The notes beneath the pieces were generated by a model. The model saw only the letters and a list, made by a program, of their open reading frames with translations, did not search any database and was not told where the DNA came from. Positions 1-46,812 of a stretch of DNA of 46,812 nt are shown in pieces; the first letter of the stretch is position 1, and each line of letters starts with the position of its first letter. Source of the DNA: Bacteroidota bacterium (lineage in GTDB: Bacteria > Bacteroidota > Ignavibacteria > Ignavibacteriales > Ignavibacteriaceae); the NCBI GenBank assembly GCA_021813585.1, contig JAKAJV010000106.1, positions 1 to 46,812 on the forward strand, written 5' to 3'. The translations under genes were made by a program, and so were the position numbers.

Positions 1-143
1 CTCATGTTACGCAGGAATACATTTTGATGTCCGCATTGTCATTCCCACGAAAGTGGGAATCCATTTTTTATCATATTTTCGCATCTTGGATACCCGCTTT
101 CGCGGGTATGACACTCAAGCTTTATAACTTTGCGTAACATGAG
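1..143. repeat. Palindromic element with 13-bp terminal inverted repeats
   Basis: Bases 1-13 (CTCATGTTACGCA) are perfectly repeated in inverted orientation at 131-143. Inside, 41-60 and 90-109 are two perfect hairpins with 8-bp stems and loops GAAA and TTTC. The two hairpin regions (38-63 and 87-112) are also inverted copies of each other, differing at four positions that form two compensatory pairs. No coding capacity is visible. The left flank is outside the window, so a target duplication cannot be tested. It resembles REP/MITE-type dispersed repeats. Confidence 0.8.
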
Positions 144-172
144 TTATTTAAACACAAAATTGAATTTTAATT

Positions 173-1531
173 TTATAATAACTCCGACGAGATTTCATTT
201 CCTTTTGCAATAATCATATTTTCATCTTCGCCGGTTAACTTCCCTTTATCAACTACAACCTTCCCGTTAACAATAGTATATTCTGTTAAATGGGAAATGC
301 CGGTGAATAATAAGGCCGAAAGAGGATCGGAGAGTGAGCCGGTATATTCCAGTTTATTAATATTAAACAGCGCCAGGTCCGCAAGCCATCCTTCTTTAAT
401 TTTGCCTAGGTTATTGTAACTTAAAATTCTTACTCCGTTCTCAATCCCCATTTTAAATGCTTCGGCAGCGGTTAAGCCTGCAGCGCCGTACTTTATTCTT
501 TGAAGAAGCATTGCATTCCTCAGCTCGCCGAGCATATCGGAGGAATCGTTTGAAGCGGAGCCGTCCACACCTACTCCGACGTTTATTCCCATATCGAGCA
601 TTTCTCTAACGCGCGCAATGCCCGAACCCAGGCGCATATTTGAAGAGGGGCAGTGGGCGATTGAAGTATTAGTGTCCTTTAAGAGTTTTAATTCTTCGTC
701 ATTAAAATGAATACCATGTGCAAAGAAAACATCCTCTCCTACAAAGCCGACTTCTTCCATTAGCGCAAGCGGATTTTTACCGAAGGTTTCATTGCAGAAT
801 TCCTCTTCATCTTTTGTTTCCGCAAGATGAGTATGAAGCCTTACTTTATATGCCCTAGCAAGTTTTACCGTTTCTTTCATATTCTCTTTTGTAACCGAAA
901 ACGGAGAACACGGAGCCAGTACAATTTTCCGCATTGAGTCTTCGGATGCATCGTGGTATTTTTCAATAACTCTAAGACTGTCTGCAAGAATTTCATTTTC
1001 GGTTTGCACTACAGAATCCGGCGGAAGCCCGCCGTTCTTTTTGCTAAGCGACATCGACCCTCTTGAGGGCGAGAACCGGATACCTAATTTCTCCGCAGCT
1101 TCAAATTGAATTCCCATCAGCTCGCCTTTAAAACTTTCCGGGTAAAGATAATGGTGGTCGGTAGAAAGTGTACAGCCGGTTTTAAGCAGTTCCCCCATTG
1201 CAATTAAAGATGAATAGTATACAGCTTCCTCATCAATGTTTTTCCATATTTCGTAAAGGTAAACAAGCCAGTCGAACAGCTTTGCATTCTGTACCTGTTT
1301 AATATTTCTTGTTAATGTTTGGTAAAAGTGATGATGTGTATTTACCAGTCCGGGAATAACAACAAGATCCGAGCAGTCGATTGACCGCGTATCCGGATTT
1401 AAGAGACTACCGGCATTTAATTCCTTCCCGATTTTTTTGATTCTATTACCGTCTATTAAAATATCGGTACGATAATAAGATTTGTCTTCATCAAATGAAG
1501 CTATAAAGAAGCAGTTTTTAAGTAAGATCAT
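173..1531 (-). CDS. Amidohydrolase, 8-oxoguanine deaminase-like
   Basis: A 452-residue cytosolic metal-dependent hydrolase of the amidohydrolase superfamily, subgroup of 8-oxoguanine deaminase, atrazine chlorohydrolase and related aminohydrolases. The first metal motif is THHHFYQTLTR (His66 and His68). Later motifs are HLAET near residue 235, FFAHGIHF, HCPSSNMRLGSG and VGVGVDGSASND, which carries the catalytic Asp. HHHFYQTLTR is typical of 8-oxoguanine deaminases, which convert 8-oxoguanine to urate, but substrate cannot be fixed from sequence; another purine or pyrimidine is possible. An AGGGG ribosome-binding sequence lies about 5 nt before the ATG. It appears monocistronic, ends close to the repeat at 1-143, and length is normal for the family. 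Confidence 0.85.
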   Translation of the reverse strand: MILLKNCFFIASFDEDKSYYRTDILIDGNRIKKIGKELNAGSLLNPDTRSIDCSDLVVIPGLVNTHHHFYQTLTRNIKQVQNAKLFDWLVYLYEIWKNIDEEAVYYSSLIAMGELLKTGCTLSTDHHYLYPESFKGELMGIQFEAAEKLGIRFSPSRGSMSLSKKNGGLPPDSVVQTENEILADSLRVIEKYHDASEDSMRKIVLAPCSPFSVTKENMKETVKLARAYKVRLHTHLAETKDEEEFCNETFGKNPLALMEEVGFVGEDVFFAHGIHFNDEELKLLKDTNTSIAHCPSSNMRLGSGIARVREMLDMGINVGVGVDGSASNDSSDMLGELRNAMLLQRIKYGAAGLTAAEAFKMGIENGVRILSYNNLGKIKEGWLADLALFNINKLEYTGSLSDPLSALLFTGISHLTEYTIVNGKVVVDKGKLTGEDENMIIAKGNEISSELL

Positions 1532-1590
1532 ACGGGCCCCTTTGAATATGAAACAATTTAATCAAAAATAAAAAATTTTTGTTTAAAAAT

Positions 1591-1610
1591 AAAAAGCCCA
1601 ATGATCGGGC
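1591..1610 (-). terminator. Rho-independent terminator, minus strand
   Basis: Read on the minus strand, GCCCGATCATTGGGC forms a short GC hairpin (1596-1610) followed directly by TTTTTATTTTT. It sits downstream of the small membrane gene at 1892-2005 and upstream of the amidohydrolase, so it probably ends the miniprotein transcript. Confidence 0.6.
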
Positions 1611-1891
1611 GACCATCGGGACTTAGTTCTTATATCTCAAAAGGCAGGGGAGAACCTTTTGAAAGAACCGGTGAAAAAATAAGTCTATAAAAAAATATTT
1701 GCAATGGTTATCGTCATATGATAATAAAAATGTGATTTGTACAACAGAAAATATTTGGCATAAGTGCGGGGATGAATTCCGAAGCCGGAAAAATTTAACA
1801 GAAGTTTTGTGAGACAAACAAAGTTACCTCTTCGTGAGAATTCTATTGATTGGACTTAAGTTGTTTGTCCGAACTCGGTCATTCGGGTAAA
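1611..1891. other. Region without a recognisable gene
   Basis: AT-rich sequence between the terminator and the miniprotein. A plus-strand stretch near 1730-1810 reads KCGDEFRSRKNLTEVL before a stop and could be a very short gene remnant, but it has no start or family signal. The minus-strand reading frame here (1623-1817) has no ribosome-binding site or recognisable domain. Confidence 0.4.
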
Positions 1892-2005
1892 TCAAGATTT
1901 TTTAATTCCAGGTGATACTTTAGGAGTGCCTTCACCAGAATCCAGAACCCAGGCGCTTATGAATATGGCGGCTAAATAAACAGAAATTAATATTGCGTAT
2001 AACAT
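1892..2005 (-). CDS. Small single-pass membrane protein (37 aa)
   Basis: A 37-residue reading frame too short for usual gene finders. It starts MLYAILISVYLAAIFISAW, one hydrophobic segment of about 20 residues, followed by a short polar tail ending GIKKS. A GGGAG ribosome-binding sequence lies 7 nt before the ATG on the minus strand and a hairpin terminator lies downstream at 1591-1610, so the unit has start, stop and terminator. It resembles in shape the small accessory subunits of membrane oxidases or transporters, but I recognise no family and assign no function. It is transcribed away from the flavoprotein gene at 2220. Confidence 0.55.
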   Translation of the reverse strand: MLYAILISVYLAAIFISAWVLDSGEGTPKVSPGIKKS

Positions 2006-2219
2006 AATTACTCCCGTTTTTATTCAAAATTAATAATTAATTTTTAACGGAGTATAAAATAATTGTTAAGAATATATTGCCGAATTGTTAAATCGCATTT
2101 TAAACATCCGCATGCAAAACTTAGTTTAACCGATGTAAAAATAATGTGCCGTATTTCAACCGGTAAACCTGCATCACTTTTTTTGATTACGCAAAAAACA
2201 TTTATATTTTTCAATTCAG

Positions 2220-3380
2220 ATGAAAAATAATTTTTACGATGCAATAATAATTGGAAGCGGGCCCGCAGGTTCTTCATCGGCATATTTTTTATCGGCACAA
2301 GGATTCAAAGTACTAGTAATCGAAAAGGAAATTCTGCCGAGGTATAAGACCTGCGGAGGCGGAGTTGTGCAAAGAGTTGCAAAGCTCTTTCCCTTCAGTT
2401 TCGAAGAGGTTTCCGATGTTCAATGCTTTACTACCGAGGTGTTTGACAGAAGAGCTAACCGGCACTTCGTTACCCGAAGGGACAAGCCGATAATTTATAT
2501 GACTATGCGGAAGGAATTCGATTATTTAATCCTATCAAAAGCTAAGGCCGCCGGCGCTATGGTATTGGAAAATACCGAAGCAACGGATTTAATTACAGGG
2601 AAGGAATCTGTTGATGTCTTAACTAAGGATGATAAATATACTGCCCGGTTTGTAATAGGTGCCGATGGGGCAGGCGGTATATGCTCAAAAATATTAAAGC
2701 TGAAGCTATATTTGATAAGACTCCCTGCACTGGAGTATGAAATTTATACCGGCGATTCTATGTTAGATAAATTTAATAAAAGCGCACGTTTCGATTTCGA
2801 TATTTTACCGAACGGCTACGGATGGGTCTTTCCCAAAAAAGATCATCTGTCAATTGGCGTTGTGGAGATGAAAAAAAGGAAAAAAGAATTAAATAAATTG
2901 CTCGACATTTACCTGAAACTTCTGGGCATAACTAATGTGCAAAGATATGAGCGGCACGGATATTTCGTCCCCTTGATTAAGGGAAATAATTTAAAGTTTG
3001 CTAAGGATAGAATTTTCTTAACCGGCGATGCGGCGGGCTTTGCCGATCCCGTTACTGCCGAAGGAATATATAGCGCAGTCCTAAGCGGCAAATTAGCAGC
3101 GGACACAATAAACGAGAGCTACCTAAGTGCGGGCATGGCCGCAGACCTTTATAATTATAAAATTAATCATTCCATAATAGATGAATTGCGGTTTTCAAAA
3201 ATTATAGCCGCATTGGTTTATACTTATCCGGCTGTGCGCGGCCTGCTGTTCCGTTTCTACGGCCAAAAGCTTAGCGAACTGATAACCGACATCTTTATGG
3301 GAGAAAAAAAATACCATGATTTGTTAACCGATCCGTTGAATTATTATAAACTTATTAAATATCTTTTGAAGAATGATTGA
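2220..3380 (+). CDS. Geranylgeranyl reductase-family FAD oxidoreductase
   Basis: A 386-residue flavoprotein. The N-terminus has the Rossmann dinucleotide-binding motif IIGSGPAGSSSAYFL (residues 9-23), then the family signature KTCGGGVV, a second FAD-contact motif VIGADGAGGICSK, and the C-terminal FAD motif LTGDAAGFADPVTAEGIYSA. This arrangement is typical of the geranylgeranyl reductase/ChlP/MenJ family, which saturates isoprenoid double bonds in chlorophyll, archaeal lipids or menaquinone. No pigment genes are nearby, so menaquinone side-chain or lipid reduction is an inference. No clear Shine-Dalgarno is seen before the ATG. The gene overlaps the next by 8 bp, implying co-translation. Confidence 0.85.
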   Translation: MKNNFYDAIIIGSGPAGSSSAYFLSAQGFKVLVIEKEILPRYKTCGGGVVQRVAKLFPFSFEEVSDVQCFTTEVFDRRANRHFVTRRDKPIIYMTMRKEFDYLILSKAKAAGAMVLENTEATDLITGKESVDVLTKDDKYTARFVIGADGAGGICSKILKLKLYLIRLPALEYEIYTGDSMLDKFNKSARFDFDILPNGYGWVFPKKDHLSIGVVEMKKRKKELNKLLDIYLKLLGITNVQRYERHGYFVPLIKGNNLKFAKDRIFLTGDAAGFADPVTAEGIYSAVLSGKLAADTINESYLSAGMAADLYNYKINHSIIDELRFSKIIAALVYTYPAVRGLLFRFYGQKLSELITDIFMGEKKYHDLLTDPLNYYKLIKYLLKND

Positions 3381-4029
3381 AAATTATAAACATATTATTT
3401 GGGATTGGAACGGAACGCTGTTTGACGATACTGCTCTTTGCGTCGATATTATAAACGGTGTTTTAGCCAGAAGGAAATTAGCGCCCCTTACCGTTGAAAA
3501 ATACAAGGATATTTTTACAATTCCCGTTAAAGATTATTATAAAAAGGCCGGGTTCGATTTTAATGTTTACCCTTTTTCCGAACTGGGCAGGGAGTGGATA
3601 GATGAATACGAAATCCGTAAGCTTGAGTGTGGTTTGCACAAAGGGGCTTTAACGGTAATCTCAGGTTTTGCAGGTAACGGAAAAGAACAGTCCATATTAT
3701 CCGCTTATTCTCACCAATCTCTGGTAGATATCGTTAGGTATTTTAAGCTGGATCTTTTCTTTGCCCATCTTGTGGGACTGGATAATATCTATGCCGAAGG
3801 CAAAGTTGATCTGGGCAGAAAACTAATGAAGCAGCTTGGCAATGGCAAGGGGGAAGTCTTGCTGATAGGCGATACAGTGCATGATTATGAGGTAGCTAAC
3901 GAGATTGGCGCAGACTGCCTGCTTATATCAAACGGGCACCAGAGTAAGGAAAAGCTTTCGGAATGCGGCGTAACAGTTCTTGATTCAATTATAGATTTAA
4001 TAGACGGAAAAAGTACAGGCCCGGAATGA
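3373..4029 (+). CDS. HAD-superfamily hydrolase, phosphoglycolate phosphatase-like
   Basis: A 218-residue cytosolic HAD phosphatase. Motif I is IIWDWNGTLFDD near the N-terminus, with the nucleophilic and acid/base Asp in DWN (Asn replaces the usual second-position residue before GT, common in this subgroup). A cap region follows, then a Lys-containing stretch (YAEGKVDLGRKLM), and motif IV LLIGDTVHDYEVA with an acidic metal ligand. The profile fits Gph/PpaX-type small phosphatases acting on phosphoglycolate or pyrophosphate-like substrates; substrate is not determined. It begins inside the end of the flavoprotein gene (8-bp overlap), so the two form an operon. Confidence 0.8.
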   Translation: MIENYKHIIWDWNGTLFDDTALCVDIINGVLARRKLAPLTVEKYKDIFTIPVKDYYKKAGFDFNVYPFSELGREWIDEYEIRKLECGLHKGALTVISGFAGNGKEQSILSAYSHQSLVDIVRYFKLDLFFAHLVGLDNIYAEGKVDLGRKLMKQLGNGKGEVLLIGDTVHDYEVANEIGADCLLISNGHQSKEKLSECGVTVLDSIIDLIDGKSTGPE

Positions 4030-4131
4030 AGTAAAAAAAATTTAACAACGGACTCTAAAACATATTATTAGTATTTGCAAAATTGTCAAGCGGGGATGCA
4101 ACGAAATTCTTTTCTTAAATATATAAGGAAC

Positions 4132-4677
4132 ATGGAACTGAAAAAATATCTCCCCAAATATATCCATATGGCTGCATACGTTTTTATTGTTTATCTTGCA
4201 TGCGGCTGCCACGAGAATAAAACCCAAAAGCAAAATGAGATTTCCACTCCGAATGTTGCAAAGCAATCAATAACCGGCAGCTTTACCGGATTTATTAAAG
4301 GAATTGGACGGGAAAATTCCGGCAACTATTTGTTGATTGATACGGTTGAATGGTTTACGGGTAAAGAAGCTAGGCTGGAATATGATAAAGATAAAAAACT
4401 ATTCCCGGGCAGTAAACCGGAAGAGCCGCAGGGATTCTATGTTAGAAATTTGAAGATTGATTCTCTAAAGCTGGGCTTCCCTGACGATGCGGAAGTAATC
4501 ATGCAGACGCTTTCATATAATAAGTCTGGTAATTTTAATTTTAACCAGAAGATTAACGGAATTAAATTTCTGGCTCTGTTGAAGCAAAATAATTCCACAC
4601 AATTTTTAGAAAAGCCCTACATCTTTAAAGCTGAAAATAACAAGATAACATCGGTGAAGGAAATATATATTCCTTAG
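4132..4677 (+). CDS. Probable lipoprotein of unknown function
   Basis: A 181-residue protein whose N-terminus reads MELKKYLPK, then a hydrophobic segment ending YLACGC, consistent with a lipoprotein-type signal although the lipobox is not ideal. The mature part is rich in Asn, Lys and Gly and contains no motif I recognise. I chose the ATG at 4132 because AAGGA precedes it at suitable distance and it puts the signal segment at the N-terminus; an earlier TTG (4075) or ATG (4096) would add a non-signal extension. It follows the HAD gene by about 100 bp on the same strand and may be exposed on the cell envelope. Confidence 0.6.
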   Translation: MELKKYLPKYIHMAAYVFIVYLACGCHENKTQKQNEISTPNVAKQSITGSFTGFIKGIGRENSGNYLLIDTVEWFTGKEARLEYDKDKKLFPGSKPEEPQGFYVRNLKIDSLKLGFPDDAEVIMQTLSYNKSGNFNFNQKINGIKFLALLKQNNSTQFLEKPYIFKAENNKITSVKEIYIP

Positions 4678-4766
4678 CACGACTCGCTTTTAGGTTTCGA
4701 GATAAAATTTATTATCAGTAAATTTGTACGGCTTGAAATACGTTACTCAATTTAACCTGGGCATTT

Positions 4767-7529
4767 ATGAAAAATATTTTTGCTTTCTTTTTCCCTGCAT
4801 TTATCATCGGCGCAGCATACGGACAAACTGCATTTACGGAGTTATTGGAGAAAAAATACTCTGCTCTCCCGGTTAAAGTAAGAATAGAAAGTTCGGGAGT
4901 GTATTCTATTTCCTCTTTCGATATTAAAAACGACGAGATATGGATTAACTCATTCGATGATCCTTTAAGCTACTGTATTAACAAGAATATAATGCATAAG
5001 CAGGCATCACGCAGTTCGGTCGTTAAGGATTTCATTTCATCGGCACCGGATACTCAGCTAAAATTAATTTCCCGGTATGTATCTGCTTTTAAGGATGGGA
5101 ACATTAAATTCATAAAATCATTTTTATCCGGCAGTGAAGATATTTTTATAGACAACGGCGGAGCGCTATATAATTTGGATGAGGACAAAATACGAGTGCT
5201 GGTTAAAAATAGGAATTACCTCCAAATTATTTTCGAGTTAAAGAACTTCAATAAAGAATTTAAGCTGTCCTTTCCCTCGAATCTGGCTTATGCAGATTTA
5301 ATCGGAATAGATTCGGCGGGAAATTCCTTTATAATAGTTGAAAACTATATTTCGGATATTCCGTTAAAAATACAAAGGGAAGTCTATACAATTTCACCGT
5401 CCGGTAGTGTCCTTTCTATATTGGAAGTTCCATCGGTAAAATATTTATATACGGTACGTGATTTTGAAATAGACGCCTCGGGAAATCTATACCAATTAAT
5501 CTCGGATAAGGATAAAATTTCAGTTGTAAAATGGAGCGGGCTTTCCCGTTATACAGCTTCGAGAATAAAATATCCTGAAAAATATAATTCCGGATTAAAT
5601 TATATTGAAGATACACCGCTCAATGAATCAGTACAAAATGAGTATAGCCCCGGTTCCGTCCAGTCCTCAAGCAGAACCACGGCTCTTCGCATGGCCGAAA
5701 GCTATGTGCTGTTTAAATATTCATGCAGCCTGGAAAATCTATCACCCACGGATGTACGAGGGCCGGACGGCGATCTAGTAAGGACTCCTTCATGGCTAAT
5801 TGTCGGTATGAATGCACGCGTTCCATACATGTGGGGCGGATTCAGCACTCTCGCACAGTTTACCAGCGGACTTAACAGCGGCAAATATGCTGGAGATATT
5901 AACACCGCAGGAGTTTCCAACTATGCAGTAGGTGTAGACTGCTCTGGCTTTGTAAGCAGGTGCTGGCAGCTTAGCTATCATTCCTCAACCAGCAATATGC
6001 CGTCTATTACCACGCAGTACTCAAGCTGGGACGATTTGAAACCGGGCGATGCGATTCATAAAGTCGGACATGTCAGGTTGTTTATAGATAAAGCTCCAAA
6101 CGGCGCTTTGCGTGTTGCTGAAGCATCCAGCCGGGACTGGGCAGTTTCATACTGGACTTACACTCCTTCCGATTTGACTGCGTATACCCCGAGGTACTAT
6201 AACGGTATGGTGAATGATTATTCTTTTAACCAGCCTGCATTGCTAAGTGTATTGAATGAGTCCGGAGGGAAAGTGAAGATAGCCTGGCAATGCGATACCG
6301 CGAATGTTAAAGGCTATAGATTATATAAATCCACTGACGGAATTAGTTGGAGTATGATTTTGGATGAGTCTTCTCTTAAGTCGACTAGCGCGGAAGTGCT
6401 TCCCGGCGGTAACGCAGAGTACTACCGCGTATCCAGCGTCTCGAATAATCCTCCTTCGTTTAGTGAAAGCGGCTGGTCGAATGCTCTAGGCGCCGGTCAA
6501 TTCACCGGTACAAAAAATATTTTAATCGTTGACGGATTCGAAAGACAAAGCGGTGGCTGGCGCGGCAGCGAAAATACCTTTGCATGCAGGTACGGCAGGG
6601 GTCTGGAAGCGGTAAAGCTGAATTTTGAAACCGTAAAGAATTCTTGCCTAAAAGATTCTTCATTTAATATGAGCAAATACGATGCGGTGTTCTGGATTCT
6701 TGGAGACGAAAGTACTGCCAATGAAACTTTCGATTCTACCGAACAGAAAGTTGCTGCAAAATATCTTGAGAGCGGCGGTAGTATTTTCGTTTCAGGCAGC
6801 GAGGCAGGCTGGGACCTTTCCAACAGGGGGAGCTCTGCCGATAAGAATTTTTATAATAAATATCTTAAAGCCGAATTTGTTTCCGATACTGCCGCTTCAA
6901 ATTCTGTTGCCGGCGTTGAAGGCTCGGCTCTTGACGGAGTTAAGCTTAACTTTGGCCAGACTTATTTAATAAAATACCCTGATGAGATAAATGCTTACGG
7001 CGGCAGCAGCCTTTGTTTGAAGTATTCCAACAATAAGGGCGCCGGAATACAGTATTCCGGGGAATTCGGTTATTCCAGCGTTACCGGCAGAATAATTTAT
7101 CTGGGTTTTCCGTTGGAGACAACTGCCGATGATTCGTCTTTTAATTACGTTATTGCAAAGGCGGTAAACTATTTCTTCTATAATGTAAGCTCCGTTTCGG
7201 GTAATAAAAATGTTCCGGTGCAGTTCGCGCTTTTGCAGAATTATCCGAATCCTTTTAATCCGGTAACCACGATAGATTATTCAGTTCCCTCTGGCGCCGG
7301 GTTTAGCCTTAACGCATTAAAACGTGTTACACTCAAAGTGTACAATCTGCTCGGCCAGGCTGTGGTAACTCTGGTAGATAAAATTCAAGCGCCAGGTAAT
7401 TATAAAATTCAATTCAACGGATCAAAATTACCGAGCGGCATATATTTCTATAGATTGAACGTAAGGGATTCAAACGGTAATAGTGACGGCTCTATTACAG
7501 GTACAAAGAAATTAATATTATTAAAGTAA
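4767..7529 (+). CDS. T9SS-secreted NlpC/P60-like hydrolase with Rossmann-like and sorting domains
   Basis: A 920-residue exported protein. Residues 1-19 form a signal peptide ending AAYGQ. Residues 350-440 hold an NlpC/P60-type papain-like fold: WGG at 356-358, catalytic Cys392 in GVDCSGFVSR, and His435 in VGHVRLFID. A fibronectin-type segment follows (about 480-570). Residues 575-800 resemble a class I glutamine amidotransferase or ThuA-like Rossmann domain (ILIVDGFER near the start, YDAVFWILGDES, GGSIFVSGSE). The last 90 residues are a T9SS sorting domain (NYPNPFNPVTTI; LPSGIYFYRL; KKLILLK). It may cleave cell-wall peptides or surface amides; the substrate is unknown. An inverted-repeat element begins right after the stop. 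Confidence 0.85.
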   Translation: MKNIFAFFFPAFIIGAAYGQTAFTELLEKKYSALPVKVRIESSGVYSISSFDIKNDEIWINSFDDPLSYCINKNIMHKQASRSSVVKDFISSAPDTQLKLISRYVSAFKDGNIKFIKSFLSGSEDIFIDNGGALYNLDEDKIRVLVKNRNYLQIIFELKNFNKEFKLSFPSNLAYADLIGIDSAGNSFIIVENYISDIPLKIQREVYTISPSGSVLSILEVPSVKYLYTVRDFEIDASGNLYQLISDKDKISVVKWSGLSRYTASRIKYPEKYNSGLNYIEDTPLNESVQNEYSPGSVQSSSRTTALRMAESYVLFKYSCSLENLSPTDVRGPDGDLVRTPSWLIVGMNARVPYMWGGFSTLAQFTSGLNSGKYAGDINTAGVSNYAVGVDCSGFVSRCWQLSYHSSTSNMPSITTQYSSWDDLKPGDAIHKVGHVRLFIDKAPNGALRVAEASSRDWAVSYWTYTPSDLTAYTPRYYNGMVNDYSFNQPALLSVLNESGGKVKIAWQCDTANVKGYRLYKSTDGISWSMILDESSLKSTSAEVLPGGNAEYYRVSSVSNNPPSFSESGWSNALGAGQFTGTKNILIVDGFERQSGGWRGSENTFACRYGRGLEAVKLNFETVKNSCLKDSSFNMSKYDAVFWILGDESTANETFDSTEQKVAAKYLESGGSIFVSGSEAGWDLSNRGSSADKNFYNKYLKAEFVSDTAASNSVAGVEGSALDGVKLNFGQTYLIKYPDEINAYGGSSLCLKYSNNKGAGIQYSGEFGYSSVTGRIIYLGFPLETTADDSSFNYVIAKAVNYFFYNVSSVSGNKNVPVQFALLQNYPNPFNPVTTIDYSVPSGAGFSLNALKRVTLKVYNLLGQAVVTLVDKIQAPGNYKIQFNGSKLPSGIYFYRLNVRDSNGNSDGSITGTKKLILLK

Positions 7530-7673
7530 CTCAAGTTGACCGCCTCAAAAATAAAAGTCTTTTAAGCCACTAATTAACACGAATTACGCTAATTTCTTTT
7601 ATAAATATTTTCGTGGAAATTAGTGATAATTCGTGGCTAAAGCGATTCTGCCTCGATAGGCGGTCAACTTGTG
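7530..7673. mobile_element. MITE-like element with terminal inverted repeats and 8-bp direct repeats
   Basis: CAAGTTGACCGCCT at 7532-7545 is perfectly inverted at 7658-7671. The element is flanked by the direct repeat TAAAGTAA at 7522-7529 and 7674-7681, and the left copy contains the stop codon of the preceding gene. The interior is a second imperfect inverted repeat made of words such as CACGAATTA and GCTAATTTC around 7570-7650. No coding capacity is visible. This fits a non-autonomous insertion with a target-site duplication. The rest of the gap to 7945 holds nothing I can identify. Confidence 0.75.
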
Positions 7674-7944
7674 TAAAGTAAATTAAGTCGTCCTAAAATT
7701 TACGGCTAAATTAACCCGGACTAATGAAAGGAAATCTTTTGCTGAATTAGATTCAGTTCCTTATCGCCGTAGTTTTACCGGCTGATGTTAACATCGGTAA
7801 ATAAACGTTGTTATTATATACTTGCAATTACAATTTTCTTAGAATGAATATCTTATTTTAAATGCGGTGTTTAAAATAACCGGCTTATAAATATTTTTAT
7901 GTTACAAACAGACTATATGATTACTAAACTGTTGAAATAACTTT

Positions 7945-10836
7945 ATGCCGAAAAATGTTTTCAGATATTTACTGGTTATTACTTTCCTCAGTACTGTGTT
8001 TGCGGTTAATGTATTTGGCAGAAATTTCTATGTCGATCCTTCATCGGGGAACGATAATAACAGCGGGCTCTCGCCTTCATCGGCATGGAAGACAATAAAC
8101 AAAATAAATAGCTTTGCCTTTTCCGCCGGCGATACGATCAGCTTTAAATGCGGGGAAAGGTTCTTCGGTTATACATTAACTCCCGGCCGCGATAGTCTTA
8201 CATTTAATTCATACGGATCGGGAGACAAGCCGGTAATTGACGGTCTGGGCTCGATGAATTGTTTGAATATGAGCTACAAGACCGGCGTTAAATTTGAAAA
8301 CCTGAAATTTGTACACGGATTCCCCCGGGATATCGCATTCAACGATAACGAATATGTAACAATAGAAGACTGCAATATCGATAGCTGCGCAGGCACCAAT
8401 ATTTATAATCAAAACATTTATACCGGCCAGGGCACGCATCTAACTATTAGAAATTCCACCATAAGTTATGCAGGCGCTGTTACAGGCGGCGGGCATGGCA
8501 TTTATATCGACGGTACGGATAATACAATATTGGAGTACGATACTTTGCTTTCAAATAAAAACGACAATATAAGGATTGCCTACGGCTACAGCGATCCCTA
8601 TTATTCCGATAGTTTAATTATACGCTACTGCACAATAAAGTATGCCGGGGATGAAAATATTTCGGATGACGGCAGCAGGTATTCGAAGGTATATTATAAT
8701 GTATTTGAGAATGAGACTGCTAGCTGGTCGGAAAACATTTCCTTATTTACCAGCGGCGGGTATGCACCTAGCAGCAACCGGTATTTTAATAATACCATTA
8801 TCATTCACGACCCAAATGACCAGGACAATGCCGGATTTTTTATTTATACTTCTGCAAGTATAACCGGTATGCAGGTGTTTAATAATATTTTTTATTCAGT
8901 CGATTCTTTAAAAGGCTGGGCGATTTATTCTCAATCCGGTTCTGCGGGTACCTGGAAAATTGATCATAACCTTTATTATTCCGTAAAAGGAACGCCGCAG
9001 CATCTGTGGCACTGGAGCAATTCGGTGCCTGCCTCCTTTTCAAAATGGCAGGCCCAGGGATTTGATTCAAGCGGAGCTTACGGGAATCCTTTGTTCACTT
9101 CCGGTACTGATTATACGCTTCAGAATCATAGCCCTGCAATTAGCCTAGGCGAGAGCAATTCCATTAACAGGGATATAAATAATAATGTTGTTCCCAGCCC
9201 CGCAGGCACTAATCCAGACGCCGGAGCCTTTGAGAATACCGTTTCATACGGCGCTCTTATTCCTGCTGCACCTGTTCTAGTCAGTCCTGCAAATGCGGCT
9301 GCCGGTGTTGAATTAAATTCCGCATTAGTCTGGAAATCCGTGTTTGGTGCCGCATCATATTTAGTTGAAGTATCCACGGATACTTCATTTTCAAATTTGG
9401 TTTTTAATAAAAGCGGGATTACGGATACTTTAATTAATTTAAATGGCCTTGCATATAACACCGTATATTACTGGAGAGTTGAAGCGGTAAATGCCAGCGG
9501 TTCAAGTCCGTGGTCTGCTGTGTGGTATTTTAAAACCACAACGGGAATAGACTGGTGCAATCTCCAATCTCCGGGCAGCGGGGTGATTGCCGAAGGCGAT
9601 TCAATAAAAGTTTTTGCTCAAGTTTTTATAAACGGTATTACCGGGGGTTTAGGTCCTAGCAGTAAGATCCAAGCCTGGATAGGATACGGGGCTTCAAATA
9701 GTAACCCGGCTGACTGGACTACATGGGTACCTGCCGTCTACAGCCGGGCTGCAGGTAATTACGACGAATACAGTGCGTATATCGGCGGCGCTTTAAAACA
9801 CGGCACTTACTTCTTCGCCTCCAGGTTCAACTATAATAACAGCGGGTATAGGTACGGCGGTTTTAGCCCAAGCGGCGGAGGCTTTTGGGATGGAACAAAT
9901 AATGTATCCGGGACCCTGCTGGTAAATTATAAACCCATCGCCGCGCCTTCCGGTCTTATTGCGCTTAATCAGAACCAGGGAATCCTGCTTTCATGGAAAG
10001 ATAATTCAAACAACGAATCGGGATTTGTTATTCAAAGACATGCCGGTGACTCAACCTCGGCCGCGGTCTTCTCCAACATCGATACTGTTTCTGCTGACCG
10101 GGTGCAGTATATCGATAATACAAACATCGATTCTTCTTTCTATACATACAGGGTTTTTGCCATCAATCAGGATACGGCTTCAGGCTTCAGCAATCAGGCC
10201 CAGGTTTTTTACGCTGTGCCTGTGGAGATTACCAAAATTAATGTTGAAGCCGCAGTCAATTCGGTTGCTGTTTATTGGGAGACGGCAACAGAATTAAATA
10301 ATAAAGGCTTTGAAATCGAACGGGCTTTGTCCCGACCTGTCGGAACTACGCCCCGTCAGGACTGGATGAAGATAGGATTTGTGCAGGGTAAAGTGAACTC
10401 TACTGAAAATACGGTATACAAATTTATAGATAACTTCGGCAATCTTAGTTACAAAGGCATAGTTGAATACCGGATTAAACAGATTGATATCGACGGAAGC
10501 TATTCGTATTCAAGTATTATTTCTATAAACATCGACTTCTCGGTTAAGTCATATTATCTAAGTCAGAACTACCCCAATCCTTTCAACCCTTCTACAACAA
10601 TTCATTACGAGCTGCCCTACGGCGGTATTGTAACGCTAAGAGTTTATGATGTGCTTGGCAATGTTGTGCGGACGATTGTTAACGGCTTTCAAACCGGCGG
10701 CAAGTATGATGTCGTCTTCAATGCTTTGGGAGGCAGCCAAAGCTTATCCAGCGGAATATATTTCTACAGTCTAAGTGTCATTTCACCTTCCGGGAATAAT
10801 TTCTTTATAACTAAAAAAATGCTGATGATTAAATGA
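7945..10836 (+). CDS. T9SS-secreted right-handed beta-helix protein with fibronectin-type domains
   Basis: A 963-residue exported protein. A signal peptide ends near VFAVNVFGRN. Residues 28-410 begin FYVDPSSGNDNNSGLSPSSAW, the standard opening of secreted pectate-lyase-like or DUF1565 right-handed beta-helices, and continue with coil repeats rich in Asn and Tyr (SNKNDNIRIAYG, YYNVFENETASW). Fibronectin type III segments lie around 430-525 and 655-750. The C-terminus has a T9SS sorting domain (YPNPFNPSTTIHYELP; LSSGIYFYSL; KKMLMIK). The fold suggests polysaccharide binding or lyase action at the cell surface, but no catalytic residues can be assigned. It is flanked by T9SS cargo genes and followed by a terminator. 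Confidence 0.85.
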   Translation: MPKNVFRYLLVITFLSTVFAVNVFGRNFYVDPSSGNDNNSGLSPSSAWKTINKINSFAFSAGDTISFKCGERFFGYTLTPGRDSLTFNSYGSGDKPVIDGLGSMNCLNMSYKTGVKFENLKFVHGFPRDIAFNDNEYVTIEDCNIDSCAGTNIYNQNIYTGQGTHLTIRNSTISYAGAVTGGGHGIYIDGTDNTILEYDTLLSNKNDNIRIAYGYSDPYYSDSLIIRYCTIKYAGDENISDDGSRYSKVYYNVFENETASWSENISLFTSGGYAPSSNRYFNNTIIIHDPNDQDNAGFFIYTSASITGMQVFNNIFYSVDSLKGWAIYSQSGSAGTWKIDHNLYYSVKGTPQHLWHWSNSVPASFSKWQAQGFDSSGAYGNPLFTSGTDYTLQNHSPAISLGESNSINRDINNNVVPSPAGTNPDAGAFENTVSYGALIPAAPVLVSPANAAAGVELNSALVWKSVFGAASYLVEVSTDTSFSNLVFNKSGITDTLINLNGLAYNTVYYWRVEAVNASGSSPWSAVWYFKTTTGIDWCNLQSPGSGVIAEGDSIKVFAQVFINGITGGLGPSSKIQAWIGYGASNSNPADWTTWVPAVYSRAAGNYDEYSAYIGGALKHGTYFFASRFNYNNSGYRYGGFSPSGGGFWDGTNNVSGTLLVNYKPIAAPSGLIALNQNQGILLSWKDNSNNESGFVIQRHAGDSTSAAVFSNIDTVSADRVQYIDNTNIDSSFYTYRVFAINQDTASGFSNQAQVFYAVPVEITKINVEAAVNSVAVYWETATELNNKGFEIERALSRPVGTTPRQDWMKIGFVQGKVNSTENTVYKFIDNFGNLSYKGIVEYRIKQIDIDGSYSYSSIISINIDFSVKSYYLSQNYPNPFNPSTTIHYELPYGGIVTLRVYDVLGNVVRTIVNGFQTGGKYDVVFNALGGSQSLSSGIYFYSLSVISPSGNNFFITKKMLMIK

Positions 10837-10852
10837 ATATTACATTCCCCCC

Positions 10853-10883
10853 AATACCCGGCATCTTAAAATCGCTGGGTATT
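10853..10883 (+). terminator. Terminator after the beta-helix gene
   Basis: AATACCCGGC and GCTGGGTATT form a 10-bp stem with one mismatch around an 11-nt AT-rich loop, followed by ATTCTATT. It starts 16 bp after the stop codon at 10836. Confidence 0.55.
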
Positions 10884-11410
10884 ATTCTATTAAAGTAAAA
10901 ATGAAATTATAAGAAATTATTACCGGTTAAATTTAAATGAGGTATTTAAATAGCTGTTATATTAAAATGAATTAATAAATTGAACCATGCAAATTTACTT
11001 TATGGAAAAAATTTTTTACAGATTGTTGTTAATCTTAGTCTTGTTGTTTTACAACACAAAGCAGCATTCTTAATAAATTTTTAATTGCAATTTCTTACAG
11101 ATAAGCTTAACATCTTATTAAGAATATAAATGATTTTATATATTGGTGTATTTTATGATATATTCTTTACAAAACGAAAATAATTTAATACTTATACAAT
11201 TATTAATTTTTATTAAATATTACAAACTACTAACCCAAGTATCTATAATAATATCAATATTTCTACCTTTTAATAAAATAGTAAATCTTATTATCAATTC
11301 TTATCTTTCTATTTTCTTTAATATACTCATGGATTTATCCAAATTTCATAATTTGTCTTTCTTTGTGTCATTAGACAATTTGTAAAATATAACATATTAA
11401 TGCAGTTAAA
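10884..11410. other. AT-rich region without a convincing gene
   Basis: About 530 bp, clearly richer in A and T than the neighbouring genes. A short frame at 11002-11073 reads MEKIFYRLLLILVLLFYN and then stops; it looks like an orphan signal peptide and may be the dead start of another secreted protein. An 80-residue frame at 11143-11385 is almost all Ile, Leu, Asn, Ser and Phe, with no ribosome-binding site, and looks random. The low GC continues into the next gene. Confidence 0.4.
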
Positions 11411-12685
11411 ATGTTAAAAGTATATAAATATTTATTAGCTATTTTTTTTTATTTTTTCTTCTTCCGGGTTAATTGCACAATATAAACAGGCACCTGAGAT
11501 TTGGAGTAAACCTAAAAAAATCGCTTCTTTTAATTTAAGTGGATTTTATGCTAATGATCCTTCTGTTTCAATTGATGGGGAAAAAATATTTTTTATAACA
11601 GCAGCCCCCCCAATCCTACAAGTATTTATTATTCTGAGCTTACTGACTCCGGTTGGAGTAAACCGCAAATATTAAATTCTAATATTAATCAAAGTCTATC
11701 TCAAGCTCCCTCGATATCTTCTGATGGAGAAGAACTTTATTTTAGAAGATATGATGATGGAGGCTATGGCGATTGGGATTTATGGGTTAGTAAGTGGTCC
11801 AATAGTTTGAATGATTGGGGCATGCCTGAAAATCTTGGTCCAAATATAAATTCTTCTTCGATTGAATGGGTTGGATATACACCTGATAATAAATACTTTT
11901 ATTTTGCAAGGGTAAGTGGCTTTCTTACAGATTTAATGATTTCCAAATGGAACGATACAACACAACAATGGGGAACTTCAAGTTTGTTTGATAAACATAA
12001 ATTAAATATGGGAAATGATATTGATGGTATTACAATGACGCAAGATAAAAAGAAGCTTTATTTCTCAATGTATACATTTAATAATTATCCCAATCATGAT
12101 GAATCAGATATTTATGTTTCTTATTATGATTCAACAATAGGTTTTTACGGTACACCAATGCTATTAAATATAAATTCACATCCTGATAGTAGCATTCCAG
12201 AATATAATCCATGGAATCTTGGGCAAGATGTTTATCCTACAATAACTGGGGACGGAAAATATTTATTCTTTGGCTCAAATAGAAATGATACTAATTATAT
12301 TCACAATAAAAGCCCCATTTTTAATATTTATGAAAGCAGGTTATTAATTAATGAAAATGGGGATACAGTTACAAATATTAATGATTATAATAAGACCCTG
12401 ATTAATAAAACATTTAAATTATACCAAAACTATCCCAATCCTTTTAATCCAAGCACCAGCATATCGTTTTATTTATATAAATCATCAATGATTAAAATAA
12501 TTATTTATGATAATCTAGGAAGAGAGGTAAAGGAATTGGTAAATTCTTTTTTCCTTGCCGGTAATCATGTAATAAAATGGAACGGGAAAGATAGTTTTGG
12601 CAATAAACTATCATCCGGTGTTTATTATTATTCGCTTTTTACTGATAAAGAGAGAACTGTAAAGAAAATGATTATTTTAAAATAA
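11411..12685 (+). pseudogene. Beta-propeller (PD40-type) T9SS surface protein, frameshifted at T9 and C7 tracts
   Basis: The 3' part (from about 11612) reads through to a T9SS sorting domain (NYPNPFNPSTSISFYLY; LSSGVYYYSL; KKMIILK). Upstream, ATG at 11411 opens a signal peptide that runs off frame in a nine-T tract (11442-11450). Removing one T gives a clean signal peptide ending SSSGLIAQ. A second shift lies at a seven-C tract (11605-11611); adding one C restores the frame. Corrected length is about 424 residues. The body has propeller repeats (ISSDGEELYFRR, ITGDGKYLFFGS) like TolB/PD40 proteins, and the N-terminal WSKP motif is shared with the next gene. It could be a decayed gene, a phase-variable gene or an assembly artefact. 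Low GC. Confidence 0.75.
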
Positions 12686-12704
12686 AAATATACTGAGGTA
12701 TAAA

Positions 12705-13956
12705 ATGAAATTAAAATTTTATATTACTGTTTTTTTCATTTCCTTATCCATTAAAGCACAAGCACAAAAACCCTCCCAGTACCCGGAGGCGCCCGAAAGA
12801 TGGAGTAAACCGGAACCGATAAAGGTAATATTAGAAGACGATAGCATCGCACGTGCGGATGCACCAACCGTTACGGCTGATGGAAAAACCCTATACTTTG
12901 GCGGCTGGGGGGGTAATTTACCTAACTGACACAGGATGGACTAAACCTGTACGGGTACCTTATCTGTTTGATAATCTTTCAGAAGACCCGGTAATTTCAC
13001 CAAGTGGTAAAAGGTTGCTTTTTGATTGGTGGACAGGCGGTGGCTGGCAAATGTTTTATTCTGATTGGGACAGCACTATAAATGATTGGGGACCAGTAAA
13101 AGATCCTGGCGTACCAATCAATAACCCTCATCCATACTGGGGCATAAATTGGGGATGTGGAGTTCAGCCTGGATGTTTTCTGGATGATACCACACTAATT
13201 TTTACCATTTGCAAGGAAACATTTATCTCACATTGGCATAATGCAACAGCAACATGGGACACCGCCGTTTCCTGGCCTTATATATTTCCTAATTCAACTT
13301 GGGATGGATTAAGACTCGGACCCGATGCTGGTATTGCTGTTACGATCAGTAAGACAAAAGTCTACCAATCAATTTGGCATGACGATACAACACTCGATGG
13401 GAAAGTTTACTCCAATTATGATCTTACTGTAACGTACCGAGATACATCTCTTGACCGAGGTTATGGAAATCCATATACTTTAAATATATCACTCATGTCA
13501 GACAGCTTATATTTCACAGGTGTCTACTCAGGTAGATATGAAGGTTATCCCTCAATTACTGCAGACGGTAAAACCTTATTCTTTGAGGCTGACTATAATG
13601 GAAAGTTTACAATATACGAGTCGCATTTGCTGGTAGATGAAAATGGAGACACAATTACAAGTGTAGTAAATAAGTATCCGCAGGGTGTACCCGGTGGATT
13701 TAAGCTTTTTCCGGTATATCCTAATCCATTTAATCCTTCAACAACAATTACATATTATATGCCTGTAAGCGGCAGTATAAGGCTTCGCCTTTACGACATC
13801 CTTGGCAGACTGATAAGAACACTTGCAGAAGGGATGGAAACTGCAGGTGGACATCAGATAACATTAAACGGCAGTAGCCTTTCAAGTGGTACATATATCT
13901 TGCTTCTTGAAACACCGCAAGGTGTACTTACCTGTAAGATAACATTAATTAAATAA
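12705..13956 (+). pseudogene. Beta-propeller (PD40-type) T9SS surface protein, frameshifted at a G7 tract
   Basis: A paralogue of the preceding locus. ATG at 12705, with GAGGT upstream, opens a signal peptide ending KAQAQ, then APERWSKPEPI and the propeller motif APTVTADGKTLYFGGW. The frame is lost in a seven-G tract (12907-12913) and stops at about 12929. The other frame continues VIYLTDTGWTKPV and runs to a T9SS sorting domain (YPNPFNPSTTITYYMP; LSSGTYILLL; KITLIK). Deleting one G makes a 416-residue protein, close to the corrected 424 of its neighbour. Function is likely surface display or binding through a TolB-like propeller; no enzyme motif is visible. The frameshift may be real, reversible or a sequencing error. 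Confidence 0.75.
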
Positions 13957-13982
13957 CTAACTAAAAAATATTGGAGGTACAA

Positions 13983-16092
13983 ATGAAAACCAAACTTTTA
14001 CTTGCAATTTTATTTGTTGTTACAGTAGTTGTAAACGCACAGACAAATTGGCCGGGGGACAAGTGTTTATATCAAGGTTCAGGCAGCAATCAAAATACAA
14101 TAACTGCCTTAACACCTTCCACGGGTACAAAAAATATGATAATCATATTGTGTGTAGAACAAGGACAATCTACAGCCATTGCTGATGACCCCGATATTAA
14201 CAAAATAAAAAGTGAAATACCGGATTATATCAATAGAGCCACATTCGGTAACTGGCATATAAATATACTGGATGTGCTCGTTCATGACAACGATGGAACA
14301 ACTGCGCATGCATTTGTGCTGCCCGGCGATCATATTGAAAATTATTTTGTGGTTCCAGCATCCTGGGTTGAAAATGTATTGTCTCAAGCAGATAATATTT
14401 ATGATTTTAGCAATTATGATACCGATCATGACGGATATGTTTGTTAACAATACTATAACAGTAGCTTCTGGTGTTACATTAACAATCAATCCCGGCGCCA
14501 CATTAACTTTTGCACCCAACACAGGCATAACAGTTAATGGAACTCTTAATGCATATGAAGCTACATTTACAAGCAGCAGCACATGGAGCGGGATATATTT
14601 TGCAAGCGGAAGCGGCGGTACAATTCAAACCTGCACAATTCAAAATGTTCAAGCTTACGGCGGCGGCGCTATTAATATTTTTTATGCTTCTCCTACAATT
14701 GAATACTGCATTATTCAAAACAACACCGGTGTATGCGACGGCGTTACTGTCTCTAACGGGTCTCCATTTTTATTTGAAAATACAATTCGCAATAATTCAA
14801 GAGACGGAGTTTATTTATATTATTCGGGCGCATTATTATTGCAAAACAATATTACCGCTACTTCTTCAACCGGCAATGCGGCCGTTTATTGCGACTATTA
14901 TTCACAGCCGCTTTTTGCTTATACTTCACAGCAATATTTTGCCGGAATAAATACTCTTACCGGGGGATATTACGGTCTTTATGCAGGCAATAACTCAACA
15001 CCGGATGCAGGCACTGCAAGCATTGCTTATAATAACAGACTTTTAGGAAATACATACGCTAATGCTTACGCTGAACAAAATTCAACTGTATACGCAGAGT
15101 ATGATTGGTGGGGACAAGCGACGCCGGATGACACTAAGATTATTGCCAATACAGGCTCAACAATTTATTATACACCGTATTTAAGCCAGGATCCCGGAGC
15201 TGCTATTACACCTTCCTTTGCTTCGCCTCTTAATCATAAAAGCAAAAGTTTTCAATTAGTATCATCCATATCAAATACTCAAGACTCTACCGGTCTTTTA
15301 TTAAATGCAATGGAAAGCAGGGAGAAAAAGGATTATCAATCTGCAATTAATATTTATAAATCCATTCTCGAATCAAACTCTCCCTCCGGTGATGCTAATA
15401 TTGCACTGGCAGAATTGGGCAATGTTTATAAGGAAACTAAAGATAATTCGCTGCTTAATTATATTAATACTTTTTCACAGCACGATGGAAAATTTCAGGC
15501 TGAAGCGCTTGAGATATTATCCAACCTTAATTTAACGAATAGAGATTTACAAACAGCGTTAGCAGAAGATGATCAGTTAGTTTCTAATTTCAGCGGAACA
15601 ATACATGAAAAGGACGGCTTGCTTAATGAGTTTTATGTTTACTTATATTCACAGAAGTTTGATAGTGCAAAAACTGTTTTATCTGATATCCCGGCTTTAT
15701 ATGCAAACAATAAGGATGTACTACTAGCAAATTGGCTATTGGATAGGGCAGCCGGGTCATCCTCAAACCAGATTATTAAGCAGGGTACAAGTCAGTTAGC
15801 ATCTATGCAAGACAATAACACAGCACCAAGTAAGTTTCAAGTAATGCAGAATTATCCCAATCCCTTCAATCCATCAACGATAATACATTATGAGATCCCC
15901 AATGATGGGCTAGTTACATTAAGAATTTATGATGAGCTTGGAAGAGAAGTAAAGACGCTTGTCAATCAATATGAAAGCAAAGGGAGGTATGATATTAATT
16001 TCAATGCTAGTAATCTTGCAAGCGGAATATATTTTTACCGTTTAAATGCCGGCAACTATAGCGCAATTAAGAAAATGATTTTATTGAAATGA
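13983..16092 (+). pseudogene. Chimeric or frameshifted T9SS protein: peptidase-like N-terminus joined to beta-helix/TPR protein
   Basis: ATG at 13983 follows GGAGGT and opens a signal peptide ending VVVNAQ. The first frame (about 154 residues) resembles the start of an M6-type secreted metallopeptidase (MIIILCVEQGQ; NYDTDHDGYV) but stops at 14447 before any HExxH motif. The second frame, in register from about 14424, begins VNNTITVASGVTLTINPGATL, a beta-helix opening, then has helix coils to about 15190, a TPR-like helical part (15300-15750) and a T9SS sorting domain (NYPNPFNPSTIIHYEIP; LASGIYFYRL; KKMILLK). Both halves look cut within a domain, so a deletion that fused two genes is more likely than a single-base error. 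The sorting domain would be lost unless the ribosome shifts frame. Confidence 0.65.
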
Positions 16093-16161
16093 GACCTGCG
16101 CACTAAACCATATTCTTTTTTCTATAACGAAAGCAGCTTAATTATCGTATCTGTTTTTACA

Positions 16162-16208
16162 CGGCTGAACCGGGACGGGACTATCAATAGCCCGTGTTCG
16201 GTTCAGCC
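16162..16208. terminator. Bidirectional terminator between convergent genes
   Basis: GGCTGAACCG (16163-16172) pairs with CGGTTCAGCC (16199-16208), with an inner CGGGACT/AGCCCG stem-like segment. TTTTAAAATT follows on the plus strand and GTAAAAACAG on the minus. It separates the chimeric T9SS gene from the convergent peptidase gene. Confidence 0.65.
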
Positions 16209-16234
16209 TTTTAAAATTAATTTGTACCTGCGGC

Positions 16235-18205
16235 TTATTTCTTTTGAGCACCGGATGTCCAGGTGTTATTCGCAGGATCAGCATCCGGGAAGGTGTGGTC
16301 GGGATCGATAACAACCGAATCAATCATGCTGGTGGAATTATATTTAAACGTCCAGTCGCCGCCTCTCTGCCATATTTCAACCGGCAGCTTTACAACTCCG
16401 GATTTATGGTTGGATTCTTTTATTTCCACTACTGCAGGCATAACCATTCTGTGTTTGTTCTCGATTGTAATTAACGCGCCTTTTGCCGGGTCGTTATCAA
16501 TATACTTTACATCTTTAACGGCCTGGTCAAGCGTCCAGTCCTTATAGAACCATTCCTTCCAGAACCAGTTTAAATCCTCGCCCGATGCATCGTTCATCGT
16601 CCTGAAAAAATCTTTCGGGGTAGGATGCTTATATGCCCATCGCTCAATGTAAGTGCGGAAGGCGAAATCAAACCTCTTGGGCGTTAGTATAAAGTTGCGA
16701 AGCATATACAGGCCGTAAGCCGGCTTAAAGTATGCGTCCAGCCCCAGCTCCCGGTTTGGTAATACGTCCGGGTAAGTTAATATCGGTTCCGTAATGTGCA
16801 TAGTTAGGAACGGAGCTATCCTTGGCGAGTTGATTAAGAACGGCCTGTATTCCCCTTTGTTAAAGGCTAGAGAAGAATAAATATTTATGAACGTGTTAAA
16901 GCCTTCATCCATCCAAGCGTATTCCCGTTCGTCCGAGCCTACTATCATCGGAAACCAGGTATGTCCGAACTCGTGCGTAGTTACATTCCAGAGCCTGCCC
17001 TTAGTCGCTTTCCATCCGCAGAATACAATACCCGGATACTCCATACCGTTTACAACGCCAGCCACGTTTACCGCAACCGGATAAGGATACTCGTACCACA
17101 TCTTGGAATTAGTCTCTAGAGTGCTCTTTACATATTCGGTGGATCTTCCCCATGCGGAATCGGCTTTTACTTCTGCGGGATAGACAGACATTGCAAGAGC
17201 CGTTCTGCCGCTTGGCAGGTTAACTCTTGCCGCATCCCATATAAAAGCCTGCGAGCAGGCCCACGAGACGTCTCTCGAGTTTTCCATTTTAAAATGCCAC
17301 GTTAACATTCCGCTGTTTACCGGGCGTGTTTCTTTAGTATTAACTTCATCTGGGCGGATGATATATATTGTGCTGTCGCTTTTGGAGGCTTCATCCAGCC
17401 TCTTCATTTCTTCTTTGGTAAGCACTTCCGCCGGGTTCTGTAGCTTGCCCGAGCCTACAACAATCATGTTTGAAGGCACTGTAATCTTATAGTCGAAGTT
17501 GCCGTAGTCAAGATAGAACTCTCCGGCACCGAGGTAGGGAAGAGTATTCCAGCCGATAATATCATCGTAAACTTCCATTCTGGGATACCACTGCGCAATC
17601 TCGTAAATCGTTCCGTTCTTTGTCGGCAGGTAGCCTGTTCTATCTGCGCCGAATTCCGGGACAGTATAACTGTACTTTATAATTATCTGTAGTTTTGAAC
17701 CTTTGGGATTCATCGGCTGGGGGAGAACTATCTGCATCCTCGTATCGGTTACCAGGTAATCGGCATCGGATGTTTTTTCGCCTTGCACAATCTGTACGGA
17801 ATGTAGTTCATAGCCGTCGGTAAAGCTTCTGCCGCCGTACCTGTCGCCGCCCACAGGAGTAGTTAAAGTTCCGCGCGAGTCTTTCTTAAAAATATTTTGA
17901 TCCAGCTGCAGCCAGAGGTATGTCAGCTTGTCCGGGCTGTTGTTTGTGTATGTTATTTCCACCGTTCCGGAAATGGTTTTTGAAGCCGTATCTAGCGCGG
18001 CTTCAATGTTGTAGTCGGCTTCATTCTTCCAGTAAGCTGGGCCGGGTGCGCCGCTGCCGCTTCTGTATATAGTGCCAGGGCTGCTTAAGAAATTGGGATC
18101 GAATACTTCCCGGGGATTGTATGTGTCTTTCTCTTGTGCATGGATGCTTAATGAAAATATAAAGACGCAAAAAAGAACAGTTATAAGAGCGTTAAGTAAT
18201 TTCAT
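16235..18205 (-). CDS. M1-family metallopeptidase (gluzincin)
   Basis: A 656-residue exported zinc peptidase. The signal peptide ends near SLSIHAQ (residue 24). Zinc site HEFGH (His411, Glu412, His415) is followed after 18 residues by Glu434 in WMDEGFNTF, the HEXXH-X18-E signature of M1 aminopeptidases. The upstream exopeptidase motif is GMEYPG (about 387-392) in place of GAMEN, as in Bacteroidota periplasmic members. It likely trims peptides outside the cytoplasm. There is no T9SS sorting domain, so the periplasm is more likely than the cell surface. A GAGAG ribosome-binding sequence precedes the ATG. It lies 53 bp downstream of a close paralogue, probably co-transcribed with it. Confidence 0.9.
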
Positions 18206-18258
18206 GGCAACTCTCTTTTTTTGTGGACTGAAAATATTTATTAGAATTTTTCAAAAAA

Positions 18259-20235
18259 TCATTTCGCTCCGGAAGTCCATACATTGTTTGTCCGGTTTAC
18301 ATCGGGCAGCTTCTCTCCCGGATCGATTCTAACCGTATCAATTAAACTTGTCGAGTTATACTTAAAAGTAAACTTACCCAACTTCTCCCAGATTTCAACC
18401 GGAAACTTTATCGTGTGTGTTTTGCCTCCGGCTTCTTTTATTTGAACCTCAGCAGGCATTACCATCCTGTCCAGGTTTTCAATTGTTATTAAAGCACCGT
18501 TCTTCGGATTACCGTTTACATACTTTACTGCCGAGACGGACTGGTCCAGTTTCCAATTTTTATAGAACCACTCCTTCCAGAACCAGTTTAAATCCTCGCC
18601 CGATGCGTCGTTTATCGTGCGGAAGAAATCCTGCGGTGAAGGATGCTTGTATGCCCAGCGCCTTATGTAAGTCCTAAACGCAAAATCAAATCTTTTTTTA
18701 CCGAGGATATATTCCCTAAGCAGTACCAGTCCTAATGCGGTTTTATAATACTCTACAGTGTGAAGATATTTTTCCGGTATTGCATCGGCATAAGTAATTA
18801 CCGGGGGGATATTCTTCTTCAACATGCAGGGGATTATATCACCGGCGGGATTTCCGTTCGGCGCGTATTCTTCATCGTGTTTCGGGGCGTACTCTCCACG
18901 GTTAAATTTTTGAAAGGCATAAACATCGATAAATGTATTAAAGCCTTCATCCATCCATGCGTACTGTCTTTCATCAGAGCCGACAATCATTGGGAACCAG
19001 GTGTGGCCGATCTCGTGGTTGGCATCTGCCCATAAGCTTCTCGTCTTGTCTTTCCAAATGCAGAAAACTATTCCGGGGTATTCCATCCCGTCAACAGGTC
19101 CGCCTACATTAATTGCATCCGGGTAGGGATAAGGGTACCATTGCTTTGAAAATATCTCTACGCTGCGTTTAATATATTCCGTCGATCTGCTCCACGCACT
19201 GTCGCCCGCACTTTCTATAGGGTAAACGGACATTGCCAGCGCAGTTTTATTACCGGGCAAATTTATTTTTGCCGCGTCCCAAATAAACGCTCTCGAAGCC
19301 GCCCACGATACATCGCGAGTATTATTCATTTTGAAGTGCCAGGTCAATCTTCCATGATGAACCGGACGTGTACCGGGTTCATTAATTTCCTTTGAAGTGC
19401 GAATGAAAATTGTTTTATCGCTTTTCTTCGCTTCTGCCAGGCGCTCTATCTCTTTTTTTGTTAAAACTTCTCCGGTATTTAGCAGCTCTCCCGAGCCTGC
19501 AACTATCATGTACCACGGGACGTTTACTTTATAATCAAAGCTGCCGTAATCCAAGTAGAACTCACCGTCGCCTAGAAAGGGCAGGGAATTCCAGCCGGCT
19601 ATGTCATCATAAACTTCCATGCGGGGATACCATTGGGATATGTCGTATATCTTTCCGTTCATGGAATTCATAACTCCGTCTCTGGCAAAATCGTTCGGCG
19701 CAACTTTAAATGAATATGCGATAAAAATCTTCAGCTTGCCAAATTTCGGCTTTAGCGGAATCTTCAGCCTGATCTGCATCCTCGTATCGGTTATAATGTA
19801 ATCGGCGTTTTCCATTCTGCCGTACTGTTCAATCTTAACAGAAGATATGTCGTATCCGCCGGTAAAATTCTTTGCCCATTGGCCGGGTGGAGTTGTAAGC
19901 CTGCTTCTTGAATCTTTCTTAAACCTGTTCTGGTCCAGCTGCAGCCAGACATAAGGAAGATAATCGGGGCTTTTATTTGAATAAGTAATTTCTACTCTGC
20001 CTCTTACAATATCTTTTTTGTCGTCAAGGTATGCGCTTATTCTGTAGTCCGATTCGTTCTGCCAATACTCAGGTCCGGGTGCGCCGCTGCCGCTTCTGTA
20101 AGCAGTTGCCGGCGTGCTTAGAAAATCCGGGTCGAAGGTTTCCCGCGGGTTATATGCATGGCTTTTCTGAGCTAGGATATTTATAAATGAGGATAAAAAA
20201 ACTATTGCAAGTAAGGTGCTTTTTGTTTTAATCAT
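18259..20235 (-). CDS. M1-family metallopeptidase, tandem paralogue
   Basis: A 658-residue protein alignable end to end with its downstream neighbour. The signal peptide ends INILAQ. Zinc ligands are His407, His411 (HEIGH) and Glu430 (WMDEGFNTF), and the substrate-binding motif GMEYPG is near 383-388. The shared opening YNPRE-FDP-FLS-P and many shared blocks ([28 protein letters not shown]) show a tandem duplication. The copies differ most in a segment around 445-480 ([17 protein letters not shown], absent from the neighbour), suggesting changed substrate preference. It is likely the first gene of a two-gene unit. No clear Shine-Dalgarno is visible. Confidence 0.9.
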
Positions 20236-20676
20236 ATAACCGGGAGATTACCTGCAATTTATAGAAATGAAATTTGATTGGTTAAGGCAGCTGTCTTGCA
20301 TTATTATTTGAAGCAATATTAAGTGGAATACTCTTCTTTAATTTTTAGAATTATTTTTTTACAAAACTCCGGCAAAAAATATAACTATTGGTGTCTAATC
20401 ATAAAGCGAAGAAAATCACAATTACAACTTTAATTCTGCTTAGCTTGTTCTATAATGGGTTTGAAAGTTGTCTACCGCTCTTTGCTAAATAGGATCATTA
20501 CTTCTCTGCCCCTAGTTTATTTTATAGAGTAATTCCGTCTAATTCTCTTTTCAAAAGTTTGATAAAATATCTATCTTCACATGTAGAATTTTTAATTTTA
20601 AAGATGAATGAAGCCGGGCTGGTACTGACCATCAGATTATTCCAGCCAAATGTATTTGAAATTCTTTTTAACGATG
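20236..20676. other. Divergent intergenic region
   Basis: Upstream region shared by the minus-strand peptidases and the plus-strand cupin. One short frame from GTG at 20391 to 20492 encodes 33 residues with a hydrophobic centre (KKITITTLILLSLF). It lacks a ribosome-binding site and I do not call it a gene. Nothing else recognisable is seen. Confidence 0.35.
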
Positions 20677-20746
20677 CTTGATACTGGATTCTTGATACTC
20701 GATTTTCTGTACGGCATCGAGAATCAAGTATCGAGTATCCAGAATC
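20677..20746. repeat. Inverted repeat built of GATACTCGATT-type words
   Basis: The 25-base arm at 20680-20704 matches the inverse of 20722-20746 at 21 positions. Each arm is itself two variants of one word (GATACTGGATTCTT then GATACTCGATT). It lies about 100 bp upstream of the cupin gene. No coding capacity is visible and no flanking direct repeat is evident. Confidence 0.7.
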
Positions 20747-20848
20747 TGCGAGATAAATTCTCAGATTTTAGTAAGGAGGAATCCAAAGTTTCTATGCCGG
20801 ATGAAATTAATTTAACCGTTGATACAGTAGTTAATCTATTAAGCTGCC

Positions 20849-21361
20849 GTGAACAAAAAGGCTGAGTATTATATTTCGAAGCTTCAATTGAAGCCCCATC
20901 CTGAAGGCGGATACTTTAAGGAAGTATACCGTTCCGGTGAAATTTTTGAGGCAGAACATTTACCCGGCAGGTACATAGGCAACCGCGCGTTTTCAACTTC
21001 AATTTATTTTCTTCTGGAAGGCGGACAGGTTTCAAATTTTCACCGGATTAAATCGGATGAGCTTTGGCATTTTTACGACGGAAGCGCGGTAAAAATTTAT
21101 GTAATTGAAGAAGACGGCGTAATGAGATATACTAGTCTCGGCAGCAATTTGGAAGACGGGGAGGCTCTGCAGGCTGTAATAAAAAAGAATAGCTGGTTCG
21201 CCGCCGAATTGAAGGATAAGAATTCGTTCTGCTTAATCGGGTGCACCGTGTCGCCGGGCTTCAACTTTGACGACTTTGAGCTGGGCAGCAGAGAATCTCT
21301 CATTAAACAGTTCCCGGATTATTCAGAAGTTATAAAAAAGTTAACTAAATTTACACACTAG
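20849..21361 (+). CDS. Cupin, DUF985 family
   Basis: A 170-residue cytosolic protein of the DUF985 cupin family (the YML079w type). Characteristic blocks are LKPHPEGGYFKEVYRS near the N-terminus, AFSTSIYFLLEGGQVSNFHRIKSDELWHFYDGS in the centre, with the cupin His and Glu residues, and GCTVSPGFNFDDFELG at the end. Members bind small ligands or are thought to act on sugars, but no activity is firmly established. It starts with GTG; an in-frame stop six codons upstream (20840-20842) limits extension. It appears to be transcribed alone, with a small CCGCTT/AAGCGG hairpin just after the stop. Confidence 0.85.
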   Translation: MNKKAEYYISKLQLKPHPEGGYFKEVYRSGEIFEAEHLPGRYIGNRAFSTSIYFLLEGGQVSNFHRIKSDELWHFYDGSAVKIYVIEEDGVMRYTSLGSNLEDGEALQAVIKKNSWFAAELKDKNSFCLIGCTVSPGFNFDDFELGSRESLIKQFPDYSEVIKKLTKFTH

Positions 21362-21606
21362 TTTTTAATCCGCTTCCAAAGCGGCTTACTCAACTTATAT
21401 TTTGGACGTACCAAAATTTGTAAGTGAAAAAATTTTACCTTATAAGAATGGTTCTTATATAATAATTTTAGTGTAGAGATTTTTTATGTTCATTCTATCA
21501 CTTGTTGAAAATGAGGATCAAATTATATAATTTTTTAGCCGAAAAAATTTAGGAGGAAGGTTATAGAGAATTTATACCATAATTTTAGATTGTAACATAT
21601 CCAATT
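21362..21606. other. Leader region upstream of sprA
   Basis: AT-rich sequence with no gene. AGGAGG at about 21551-21556 is a strong ribosome-binding-like sequence, but no reading frame of useful length follows it: the frame of sprA is closed by TAA at 21593. It may belong to a lost leader peptide. Confidence 0.35.
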
Positions 21607-21619
21607 AGGGACCCGTATT
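21607..21619 (+). promoter_or_regulatory. Possible ribosome-binding site and ATT start codon for sprA
   Basis: AGGGA at 21607-21611 lies 5 nt before ATT at 21617-21619, in frame with sprA. Translation from here gives NKKKIKLFWEIVR followed by VLSVSIVMFYAAINLGF, a proper signal peptide. The first ATG, at 21680, lies inside this hydrophobic stretch and leaves no positively charged n-region and no ribosome-binding site. Confidence 0.45.
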
Positions 21620-21679
21620 AATAAGAAAAAGATAAAATTATTCTGGGAGATTGTTCGCGTATTATCTGTTAGCATAGTT

Positions 21680-24600
21680 ATGTTTTACGCGGCAATTAAT
21701 TTAGGCTTTCTTTCTCCTTATAAGTCTCAAATGAATCAGGCGGTTTGGGTTGATGCTTTCTTTAAATATGCACTCCTAAGCAGCCGTGCCGATTCTTCGA
21801 ACTCCGCATTCGATAGAAACCCGAAAAGCAATCCGGTTAGCAGTAAGGGCGTAGAACAACTGCGTCTTCCTCTTACAAACACTCCCGCTGCGCAGTCTGC
21901 AAAAGACAGCATAGCAAATAAATATAATCAGGTAGATACCAGCCTGATTAAGAACGATTCGCTTGCTGCAGCTAAAGATACTGTTAAGCTCGATTCGGTT
22001 TCAATAGACTCTACCGCCAGGCTAAAATATTTCCATTATCAAAGGCACGATGTTCCGTATGTAAGATTAAGGCTTCAAACCGGCTCCCAGTTTTTCGCAG
22101 AGCCTTCTCCCCAGATGGTTCAAAAAGTTGTTACAATAGATTCTACCGGAAAGTATGTTGAGGTAAAAAGAATTGTTGCCGGGCGCCAGACGAAAATACT
22201 TTTAAGAATGCCGATTGATCAATACCTTAAACTGCAGCTTGCATTAAACGAGCAGCAGATGTGGGACCAGCTGTCAAACGGCTCTTACATTTACAAAGGC
22301 TCAAAGAAGGAGCTCGGCGAGTTTATAAAAGATTACACCAACTTCGAAATTCCGCTGCCCAGTGTAGGCGTGTTAAGTATTTTCGGAAAGCCTAAAATAA
22401 GCCTGCACATCGGAGGCGCTGTGGATATACACGGAGCCTGGAGGAACCAGACTACCGAAGGTATTACAGCCTCGAGGCTTGGCAACACTACCAACGAGCC
22501 GGACTTTCAGCAGCAGGTACAAATAAATGTTAACGGTACAATAGGCGACAAGCTGAATATTAGCGCCGACTGGAACACCGAGCGTACGTTTGAATATCAG
22601 AATCAGCTGCATATAAAATATACCGGCTATGAAGACGAGATTATTCAAAGCATAGAAGCCGGCAACGTTTCCCTGCAAACATCTCCATTGGTTGGCGGAA
22701 GCGACGCTCTCTTCGGTATTAAGGCCCAATTTAAATTAGGTCCGCTATCTTTAACTACCCTAGCCAGCCAGAAGAAAGGCGAGATAAAGGAAGTTAATGT
22801 AAGCGGCGGCGCTACTTCCCAGCCGTTTACAATTAGAGCTTACCAGTATGCAACTAATAATTATTTCCTAGATACTACTTATGCAAGCACTAATCCTGAA
22901 CTGAATCTTTTTTATAATTATTATGGTAAGTCGGTTCCGCAGATTAATCCGCAATACACTATAGTCGATTTACAAGTTTGGAAATCGCAGAACGGCTTAA
23001 CGATCGATCAATCCAAAGAAAGGCAGGTTAACGCTTATTTAAATCTTCCGCCTTTGCATGCGCCAAATTTATCTTATCCGGATACGTTAAGAAGCGCTAA
23101 TTTTGTGCCCTCTCCAGATACATCGGCAACCGGCAGGTTTGTTTTGCTTACGCCGGATGTTGATTATACTCTTAATAAGTACACCGGATATATTACATTT
23201 AATACGCAGATACAGGACCAGGATGCAATAGCCGTTGCCTACCGGGTTGAAAACGGTCCCGGCCCGGATGACGATTCTTACTACGGTGAGTTTTTAAGTT
23301 CTACCGGTGCGGATACATCCAAAAGGCTGGTACTAAAGCTTATAAAGCCTGCGTATTTGAAGCCGCAGTATACCGAGGCATGGAAGCTGCTGCTAAAAAA
23401 TATTTATCCTATCGGCGGGTCCAACATAAAGAAGGAAGGCTTTACGCTGGATATAAAATATGAAACTCCCGGCGCCGATCCGGTTTCGCAGCTGCCTACT
23501 AATACCGGGGTTGTACAGCTTCTCGGTGCGTTCGGGTTCGACCGGTATGATGCTAGCGGCAATCCAAATCCGGATAACATTTTCGACTGGAATCCGCCCG
23601 TAGACATTTTACCCGTTGCGGGTGAAATTATCTTTCCTTCTCTAGAACCTTTCGGCAGAGATTTGCCCCAGGGCATTCCCGACTCTCTGTCTTACCAATC
23701 GGTTTATGATACAACCCAGGACGTAGCTCAGCAGGACAAAGCGCACGACCGCTGGGAAATAACCGGCCAGTTCTCAGGCGAAGCTTCGTCAACTTATCAA
23801 CTCGGTTTTAACGTCGTCGAAAATTCTGTTAGGGTTACTTTAAACGGCAGAGAATTAACTCCCGGTGTTGATTACAATGTGGATTATAACATCGGGCAGC
23901 TAACCATCTTAAACCGCGCTGCACTTGTACCGGGTGCGGATTTAAAAATAACTTTTGAACAGAACGACCTCTTCCAGCTTGCCTCTAAAACTCTTATCGG
24001 CGCGCGGGGTATTTTCGATATATCTGATAAAACAAAGCTGGGATTTTCTATACTTAACCTTAACCAGCAGACTCTAAGCCAAAAAGTAAGGATAGGTGAA
24101 GAGCCTCTTAGCAATACAATTATGGGTGTGGATTTTAACACCAACGCCGATCTTCCGTTCCTTACATCTGCGCTAGACCATGTTATTTCCACAAAGCAGA
24201 TGTCTAACCTCTCCCTTGCCGGCGAGGTTGCATACATGAATCCCAACCCGAATACGATGACTAGTACAATCCCCGACGATAAAGGGCAGAGCATTGCGTA
24301 CATAGATGATTTTGAAGGCTCGAAAAAATTATTGCCTATTGGAGTTTCTTATACTGCATGGAAGGATTTGAGTCCTCCCGGCTCTATTCCCGGCTTTCCA
24401 ACGATGACTCCCCAGCAAATGATGGACTATAAAGCCAAAGCTTTCTGGTATTCAATTACTCCGTCCAATGTTAATGTACAGGATATTTGGGGCAGCAAAA
24501 AGCAAGTTGCTACGCAGGACCAGCAGGTTTCGGTTTTAGATTATGTCTTTATTCCGGATACACCGGGCACGTATAACTGGAACCCCAAGATGCAGGACCC

Positions 24601-27600
24601 GACAAAGACCTGGGGTGGTATGATGAAGGTACTGTCTTCTACATCGAACGATCTTCAGGCGCAAAATATTCAATACATAGAATTCTGGCTAAACATTGTT
24701 CAAGCTCCGCCCAATTCTAAAATTTATATCGATCTCGGCAGAATAAGTGAGGACGTTATTCCCAACAATATTTTAAACACCGAAGATTTGAACAACAACG
24801 GGGTAATAGACCAGAATGAGGATACCGGACTCGACGGGATGTTCGATGCGCAGGAAAGAGATTCGGTAAGGAAACTGGGATACTATACTGCGAATAAAGC
24901 AGACCCCAGCGGCGATGACTTTTCATTTAACAGCGCCGCCGCACAGTCGGGTGATATTTATGCTTATTACAATATAAATGGAACTGAAGGCAATGCCATA
25001 CTTACGGATATAGGCCGTATACCGGATACCGAGGATTTAAACTTGAACGGTAACCTCGATCTTGTGAACAGCTACTTTAGATATCAAGTTCCTCTTGATA
25101 CTAATGAAGCAAAGAAAGAGGGACTTATTGCCGGAGGCGGAAACACAAAGGAAGGCTGGTACCTTTACAGGATTCCTTTGCAAGATACGGCAATGACTGT
25201 GGGAAATCCCAGCTTATCGGATGTTGAATATATTAGAGTATTTACTGCAGGGGTCAGCAGCATAATTCATACAAGAATTGCGGAGTTTAACCTTGTAGGC
25301 AACCAGTGGCTGCAGGCAAGGCCTTACGATACCGTTATGTCTGTTTCCGTAATTAACTACGAAGACAATCCTAACTACACAAGCCCTCCCGGAGTTACCA
25401 GAGCAAGAGATTTAACGCAGCCCGACCAGACAGTTTACCAGAACGAGCAGTCTCTAGACCTGATTGTTAAGGGCTTGCAGGCGGATTCTTCGCGCGATGC
25501 GATTAAATATCTTTACCAGCCGCTGGATGTTTTTAATTATAAAGAAATGAAGCTGTTTATTCACGGCGATGAAACACCCGGCGCAAGTATTTCGGATTCT
25601 ACTTCACAAGTCTATTTCAGGTTCGGCACAGACACAAGCAACTTTTACGAATACCGGCAGCCTGTTAAGCCCGGGTGGAATGACGTTGATATTGTATTCA
25701 GCCAGTTAACTGCTCTAAAGCAGGCTCAGGATTCAACCAACTTAAGAACATTACTTACCAAGCCTGCCGGAGGCGCCGGACAATTTTACGGTGTAAAGGG
25801 TAGCCCTACTCTTACGGCTATTAAATTCCTGGATGTAGGAATACTTAATGTAACCAACAATACCGCATTTCCCAGAAGTGTTTCGGGTGAAGTATGGGTA
25901 AACGAGTTGAGAGTTGTAGGAGCTGATAACCATCCCGGCTATGCTTACAGCGTGGCTTCTACATTAAAGCTTGCGGACCTGATGACATTGAACTTTAATT
26001 TGAGCTATACCGATCCTTACTTCCACCGGCTGTCCGACCGATTCGGCTCGAGGGTGGATACGAAGAACTGGAGTATGTCTGCAGACCTGGACGTTCTTAA
26101 ATTATTGCCTTTTAATATGCCGGGCAGCAGTTTAAGGTTAAGCTATTCGCACACTGAAACCGTAAGCAAGCCTCTGTTCAAACCCGGTACCGATATAAGC
26201 ATTAGCGAAGCGGCAAATTTATTGAATCAGGGCAGCGTTACTAAAGATTCTACCAGAGTAACTAATACGAACAGTACTGCAGGGCAGCAGCTTATATCAA
26301 GCTCCCAGACAATAAATACATCGGACAGCTGGTCGGCTTCCAATGTGGCTATTAGAATACCATCCTCTTACTGGTTACTTAGAGATACGTTTAATGCCAT
26401 AACTTTGGGATTCAACTACAACAAAACCTTTAGCCGCAGCCCTACAGTGCTGGCTAACAAAGGTTGGGTTTGGAACGCTAATCTGAATTACGGTATTAAC
26501 TTCAGTCAGGACGATTATTTCTATCCTGCCAATATCCCGATTATCGGGACTATATTTGGCCTGCTGGCAGACTACCGGAATTTAAAAATTTATTATGCGC
26601 CGCAGAGTATTTCTTTAAGCTTATCGGCTAGAAGAAACAGGAGTGTAAATACAAACCGTGCATTCGGAAACACACCCAGCCAATCAATTATGTCGCATGA
26701 CTTTTCTACCCAGCGAGGATTTAATGCCTCTTGGAAATTAACCGACGGCGGATTGTTAAACCTGACGGCAACTTATAATTTAACGGTTAGCTCATCTCTT
26801 GCTTACCTTGAAGCCGACAGCAGCAAGTTAAATCCCGAGAGTGAAATATGGAGTAAGATTTTTTCAGGCGCCTTCTTCGGCAGGGATTTTCAGTACCAGC
26901 AGAACCTGGATATTAGAACGCAGCCCCGGCTTCCTTCAATATGGAACATAGACAAGTTCTTTAACATTAACGCAGGCTATTCGGTTGCATATCAGTGGAA
27001 CCACAACTTTAGCCAGAAGATAAACGGCGAAGACGCCGGCAGAAGCGCAGGCTTTGCAAGCAAGTCTACAATTGGGCTTAGGCTTGCGCTTAAAGCTTTA
27101 ACCGATCCGCTGTTTGCGGATGAAAATGCAAACCCGCAAAACAACCTAGGTATGAATTTAACGCAGGGCAGGGAGAGGAATTTTGAGCAGGGAGCTTTAA
27201 ATAGAAATAAGATTAATGAAGGTGAAATACCCAACAAGAAGTCTTTAACCGATTCGCTGGCTATAAAAGATTCGCTGAAGGCTTTGCAGGCGGTAAAGGT
27301 CTCGCCAATTAAAAATGCTCTGCTCTTTTTGAAGTCCCTTTCTAGAATTTTGTTCTTCGATTACGAAACGATAAGCGTTAATTTTTCTAACGATAACAGC
27401 GTTTCCAAATCTGCTCTTGCTGCAGAAGGAAGCGGGTTCTATAATTTCTTCGGATTTACATTTAACGACAACAACGGTCCTTCCCGCTTGTTTATGCTTG
27501 GATTAAATTCAAATGTAGGAAAGAGAACACCCGGCCTGGCAAGCTTGAACGATGTTTACTCGCAGAAGAACTCACTGGATTTTCAGACATCCAAACCGCT

Positions 27601-28570
27601 TTGGGAAGGTGCGAAGATAGATTTAAATTGGAAGGTAAGCTGGTCTGTTAACAAGAGCAATACTCTTACCTCGGATTCCGTAACCGGTGATACTCATCTG
27701 CTTAGTATAAGTTCCACTGGTACTACCAGCAGGTCGTTCCTTACTTTGCCGCCGGTTTTTATTTTCAGCATATTTAAAAGCGGTATTAACAGGGTGCATG
27801 AATTATACAATCCTAGTTCAGGGAATCCTTCGCAAAGCTTGTCCGATGCATTTACAGAGGGCTTTGAAACTTTGCCCTGGCTCTCCAGGATAGGAATTTT
27901 AAAAGACTTTGCCAATTTTATCCCGAGGCCTAACTGGACGATTACGTGGGACGGGCTTGAGAAGTATTATCCGTTCAAGTCCATTGCCGAAAGAGTTTCA
28001 CTAGACCATTCCTATACATCAACTTATTCCGAAGGCTGGTACATCGATCCGGACGGAAATCAAGTTGTTCAGACACAAAGAATACAATACGGGTTTTCTC
28101 CGCTTGTGGGACTTAATATGACATTCGGGAAACTGTGGAACGGAAACTTAAGCGGAAGTATAAAGTACTCGGTTCAATCCAGCTACGATCTGGGTGTTTC
28201 CACACAGAATATTACCGAAGGTTATTCCAGGGATATCGGTATATCGGCAAGCTATTCCAAAACCGGCTTTGAGCTGCCGTTATTCGGGCTTTCGTTAAAG
28301 AACGATATTGAATTTACATTCTCCTATACAAACAGCCAGAGCACTACAATTATTTATGATATGACTCCCGCTAATTTTAAAGAAGGCGGTACGCCGCAGG
28401 ACGGAACGAGCAGGGTAACCATAGAGCCGAGGATTAAATATACGTTAAGCTCTAAGGTAACGCTTTCCATTTTCTATACGAAGACCACGGTACAGCCTGT
28501 GGGAGCTTCCAGAATTCCGCCCACTTCATCCAACGAAGCAGGGCTAGATGTTCACATTGCTATTCAATAA
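21680..28570 (+). CDS. sprA: SprA, T9SS outer-membrane translocon protein
   Basis: A 2296-residue protein of the SprA/Sov family, the giant outer-membrane beta-barrel that forms the T9SS translocation pore. Length matches the family (about 2,300-2,500). Visible features are LPSVGVLSIFGKPKISLHIGG and NLSADWNTERTFEYQNQ-like blocks near 215-300, repeated beta-rich segments with VDYTLNKYTGYITF and VDYNVDYNIGQLTI (the SprA N-terminal repeat), IAYIDDFEGSKKLLPIG near 875, and a long barrel-like C-terminal half. It probably starts upstream at ATT 21617; from ATG 21680 the signal peptide is truncated. It would export the sorting-domain proteins elsewhere in this window. porX follows after 118 bp. Confidence 0.92.
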   Translation: MFYAAINLGFLSPYKSQMNQAVWVDAFFKYALLSSRADSSNSAFDRNPKSNPVSSKGVEQLRLPLTNTPAAQSAKDSIANKYNQVDTSLIKNDSLAAAKDTVKLDSVSIDSTARLKYFHYQRHDVPYVRLRLQTGSQFFAEPSPQMVQKVVTIDSTGKYVEVKRIVAGRQTKILLRMPIDQYLKLQLALNEQQMWDQLSNGSYIYKGSKKELGEFIKDYTNFEIPLPSVGVLSIFGKPKISLHIGGAVDIHGAWRNQTTEGITASRLGNTTNEPDFQQQVQINVNGTIGDKLNISADWNTERTFEYQNQLHIKYTGYEDEIIQSIEAGNVSLQTSPLVGGSDALFGIKAQFKLGPLSLTTLASQKKGEIKEVNVSGGATSQPFTIRAYQYATNNYFLDTTYASTNPELNLFYNYYGKSVPQINPQYTIVDLQVWKSQNGLTIDQSKERQVNAYLNLPPLHAPNLSYPDTLRSANFVPSPDTSATGRFVLLTPDVDYTLNKYTGYITFNTQIQDQDAIAVAYRVENGPGPDDDSYYGEFLSSTGADTSKRLVLKLIKPAYLKPQYTEAWKLLLKNIYPIGGSNIKKEGFTLDIKYETPGADPVSQLPTNTGVVQLLGAFGFDRYDASGNPNPDNIFDWNPPVDILPVAGEIIFPSLEPFGRDLPQGIPDSLSYQSVYDTTQDVAQQDKAHDRWEITGQFSGEASSTYQLGFNVVENSVRVTLNGRELTPGVDYNVDYNIGQLTILNRAALVPGADLKITFEQNDLFQLASKTLIGARGIFDISDKTKLGFSILNLNQQTLSQKVRIGEEPLSNTIMGVDFNTNADLPFLTSALDHVISTKQMSNLSLAGEVAYMNPNPNTMTSTIPDDKGQSIAYIDDFEGSKKLLPIGVSYTAWKDLSPPGSIPGFPTMTPQQMMDYKAKAFWYSITPSNVNVQDIWGSKKQVATQDQQVSVLDYVFIPDTPGTYNWNPKMQDPTKTWGGMMKVLSSTSNDLQAQNIQYIEFWLNIVQAPPNSKIYIDLGRISEDVIPNNILNTEDLNNNGVIDQNEDTGLDGMFDAQERDSVRKLGYYTANKADPSGDDFSFNSAAAQSGDIYAYYNINGTEGNAILTDIGRIPDTEDLNLNGNLDLVNSYFRYQVPLDTNEAKKEGLIAGGGNTKEGWYLYRIPLQDTAMTVGNPSLSDVEYIRVFTAGVSSIIHTRIAEFNLVGNQWLQARPYDTVMSVSVINYEDNPNYTSPPGVTRARDLTQPDQTVYQNEQSLDLIVKGLQADSSRDAIKYLYQPLDVFNYKEMKLFIHGDETPGASISDSTSQVYFRFGTDTSNFYEYRQPVKPGWNDVDIVFSQLTALKQAQDSTNLRTLLTKPAGGAGQFYGVKGSPTLTAIKFLDVGILNVTNNTAFPRSVSGEVWVNELRVVGADNHPGYAYSVASTLKLADLMTLNFNLSYTDPYFHRLSDRFGSRVDTKNWSMSADLDVLKLLPFNMPGSSLRLSYSHTETVSKPLFKPGTDISISEAANLLNQGSVTKDSTRVTNTNSTAGQQLISSSQTINTSDSWSASNVAIRIPSSYWLLRDTFNAITLGFNYNKTFSRSPTVLANKGWVWNANLNYGINFSQDDYFYPANIPIIGTIFGLLADYRNLKIYYAPQSISLSLSARRNRSVNTNRAFGNTPSQSIMSHDFSTQRGFNASWKLTDGGLLNLTATYNLTVSSSLAYLEADSSKLNPESEIWSKIFSGAFFGRDFQYQQNLDIRTQPRLPSIWNIDKFFNINAGYSVAYQWNHNFSQKINGEDAGRSAGFASKSTIGLRLALKALTDPLFADENANPQNNLGMNLTQGRERNFEQGALNRNKINEGEIPNKKSLTDSLAIKDSLKALQAVKVSPIKNALLFLKSLSRILFFDYETISVNFSNDNSVSKSALAAEGSGFYNFFGFTFNDNNGPSRLFMLGLNSNVGKRTPGLASLNDVYSQKNSLDFQTSKPLWEGAKIDLNWKVSWSVNKSNTLTSDSVTGDTHLLSISSTGTTSRSFLTLPPVFIFSIFKSGINRVHELYNPSSGNPSQSLSDAFTEGFETLPWLSRIGILKDFANFIPRPNWTITWDGLEKYYPFKSIAERVSLDHSYTSTYSEGWYIDPDGNQVVQTQRIQYGFSPLVGLNMTFGKLWNGNLSGSIKYSVQSSYDLGVSTQNITEGYSRDIGISASYSKTGFELPLFGLSLKNDIEFTFSYTNSQSTTIIYDMTPANFKEGGTPQDGTSRVTIEPRIKYTLSSKVTLSIFYTKTTVQPVGASRIPPTSSNEAGLDVHIAIQ

Positions 28571-28688
28571 AGGCTATTGTACTCATCACAATCGATTTTA
28601 AGTACCTGCAATTGGAGTAATATGAATTTATATTTACGTATAAGTTTTTTAATAACTTGAAATACATAGTTGAAAGGGAGTTTGCTAA

Positions 28689-30257
28689 ATGAAAGAGAAA
28701 AAAATCCTCTGGGTTGATGATGAGATTGAGCTTTTACGTTCGCACATAATTTTTCTATCGGAGAAGGGCTTTGAAGTAGACACTGTAACCAACGGCGAAG
28801 ATGCTGTATCGTCTGTTAGAGAAAAAGAATACGATCTGATTTTCTTGGATGAAATGATGGCCGGTATGGGGGGGCTAGCTACTTTAAGCCAGATTAAAGA
28901 TATAAATCCCAACATACCGGTGGTAATGATTACCAAGAACGAAGAAGAGTCGTTGATGGACGAAGCCATTGGCGGGAGGATAATCGACTATTTGACGAAG
29001 CCGGTTAATCCGAGCCAGGTTCTTCTTGTTTGTAAAAAAATTCTCGAAGGCAAAAAAATATCCGGCCAGTACGCCGCAAAAGATTACCTGCAGGACTTCA
29101 ACCAGATTTCCCATGCATTCTTAAATGACATGGACTTTGAAGAGTGGAAGGATATTTACTTAAAGCTTGTAAGCTGGGATGTTGAGCTCGACTCGCATCC
29201 GGAAGTTGATCTGCGCCAAACTTTGAACGATCAAAAGAAAGAGGGCAACAAGGAATTTTCAAAGTTCGTTGAAAGGAACTACAAAGGCTGGCTGAATTCT
29301 CTAGGCGATGCTTATACTCCGACTCTGTCCCCAGAGATTGTACCGAAATACGTTATCCCTCACCTGCATGATTCCAATTCATCGGTATTCTTTTTTGTAA
29401 TTGATTGCCTGCGTTACGACCAGTGGCTGATTATGGAGAACCATTTGAGAGACTTATTCAGAATCGAAAAGGAATTCTATTATGCTATTCTGCCAACTGC
29501 TACGCCATATGCAAGGAATTCTTTATTCAGCGGCCTGTTCCCGTCGGAAATTGAAAAGCATTACCCCGACTTATGGAGCTCCGGTGATGACGACGAAAAG
29601 AGCATGAACAAATATGAAAAAGAGCTTCTTCAAAAACTTTTGGAAAGGAAAAGAATAAAATTACGGAATGAGCTGAAGTACATTAAGATTATAGACCCGG
29701 AAGTAGGAAGAAATTTTGAGCAAAATATACTGTCATATCAAAACACTCACCTAACTGCGGTTGTTGTAAATTTCTTAGACATGATTGCGCACGGCAGGTC
29801 GGATTCCGATCTTCTTAAAGAAATTGCGCCCGATGAGCCGGCGTACAGGTCTTTAACCAATACATGGTTCACTCACTCGTCTCTGCTCGGCTCGCTTAAG
29901 GCACTGGCAAAAATTAAAAATGCAAAGATTGTTATTACGACAGACCACGGAAGCATCAGGTCGTTAAGAGGCGCTAAAGTTCTAGGCGACCGCGAGGCAT
30001 CGGTTAATTTGAGATTTAAGTTCGGAAGAAATCTTAAGGTGGATGAAAAGCACGCAATCTATATAAAGAATGCGGAGGAATACAAACTGCCTAAACGCGG
30101 CGTTACAATAAATTATATTATCGCCAAGGAAGATTTTTATTTTGTATACCCGACAGATTATCATAAGTATCTAACATATTATAAGGATACTTTTCAGCAC
30201 GGCGGTATTTCTATGGAGGAAATGATTTTGCCCGTAATTACGATGGAACCGAAGTAA
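28689..30257 (+). CDS. porX: PorX-type response regulator with PglZ domain
   Basis: A 522-residue two-domain protein. Residues 1-125 are a receiver domain: acidic Asp10 and Asp11 (LWVDDE), phospho-acceptor Asp54 (LIFLDEMM), and conserved Lys in YLTKPVNP. The rest is a PglZ/alkaline-phosphatase-superfamily domain with metal-ligand motifs VIDCLRYDQW, TPYARNSLFSG, LDMIAHGRSD, TTDHGSIR and QHGGISMEEM. PorX with the kinase PorY controls T9SS gene expression in Porphyromonas and relatives, and the PglZ domain has nucleotide phosphodiesterase activity. The gene follows sprA and is 3 bp from tsaE, a pairing I recall as common in Bacteroidota. GAAAGGGAG precedes the ATG. Confidence 0.93.
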   Translation: MKEKKILWVDDEIELLRSHIIFLSEKGFEVDTVTNGEDAVSSVREKEYDLIFLDEMMAGMGGLATLSQIKDINPNIPVVMITKNEEESLMDEAIGGRIIDYLTKPVNPSQVLLVCKKILEGKKISGQYAAKDYLQDFNQISHAFLNDMDFEEWKDIYLKLVSWDVELDSHPEVDLRQTLNDQKKEGNKEFSKFVERNYKGWLNSLGDAYTPTLSPEIVPKYVIPHLHDSNSSVFFFVIDCLRYDQWLIMENHLRDLFRIEKEFYYAILPTATPYARNSLFSGLFPSEIEKHYPDLWSSGDDDEKSMNKYEKELLQKLLERKRIKLRNELKYIKIIDPEVGRNFEQNILSYQNTHLTAVVVNFLDMIAHGRSDSDLLKEIAPDEPAYRSLTNTWFTHSSLLGSLKALAKIKNAKIVITTDHGSIRSLRGAKVLGDREASVNLRFKFGRNLKVDEKHAIYIKNAEEYKLPKRGVTINYIIAKEDFYFVYPTDYHKYLTYYKDTFQHGGISMEEMILPVITMEPK

Positions 30258-30260
30258 AAA

Positions 30261-30689
30261 GTGAACTATCCGTTTACAGCAAAAATATTTTCGGAAGAAG
30301 ACACCGAGCAGCTTGCCGTATATTTTGCAGGTAAATTGAAAGCCGGCGATGTGGTTATATTAAACGGCAATCTAGGAGCGGGGAAAACTTTTTTTATTAA
30401 GAAAGCTGCGGGCTCATTTGCAGTTAAAAATGTTAGCAGTCCTACCTTTGCCCTGGTTAATGTATATTACGGCCGTATTAAAATTTATCATTTTGATTTC
30501 TACAGGATAAATGACATTGAAGAGCTATATGAAATAGGCTTTAACGATTATCTTTCCGACAGCGAGTCGGTTATTTTTATCGAGTGGGGGAACCTATTCC
30601 CAGGCGTTCTGCCGCATAAGCGTATTGAGGTAGATATAACAGTAAATGATGATTTTACCCGTACAATAAAATTTACAAAACATGAATAA
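30261..30689 (+). CDS. tsaE: TsaE, tRNA t6A-modification ATPase
   Basis: A 142-residue P-loop ATPase. Walker A is GNLGAGKTFF (about 36-45), followed by SSPTFALVNVY and the HFDFYR motif, then FIEWGNLFPG, all diagnostic of TsaE (YjeE). With TsaB, TsaD and TsaC it makes N6-threonylcarbamoyladenosine at position 37 of ANN-decoding tRNAs. It uses a GTG start 3 bp after the porX stop and overlaps tsaB by 8 bp, so it is translated from the same transcript. Confidence 0.93.
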   Translation: MNYPFTAKIFSEEDTEQLAVYFAGKLKAGDVVILNGNLGAGKTFFIKKAAGSFAVKNVSSPTFALVNVYYGRIKIYHFDFYRINDIEELYEIGFNDYLSDSESVIFIEWGNLFPGVLPHKRIEVDITVNDDFTRTIKFTKHE

Positions 30690-31359
30690 AGAAAAGCCCA
30701 TATTGTCAATCGAAACTTCCGGCAGCCTGTGCGGGGCATGTTTATATTTTTCTGATGACAGGTATTTCGAGGCCGGTTTTCAGCTTAAGAATGCACATGC
30801 GGAAAAATTATTCGAGACTATAGACTTTGTTTTAAAGTCTGCCGGTATAGTAACCGGAGATCTGGGTGCAATTGCTGTTTCATCGGGCCCGGGATCGTTT
30901 ACCGGATTGCGGATAGGTATGTCCGCCGCCAAGGGAATCGCATTCGGTGCAAATCTTCCAATCGTACCGGTGCCCACCTTTGAAGCCTTGGCGCTGGAAC
31001 TCTCTTCAATCCTTCCGGAGAACATGGAGTTCATAATTGCCAATAAGGTGAATATTGAAGAGATTTATTATGCAAAGTTTCAAATTAAATCCAATAATTT
31101 TATATTTGTACACAATCTAAGAATAATAAATTACGGCGAGCTTAACAAACTTGCCGGCAGTACAAGAGTTTTCGGAAATGTTCTGCCGGAAATTCTTAAA
31201 AGAGACGACATGAAAAAGATGGATATTTCTTCACCTTCTCCCAAGTTTGTTGCTAAATGGAGCAGAGAGAACGGGGATGAACATTTAATCTTTAATTTTG
31301 ATTACCTGGAACCGAATTATTTAAAAAATTTTATTATAAAGGAAAAGAAAAATGCTTAA
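30682..31359 (+). CDS. tsaB: TsaB, tRNA t6A-modification scaffold
   Basis: A 225-residue ASKHA-fold protein. ILSIETSG at the N-terminus and AIAVSSGPGSFTGLRIGMSAAKGIAFG (split motif around residues 64-90) are diagnostic of TsaB (YeaZ), the non-catalytic partner that binds TsaD and TsaE in threonylcarbamoyl-adenosine synthesis. It overlaps tsaE by 8 bp and the following gene by 8 bp, showing tight translational coupling. tsaD is not in the window. Confidence 0.93.
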   Translation: MNKEKPILSIETSGSLCGACLYFSDDRYFEAGFQLKNAHAEKLFETIDFVLKSAGIVTGDLGAIAVSSGPGSFTGLRIGMSAAKGIAFGANLPIVPVPTFEALALELSSILPENMEFIIANKVNIEEIYYAKFQIKSNNFIFVHNLRIINYGELNKLAGSTRVFGNVLPEILKRDDMKKMDISSPSPKFVAKWSRENGDEHLIFNFDYLEPNYLKNFIIKEKKNA

Positions 31360-32101
31360 AAAATTCTTAGCGCTTTTTGTTTTCTTTTGTGCAGCCGCTG
31401 CTGCCCAGTCGGTAGGACCGGTAGTTTCCGTTCCGCAGATAGATTATGATTTTACACATGTTGCGGAAGGTTCTTCGCTTGGGCATGTATTTATGATTTA
31501 TAACGGCGGCGGTGCGGTGTTAAAACTGTGGGGTGTAAAAACATCCTGCAAGTGCATTACTGCTTCAATTGATAAAACTACATTACAGCCGACTGACTCT
31601 GCCAGGCTTAATGTCAGCTATACAAATATCGGCAATTCGAGCCACCTGGATAATTATGTTACGATAAAGACAAACGATCCGAACAATCCCGACTTAAGAA
31701 TTTTTATTACAAGAGCGGTTCCGCGCACGGGACCAACGTTATCAGAAATGCCTAAAGATACTGTAGGGGGTACGTCTTCTCCTGCTCCAATCATTTACTT
31801 CCCTGTAACAGATCATAATTTCGGAAAGATGAACGAAGGCCAGGTCTCAAGTTATATATTTAAGTTTTATAATAAAGGGAAAGCAACATTAAGGATTAGA
31901 GATATTACTACATCGTGCGGATGCACAGCCGCGCTTGTAAAGGATAAAGAAATTGCGCCTGGTAAGGAAGGTGAAGTAAGAGTTGATTTTGATTCTTCCG
32001 GTAAATCCGGCAAACTGGTAAGAAGAGTTACCATACTGTCGAACGACCCTAAGTCTGTTTACACTAATCTTCTTATTTATGCAGATGTTGAAAAAGAGTA
32101 A
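31352..32101 (+). CDS. Exported protein with two DUF1573 domains
   Basis: A 249-residue protein with a signal peptide ending FFCAAAAAQS, then two DUF1573 immunoglobulin-like repeats at about 28-125 and 148-245. Each begins with a phenylalanine-rich FTHVAEGSSLGHVF or FGKMNEGQVSSYIF stretch and has a cysteine pair, TSCKCITAS and TSCGCTAAL. DUF1573 proteins are abundant in Bacteroidota envelopes, but their function is not established. It overlaps tsaB by 8 bp and is 5 bp from accD, so it is in the operon although functionally unlike its neighbours. Confidence 0.85.
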   Translation: MLKKFLALFVFFCAAAAAQSVGPVVSVPQIDYDFTHVAEGSSLGHVFMIYNGGGAVLKLWGVKTSCKCITASIDKTTLQPTDSARLNVSYTNIGNSSHLDNYVTIKTNDPNNPDLRIFITRAVPRTGPTLSEMPKDTVGGTSSPAPIIYFPVTDHNFGKMNEGQVSSYIFKFYNKGKATLRIRDITTSCGCTAALVKDKEIAPGKEGEVRVDFDSSGKSGKLVRRVTILSNDPKSVYTNLLIYADVEKE

Positions 32102-32106
32102 CAAAG

Positions 32107-32946
32107 ATGGCATGGTTTAAAAGATCAAAGGAAAATATTTCACCCGACTCCCAGAAAAAAGATTTGCCTGACGGCCTGTGGGAAAAATGTCCAAGCTGCG
32201 GTGAAATAATACATAAAAAGCAGCTTGAGGCAAATTTGTGGGCATGTTTAAAGTGCGGCTACCATTTTAGAATCGGAAGCGCTGAGTATATAGATATTCT
32301 TCTTGACAAAGGCAGCTTTAAGGAAATCGATAAAAAAATGAAGTCCGCCGATCCTCTCGATTTTGAAGATACAAAAAAATATAGAGACAGAATCCAGGAG
32401 ACGGTTAAGAAGCTGGGATTGAACGATGCAGTTAGAACCGGTACCGGCAAAATTAACGGGATGGATGTGGCCTTCGGCAGCATGGATTTTAAATTTATCG
32501 GCGGCAGCATGGGCTCGGTTGTAGGCGAAAAGATAGCCCGGCTAATTGATAGGGCATATAAAAGTAAATTCCCATTGATAATTGTTTCTGCCAGCGGCGG
32601 TGCAAGAATGATGGAAGGCGCATTTTCTTTGATGCAGATGGCAAAGACAAGTTCCCGGCTTGCTAGACTTGCGGATGCAAAAATTCCTTACATATCTGTA
32701 ATGACCGATCCTACTACGGGAGGGACAACTGCAAGCTACGCAATGCTAGGAGACATTCACATTGCCGAGCCCCAGGCACTTATAGGCTTTGCCGGTCCAA
32801 GGGTAATTAAACAAACGATAGGAAAAGATCTTCCGAAAGGTTTTCAAAAATCCGAATTTCTGCTTGAGCAAGGATTTGTAGATGTAATTTCGCAGCGTAA
32901 AGATTTGAAAAACAATATCTACAATATTTTGAATTTAATGAGCTGA
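32107..32946 (+). CDS. accD: Acetyl-CoA carboxylase carboxyltransferase beta subunit
   Basis: A 279-residue cytosolic enzyme. The N-terminal four-cysteine zinc ribbon is CPSC and CLKC (about 33-55), and the crotonase-like carboxyltransferase core contains SASGGARMMEGAFSLMQM, TDPTTGGTTASYAMLGD and AEPQALIGFAGPRVI. With AccA it transfers carboxyl from biotin to acetyl-CoA to make malonyl-CoA, the first step of fatty acid synthesis. Length and motifs are normal. Five bp separate it from the DUF1573 gene, consistent with one transcript; accA is not nearby. Confidence 0.95.
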   Translation: MAWFKRSKENISPDSQKKDLPDGLWEKCPSCGEIIHKKQLEANLWACLKCGYHFRIGSAEYIDILLDKGSFKEIDKKMKSADPLDFEDTKKYRDRIQETVKKLGLNDAVRTGTGKINGMDVAFGSMDFKFIGGSMGSVVGEKIARLIDRAYKSKFPLIIVSASGGARMMEGAFSLMQMAKTSSRLARLADAKIPYISVMTDPTTGGTTASYAMLGDIHIAEPQALIGFAGPRVIKQTIGKDLPKGFQKSEFLLEQGFVDVISQRKDLKNNIYNILNLMS

Positions 32947-32956
32947 GGGAATCATT
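32945..32956 (+). promoter_or_regulatory. Possible ribosome-binding site and ATT start codon for panC
   Basis: GAGG at 32945-32948 lies 5 nt before ATT at 32954-32956, which is in frame with panC and would add RSIKSVKK before the first ATG. That segment supplies the first beta strand present in other PanC proteins. The first ATG, at 32981, has no ribosome-binding site and would remove it. Confidence 0.4.
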
Positions 32957-32980
32957 AGATCGATTAAGTCCGTAAAAAAA

Positions 32981-33808
32981 ATGCAGCAGATTTCTGCCAG
33001 ACTTAAAGCAGAAGGAAAGACTATCGGCTTGGTACCTACGATGGGATTTCTTCATGCCGGTCATCTTTCACTTGTTGAAAAATCAAAGAAGAAATCGGAT
33101 GTAACCGTAGTTTCTATTTTTATCAATCCAACCCAGTTTGCCATTAATGAAGACCTGAATAAATATCCCCGGGATATTGAGAGGGATAAAAAATTTCTTA
33201 GAAAATTGAATGTCGATTATGTTTTTATTCCTGAAGCAAGCGAAATCTATCAGGAAAATTATCAGACATATGTTGAGGTAGAGAAGATTACTAAGATTCT
33301 GGAAGGTGAATTCAGGCCGACTCATTTTAAAGGTGTTACTTCCATAGTTTCTATTCTATTTAATTCTGTAATGCCTAATTATGCATTTTTCGGACAGAAG
33401 GATGCACAGCAGGCAGCAGTTATAAAACAAATGGTGAAAGACCTAAAATATAATGTCAGCATCTTTATATCTCCAATTGTAAGAGAGGCGGACGGACTGG
33501 CAATGAGTTCGCGGAACGTATATTTATCTGCAGCCGAAAGACACGATGCTCTTGTTTTAAGCAGATCGTTAAAGCTTGCTGAAAATTTGGTATTAAGCGG
33601 CGAGAGAAATACCGGAATAATTATTTCTAAAATGAATGATATGATAAATTCGGTTAAAAACTCAAAGCTGGATTATATTAAGGTGATTGATTCGGATAAT
33701 TTTACTCTTACCGACAGATTGATTAAAAATAAAAATTATTATGTCCTTATCGCCTGCAGGATAGGCAGCACACGTCTAATAGACAATACTCTTCTTAAGA
33801 TCCGATAA
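32981..33808 (+). CDS. panC: Pantothenate synthetase
   Basis: A 275-residue (from the ATG) cytosolic ligase that joins pantoate and beta-alanine with ATP, the last step of pantothenate synthesis. Key motifs are LVPTMGFLHAGHLSLVEKS (nucleotidyl-transferase HxGH), VSIFINPTQF, FFGQKDAQQ and AMSSRNVYLS (family KMSKS-like site). The reading frame is open upstream to the accD stop, and the family usually has about ten more N-terminal residues, so the true start is probably a non-ATG codon near 32951-32956. It is the last gene of the run beginning at porX. Confidence 0.93.
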   Translation: MQQISARLKAEGKTIGLVPTMGFLHAGHLSLVEKSKKKSDVTVVSIFINPTQFAINEDLNKYPRDIERDKKFLRKLNVDYVFIPEASEIYQENYQTYVEVEKITKILEGEFRPTHFKGVTSIVSILFNSVMPNYAFFGQKDAQQAAVIKQMVKDLKYNVSIFISPIVREADGLAMSSRNVYLSAAERHDALVLSRSLKLAENLVLSGERNTGIIISKMNDMINSVKNSKLDYIKVIDSDNFTLTDRLIKNKNYYVLIACRIGSTRLIDNTLLKIR

Positions 33809-33901
33809 ATATTTTCTACCACCAAGTTAAATCTTCAATTTTATAATTATATTGAAGAGAGCCCAGTTAATTATGCCAAACTCACCAAGCTTAATCATAA
33901 T

Positions 33902-34080
33902 TTATTTAGCAGCGCAGTCAATGCAAACATGCTTCCTGCCTTTAATTCTGCCGTAGTTTTCAACAGTCATCTCGTCACAGTCATCGCTGCTGCGCCTACC
34001 TTCAAGCCTAAAGGCATTGCCGGGCATTTATGCCCGTGAAATTTTTGTCCGAACTCTAACCAATCTTGTGGATTAACCAT
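33902..34080 (-). pseudogene. FmdE-like protein remnant with internal deletion
   Basis: From ATG at 34080 the minus strand reads [19 protein letters not shown] then [14 protein letters not shown], the FmdE N-terminal block (HGHxCP). The frame then breaks and another frame reads [20 protein letters not shown] to a stop, matching the C-terminal zinc-binding tail of FmdE-type proteins. The middle, about 100 residues in the family, is missing. Total length of 179 bp is not a multiple of three. FmdE-like proteins are related to a formylmethanofuran dehydrogenase subunit; this copy should be non-functional. Confidence 0.65.
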
Positions 34081-34199
34081 TTTTATTTTTCCTTATTTGA
34101 ATAAATTGTATTTGTTATTTTGTGAAATCCTTCCTCAATAAATTGAGAAGCGTAAATTTATTTTTAACTTTAATTACATAACCATGACAAATGGAATTT

Positions 34200-34261
34200 T
34201 GGAGTAGTGGAGTAATGGAATAGGTAATTGACTCCATAACTCCAATTCTCCATTACTCCAA
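34200..34261. repeat. Inverted repeat built of ACTCCATT-type words
   Basis: TGGAGTAATGGA (34208-34219) is perfectly inverted at 34249-34260, and variants (GGAGTAGTGG, ACTCCATAACTCCA) fill the space between. It lies between the FmdE and porin remnants, with no coding capacity. Confidence 0.7.
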
Positions 34262-34288
34262 TGAATCTCTTGTGAATAAAGTGAGTGT

Positions 34289-34866
34289 TTAATTAAAAAA
34301 ATATTGTATCTGCAAAGTTGTAAGCGCATTAGTTTTATTTGATGCAAACTGAAATTTATTATCTAAAGAAATTTTAACATCGTTTCCCTTTACTAAATAA
34401 GAATATCCGATTAGGTATCACGGATTATCTACCGTTGATGAATTCAAATCATTCAATTGTTCAACAGAAAGCGTGATTAAATGTTTTGAAGCGAATAGGC
34501 TATCTGCAAGCGCACAGTAACCGTAAGCTTTTAGATTGCAAGATGCGTCTCGATGTATTCTGATTGGAGTTCAAAATTATTTATCTTATAATTTACAAGC
34601 ACATCCTGAAGCAGAAATTGAAATTTAACCTGCTGAAGAAAATTTGCCTGCAGTTTATAACTCCAATTACCTTCATCTGCCGGCAGCAAACCGTCTACCC
34701 AGAATTTTGCTCTTCTAACAGAAAAATTTGTTTCGTTCAAATAGTTATCAGAAAGACGGTACTGCAAATAGCCGTTCCAATTAATTTTTTTTTGCTGAGC
34801 AAACGAAATTGAATTTAGAGTAAGTAAAAAAATAAAAATGTATCTGACTCTGTGGGTCTCTCGCAT
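34289..34866 (-). pseudogene. OprP-like porin remnant
   Basis: The minus strand carries a signal peptide (RYIFIFLLTLNSISFAQ) followed by INWNGYLQYRLSDNYL and RRAKFWVDGLL, the start of a phosphate-selective porin (OprP/O) type outer-membrane barrel. The frame stops near 34531. Downstream, another stretch carries an in-frame stop and then a barrel-like C-terminus ending TTLQIQYFFN at 34289-34291. Most of the roughly 350-residue barrel is missing. The first codons come from a CTCTGTG-type repeat (34845-34961), which seems to have replaced the native start. Confidence 0.65.
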
Positions 34867-34961
34867 AGCGATCACTTCGTGATGTGGTACTCTGTGCGAC
34901 TCTGTGTAACTTTTTTTATCACACAGAGAACCACAGAGGTAACACAGAGTTTCACAGAGGG
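34845..34961. repeat. CTCTGTG-word inverted repeat
   Basis: About 117 bp of reiterated ACTCTGTG and TCTCTGTG words, whose inverse (CACAGAG) forms the right half (34921-34960), with ACTTTTTTTA near the centre. A small hairpin ATCAC-TTC-GTGAT lies at 34871-34883. The left part runs into the porin remnant's first codons. Related blocks occur at 38672-38730 and 43133-43234. Confidence 0.75.
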
Positions 34962-35057
34962 AAAATTCAGAAATCATAAATAACTCCTTTAGAATTATGA
35001 AATTGAAATAAACTTAAGTGATAAACCGCATGAAGAAATAATGTATAGACTATGCTG

Positions 35058-35092
35058 TTGACATGGGAATTACAATATCGTATATTTACGAT
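35058..35092 (+). promoter_or_regulatory. Promoter and ArsR operator of arsR1-arsM
   Basis: TTGACA (35058-35063), a 17-nt spacer and TATATT (35081-35086) form a good sigma-70-type promoter. A perfect palindrome ATCGTA-TATT-TACGAT (35077-35092) covers the -10 box, the position expected for an ArsR/SmtB repressor that blocks RNA polymerase until arsenite binds. Confidence 0.65.
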
Positions 35093-35114
35093 GAAGGATA
35101 GAGGAGTTTGTGAA

Positions 35115-35432
35115 ATGGCATTTTCAAAGAAAGAAGAATTTACCAAAGAAGATATGTGGCTGGCAGACATTGCTAAGGCGTTGGCTCATCCGGCAAGGAT
35201 TAGAATTCTTAAAATATTAACTTCAATGAAAGCCTGCATGGTAGGAAACATTGTAGAGCAGCTTCCATTATCACAATCGACCGTATCACAGCATCTTAAG
35301 GAACTAAAAAGAGTAGGCTTAATAGATGGTGAGATTGACGGACCGAAAGTTTGCTATTGCATTAATCATAAAACGCTTAACAAAGCCAAGAAAGAAATGG
35401 ATAAACTATATTCCATAATTTGTAATTGTTAA
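35115..35432 (+). CDS. arsR: ArsR-family arsenic-responsive repressor
   Basis: A 105-residue winged-helix protein. The recognition-helix region is [19 protein letters not shown]; the opening ([18 protein letters not shown]) is typical of ArsR. Cysteines lie in KACMVGN, KVCYCIN and the C-terminal CNC, probable arsenite ligands of a type different from the CVC site in the second ArsR. I chose the ATG at 35115 because GGAG stands upstream and the first domain begins just after; earlier ATGs exist at 35052 and 35091. The promoter-embedded palindrome at 35077-35092 suggests autoregulation. arsM follows 21 bp after the stop. Confidence 0.88.
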
Positions 35433-35453
35433 ACATAAAAGAAAGGACAAACA

Positions 35454-36230
35454 ATGAACACCCCGGAGGAAATTAAATTAGTTGTAAAAAGCAAATATGC
35501 CGAAATTGCAAAAAGCTCTAGCGGTTCAGGATGTTGCGGACCAACCAGTTGTTGTATGCCGGATAAAAATGAATACACCGTTTTTCAAGATGATTATTCA
35601 AATCTAAATGGATATGTTGCCGATGCTGATCTTGGGCTTGGCTGCGGGCTGCCGACAGAATATGCCGGGATAAAAAAAGGCGATATAGTGGTTGATCTTG
35701 GAAGCGGAGCCGGTAATGATGTTTTTGTTGCGCGGGCAATTGTTGGTGAAGAAGGGAAAGTAATTGGAGTTGATATGACAGGCGAGATGATTGATAAAGC
35801 AAATAACAATAACTTGAAACTTGGCTATGATAATGTTGAATTCAAATTGGGTGATATAGAAAAGATACCGTTGCAGGATAATATTGCTGATGTTGTAGTA
35901 AGTAACTGTGTATTAAACTTAGTGCCAGATAAACACAAAGCTTTTTCGGAAGTCTACCGAATATTAAAACCCGGTGCGCATTTCTGTGTTTCCGATATTG
36001 TAGTGCATGGAGAAATGACTGAAGAATTAAAAAGATCAGCGGAGTTGTATGCAGGCTGTATATCTGGCGCTTTGCAGCAGGACGAGTATCTTAAAATAAT
36101 TGAAAATACCGAATTCAAAAATATAGAAATAAAGAAAACCAAAAAGATAGAATTATCTGAAGAATTACTATCACTAAATGGTGAATTTCTAAAGGGCATT
36201 TTTAGCATTACTGTTGTAGGATATAAATAA
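35454..36230 (+). CDS. arsM: Arsenite S-adenosylmethionine methyltransferase
   Basis: A 258-residue class I methyltransferase. The SAM motif is VVDLGSGAGNDVF (about 79-91), and GVDMTGEMI follows. Cys64 (LGCG), Cys152 (SNCVLNL) and Cys202 (AGCISGA) match the three catalytic cysteines of ArsM that bind As(III) before transfer. An N-terminal cysteine cluster (CCGPTSCC, residues 27-34) is also present. It converts arsenite to methylated, more volatile or exportable forms in the cytosol. It shares a transcript with arsR1 and is convergent, with only 5 bp between, with the polymerase gene. Confidence 0.92.
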   Translation: MNTPEEIKLVVKSKYAEIAKSSSGSGCCGPTSCCMPDKNEYTVFQDDYSNLNGYVADADLGLGCGLPTEYAGIKKGDIVVDLGSGAGNDVFVARAIVGEEGKVIGVDMTGEMIDKANNNNLKLGYDNVEFKLGDIEKIPLQDNIADVVVSNCVLNLVPDKHKAFSEVYRILKPGAHFCVSDIVVHGEMTEELKRSAELYAGCISGALQQDEYLKIIENTEFKNIEIKKTKKIELSEELLSLNGEFLKGIFSITVVGYK

Positions 36231-36235
36231 CGCGG

Positions 36236-37567
36236 CTAAATTCTTCTATCATCTTCTATTTCAAGGTTGGGTATTTGTGTAAATGCAATTCTCATTGGGG
36301 CAGAATCTCTGGCTACATGTGAGCCTCCGAAATAAACAGAAGCATAACCATAACGCCTATTCAGTATGTCAATAGCGTTGTAGAGAGATTTATTTTTCTC
36401 TAAATTTTCAAAGATGGGAAGTGTGGCATAATTCTCATGTAAAAGATTAAACAGCACAACCCCAACCGCAGTTGGAATGTTTTCGTTGGTGAGGTTAGTA
36501 CGGTTTTCTGCCAAAAAAGGATTTCTTTTCCACATAATATCAAGCGCGTTTATTAGTTCAACAGTATTTTGTGTGTAAGTAAAAGTTATGTAATCTTTCC
36601 ACTTAGCTTTTTTAGAATGCCGGTAATCATATTCAGATTTATAAAAGACGGCACTGTCTTTTGCAGAAGAGATGGCCCCCCGCTTAGTTTTATATCTAAC
36701 TGTTACCCCAAGGGCTCCGGCATAATAGCCAAGATAGCGCAATCGCATAGCAGCTTTCTGAAGCAGTCGATGAAGCACAGCATAGTCGCTCTCATTATTT
36801 TTCAAGTTAGGAGGAAGTACGTGGGAATGGCCCACGGTTGAGCGGTGTGTAGGAGGCCGTTCTACATTTTTTCCCCTTAACTGTTCGTACATTCTTTCAC
36901 CTTCGATGCCGCCCCAGACGCGCCGCAGCAAATTTACATCGGCATTGCAAAGAGCATCAAGGGTATAAATTCCGTTACGGTGAAGGCGGGCTTCCATTCT
37001 TCTTCCAACGCCATAAATATCGCTTAGCTTGAGTTTATAAAGGCAATGCGGAAGATCTTCATTATCAATAACAACCAATCCATCCGGCTTTTGCATATTG
37101 GTTCCTATCTTTGCAAGAAAATGGTTTGGTGCAATACCAATTGAGCAGCGAAGGCATTGGCCAACTTCATCTTTAATTTTTTTCTTTATATGATGCGCTA
37201 TGGCTATTGCATTTTCACGTTCCCGCTCTTTGCCAATAAGGCTGCAGACCATCTCATCAATTGATAAGACATGATCGACCGGAAGACACTCATTAACCTT
37301 ATCAACTAGTCTGTTATGGTATTGAATGTAAGTTCTATGGTCAGCTTCAACCAGATTTATACCCGGGCATAATTTTTTTGCTTCCGATACCATTGTGCCG
37401 GTTTTTACTCCCTTAGCCTTTGCTTCGTAACTTGCGGCAATGCAGCAAGTAGTTTCCGCCATAACCGGTACAACGCCAACCGGTTTATTCCGTAACTCTG
37501 GCTTTACTTGCTGCTCAATCGAAGCAAAGTAGGAATTGAAATCAAGAAATAATTTATTTAAAGCCAT
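36236..37567 (-). CDS. Y-family DNA polymerase (UmuC/DinB type)
   Basis: A 443-residue translesion polymerase. The first palm motif is LFLDFNSYFASIEQQ, with the usual second acidic residue replaced by Asn, followed by YEAKAKGVKTGTM. The catalytic acidic pair is in VLSIDEMVC (near residue 105), and the thumb has the helix-hairpin-helix segment DIYGVGRRMEARL. It inserts nucleotides opposite DNA damage. It has no UmuD beside it. A GAAC-N4-GTTC palindrome 15 nt before the start suggests SOS control. It sits opposite and between the two ars units, an insertion within the arsenic island. A short possible remnant precedes it at 37647-37795. Confidence 0.88.
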   Translation of the reverse strand: MALNKLFLDFNSYFASIEQQVKPELRNKPVGVVPVMAETTCCIAASYEAKAKGVKTGTMVSEAKKLCPGINLVEADHRTYIQYHNRLVDKVNECLPVDHVLSIDEMVCSLIGKERERENAIAIAHHIKKKIKDEVGQCLRCSIGIAPNHFLAKIGTNMQKPDGLVVIDNEDLPHCLYKLKLSDIYGVGRRMEARLHRNGIYTLDALCNADVNLLRRVWGGIEGERMYEQLRGKNVERPPTHRSTVGHSHVLPPNLKNNESDYAVLHRLLQKAAMRLRYLGYYAGALGVTVRYKTKRGAISSAKDSAVFYKSEYDYRHSKKAKWKDYITFTYTQNTVELINALDIMWKRNPFLAENRTNLTNENIPTAVGVVLFNLLHENYATLPIFENLEKNKSLYNAIDILNRRYGYASVYFGGSHVARDSAPMRIAFTQIPNLEIEDDRRI

Positions 37568-37581
37568 ACTGTTAAAATATA

Positions 37582-37599
37582 AGTGAACAAATGTTCACT
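37582..37599 (-). promoter_or_regulatory. LexA-type SOS box upstream of the Y-family polymerase
   Basis: AGTGAACA-AA-TGTTCACT is an 18-bp palindrome with perfect 8-bp arms, containing GAAC-N4-GTTC, the consensus of Gram-positive-type LexA (DinR) boxes. It ends 15 bp before the polymerase ATG. Use of this box by LexA in this lineage is inferred; no lexA gene is in the window. Confidence 0.6.
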
Positions 37600-37646
37600 A
37601 CTAATTAATAAAAGAATTATCATAAAATCAAGATGGGGGTAACATT

Positions 37647-37795
37647 CTAAGGCATGTAATCTTCTTGTTTAATAACATTCCAAGTTGTAATTATATCACG
37701 AGTCGAATCTGTTGTTGATGTCTCTAATGGATAAAGAAATTCCTTTAAAAGCTTAACTTACGAAAATAGGCTTCAGGATTTAAAAAAGTACCCAT
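37647..37795 (-). pseudogene. Possible short gene remnant upstream of the polymerase
   Basis: From ATG at 37795 the minus strand reads MGTFLNPEAYFRKL, then the frame breaks near LSF; a shifted frame continues LLKEFLYPLETSTTDSTRD and IITTWNVIKQEDYMP to a stop. The composition looks protein-coding, but I do not recognise a family. It could be a dead partner of the polymerase or chance. Confidence 0.25.
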
Positions 37796-37804
37796 AAAAT
37801 CAAT

Positions 37805-37848
37805 TTGCTATTTAAAGGTGTACCTCTTATATTTCGTTTACTAACGAA
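37805..37848 (+). promoter_or_regulatory. Promoter and ArsR operator of the arsR2 unit
   Basis: TTGCTA (37805-37810), a 17-nt spacer and TATATT (37828-37833) match the spacing and -10 of the first ars promoter. A perfect palindrome TTCGTT-TACT-AACGAA (37833-37848) begins at the last base of the -10 box and ends 8 bp before the arsR2 ATG, consistent with repressor binding. Its half-site differs from that of arsR1. Confidence 0.6.
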
Positions 37849-37856
37849 GTGATATT

Positions 37857-38213
37857 ATGCCAGCAACAATAAAAGATAACACAAAATTATTTAAGGCTCT
37901 CTCCGATCCGAACAGGCTAAGGATTTTGAAAATGCTTCAAACTAAATCTTTATGCGTGTGTGAAATTACGGAGGTGCTTAAACTTGCTACTTCAACTGTA
38001 TCGAAGCATCTCAGCATACTGCGCTATGCGGGCTTTGTTATTGAGCAGAAGGAAGGCAAGTGGGTTAATTATCTAATTAATCCTAAGCCACCGGATCAAA
38101 GGATATCATCTGTCCTTTCAACGCTTGATTTCTGGATAGCAGATGATAACTCCATTATCTCAGACAAACAGAAAATTCAAAATATAGATAGGAACATAGT
38201 ATGCGGCAGATAA
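37857..38213 (+). CDS. arsR: ArsR-family repressor with CVC metal site
   Basis: A 118-residue winged-helix repressor. The opening is LFKALSDPNRLRILKML, and SLCVCEI (Cys33 and Cys35) is the classic ELCVCDL arsenite-sensing motif on the recognition scaffold. TSTVSKHLSILRYAGFV is the DNA-binding helix. The C-terminal tail carries one more Cys (IVCGR). On binding As(III) it should release the palindrome at 37833-37848 and open the arsC-trx-acr3-arsP unit. No clear Shine-Dalgarno; the ATG is close to the operator. It is distant in sequence from the first ArsR. Confidence 0.9.
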   Translation: MPATIKDNTKLFKALSDPNRLRILKMLQTKSLCVCEITEVLKLATSTVSKHLSILRYAGFVIEQKEGKWVNYLINPKPPDQRISSVLSTLDFWIADDNSIISDKQKIQNIDRNIVCGR

Positions 38214-38258
38214 TCCTTTTTGTCAAACATTTCGATAAATAGCTAAATATATAAAAAA

Positions 38259-38681
38259 TTGAATATGAGAATTTTAATTCTTTGCACCGGTAATTCATGC
38301 CGCAGTCAAATGGCGGAAGGCTTCTTAAAATCATTTGACGTCAATCTTGAAGTCTTTTCTGCTGGAACTAAACCTTCGTCTATGGTACACCCAAAGGCGA
38401 TACAGGTGATGAAGGAAGTTGGAATTGACTTAAGCAAAAATATTCCGAAGAATGTTGAGCAGTTCTTAAATGAATCATTTGATTATGTAATTACAGTCTG
38501 CGATAACGCTAAAGAAACATGTCCCGTGTTTTGGGGCAAAGTAGGAAAACAATTGCACATTGGTTTTGAAGACCCGGCAGAAGCAGCAGGAACAGAAGAA
38601 GAAATTATTTCTGTTTTTAGAAAAGTAAGAGATGAAATCAAAACTAAATTTAATCAACTATATAAAAAAATTTCTGTGTGA
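38259..38681 (+). CDS. arsC: Arsenate reductase, LMW-phosphatase/thioredoxin type
   Basis: A 140-residue enzyme of the low-molecular-weight phosphatase fold. The P-loop is LCTGNSCRSQ (Cys9, Arg15), and the redox pair is Cys81 and Cys88 in VCDNAKETCP, matching the catalytic trio of the Staphylococcus ArsC at Cys10, Cys82 and Cys89. It reduces arsenate to arsenite, then regenerates through thioredoxin, which may be the gene that follows. Start at 38259 or the ATG at 38265; neither has a good ribosome-binding site. The last codons (KKISV) are encoded in a CTGTGTG-type repeat, so the original end may have been changed by insertion. Confidence 0.92.
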   Translation: MNMRILILCTGNSCRSQMAEGFLKSFDVNLEVFSAGTKPSSMVHPKAIQVMKEVGIDLSKNIPKNVEQFLNESFDYVITVCDNAKETCPVFWGKVGKQLHIGFEDPAEAAGTEEEIISVFRKVRDEIKTKFNQLYKKISV

Positions 38682-38775
38682 TTCAGTGTGCTGCATTCTG
38701 TGAGACTCAGTGAAAGAACTAACACAGAGTACCCGCACCCCGAAGGGTGTTCCTTTGGAAGAGTTCCACGGGCAG
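38672..38775. repeat. CTCTGTG-word inverted repeat and adjoining hairpin inside the ars operon
   Basis: TTCTGTGTG, TTCAGTGTG and TTCTGTGAG words at 38672-38705 face AACACAGAGT at 38721-38730. They are followed by CACCCCGAAGGGTG within a CCCG-rich hairpin (38731-38775). The block starts inside the 3' end of arsC and ends 17 bp before the thioredoxin gene. Confidence 0.65.
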
Positions 38776-38792
38776 AAAGGGAATAAATAAAA

Positions 38793-39047
38793 ATGTTAAA
38801 CATAAAAGTACTCGGCGCAGGTTGCACAAATTGTATTAACTTGGAAAAATTATGTAAAGAAGTTGTCGAAGAAAATCATCTTGAAGCCACGATTGAAAAA
38901 GTGACCGACTTTAAAGATATAATGACTTATGGAATATTAAGCACGCCGGGGTTGGTAGTAAACGGCAAGGTTGTTTATAGCGGTAAACTACCGACGAAAT
39001 CAACTTTAACTAACTGGTTGATGAACGCAATGGCAAGCCAAAACTAA
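38793..39047 (+). CDS. Small thioredoxin-like protein (TM0996/MTH895 family)
   Basis: An 84-residue redox protein. VLGAGCTNCINLEKL (Cys11 and Cys14) is the CxxC active site; ILSTPGLVVNGKVVYSG carries the cis-proline loop of the thioredoxin fold. This family is often encoded beside arsP-type permeases and could supply electrons to ArsC or protect thiols against methylated arsenic. That role is inferred. It lies between arsC and the next small gene, separated from arsC by a repeat. Confidence 0.88.
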   Translation: MLNIKVLGAGCTNCINLEKLCKEVVEENHLEATIEKVTDFKDIMTYGILSTPGLVVNGKVVYSGKLPTKSTLTNWLMNAMASQN

Positions 39048-39065
39048 TTTAATAGAAAGATTAAA

Positions 39066-39386
39066 ATGCTGGGTGAAAAAATTATAATCGAAGTACAACA
39101 TTTTGAAGGATGCCCAAATTCTTCAGAGATGATTAAGAGAGTAAAAAGCGTTATTAAGCATTTGCCATTAGAGATTGACTATAAGGAAATTTTAGTTGAG
39201 ACGCCCGAGTTATCGCAAGAAATCAAATTTCGTGGCTCTCCTACGGTTTTAGTAAACGGAATTGATTTAGAAAATCTTCCAGAGCCGTTGGAGGGTAATC
39301 TTGCCTGCCGTTATTATGCGAAAGGGCTGCCAACTGAAGAGCAAATAAAAAATTTTATAATTGAGCATAAATCTGATAACAACTAA
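39066..39386 (+). CDS. Thioredoxin-like protein with a CPNS site
   Basis: A 106-residue small protein. [19 protein letters not shown] has a lone cysteine of a CxxS type in the position of the thioredoxin CxxC, and [13 protein letters not shown] has the cis-proline loop. [18 protein letters not shown] at the end has a second cysteine. Relatives are described as thioredoxin-like proteins, sometimes named for alkylmercury lyase neighbours; biochemical role is unknown. It begins 19 bp after the previous gene and ends 1 bp before acr3. It may help handle arsenic- or mercury-bound thiols. Confidence 0.7.
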
Positions 39387-39387
39387 A

Positions 39388-40470
39388 ATGGATTCGATTT
39401 CAAAAAAGCTTTCGTTCCTCGACCGCTATTTAACCTTGTGGATTTTTCTTGCAATATTTGCCGGAGTATTTTCCGGCTACCTTTTTCCCGGGATAGTTAA
39501 TTTCTGGAATTCATTTCAAGGCGGTACTACTAACATTCCAATTGCTGCCGGATTAATTTTAATGATGTATCCGCCGCTTGCAAAAGTAAAGTATGAAGAG
39601 CTTGGAGATGTTTTCAAAAATGTAAAAGTGCTGTCTCTTTCATTAATTCAGAACTGGATAATCGGACCAATATTAATGTTTTTCCTCGCCATAATTTTTT
39701 TGCAGGGTTACCCGGAATATATGGCGGGCTTAATTATAATTGGTCTCGCACGCTGTATTGCAATGGTAATTGTGTGGAATGAACTTGCCAAAGGCGATTC
39801 GGAATACGCTGCCGGATTAGTAGCATTCAACTCTATCTTTCAAGTTTTATTTTTCTCAATATACGCTTATGTTTTCTTAACTGTTTTGCCTTCCGCTTTA
39901 GGACTAAAAACATTTAAAGTTGATATAACAATCGGGCAGATAGCGGAGAGCGTCTTTGTCTACCTTGGTATTCCGTTTATTGCAGGCATCGTTACAAGGT
40001 TTTCATTAATTAAATTGAAAAGCAAAGAGTGGTATCAATCTAAATTTATTCCAAAGATAAGCCCGATAACCTTGGTAGCTCTGCTGTTTACAATCGTTGT
40101 AATGTTTTCGTTAAAAGGGGAGTACATTGTAAAAATACCGCTTGATGTTGTACGCATTGCAATCCCGTTGGTTTTCTATTTCATCATAATGTTTTTCGTT
40201 TCATTTTATCTTGGAAGAAAGGTTGGAGCGGATTATTCTAAAACCGCAACGCTTTCTTTTACGGCAGCAAGCAACAATTTTGAATTAGCCATTGCAGTAG
40301 CAGTAGCAGTATTTGGAATTAATAGCGGCGAAGCATTTGCTGCGGTAATTGGTCCGCTTGTAGAAGTACCGGTACTTATAAGCTTGGTAAATGTAGCACT
40401 ATGGCTTCAGAAAAAATATTTCAAAGTAGTAGAAGAAGGAACTGTAAAGGCGCCCGATGTTTGTCCATAG
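39388..40470 (+). CDS. acr3: Arsenite efflux permease, Acr3 family
   Basis: A 360-residue inner-membrane transporter with about ten predicted hydrophobic segments. It has the Acr3 hallmark [20 protein letters not shown], with the conserved cysteine needed for arsenite transport, and the second half contains [15 protein letters not shown], also typical. It exports As(OH)3 driven by the proton gradient. I place the start at ATG 39388, right after the previous stop, because [18 protein letters not shown] begins the family; an upstream TTG at 39361 would overlap the preceding gene. It is co-transcribed with arsP, 12 bp downstream. Confidence 0.95.
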
Positions 40471-40482
40471 AAGGGGACTATA

Positions 40483-41532
40483 ATGAATTCGTTTGTTGAA
40501 AGTTTATCACTAAAAAAGGAAAATGTAAAACTCACAATTCCCTTTTTACTATTGCCGGTATGGTTGCTGCTCTACCTAAGCCTTCAGTCAATAACCGACT
40601 GGATAGTATTCGGAATAATTAATCTTCCTAAGGGTTCTCATTTAACCAGCGCAGTAAACTTTTTCATTTTTGAAGTACCAAAGGTTTTGCTTTTATTAAT
40701 TTTGATTGTATTTGCGGTTGGAATAATAAGGACGTATTTCTCGCCGGAGCGAACAAGAAAAATGCTTGGCGGGAAAAAACTTTTTGTAGGAAATGTTTCT
40801 GCAAGCCTTTTGGGTATAGTAACTCCGTTTTGTTCTTGCTCTGCAATTCCATTGTTTCTGGGATTTGTTGAAAGCGGTGTGCCGCTTGGAGTAACTTTTT
40901 CTTTTTTAATAGCCGCACCAATGATAAACGAAGTTGCAGTCGTTCTTCTCTTTGGTCTGTTTGGGTGGAAGACTGCACTTACTTATATGATGACAGGTTT
41001 AATAATAGCTATGATTTCAGGATATGCAATAGGTAAATTAAGGTTGGAAAAGTATGTTGAAGAATGGGTCTTTAAAATAAAAGCAGAGCATGCGGAAATT
41101 GAAGAAACAAGACCCGTCTTTTCAGAAAGAATAAATGCGGGTATTGATGCGGTGAAAGAAATTGTAGGAAAAGTCTGGATATATATTGTAATTGGAATAG
41201 CTGTTGGCGCCGGAATTCATGGTTATGTACCGGAAAATTTTATGGCTGGTTTAATGGGTAAGTCGGCGTGGTGGTCTGTTCCGGCAGCCGTGTTAATTGG
41301 AGTTCCGATGTATTCAAATGCTGCGGGAATAATTCCGATTGTTCAAGCGCTGCTTGAGAAAGGCGCTTCGCTCGGAACTGTGCTTGCATTTATGATGAGC
41401 GTAATTGGGCTTTCTCTGCCCGAGACAATAATTCTTAAGAAGGTTCTGAAGACCCAATTGATTCTTGTATTTGTAAGTGTTGTAGCTGTAGGAATCATTA
41501 TTGTCGGATATATTTTTAACCTTATATATTGA
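40483..41532 (+). CDS. arsP: Organoarsenical efflux permease, ArsP-like
   Basis: A 349-residue inner-membrane permease of the DUF318/UPF0718 family with about eight hydrophobic segments. The signature TPFCSCSAIPLFLGFVESG holds the cysteine pair required in ArsP for trivalent methyl- and aromatic arsenicals, followed by FLIAAPMINEVAVVLL; the second half has GVPMYSNAAGIIPI. With ArsM upstream it fits a methylate-then-export route. Some family members may move other substrates. It is the last gene of the ars unit: arsC, two thioredoxin-like genes, acr3, arsP. Confidence 0.85.
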   Translation: MNSFVESLSLKKENVKLTIPFLLLPVWLLLYLSLQSITDWIVFGIINLPKGSHLTSAVNFFIFEVPKVLLLLILIVFAVGIIRTYFSPERTRKMLGGKKLFVGNVSASLLGIVTPFCSCSAIPLFLGFVESGVPLGVTFSFLIAAPMINEVAVVLLFGLFGWKTALTYMMTGLIIAMISGYAIGKLRLEKYVEEWVFKIKAEHAEIEETRPVFSERINAGIDAVKEIVGKVWIYIVIGIAVGAGIHGYVPENFMAGLMGKSAWWSVPAAVLIGVPMYSNAAGIIPIVQALLEKGASLGTVLAFMMSVIGLSLPETIILKKVLKTQLILVFVSVVAVGIIIVGYIFNLIY

Positions 41533-41597
41533 TTAAGAATCAAAACAATACAAAGCATCAGGGGCAGGTACATATTCAATTTAGCGAAAGTGTGTTG

Positions 41598-42731
41598 ATG
41601 AAAGCAGTAACAATATTAATAATCATCTTTTTTTCTTTATTAAATTTCCGATGCGGCAGCTCATCTAATTTTGAAAAGAATAAGTCTGCTAATGAGACCG
41701 GAAAAACAAAAAGCAATACGGGTAAATCCAAATTAGATTATTCAGGTATTTACCTGGATAACCCGGGAGATCATTCATCTATTTGGTATGTAAATTCCAA
41801 AGACAACGTTAAGCAGATGATTCTAAGCTTGCCATCCAATTACGGAATATCCGCAGATAATTTTAAACTCTCACCCTCGTACAGATTTCTCGCTTTTTAT
41901 GATTATGACTCCTTGAATAATAGAACAAATGTATATTCAATAAATTTAGATAATAGAGAACTAGCCTGGCTTAAGAGCGACCGCGGCAAAAATGGAGTAG
42001 ACCTGATCTGGGCAAATGATTCTTTACTGTATTGTAATTTAAATTCAGGCGATAATGACTCGTATCCAAGAGAGAAATATACCTCGCTGATAAATGCCGC
42101 TAAAAATAAGGCGGTAAAAAATTTTACTCCGGTTAGAGGCAACCGCCTGGTTGGCTGTATAAACAATAAGTATTTGCTTTATAAATTTGATCCGGGCAGC
42201 AGCGTATATCAAAATCATTATTATTTAATTGAAAAGAATACTAATAAAATATATAGGGATTTCAAGCAAGAGGATAATTCTAACGGGCTGGTGCATTTTG
42301 AAATCTCACCATCCGGTACGGAATTTTTCCATATACCTTATAAAGTTTTTATTAATGGGAAAGGCAAATCTATTAGAGAGGAAGAGATAGTTTTACAAAA
42401 GATCAGCGGATCACCGGAAGAATCAATCTCTCATTCACAATCCGGATTTACGAACGTAACATGGTCGCCTTCAGGGAAATATCTTTTTATTTATCGGCAG
42501 GACCTGACTATGAACAGCGTGAATAATAAATGCATTATATACGATAATGATTCTAAGAATGAAAGGACTCTGATTAACAATTATGAAGGCAGCGTAAGTG
42601 CTGCGGGTTGGTGGGGGGACGAATTAATCCTTCTTTCGGAAGGGGATAAATATACTGTTTATGATCTGAGAAATGACAGAAGTGCCGATATACCTGTAAA
42701 CGGCAGGATTTTATATCTAAAAGAGGAATAG
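41598..42731 (+). CDS. Putative lipoprotein with TolB-like beta-propeller
   Basis: A 377-residue exported protein. MKAVTILIIIFFSLLNFRCGSS is a signal sequence followed by Cys19, probably a lipoprotein, although the -1 Arg makes the lipobox weak. The mature part has propeller-type blades (FKLSPSYRFLAFYDYDS; VTWSPSGKYLFIYRQD; NVYSINLDNRELAWL) like TolB/WD40 repeats. No catalytic residue is visible. I use the ATG at 41598; the frame is open back to 41529 but that adds no signal. It follows arsP closely (65 bp), but I see no reason to link it to arsenic resistance. Confidence 0.7.
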   Translation: MKAVTILIIIFFSLLNFRCGSSSNFEKNKSANETGKTKSNTGKSKLDYSGIYLDNPGDHSSIWYVNSKDNVKQMILSLPSNYGISADNFKLSPSYRFLAFYDYDSLNNRTNVYSINLDNRELAWLKSDRGKNGVDLIWANDSLLYCNLNSGDNDSYPREKYTSLINAAKNKAVKNFTPVRGNRLVGCINNKYLLYKFDPGSSVYQNHYYLIEKNTNKIYRDFKQEDNSNGLVHFEISPSGTEFFHIPYKVFINGKGKSIREEEIVLQKISGSPEESISHSQSGFTNVTWSPSGKYLFIYRQDLTMNSVNNKCIIYDNDSKNERTLINNYEGSVSAAGWWGDELILLSEGDKYTVYDLRNDRSADIPVNGRILYLKEE

Positions 42732-42951
42732 CGGCGTTACAAATAAAGAAGTATCATCATCAAAGATAACATCTTTCCGAAAGATATAATCTTTTCAACT
42801 CCGTCCGCAAGGATGCGATGAATTTTATCCTGAATGAAAGTTGTAACCGAAAATTATTTACAATAACTTTTTTTAAAAAGTCGGTGAGCGGCAGAGAGCT
42901 TTTCTTTAATCTGCCTTCTCCCGTAAGCTTTCGGGATTCGGCGGACGAGCC
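42732..42951. other. Intergenic region with no gene
   Basis: Sequence between the propeller lipoprotein and the mobile element. A short hairpin TCCCG-TAAGCTTT-CGGGA lies at about 42929-42945. No reading frame or promoter stands out. Confidence 0.4.
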
Positions 42952-42962
42952 TGCCTACGGTA

Positions 42963-43068
42963 TATTGGCGTCAACTTAGGAATATGAAAATAGAAGCATT
43001 TAGTTAACATATTAAATTATATTTTAATTACTTACACAAATTATTAACAAATTAAGTTGACGCCTATG
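42963..43068. mobile_element. MITE-like element with 11-bp flanking direct repeats
   Basis: GGCGTCAACTTA (42967-42978) is inverted at 43053-43064, and the ends extend to TATTGGCG and CATAGGCG with few mismatches. The direct repeat TGCCTACGGTA flanks it exactly at 42952-42962 and 43069-43079; the joined flanks restore a palindrome-like site around CCTACGGTAGG. The 106-bp interior is AT-rich and non-coding. It fits a non-autonomous insertion with target-site duplication. Confidence 0.75.
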
Positions 43069-43103
43069 TGCCTACGGTAGGTAGGAAGGTTGGGGATAAC
43101 CCG

Positions 43104-43264
43104 CCTGCCGGACAGGGTCTGTTGCTGAACCCTCCGTGATTCTCTGTGCATACTTTGTGCTCTCTGTGTAACTTCTTTTTTCTTAATAAAAAGGAACACA
43201 GAGACCACGGAGAACCACTAAGAACCACAGAGAAGTTGTTGTGCAACAGACTCGAACAGGCAGG
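43104..43264. repeat. Nested inverted repeat around CTCTGTG words
   Basis: CCTGCC at 43104-43109 pairs with GGCAGG at 43259-43264; GTCTGTTGC at 43117-43125 pairs with GCAACAGAC at 43243-43251; inside, TTCTCTGTG, GCTCTCTGTGTAAC and their inverse (AACACAGAG, AACCACAGAG) fill 43133-43234 around a TTTTTTC centre. The reading frames on both strands here are made of the repeat and are not genes. Confidence 0.75.
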
Positions 43265-43470
43265 TTCCCCGTCGCTTGCGACAGAACAGGGTTTGAGGCT
43301 TGCCCCGAGGTTCATATTATTGATTTTAAAAATGTTATGGCTGAAATTTATCCGCGAAACTTGTGAAGGAAATAAGAAGGTGTCCGAAAAATAATTATCA
43401 TTCCAATTTAATCGGGACTGTGAAAATCCGTTAAATCTGTGTCATCAGTGTTCTACTTTCCAATTAAAAA

Positions 43471-43600
43471 TTACTTATAGGCCACCCTCGTAATCGGGAA
43501 TTCCTCTTTTACCAGGTATTTAAATCTGCCGTCTTCTTTCAAATTATCTTCTATATTGCAAACAAAAAATCTATTATTGGCTGGTGCAATATTTGACTAT
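43471..43600 (-). pseudogene. C-terminal gene fragment
   Basis: The minus strand reads APANNRFFVCNIEDNL then KEDGRFKYLVKEEF and PITRVAYK before a stop at 43471-43473. It looks like the end of a real protein, but the frame is closed upstream and there is no start. I do not recognise the family. Confidence 0.35.
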
Positions 43601-43678
43601 TGTAATTAAATTTATTGAGAATTTATTTTTCGTTGGAGTCATAATATTTTTTTAATGGGATTTTTAATCCGGTAAAAG

Positions 43679-46096
43679 ATGTATCCGTATAAAAATATTT
43701 TAAATAGCAAGGTTGGTTCCGCATTAATAAGCATTACATTGGTACTGCTGGTTAACGAGCTTACCTTGGGGCAATCCAGAATAAACTATGCGGGAAGAAA
43801 TATATTCATCAGCGGTATGAACGTTGCGTGGGTTAATTTTGCGGCCGATCTAGGTACTGCGCCGCTAGACACCGCAAAGTTTAGAAAAATATTTAGTACT
43901 GTGCACGATAACGGAGGGAACGTGATGCGCCTATGGTTGTTTACCGATGGAACTTTAACTCCCGAATATGATGCAGCCGGAAAAGTAGACGGGCCCGGAA
44001 CTAATGCGGTTAAAGACCTGCAGGCGATACTGAATATAGCTCATCAAAGCAGTTTAGGGCTGCAGCTTTGCCTATGGTCGCACGATATGATGAAGACAAG
44101 CCTGCCCCCGGTAGTTTTGGTGCGCAATATAAATTTTTTAATAGATACATCTTATACCTCTGCTTTTCTTAAAAATGCGTTGGCCCCTTTGGTTAAGGCT
44201 GTTAAGGGAAATCCGGCAATTACTGGCTGGGAAGTTTTTAACGAGCCAGAGGGCTTTTCAGATGAGTTTGGCTGGAGTAGCAGGGCACATGTTCCAATGG
44301 CAGATATTCAAAGGGTAGTAAATCTTGTTGCAGGCGAAATTCATAGAATCGATCCGGGTGCGCTTGTAACTTCCGGCGCCAACTCAATTCAAACATTAAC
44401 TGATGTTAACGTTATTTCAAAAATAACCGCTCTTGAAAATATTAATTCTCTTTCGAAGGCACAAAGGGATTCTTTGACGGAAATGTTTAATTCAATTCAT
44501 AGAACTGATTATACTGCCGCTAAGTTTATTAAATATTTACTTATGATTGCATCCATTCCAAACCAAAATTATTACCGGGATGATCGACTGATTGCTGCAG
44601 GCGGTGATTCTATGGGCACGTTGGATTATTATAATGTGCATTTTTACGGAATGCAGGCACAGTCGCCTTTCAATCATCCTTATTCAACTTGGCAGCTAAC
44701 TAAGCCCCTGGTTATAGGTGAGTTCTTTATGCAGGATACTTACGGTGTGCCCTATAATAAGCTTTACGAGCAGCTTTATCAGACCGGTTATGCAGGAGCG
44801 ATGTCCTGGCAGTGGTGGGGGGACACGCAGGAAAACGATAATGCCAAAAATGAAAACCATGTAAGGACTCTTGCTTCGTTAAATTATATGTTCGACCGTT
44901 ATAGGAATGATGTTATTGTATTTCCAAAATCCGGAAGGATATATTCATTTAGTGTTACTCCAACAACTATTCAAAAAGGGGATAGTGCGCTGGTTAAATG
45001 GGATACCGAACCCGGAGCCGTGATTACATTAAACGGTGAGAGCCTTAAGGCAGCAGGAAGCTTGCCGGTTAATCCTGCTATTAGTACGAAATATACTTTG
45101 AAGACTAAAGGTGATGTTTCGGATTCTTCGTCGGTGATGCTTACGGTTTTACCGTCAGGACAAATAATAGTGTTCAAGGCTGTTCCCCCTGTTATAGGCG
45201 CGGGTGAAAGCAGCTCTCTCGTTTGGCAGGTTGTTAAAGGCTCTGCTGTAACACTAAACGGGCAGCCGGTATCTGTTAAGGATTCTATTTCTGTTTTTCC
45301 AGATTCGTCCCATAATACTTATACATTAATTGCTCAGGGGGATATCCGTGATTCAAGCACGGTTACTGTAAATATACTTCCGGCAGATCAGGTTGACAGG
45401 GCTTTAGGCAGCAGCGTTACGGTTTCATCGAATGATTCGATTTCATATCCTTACAGTAAGCCGGAGAATTTAATAGACGGGAACAGCTATACCAGATGGC
45501 AGGCGAATAAAGGCAACAGTCAGTGGGTTCAGCTAGACCTCGGCAGGCAAATTCAAATTAGTAAAATAATAATACGATGGTACAGCCGGTCTTACGCCAG
45601 TACTTATAAAGTACAAATTTCCGATGGTTCAAAGGGGTGGCAGCAATTATACTCTACTTTCAACGGAACAGGCGGAGTTAATAATGTAGAGACTCTGGAT
45701 AACTTAAGCGGAACCGGAAGATATGCGGCTTTTTTATTGCAGGTCGCTGCGTACGGTACAATTTCAATAAATGAAATTGAAATATACGGTGTACCCGAAT
45801 CTACCGGAGTTAACAATAAAACCGTGGTACCTTCGGAATATTCCCTTGAGCAGAATTTTCCGAATCCATTTAATCCTACTACCGTAATTAGATACTCATT
45901 ACCCAGTGCATCTGATGTTAAATTAACGGTATATAACCTGCTTGGAGAAAAAGTAGCAACGCTTGTTGACGAACGGAAATCTGCCGGCAGTTACAATATA
46001 GCCTTTAACGCCTCAAACTTAAGCAGTGGTATTTATTTTTATTCGCTTCGTGCAGGTAATTTTTTATGTACAAGGAAAATGGTTTTGCTGAAATAA
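43679..46096 (+). CDS. T9SS-secreted GH5-like glycoside hydrolase with F5/8-type C domain
   Basis: An 805-residue exported enzyme. The signal peptide ends NELTLGQS. Residues 33-415 are a GH5-like TIM barrel: NVMRLWLFTDG, acid/base Glu189 in WEVFNEPEG, YYNVHFYG near 318-324, and nucleophile Glu348 in PLVIGEFFM, as in mannanase/cellulase relatives. Two immunoglobulin-like segments follow (about 420-485 and 495-570), then an F5/8 type C or CBM32-like discoidin domain (LGSSVTVSSND; NLIDGNSYTRWQA; WVQLDLGR). The T9SS sorting domain closes the protein (NFPNPFNPTTVIRYSLP; LSSGIYFYSL; RKMVLLK). It likely degrades a mannan- or glucan-type polysaccharide at the cell surface. Confidence 0.85.
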   Translation: MYPYKNILNSKVGSALISITLVLLVNELTLGQSRINYAGRNIFISGMNVAWVNFAADLGTAPLDTAKFRKIFSTVHDNGGNVMRLWLFTDGTLTPEYDAAGKVDGPGTNAVKDLQAILNIAHQSSLGLQLCLWSHDMMKTSLPPVVLVRNINFLIDTSYTSAFLKNALAPLVKAVKGNPAITGWEVFNEPEGFSDEFGWSSRAHVPMADIQRVVNLVAGEIHRIDPGALVTSGANSIQTLTDVNVISKITALENINSLSKAQRDSLTEMFNSIHRTDYTAAKFIKYLLMIASIPNQNYYRDDRLIAAGGDSMGTLDYYNVHFYGMQAQSPFNHPYSTWQLTKPLVIGEFFMQDTYGVPYNKLYEQLYQTGYAGAMSWQWWGDTQENDNAKNENHVRTLASLNYMFDRYRNDVIVFPKSGRIYSFSVTPTTIQKGDSALVKWDTEPGAVITLNGESLKAAGSLPVNPAISTKYTLKTKGDVSDSSSVMLTVLPSGQIIVFKAVPPVIGAGESSSLVWQVVKGSAVTLNGQPVSVKDSISVFPDSSHNTYTLIAQGDIRDSSTVTVNILPADQVDRALGSSVTVSSNDSISYPYSKPENLIDGNSYTRWQANKGNSQWVQLDLGRQIQISKIIIRWYSRSYASTYKVQISDGSKGWQQLYSTFNGTGGVNNVETLDNLSGTGRYAAFLLQVAAYGTISINEIEIYGVPESTGVNNKTVVPSEYSLEQNFPNPFNPTTVIRYSLPSASDVKLTVYNLLGEKVATLVDERKSAGSYNIAFNASNLSSGIYFYSLRAGNFLCTRKMVLLK

Positions 46097-46176
46097 CGAC
46101 ATTTGTCGCTTGCCGGATGAATCTCTTAAAACGTATCTTCAGTTCAGATGATAATTTTTTTTAATCTCTAATTCCC

Positions 46177-46236
46177 CGACGCTTGCGTCGCGGGTTACAA
46201 TTTTATAACGAAGGTCGAGGATTGAATACCTCGACC
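46177..46236. repeat. Two small hairpins after the glycoside hydrolase gene
   Basis: CGACGC-TT-GCGTCG (46177-46190) and GGTCGAGG-ATTGAATA-CCTCGACC (46213-46236) are perfect inverted repeats in the convergent intergenic region, next to the terminator at 46242-46282. Confidence 0.6.
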
Positions 46237-46241
46237 GAGAG

Positions 46242-46282
46242 TAAAAGCCCTTCCCCTGGGGAAGGGTTGGGATGGGCTTTTA
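46242..46282. terminator. Bidirectional terminator between convergent genes
   Basis: TAAAAGCCC (46242-46250) pairs with GGGCTTTTA (46274-46282) with an inner CCCTTCCCC-T-GGGGAAGGG stem. The right arm overlaps the stop codon of the permease gene. A and T runs on both sides suit termination in both directions. Confidence 0.6.
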
Positions 46283-46812
46283 TTCATACCTTAATGATTT
46301 TACCGGATTAACAGACGAAGCTCGGACAACTTGAAATCCTACTATAAGAAGCGCTGAGACAAGGACAATGATGCCGGCAAGGATAAAAACCCAGATTTGG
46401 ACTTCAGTTCTGTAAGCGAAATCCTGCAGCCATTTATTCATTAAATAAAATGCGGCAGGCCAGGCAACAATATTCGCAATCAAAACCCACTTTGAATATT
46501 CTTTTGTCAGCATAATAATTAAGGACGACACTGAGGAGCCCAATACTTTTCTTATCCCTATTTCTTTTCTTCTTAACTCTACAGAAAAGGAGACAAGGCC
46601 GAGAAGACCGAGCAAAGCTACAAAAATTGCCAAGCCGCTGAATATAAAGAACGCTTCGCGGAACCTGAATTCCGTCCGGTAAATATTATCGAACCGGCTG
46701 TTTAGGAAGAAGTAATTAAACGGAAGCATTGGTGCAAATTCGCTCCATACTTTTTGAACGGAATTCATAACCAGTGTAATGTTGCCGCTTCCAAGTTCAA
46801 TCGATATAAAAT
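46280..46812 (-). CDS. ABC transporter permease, FtsX/MacB type (partial, C-terminal part)
   Basis: The reading frame runs in from the right edge without a stop (frame starts ISIELGSGNITLV before the first internal Met), so this is the 3' end of a longer gene; about 177 residues are visible. Three hydrophobic segments surround the typical FtsX-like permease motif SVELRRKEIGIRKVLGSS, and the end reads ASSVNPVKSLRYE, as in Bacteroidota MacB-type permeases. The complete proteins have about 800 residues and form exporters for peptides, lipoproteins or drugs. The substrate is unknown. Confidence 0.85.
   Translation of the reverse strand, partial: FISIELGSGNITLVMNSVQKVWSEFAPMLPFNYFFLNSRFDNIYRTEFRFREAFFIFSGLAIFVALLGLLGLVSFSVELRRKEIGIRKVLGSSVSSLIIMLTKEYSKWVLIANIVAWPAAFYLMNKWLQDFAYRTEVQIWVFILAGIIVLVSALLIVGFQVVRASSVNPVKSLRYE

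Follow-up and report, generated by a model that had tools for sequence, protein, structure and literature searches.

Frame changes at homopolymer tracts and an internal deletion in three adjacent genes for type IX secretion cargo proteins of an Ignavibacteriaceae bacterium

Three adjacent genes for exported proteins

The stretch of DNA considered here, referred to as the window and comprising 46,812 nucleotides in its entirety, contains three neighboring genes with predicted products that resemble proteins exported by the type IX secretion system (T9SS). Genes 1 and 2 are paralogous T9SS propeller genes, as the preliminary description of the locus had proposed from its sequence: the proteins of both match PF07676 (PD40) and PF18962 (T9SS sorting tail) above cut-off, and TIGR04183 is matched above cut-off by gene 1, gene 2, and the 3′ part of gene 3. 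The T9SS machinery components SprA and PorX are encoded within the window, and the C-terminal sorting domain together with the presence of machinery in the genome identifies genes 1 and 2 as putative type A cargo. The domains are those of intact T9SS type A PD40 cargo proteins and M6-like metalloproteases in relatives (PF07676, PF18962, TIGR04183, TIGR03296), but all three of the window genes are broken, and the M6-like core is deleted. The G+C content is 29% for gene 1, 41% for gene 2, and 40% for the sampled genome. Upstream of gene 1, the interval 11000-11499 is strongly A+T-rich (20% G+C) and is possibly the edge of an acquired block.

Table 1. Features of the locus, with a control tract and the poly-C sites found elsewhere
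Feature	Position	Strand	Basis
Gene 1, PD40 beta-propeller T9SS cargo with two frame changes	11411..12685	+	
T9 in gene 1 signal peptide, likeliest site of first frame change	11442..11450	+	stops of both frames
C7 where gene 1 changes frame for the second time, within an early propeller loop of variable length	11605..11611	+	
Gene 2, paralogous PD40 T9SS cargo with one frame change	12705..13956	+	
G7 at frame change of gene 2, in the loop that holds the C7 in gene 1	12907..12913	+	frames read against relatives
Gene 3, 5′ remnant with the signal peptide and the beginning of the M6-like part	13983..14447	+	
Gene 3 junction: out-of-frame internal deletion, ~1.0-1.1 kb absent relative to G041 and G039	14430..14447	+	
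Gene 3, 3′ remnant in other frame: beta-helix, TPR-like stretch, T9SS tail	14440..16092	+	
Control: in-frame G7 inside intact PorX	28868..28874	+	
Poly-C sites, this genome (G000)	L163:4480 (contig C29), L164:4587 (contig C116), L126:1385 (contig C104)		
Poly-C sites, other genomes	L236 (G001), L237 (G115), L238 and L240 (G130)		

The reading frame of gene 1 passes from frame 0 (counted from 11411) to frame 1 and back to frame 0, and that of gene 2 passes from frame 0 to frame 1. The preliminary description had assigned these breaks to a T9, a C7, and a G7 tract; the tracts and the frames are as it claimed when rechecked in the sequence. The shifts were placed with a profile built from 10 homologues. 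In gene 1, the profile is matched by frame 1 at 11442-11600 (E 2.6e-12) and by frame 0 at 11582-12682 (E 9.3e-105), the two matches overlapping by 19 bases, and in gene 2 by frame 0 at 12705-12899 (E 7.9e-13) and by frame 1 at 12919-13953 (E 1.6e-84). The match boundaries put the second switch of gene 1 just past 11600 and that of gene 2 between 12899 and 12919, so the shifts at the C7 and G7 are located to approximately 20 bases. At these two tracts, the frame is moved by an indel at a repeat tract, as it is in a contingency locus. The first shift of gene 1 is bounded by the stops of both frames to approximately 11440-11480 only; here the T9 is favored as the likeliest site, although a T6 adjoins it directly. 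The frames of genes 1 and 2 together span nearly the entire profile, and beyond these shifts no further stop or frame lesion was detected in either gene by comparison with it.

The third gene has lost its protease core

The preliminary description also held that the other long genes of the window are free of such breaks, which is contradicted by the adjacent gene. Gene 3 (13983-16092) lies in two frames that switch at approximately 14430-14447, a join that is free of long runs. In relatives, the gene encodes one long protein comprising an M6-like protease, a beta-helix, and a T9SS tail, with a single open frame of 1046 residues in G039, 1029 in G041 (both measured from stop to stop), and 1156 in G073; the homologue in G038 is open for 795 residues, up to the contig end. 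A PD40 gene directly precedes the homologue of gene 3 in G039, G041, G073, and G038. Both window remnants map to one frame in G039 and G041, where the matched parts are separated by approximately 1.1 and 1.0 kb, respectively, and by nothing in the window. Window gene 3 is consequently without some 330-370 residues, HExxH site included, and what remains is out of frame. The motif HELGH falls within the absent segment in both the G039 and G041 homologues, and HELGH or HESGH was read by eye in three homologues of gene 3; an M6 domain with HExxH was sought in window gene 3 and is absent. Measured against TIGR03296, the G039 homologue gives E 1.5e-19 and 71 bits, under the cut-off of 110.8. Gene 3 of the window is dead, and irreversibly so.

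Distribution and loss in relatives

Ten homologous PD40 genes in nine relatives are all open. None of the 10 contains a G/C run of at least 7, the longest being 6, so that conservation of the tract in homologues, as would be seen for a contingency locus, is not observed. Among the matches listed, those to gene 1 in G006, G012, G033, G034, G038, G039, G041, and G053 are stop-free and 395-507 residues in length. The PD40 protein is patchily distributed, with 8 of 80 genomes of the family matching at E ≤ 1e-12 when the genome under study is included; the match in one of the eight, G071, is an OmpA-type protein by eye. Only genes 1 and 2 match within their own genome at this threshold, and no further copy was found, whereas for gene 3 the sole match in this genome to a piece of the G039 M6-like protein is the gene's own N-terminal part. 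A scan of genome contigs for a second strain yielded one 40% relative. The genes are thus broken where their homologues are open, with no intact copy found elsewhere in the genome, as is expected of pseudogenes born of slippage.

The same genes have been lost elsewhere. The PD40 homologue of G061 (L207/L222) is interrupted by a TAG in frame, by a frameshift, and by a further stop, and the stretch examined has no A/T run of at least 8 and no G/C run of at least 6. In G006, which belongs to the same genus, an open PD40 gene is followed by a 154-residue M6-like remnant (L219:5600-6800), identified by direct comparison with the N-terminal parts of the M6-like proteins of G041 (E 7e-16) and G073 (E 3e-18). 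This remnant ends near the endpoint of the window remnant, and the T9SS tail then continues in another frame. No M6-like match in G006 had come from the search with the G039 piece, and the match between the two remnants is weak (E 2e-4); both points count against the reading of decay.

Homopolymer runs in the genome

G/C runs of at least 7 are scarce, there being 26 distinct examples in 4.54 Mb once 36 listed overlapping matches are merged. Classification by a codon model plus reading by eye, rather than by the model alone, places 13 in frame within coding sequence, 3 at a frame change, 1 at a putative start (C2:7448, equivalent to L070:7448), and 9 in non-coding DNA. The three at frame changes, namely 11605, 12907, and C88:26844 in a lipoprotein gene, are all in genes that by eye encode a signal peptide. 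The in-frame class includes runs in genes for GlnRS and mannose-1-phosphate guanylyltransferase (both named by eye), and 2 of its 13 members are at contig ends and are apparently copies of one gene. It also includes the G7 of PorX, an intact gene, so a tract by itself does not signal a break. At a further member of the 13, C104:31188 (L126:11188), in what by eye is a DNA methylase gene, the SPPYN motif falls on a C7 and an in-frame stop follows some 40 codons on.

The third shifted tract is a C7 in the coding sense, at L123:6844 (G000:C88:26844-26850), that lies just past a lipoprotein signal peptide recognized by eye. No Pfam or NCBIfam family is matched by the lipoprotein. Stops are present in 5 of 21 listed matches of its family, its own included, and the copy in G004 is by eye out of frame within the signal peptide, where there is no long run.

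Other classes of run were surveyed in a sample of 1.2 Mb. Of the A/T runs of at least 8, 112 are coding and in frame, 17 were flagged as frame switches, and 108 are non-coding or at an edge, the last being counted as a class. On reading of the 17, one was apparently real (L126:999), and the others were gene ends, starts, or non-coding. The former, a T8, marks a frame change within a LuxR-type gene that lies behind a poly-C element and that seems to contain an earlier stop as well. For G/C runs of 6, 42 are in frame, 2 were flagged (both gene boundaries), and 9 are non-coding, while the same direct test of G/C runs of at least 7 in the sample gave 4 switches (11605, 12907, L070:7448, and L123:6844), 4 in-frame runs, and 1 non-coding run. 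It placed the T9 at 11442 in the non-coding or edge class, which indicates that shifts near gene ends can escape. A scan of the 1.2 Mb for frame switches with the codon model had been set aside: it produced 420 raw switches, those listed being judged mostly gene boundaries or antisense shadows, and a filter that kept 46, which were skimmed, lost the case at 12907 because a start codon is nearby. For this reason the runs were tested directly.

The shifted share of coding G/C runs of at least 7, 3 of 16, can be compared with 2 of 114 for long A/T runs (the window T9 and L126:999; Fisher p 0.013) and with 0 of 42 for G/C runs of 6 (p 0.018), both comparisons being post hoc and setting the whole genome (16 runs) against the 1.2 Mb sample (114 and 42 runs). 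An order-1 Markov model for each gene, fitted on the runs themselves, gives the probability of a G/C run of 7 as 0.11 for gene 1 and 0.19 for gene 2, and the genome rate of 26 in 4.54 Mb corresponds to approximately 0.7% per gene. Some 0.2 chance pairs of G/C runs of at least 7 within 1.3 kb are expected, and so their clustering alone is not strong evidence. An intergenic palindrome whose arms are C7-C8 and G6-G7 runs is also present in at least two copies (L162:4515-4560 and L172:4397).

Poly-C promoter-like elements elsewhere in the genome

A poly-C tract in a promoter spacer is a known means of switching transcription. The longest G/C runs in the genome are two of C10 and one of C9, and all three stand directly behind an exact TTGACATTTA; the poly-C sites of this genome are at C29:28979, C104:21385, and C116:27586, on contigs C29, C104, and C116. 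Across 164 genomes of the order, TTGACATNTA followed by at least 7 C occurs at 7 sites in 4 genomes, all of them with TTGACATTTA and a tract of C8 to C11, and the reversed control pattern occurs in none of the 164. A box read by eye 15-19 bases past TTGACA is TATATT at six sites and TACTTT at one, and the outer flanks differ between genomes. The sites are upstream of LuxR/GerE-type genes in the genome under study (three genes, with GerE matches, one of them broken) and in G001 (by eye); that of G115 precedes a C39-type transporter gene (by eye). Judged by this arrangement, the sites look like candidate phase-variable promoters with poly-C spacers, and they are a stronger lead for phase variation than the tracts of the window.

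Origin of the lesions

Slippage-controlled loci are well-known from Neisseria, Haemophilus, and Campylobacter, in which simple repeats serve as contingency loci. The window resembles these in having indels at G/C runs in genes for surface proteins but differs in that its tracts are neither conserved nor long and in that a neighboring gene is irreversibly broken. Literature searches on type IX secretion with phase variation, judged by titles, did not find a T9SS homopolymer case, and those on homopolymer tracts, phase variation in Bacteroidetes or Ignavibacteria, and poly-C promoters gave no direct precedent by title. A closer parallel is offered by the autotransporter genes capC and capD of Campylobacter, for which the authors, in the available part of their report, consider gradual conversion into pseudogenes a better account than phase variation through poly-G (PMC7168839). 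That conclusion concerns mainly capC, in which the tract is upstream of the gene, and draws on a comparison of many strains. Surface-protein genes, poly-G tracts, patchy spread, and inactive copies are common to both cases; the differences from capC and capD, as that part describes them, are another secretion system there and, here, a single genome with tracts not common to homologues (PMC7168839).

We consider it probable that the window holds a patchily distributed T9SS operon that has recently decayed, its small lesions having arisen by slippage. The starting state would have been an operon for exported proteins, in which an M6-like protease/beta-helix gene came after two PD40 propeller genes. 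Slipped-strand indels would have struck genes 1 and 2 at their most slippage-prone sites, and an out-of-frame internal deletion would have removed the protease core of gene 3. Slippage at the tracts, to which the preliminary description had looked as a means of switching surface proteins on and off, thus stands as the probable source of the small lesions of genes 1 and 2, but reversible switching is not supported, given the absence of G/C runs of at least 7 from homologues, the two shifts in gene 1, the deletion in gene 3, and the losses in relatives. Taken together, the three genes form an operon-like trio in which all members are broken and the third is unable to flip back; with its central part gone, the group looks more like a recently dying operon than a reversible switch. 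That the trio is one operon, that its state is fixed, and the order of events are what we infer from this pattern. The lesion load is one shift in gene 2, two in gene 1, and a large deletion in gene 3. Counting against decay, genes 1 and 2 are otherwise clean, which also fits an off phase, and the C7 and G7 share one loop of the two paralogues, which is suggestive of selection for the tracts.

These same observations, together with the coincidence of all three shifted G/C runs with signal-peptide genes, would be explained if genes 1 and 2 were genuine contingency loci subject to phase variation and merely sampled while off, with gene 3 having decayed independently. This is a doubtful proposition, as the tracts are only 7 bases long, gene 1 has two shifts, the downstream partner is dead, and relatives have lost the same genes without long runs. 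A wider version, in which poly-G/C contingency serves the lineage within T9SS and lipoprotein genes and also in the spacers of LuxR-type promoters (TTGACATTTA-C8-11), would make the window operon a switched-off member of a slippage-controlled surface program; we regard it as unlikely. Sequencing or assembly error at homopolymers, combined with a collapsed assembly for gene 3, appears less likely than an off phase of genes 1 and 2. It draws on the position of all three small shifts on or close to runs, on the draft state of the assembly (142 contigs), and on the raised shifted share of long coding G/C runs, but the 112 long A/T runs and 42 G/C runs of 6 that stay in frame, and the 13 of 16 long coding G/C runs that do likewise, are unlike a generally homopolymer-indel-prone assembly and make sequencing error unlikely; the preliminary description had similarly disfavored error. 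Among the listed genome matches, moreover, no other spans the gene 3 junction. Single-base runs are possible slippage sites, and programmed ribosomal frameshifting or transcriptional slippage at those of genes 1 and 2 would yield full-length protein from the present sequence. Full-length gene 1 product would, however, require two events in opposite directions, and neither the G/C runs of 7 nor the frameshift arrangement is conserved in homologues; this explanation is highly improbable.

Implications

Recent decay, the reading preferred here, accords with what is seen in other members of the group. The losses in G061, in G006, and in the lipoprotein family indicate that the genus sheds accessory exported genes by several routes, slippage at runs among them. 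The locus provides a worked case of the distinction between an off phase and a dead gene, in which a neighboring gene and the relatives alter the reading that would be drawn from the tract lesions alone. The comparison also maps the pairing of a PD40 gene with an M6-like/beta-helix T9SS gene in several relatives, and the analysis of the window points to better candidates for phase variation in the same genome.
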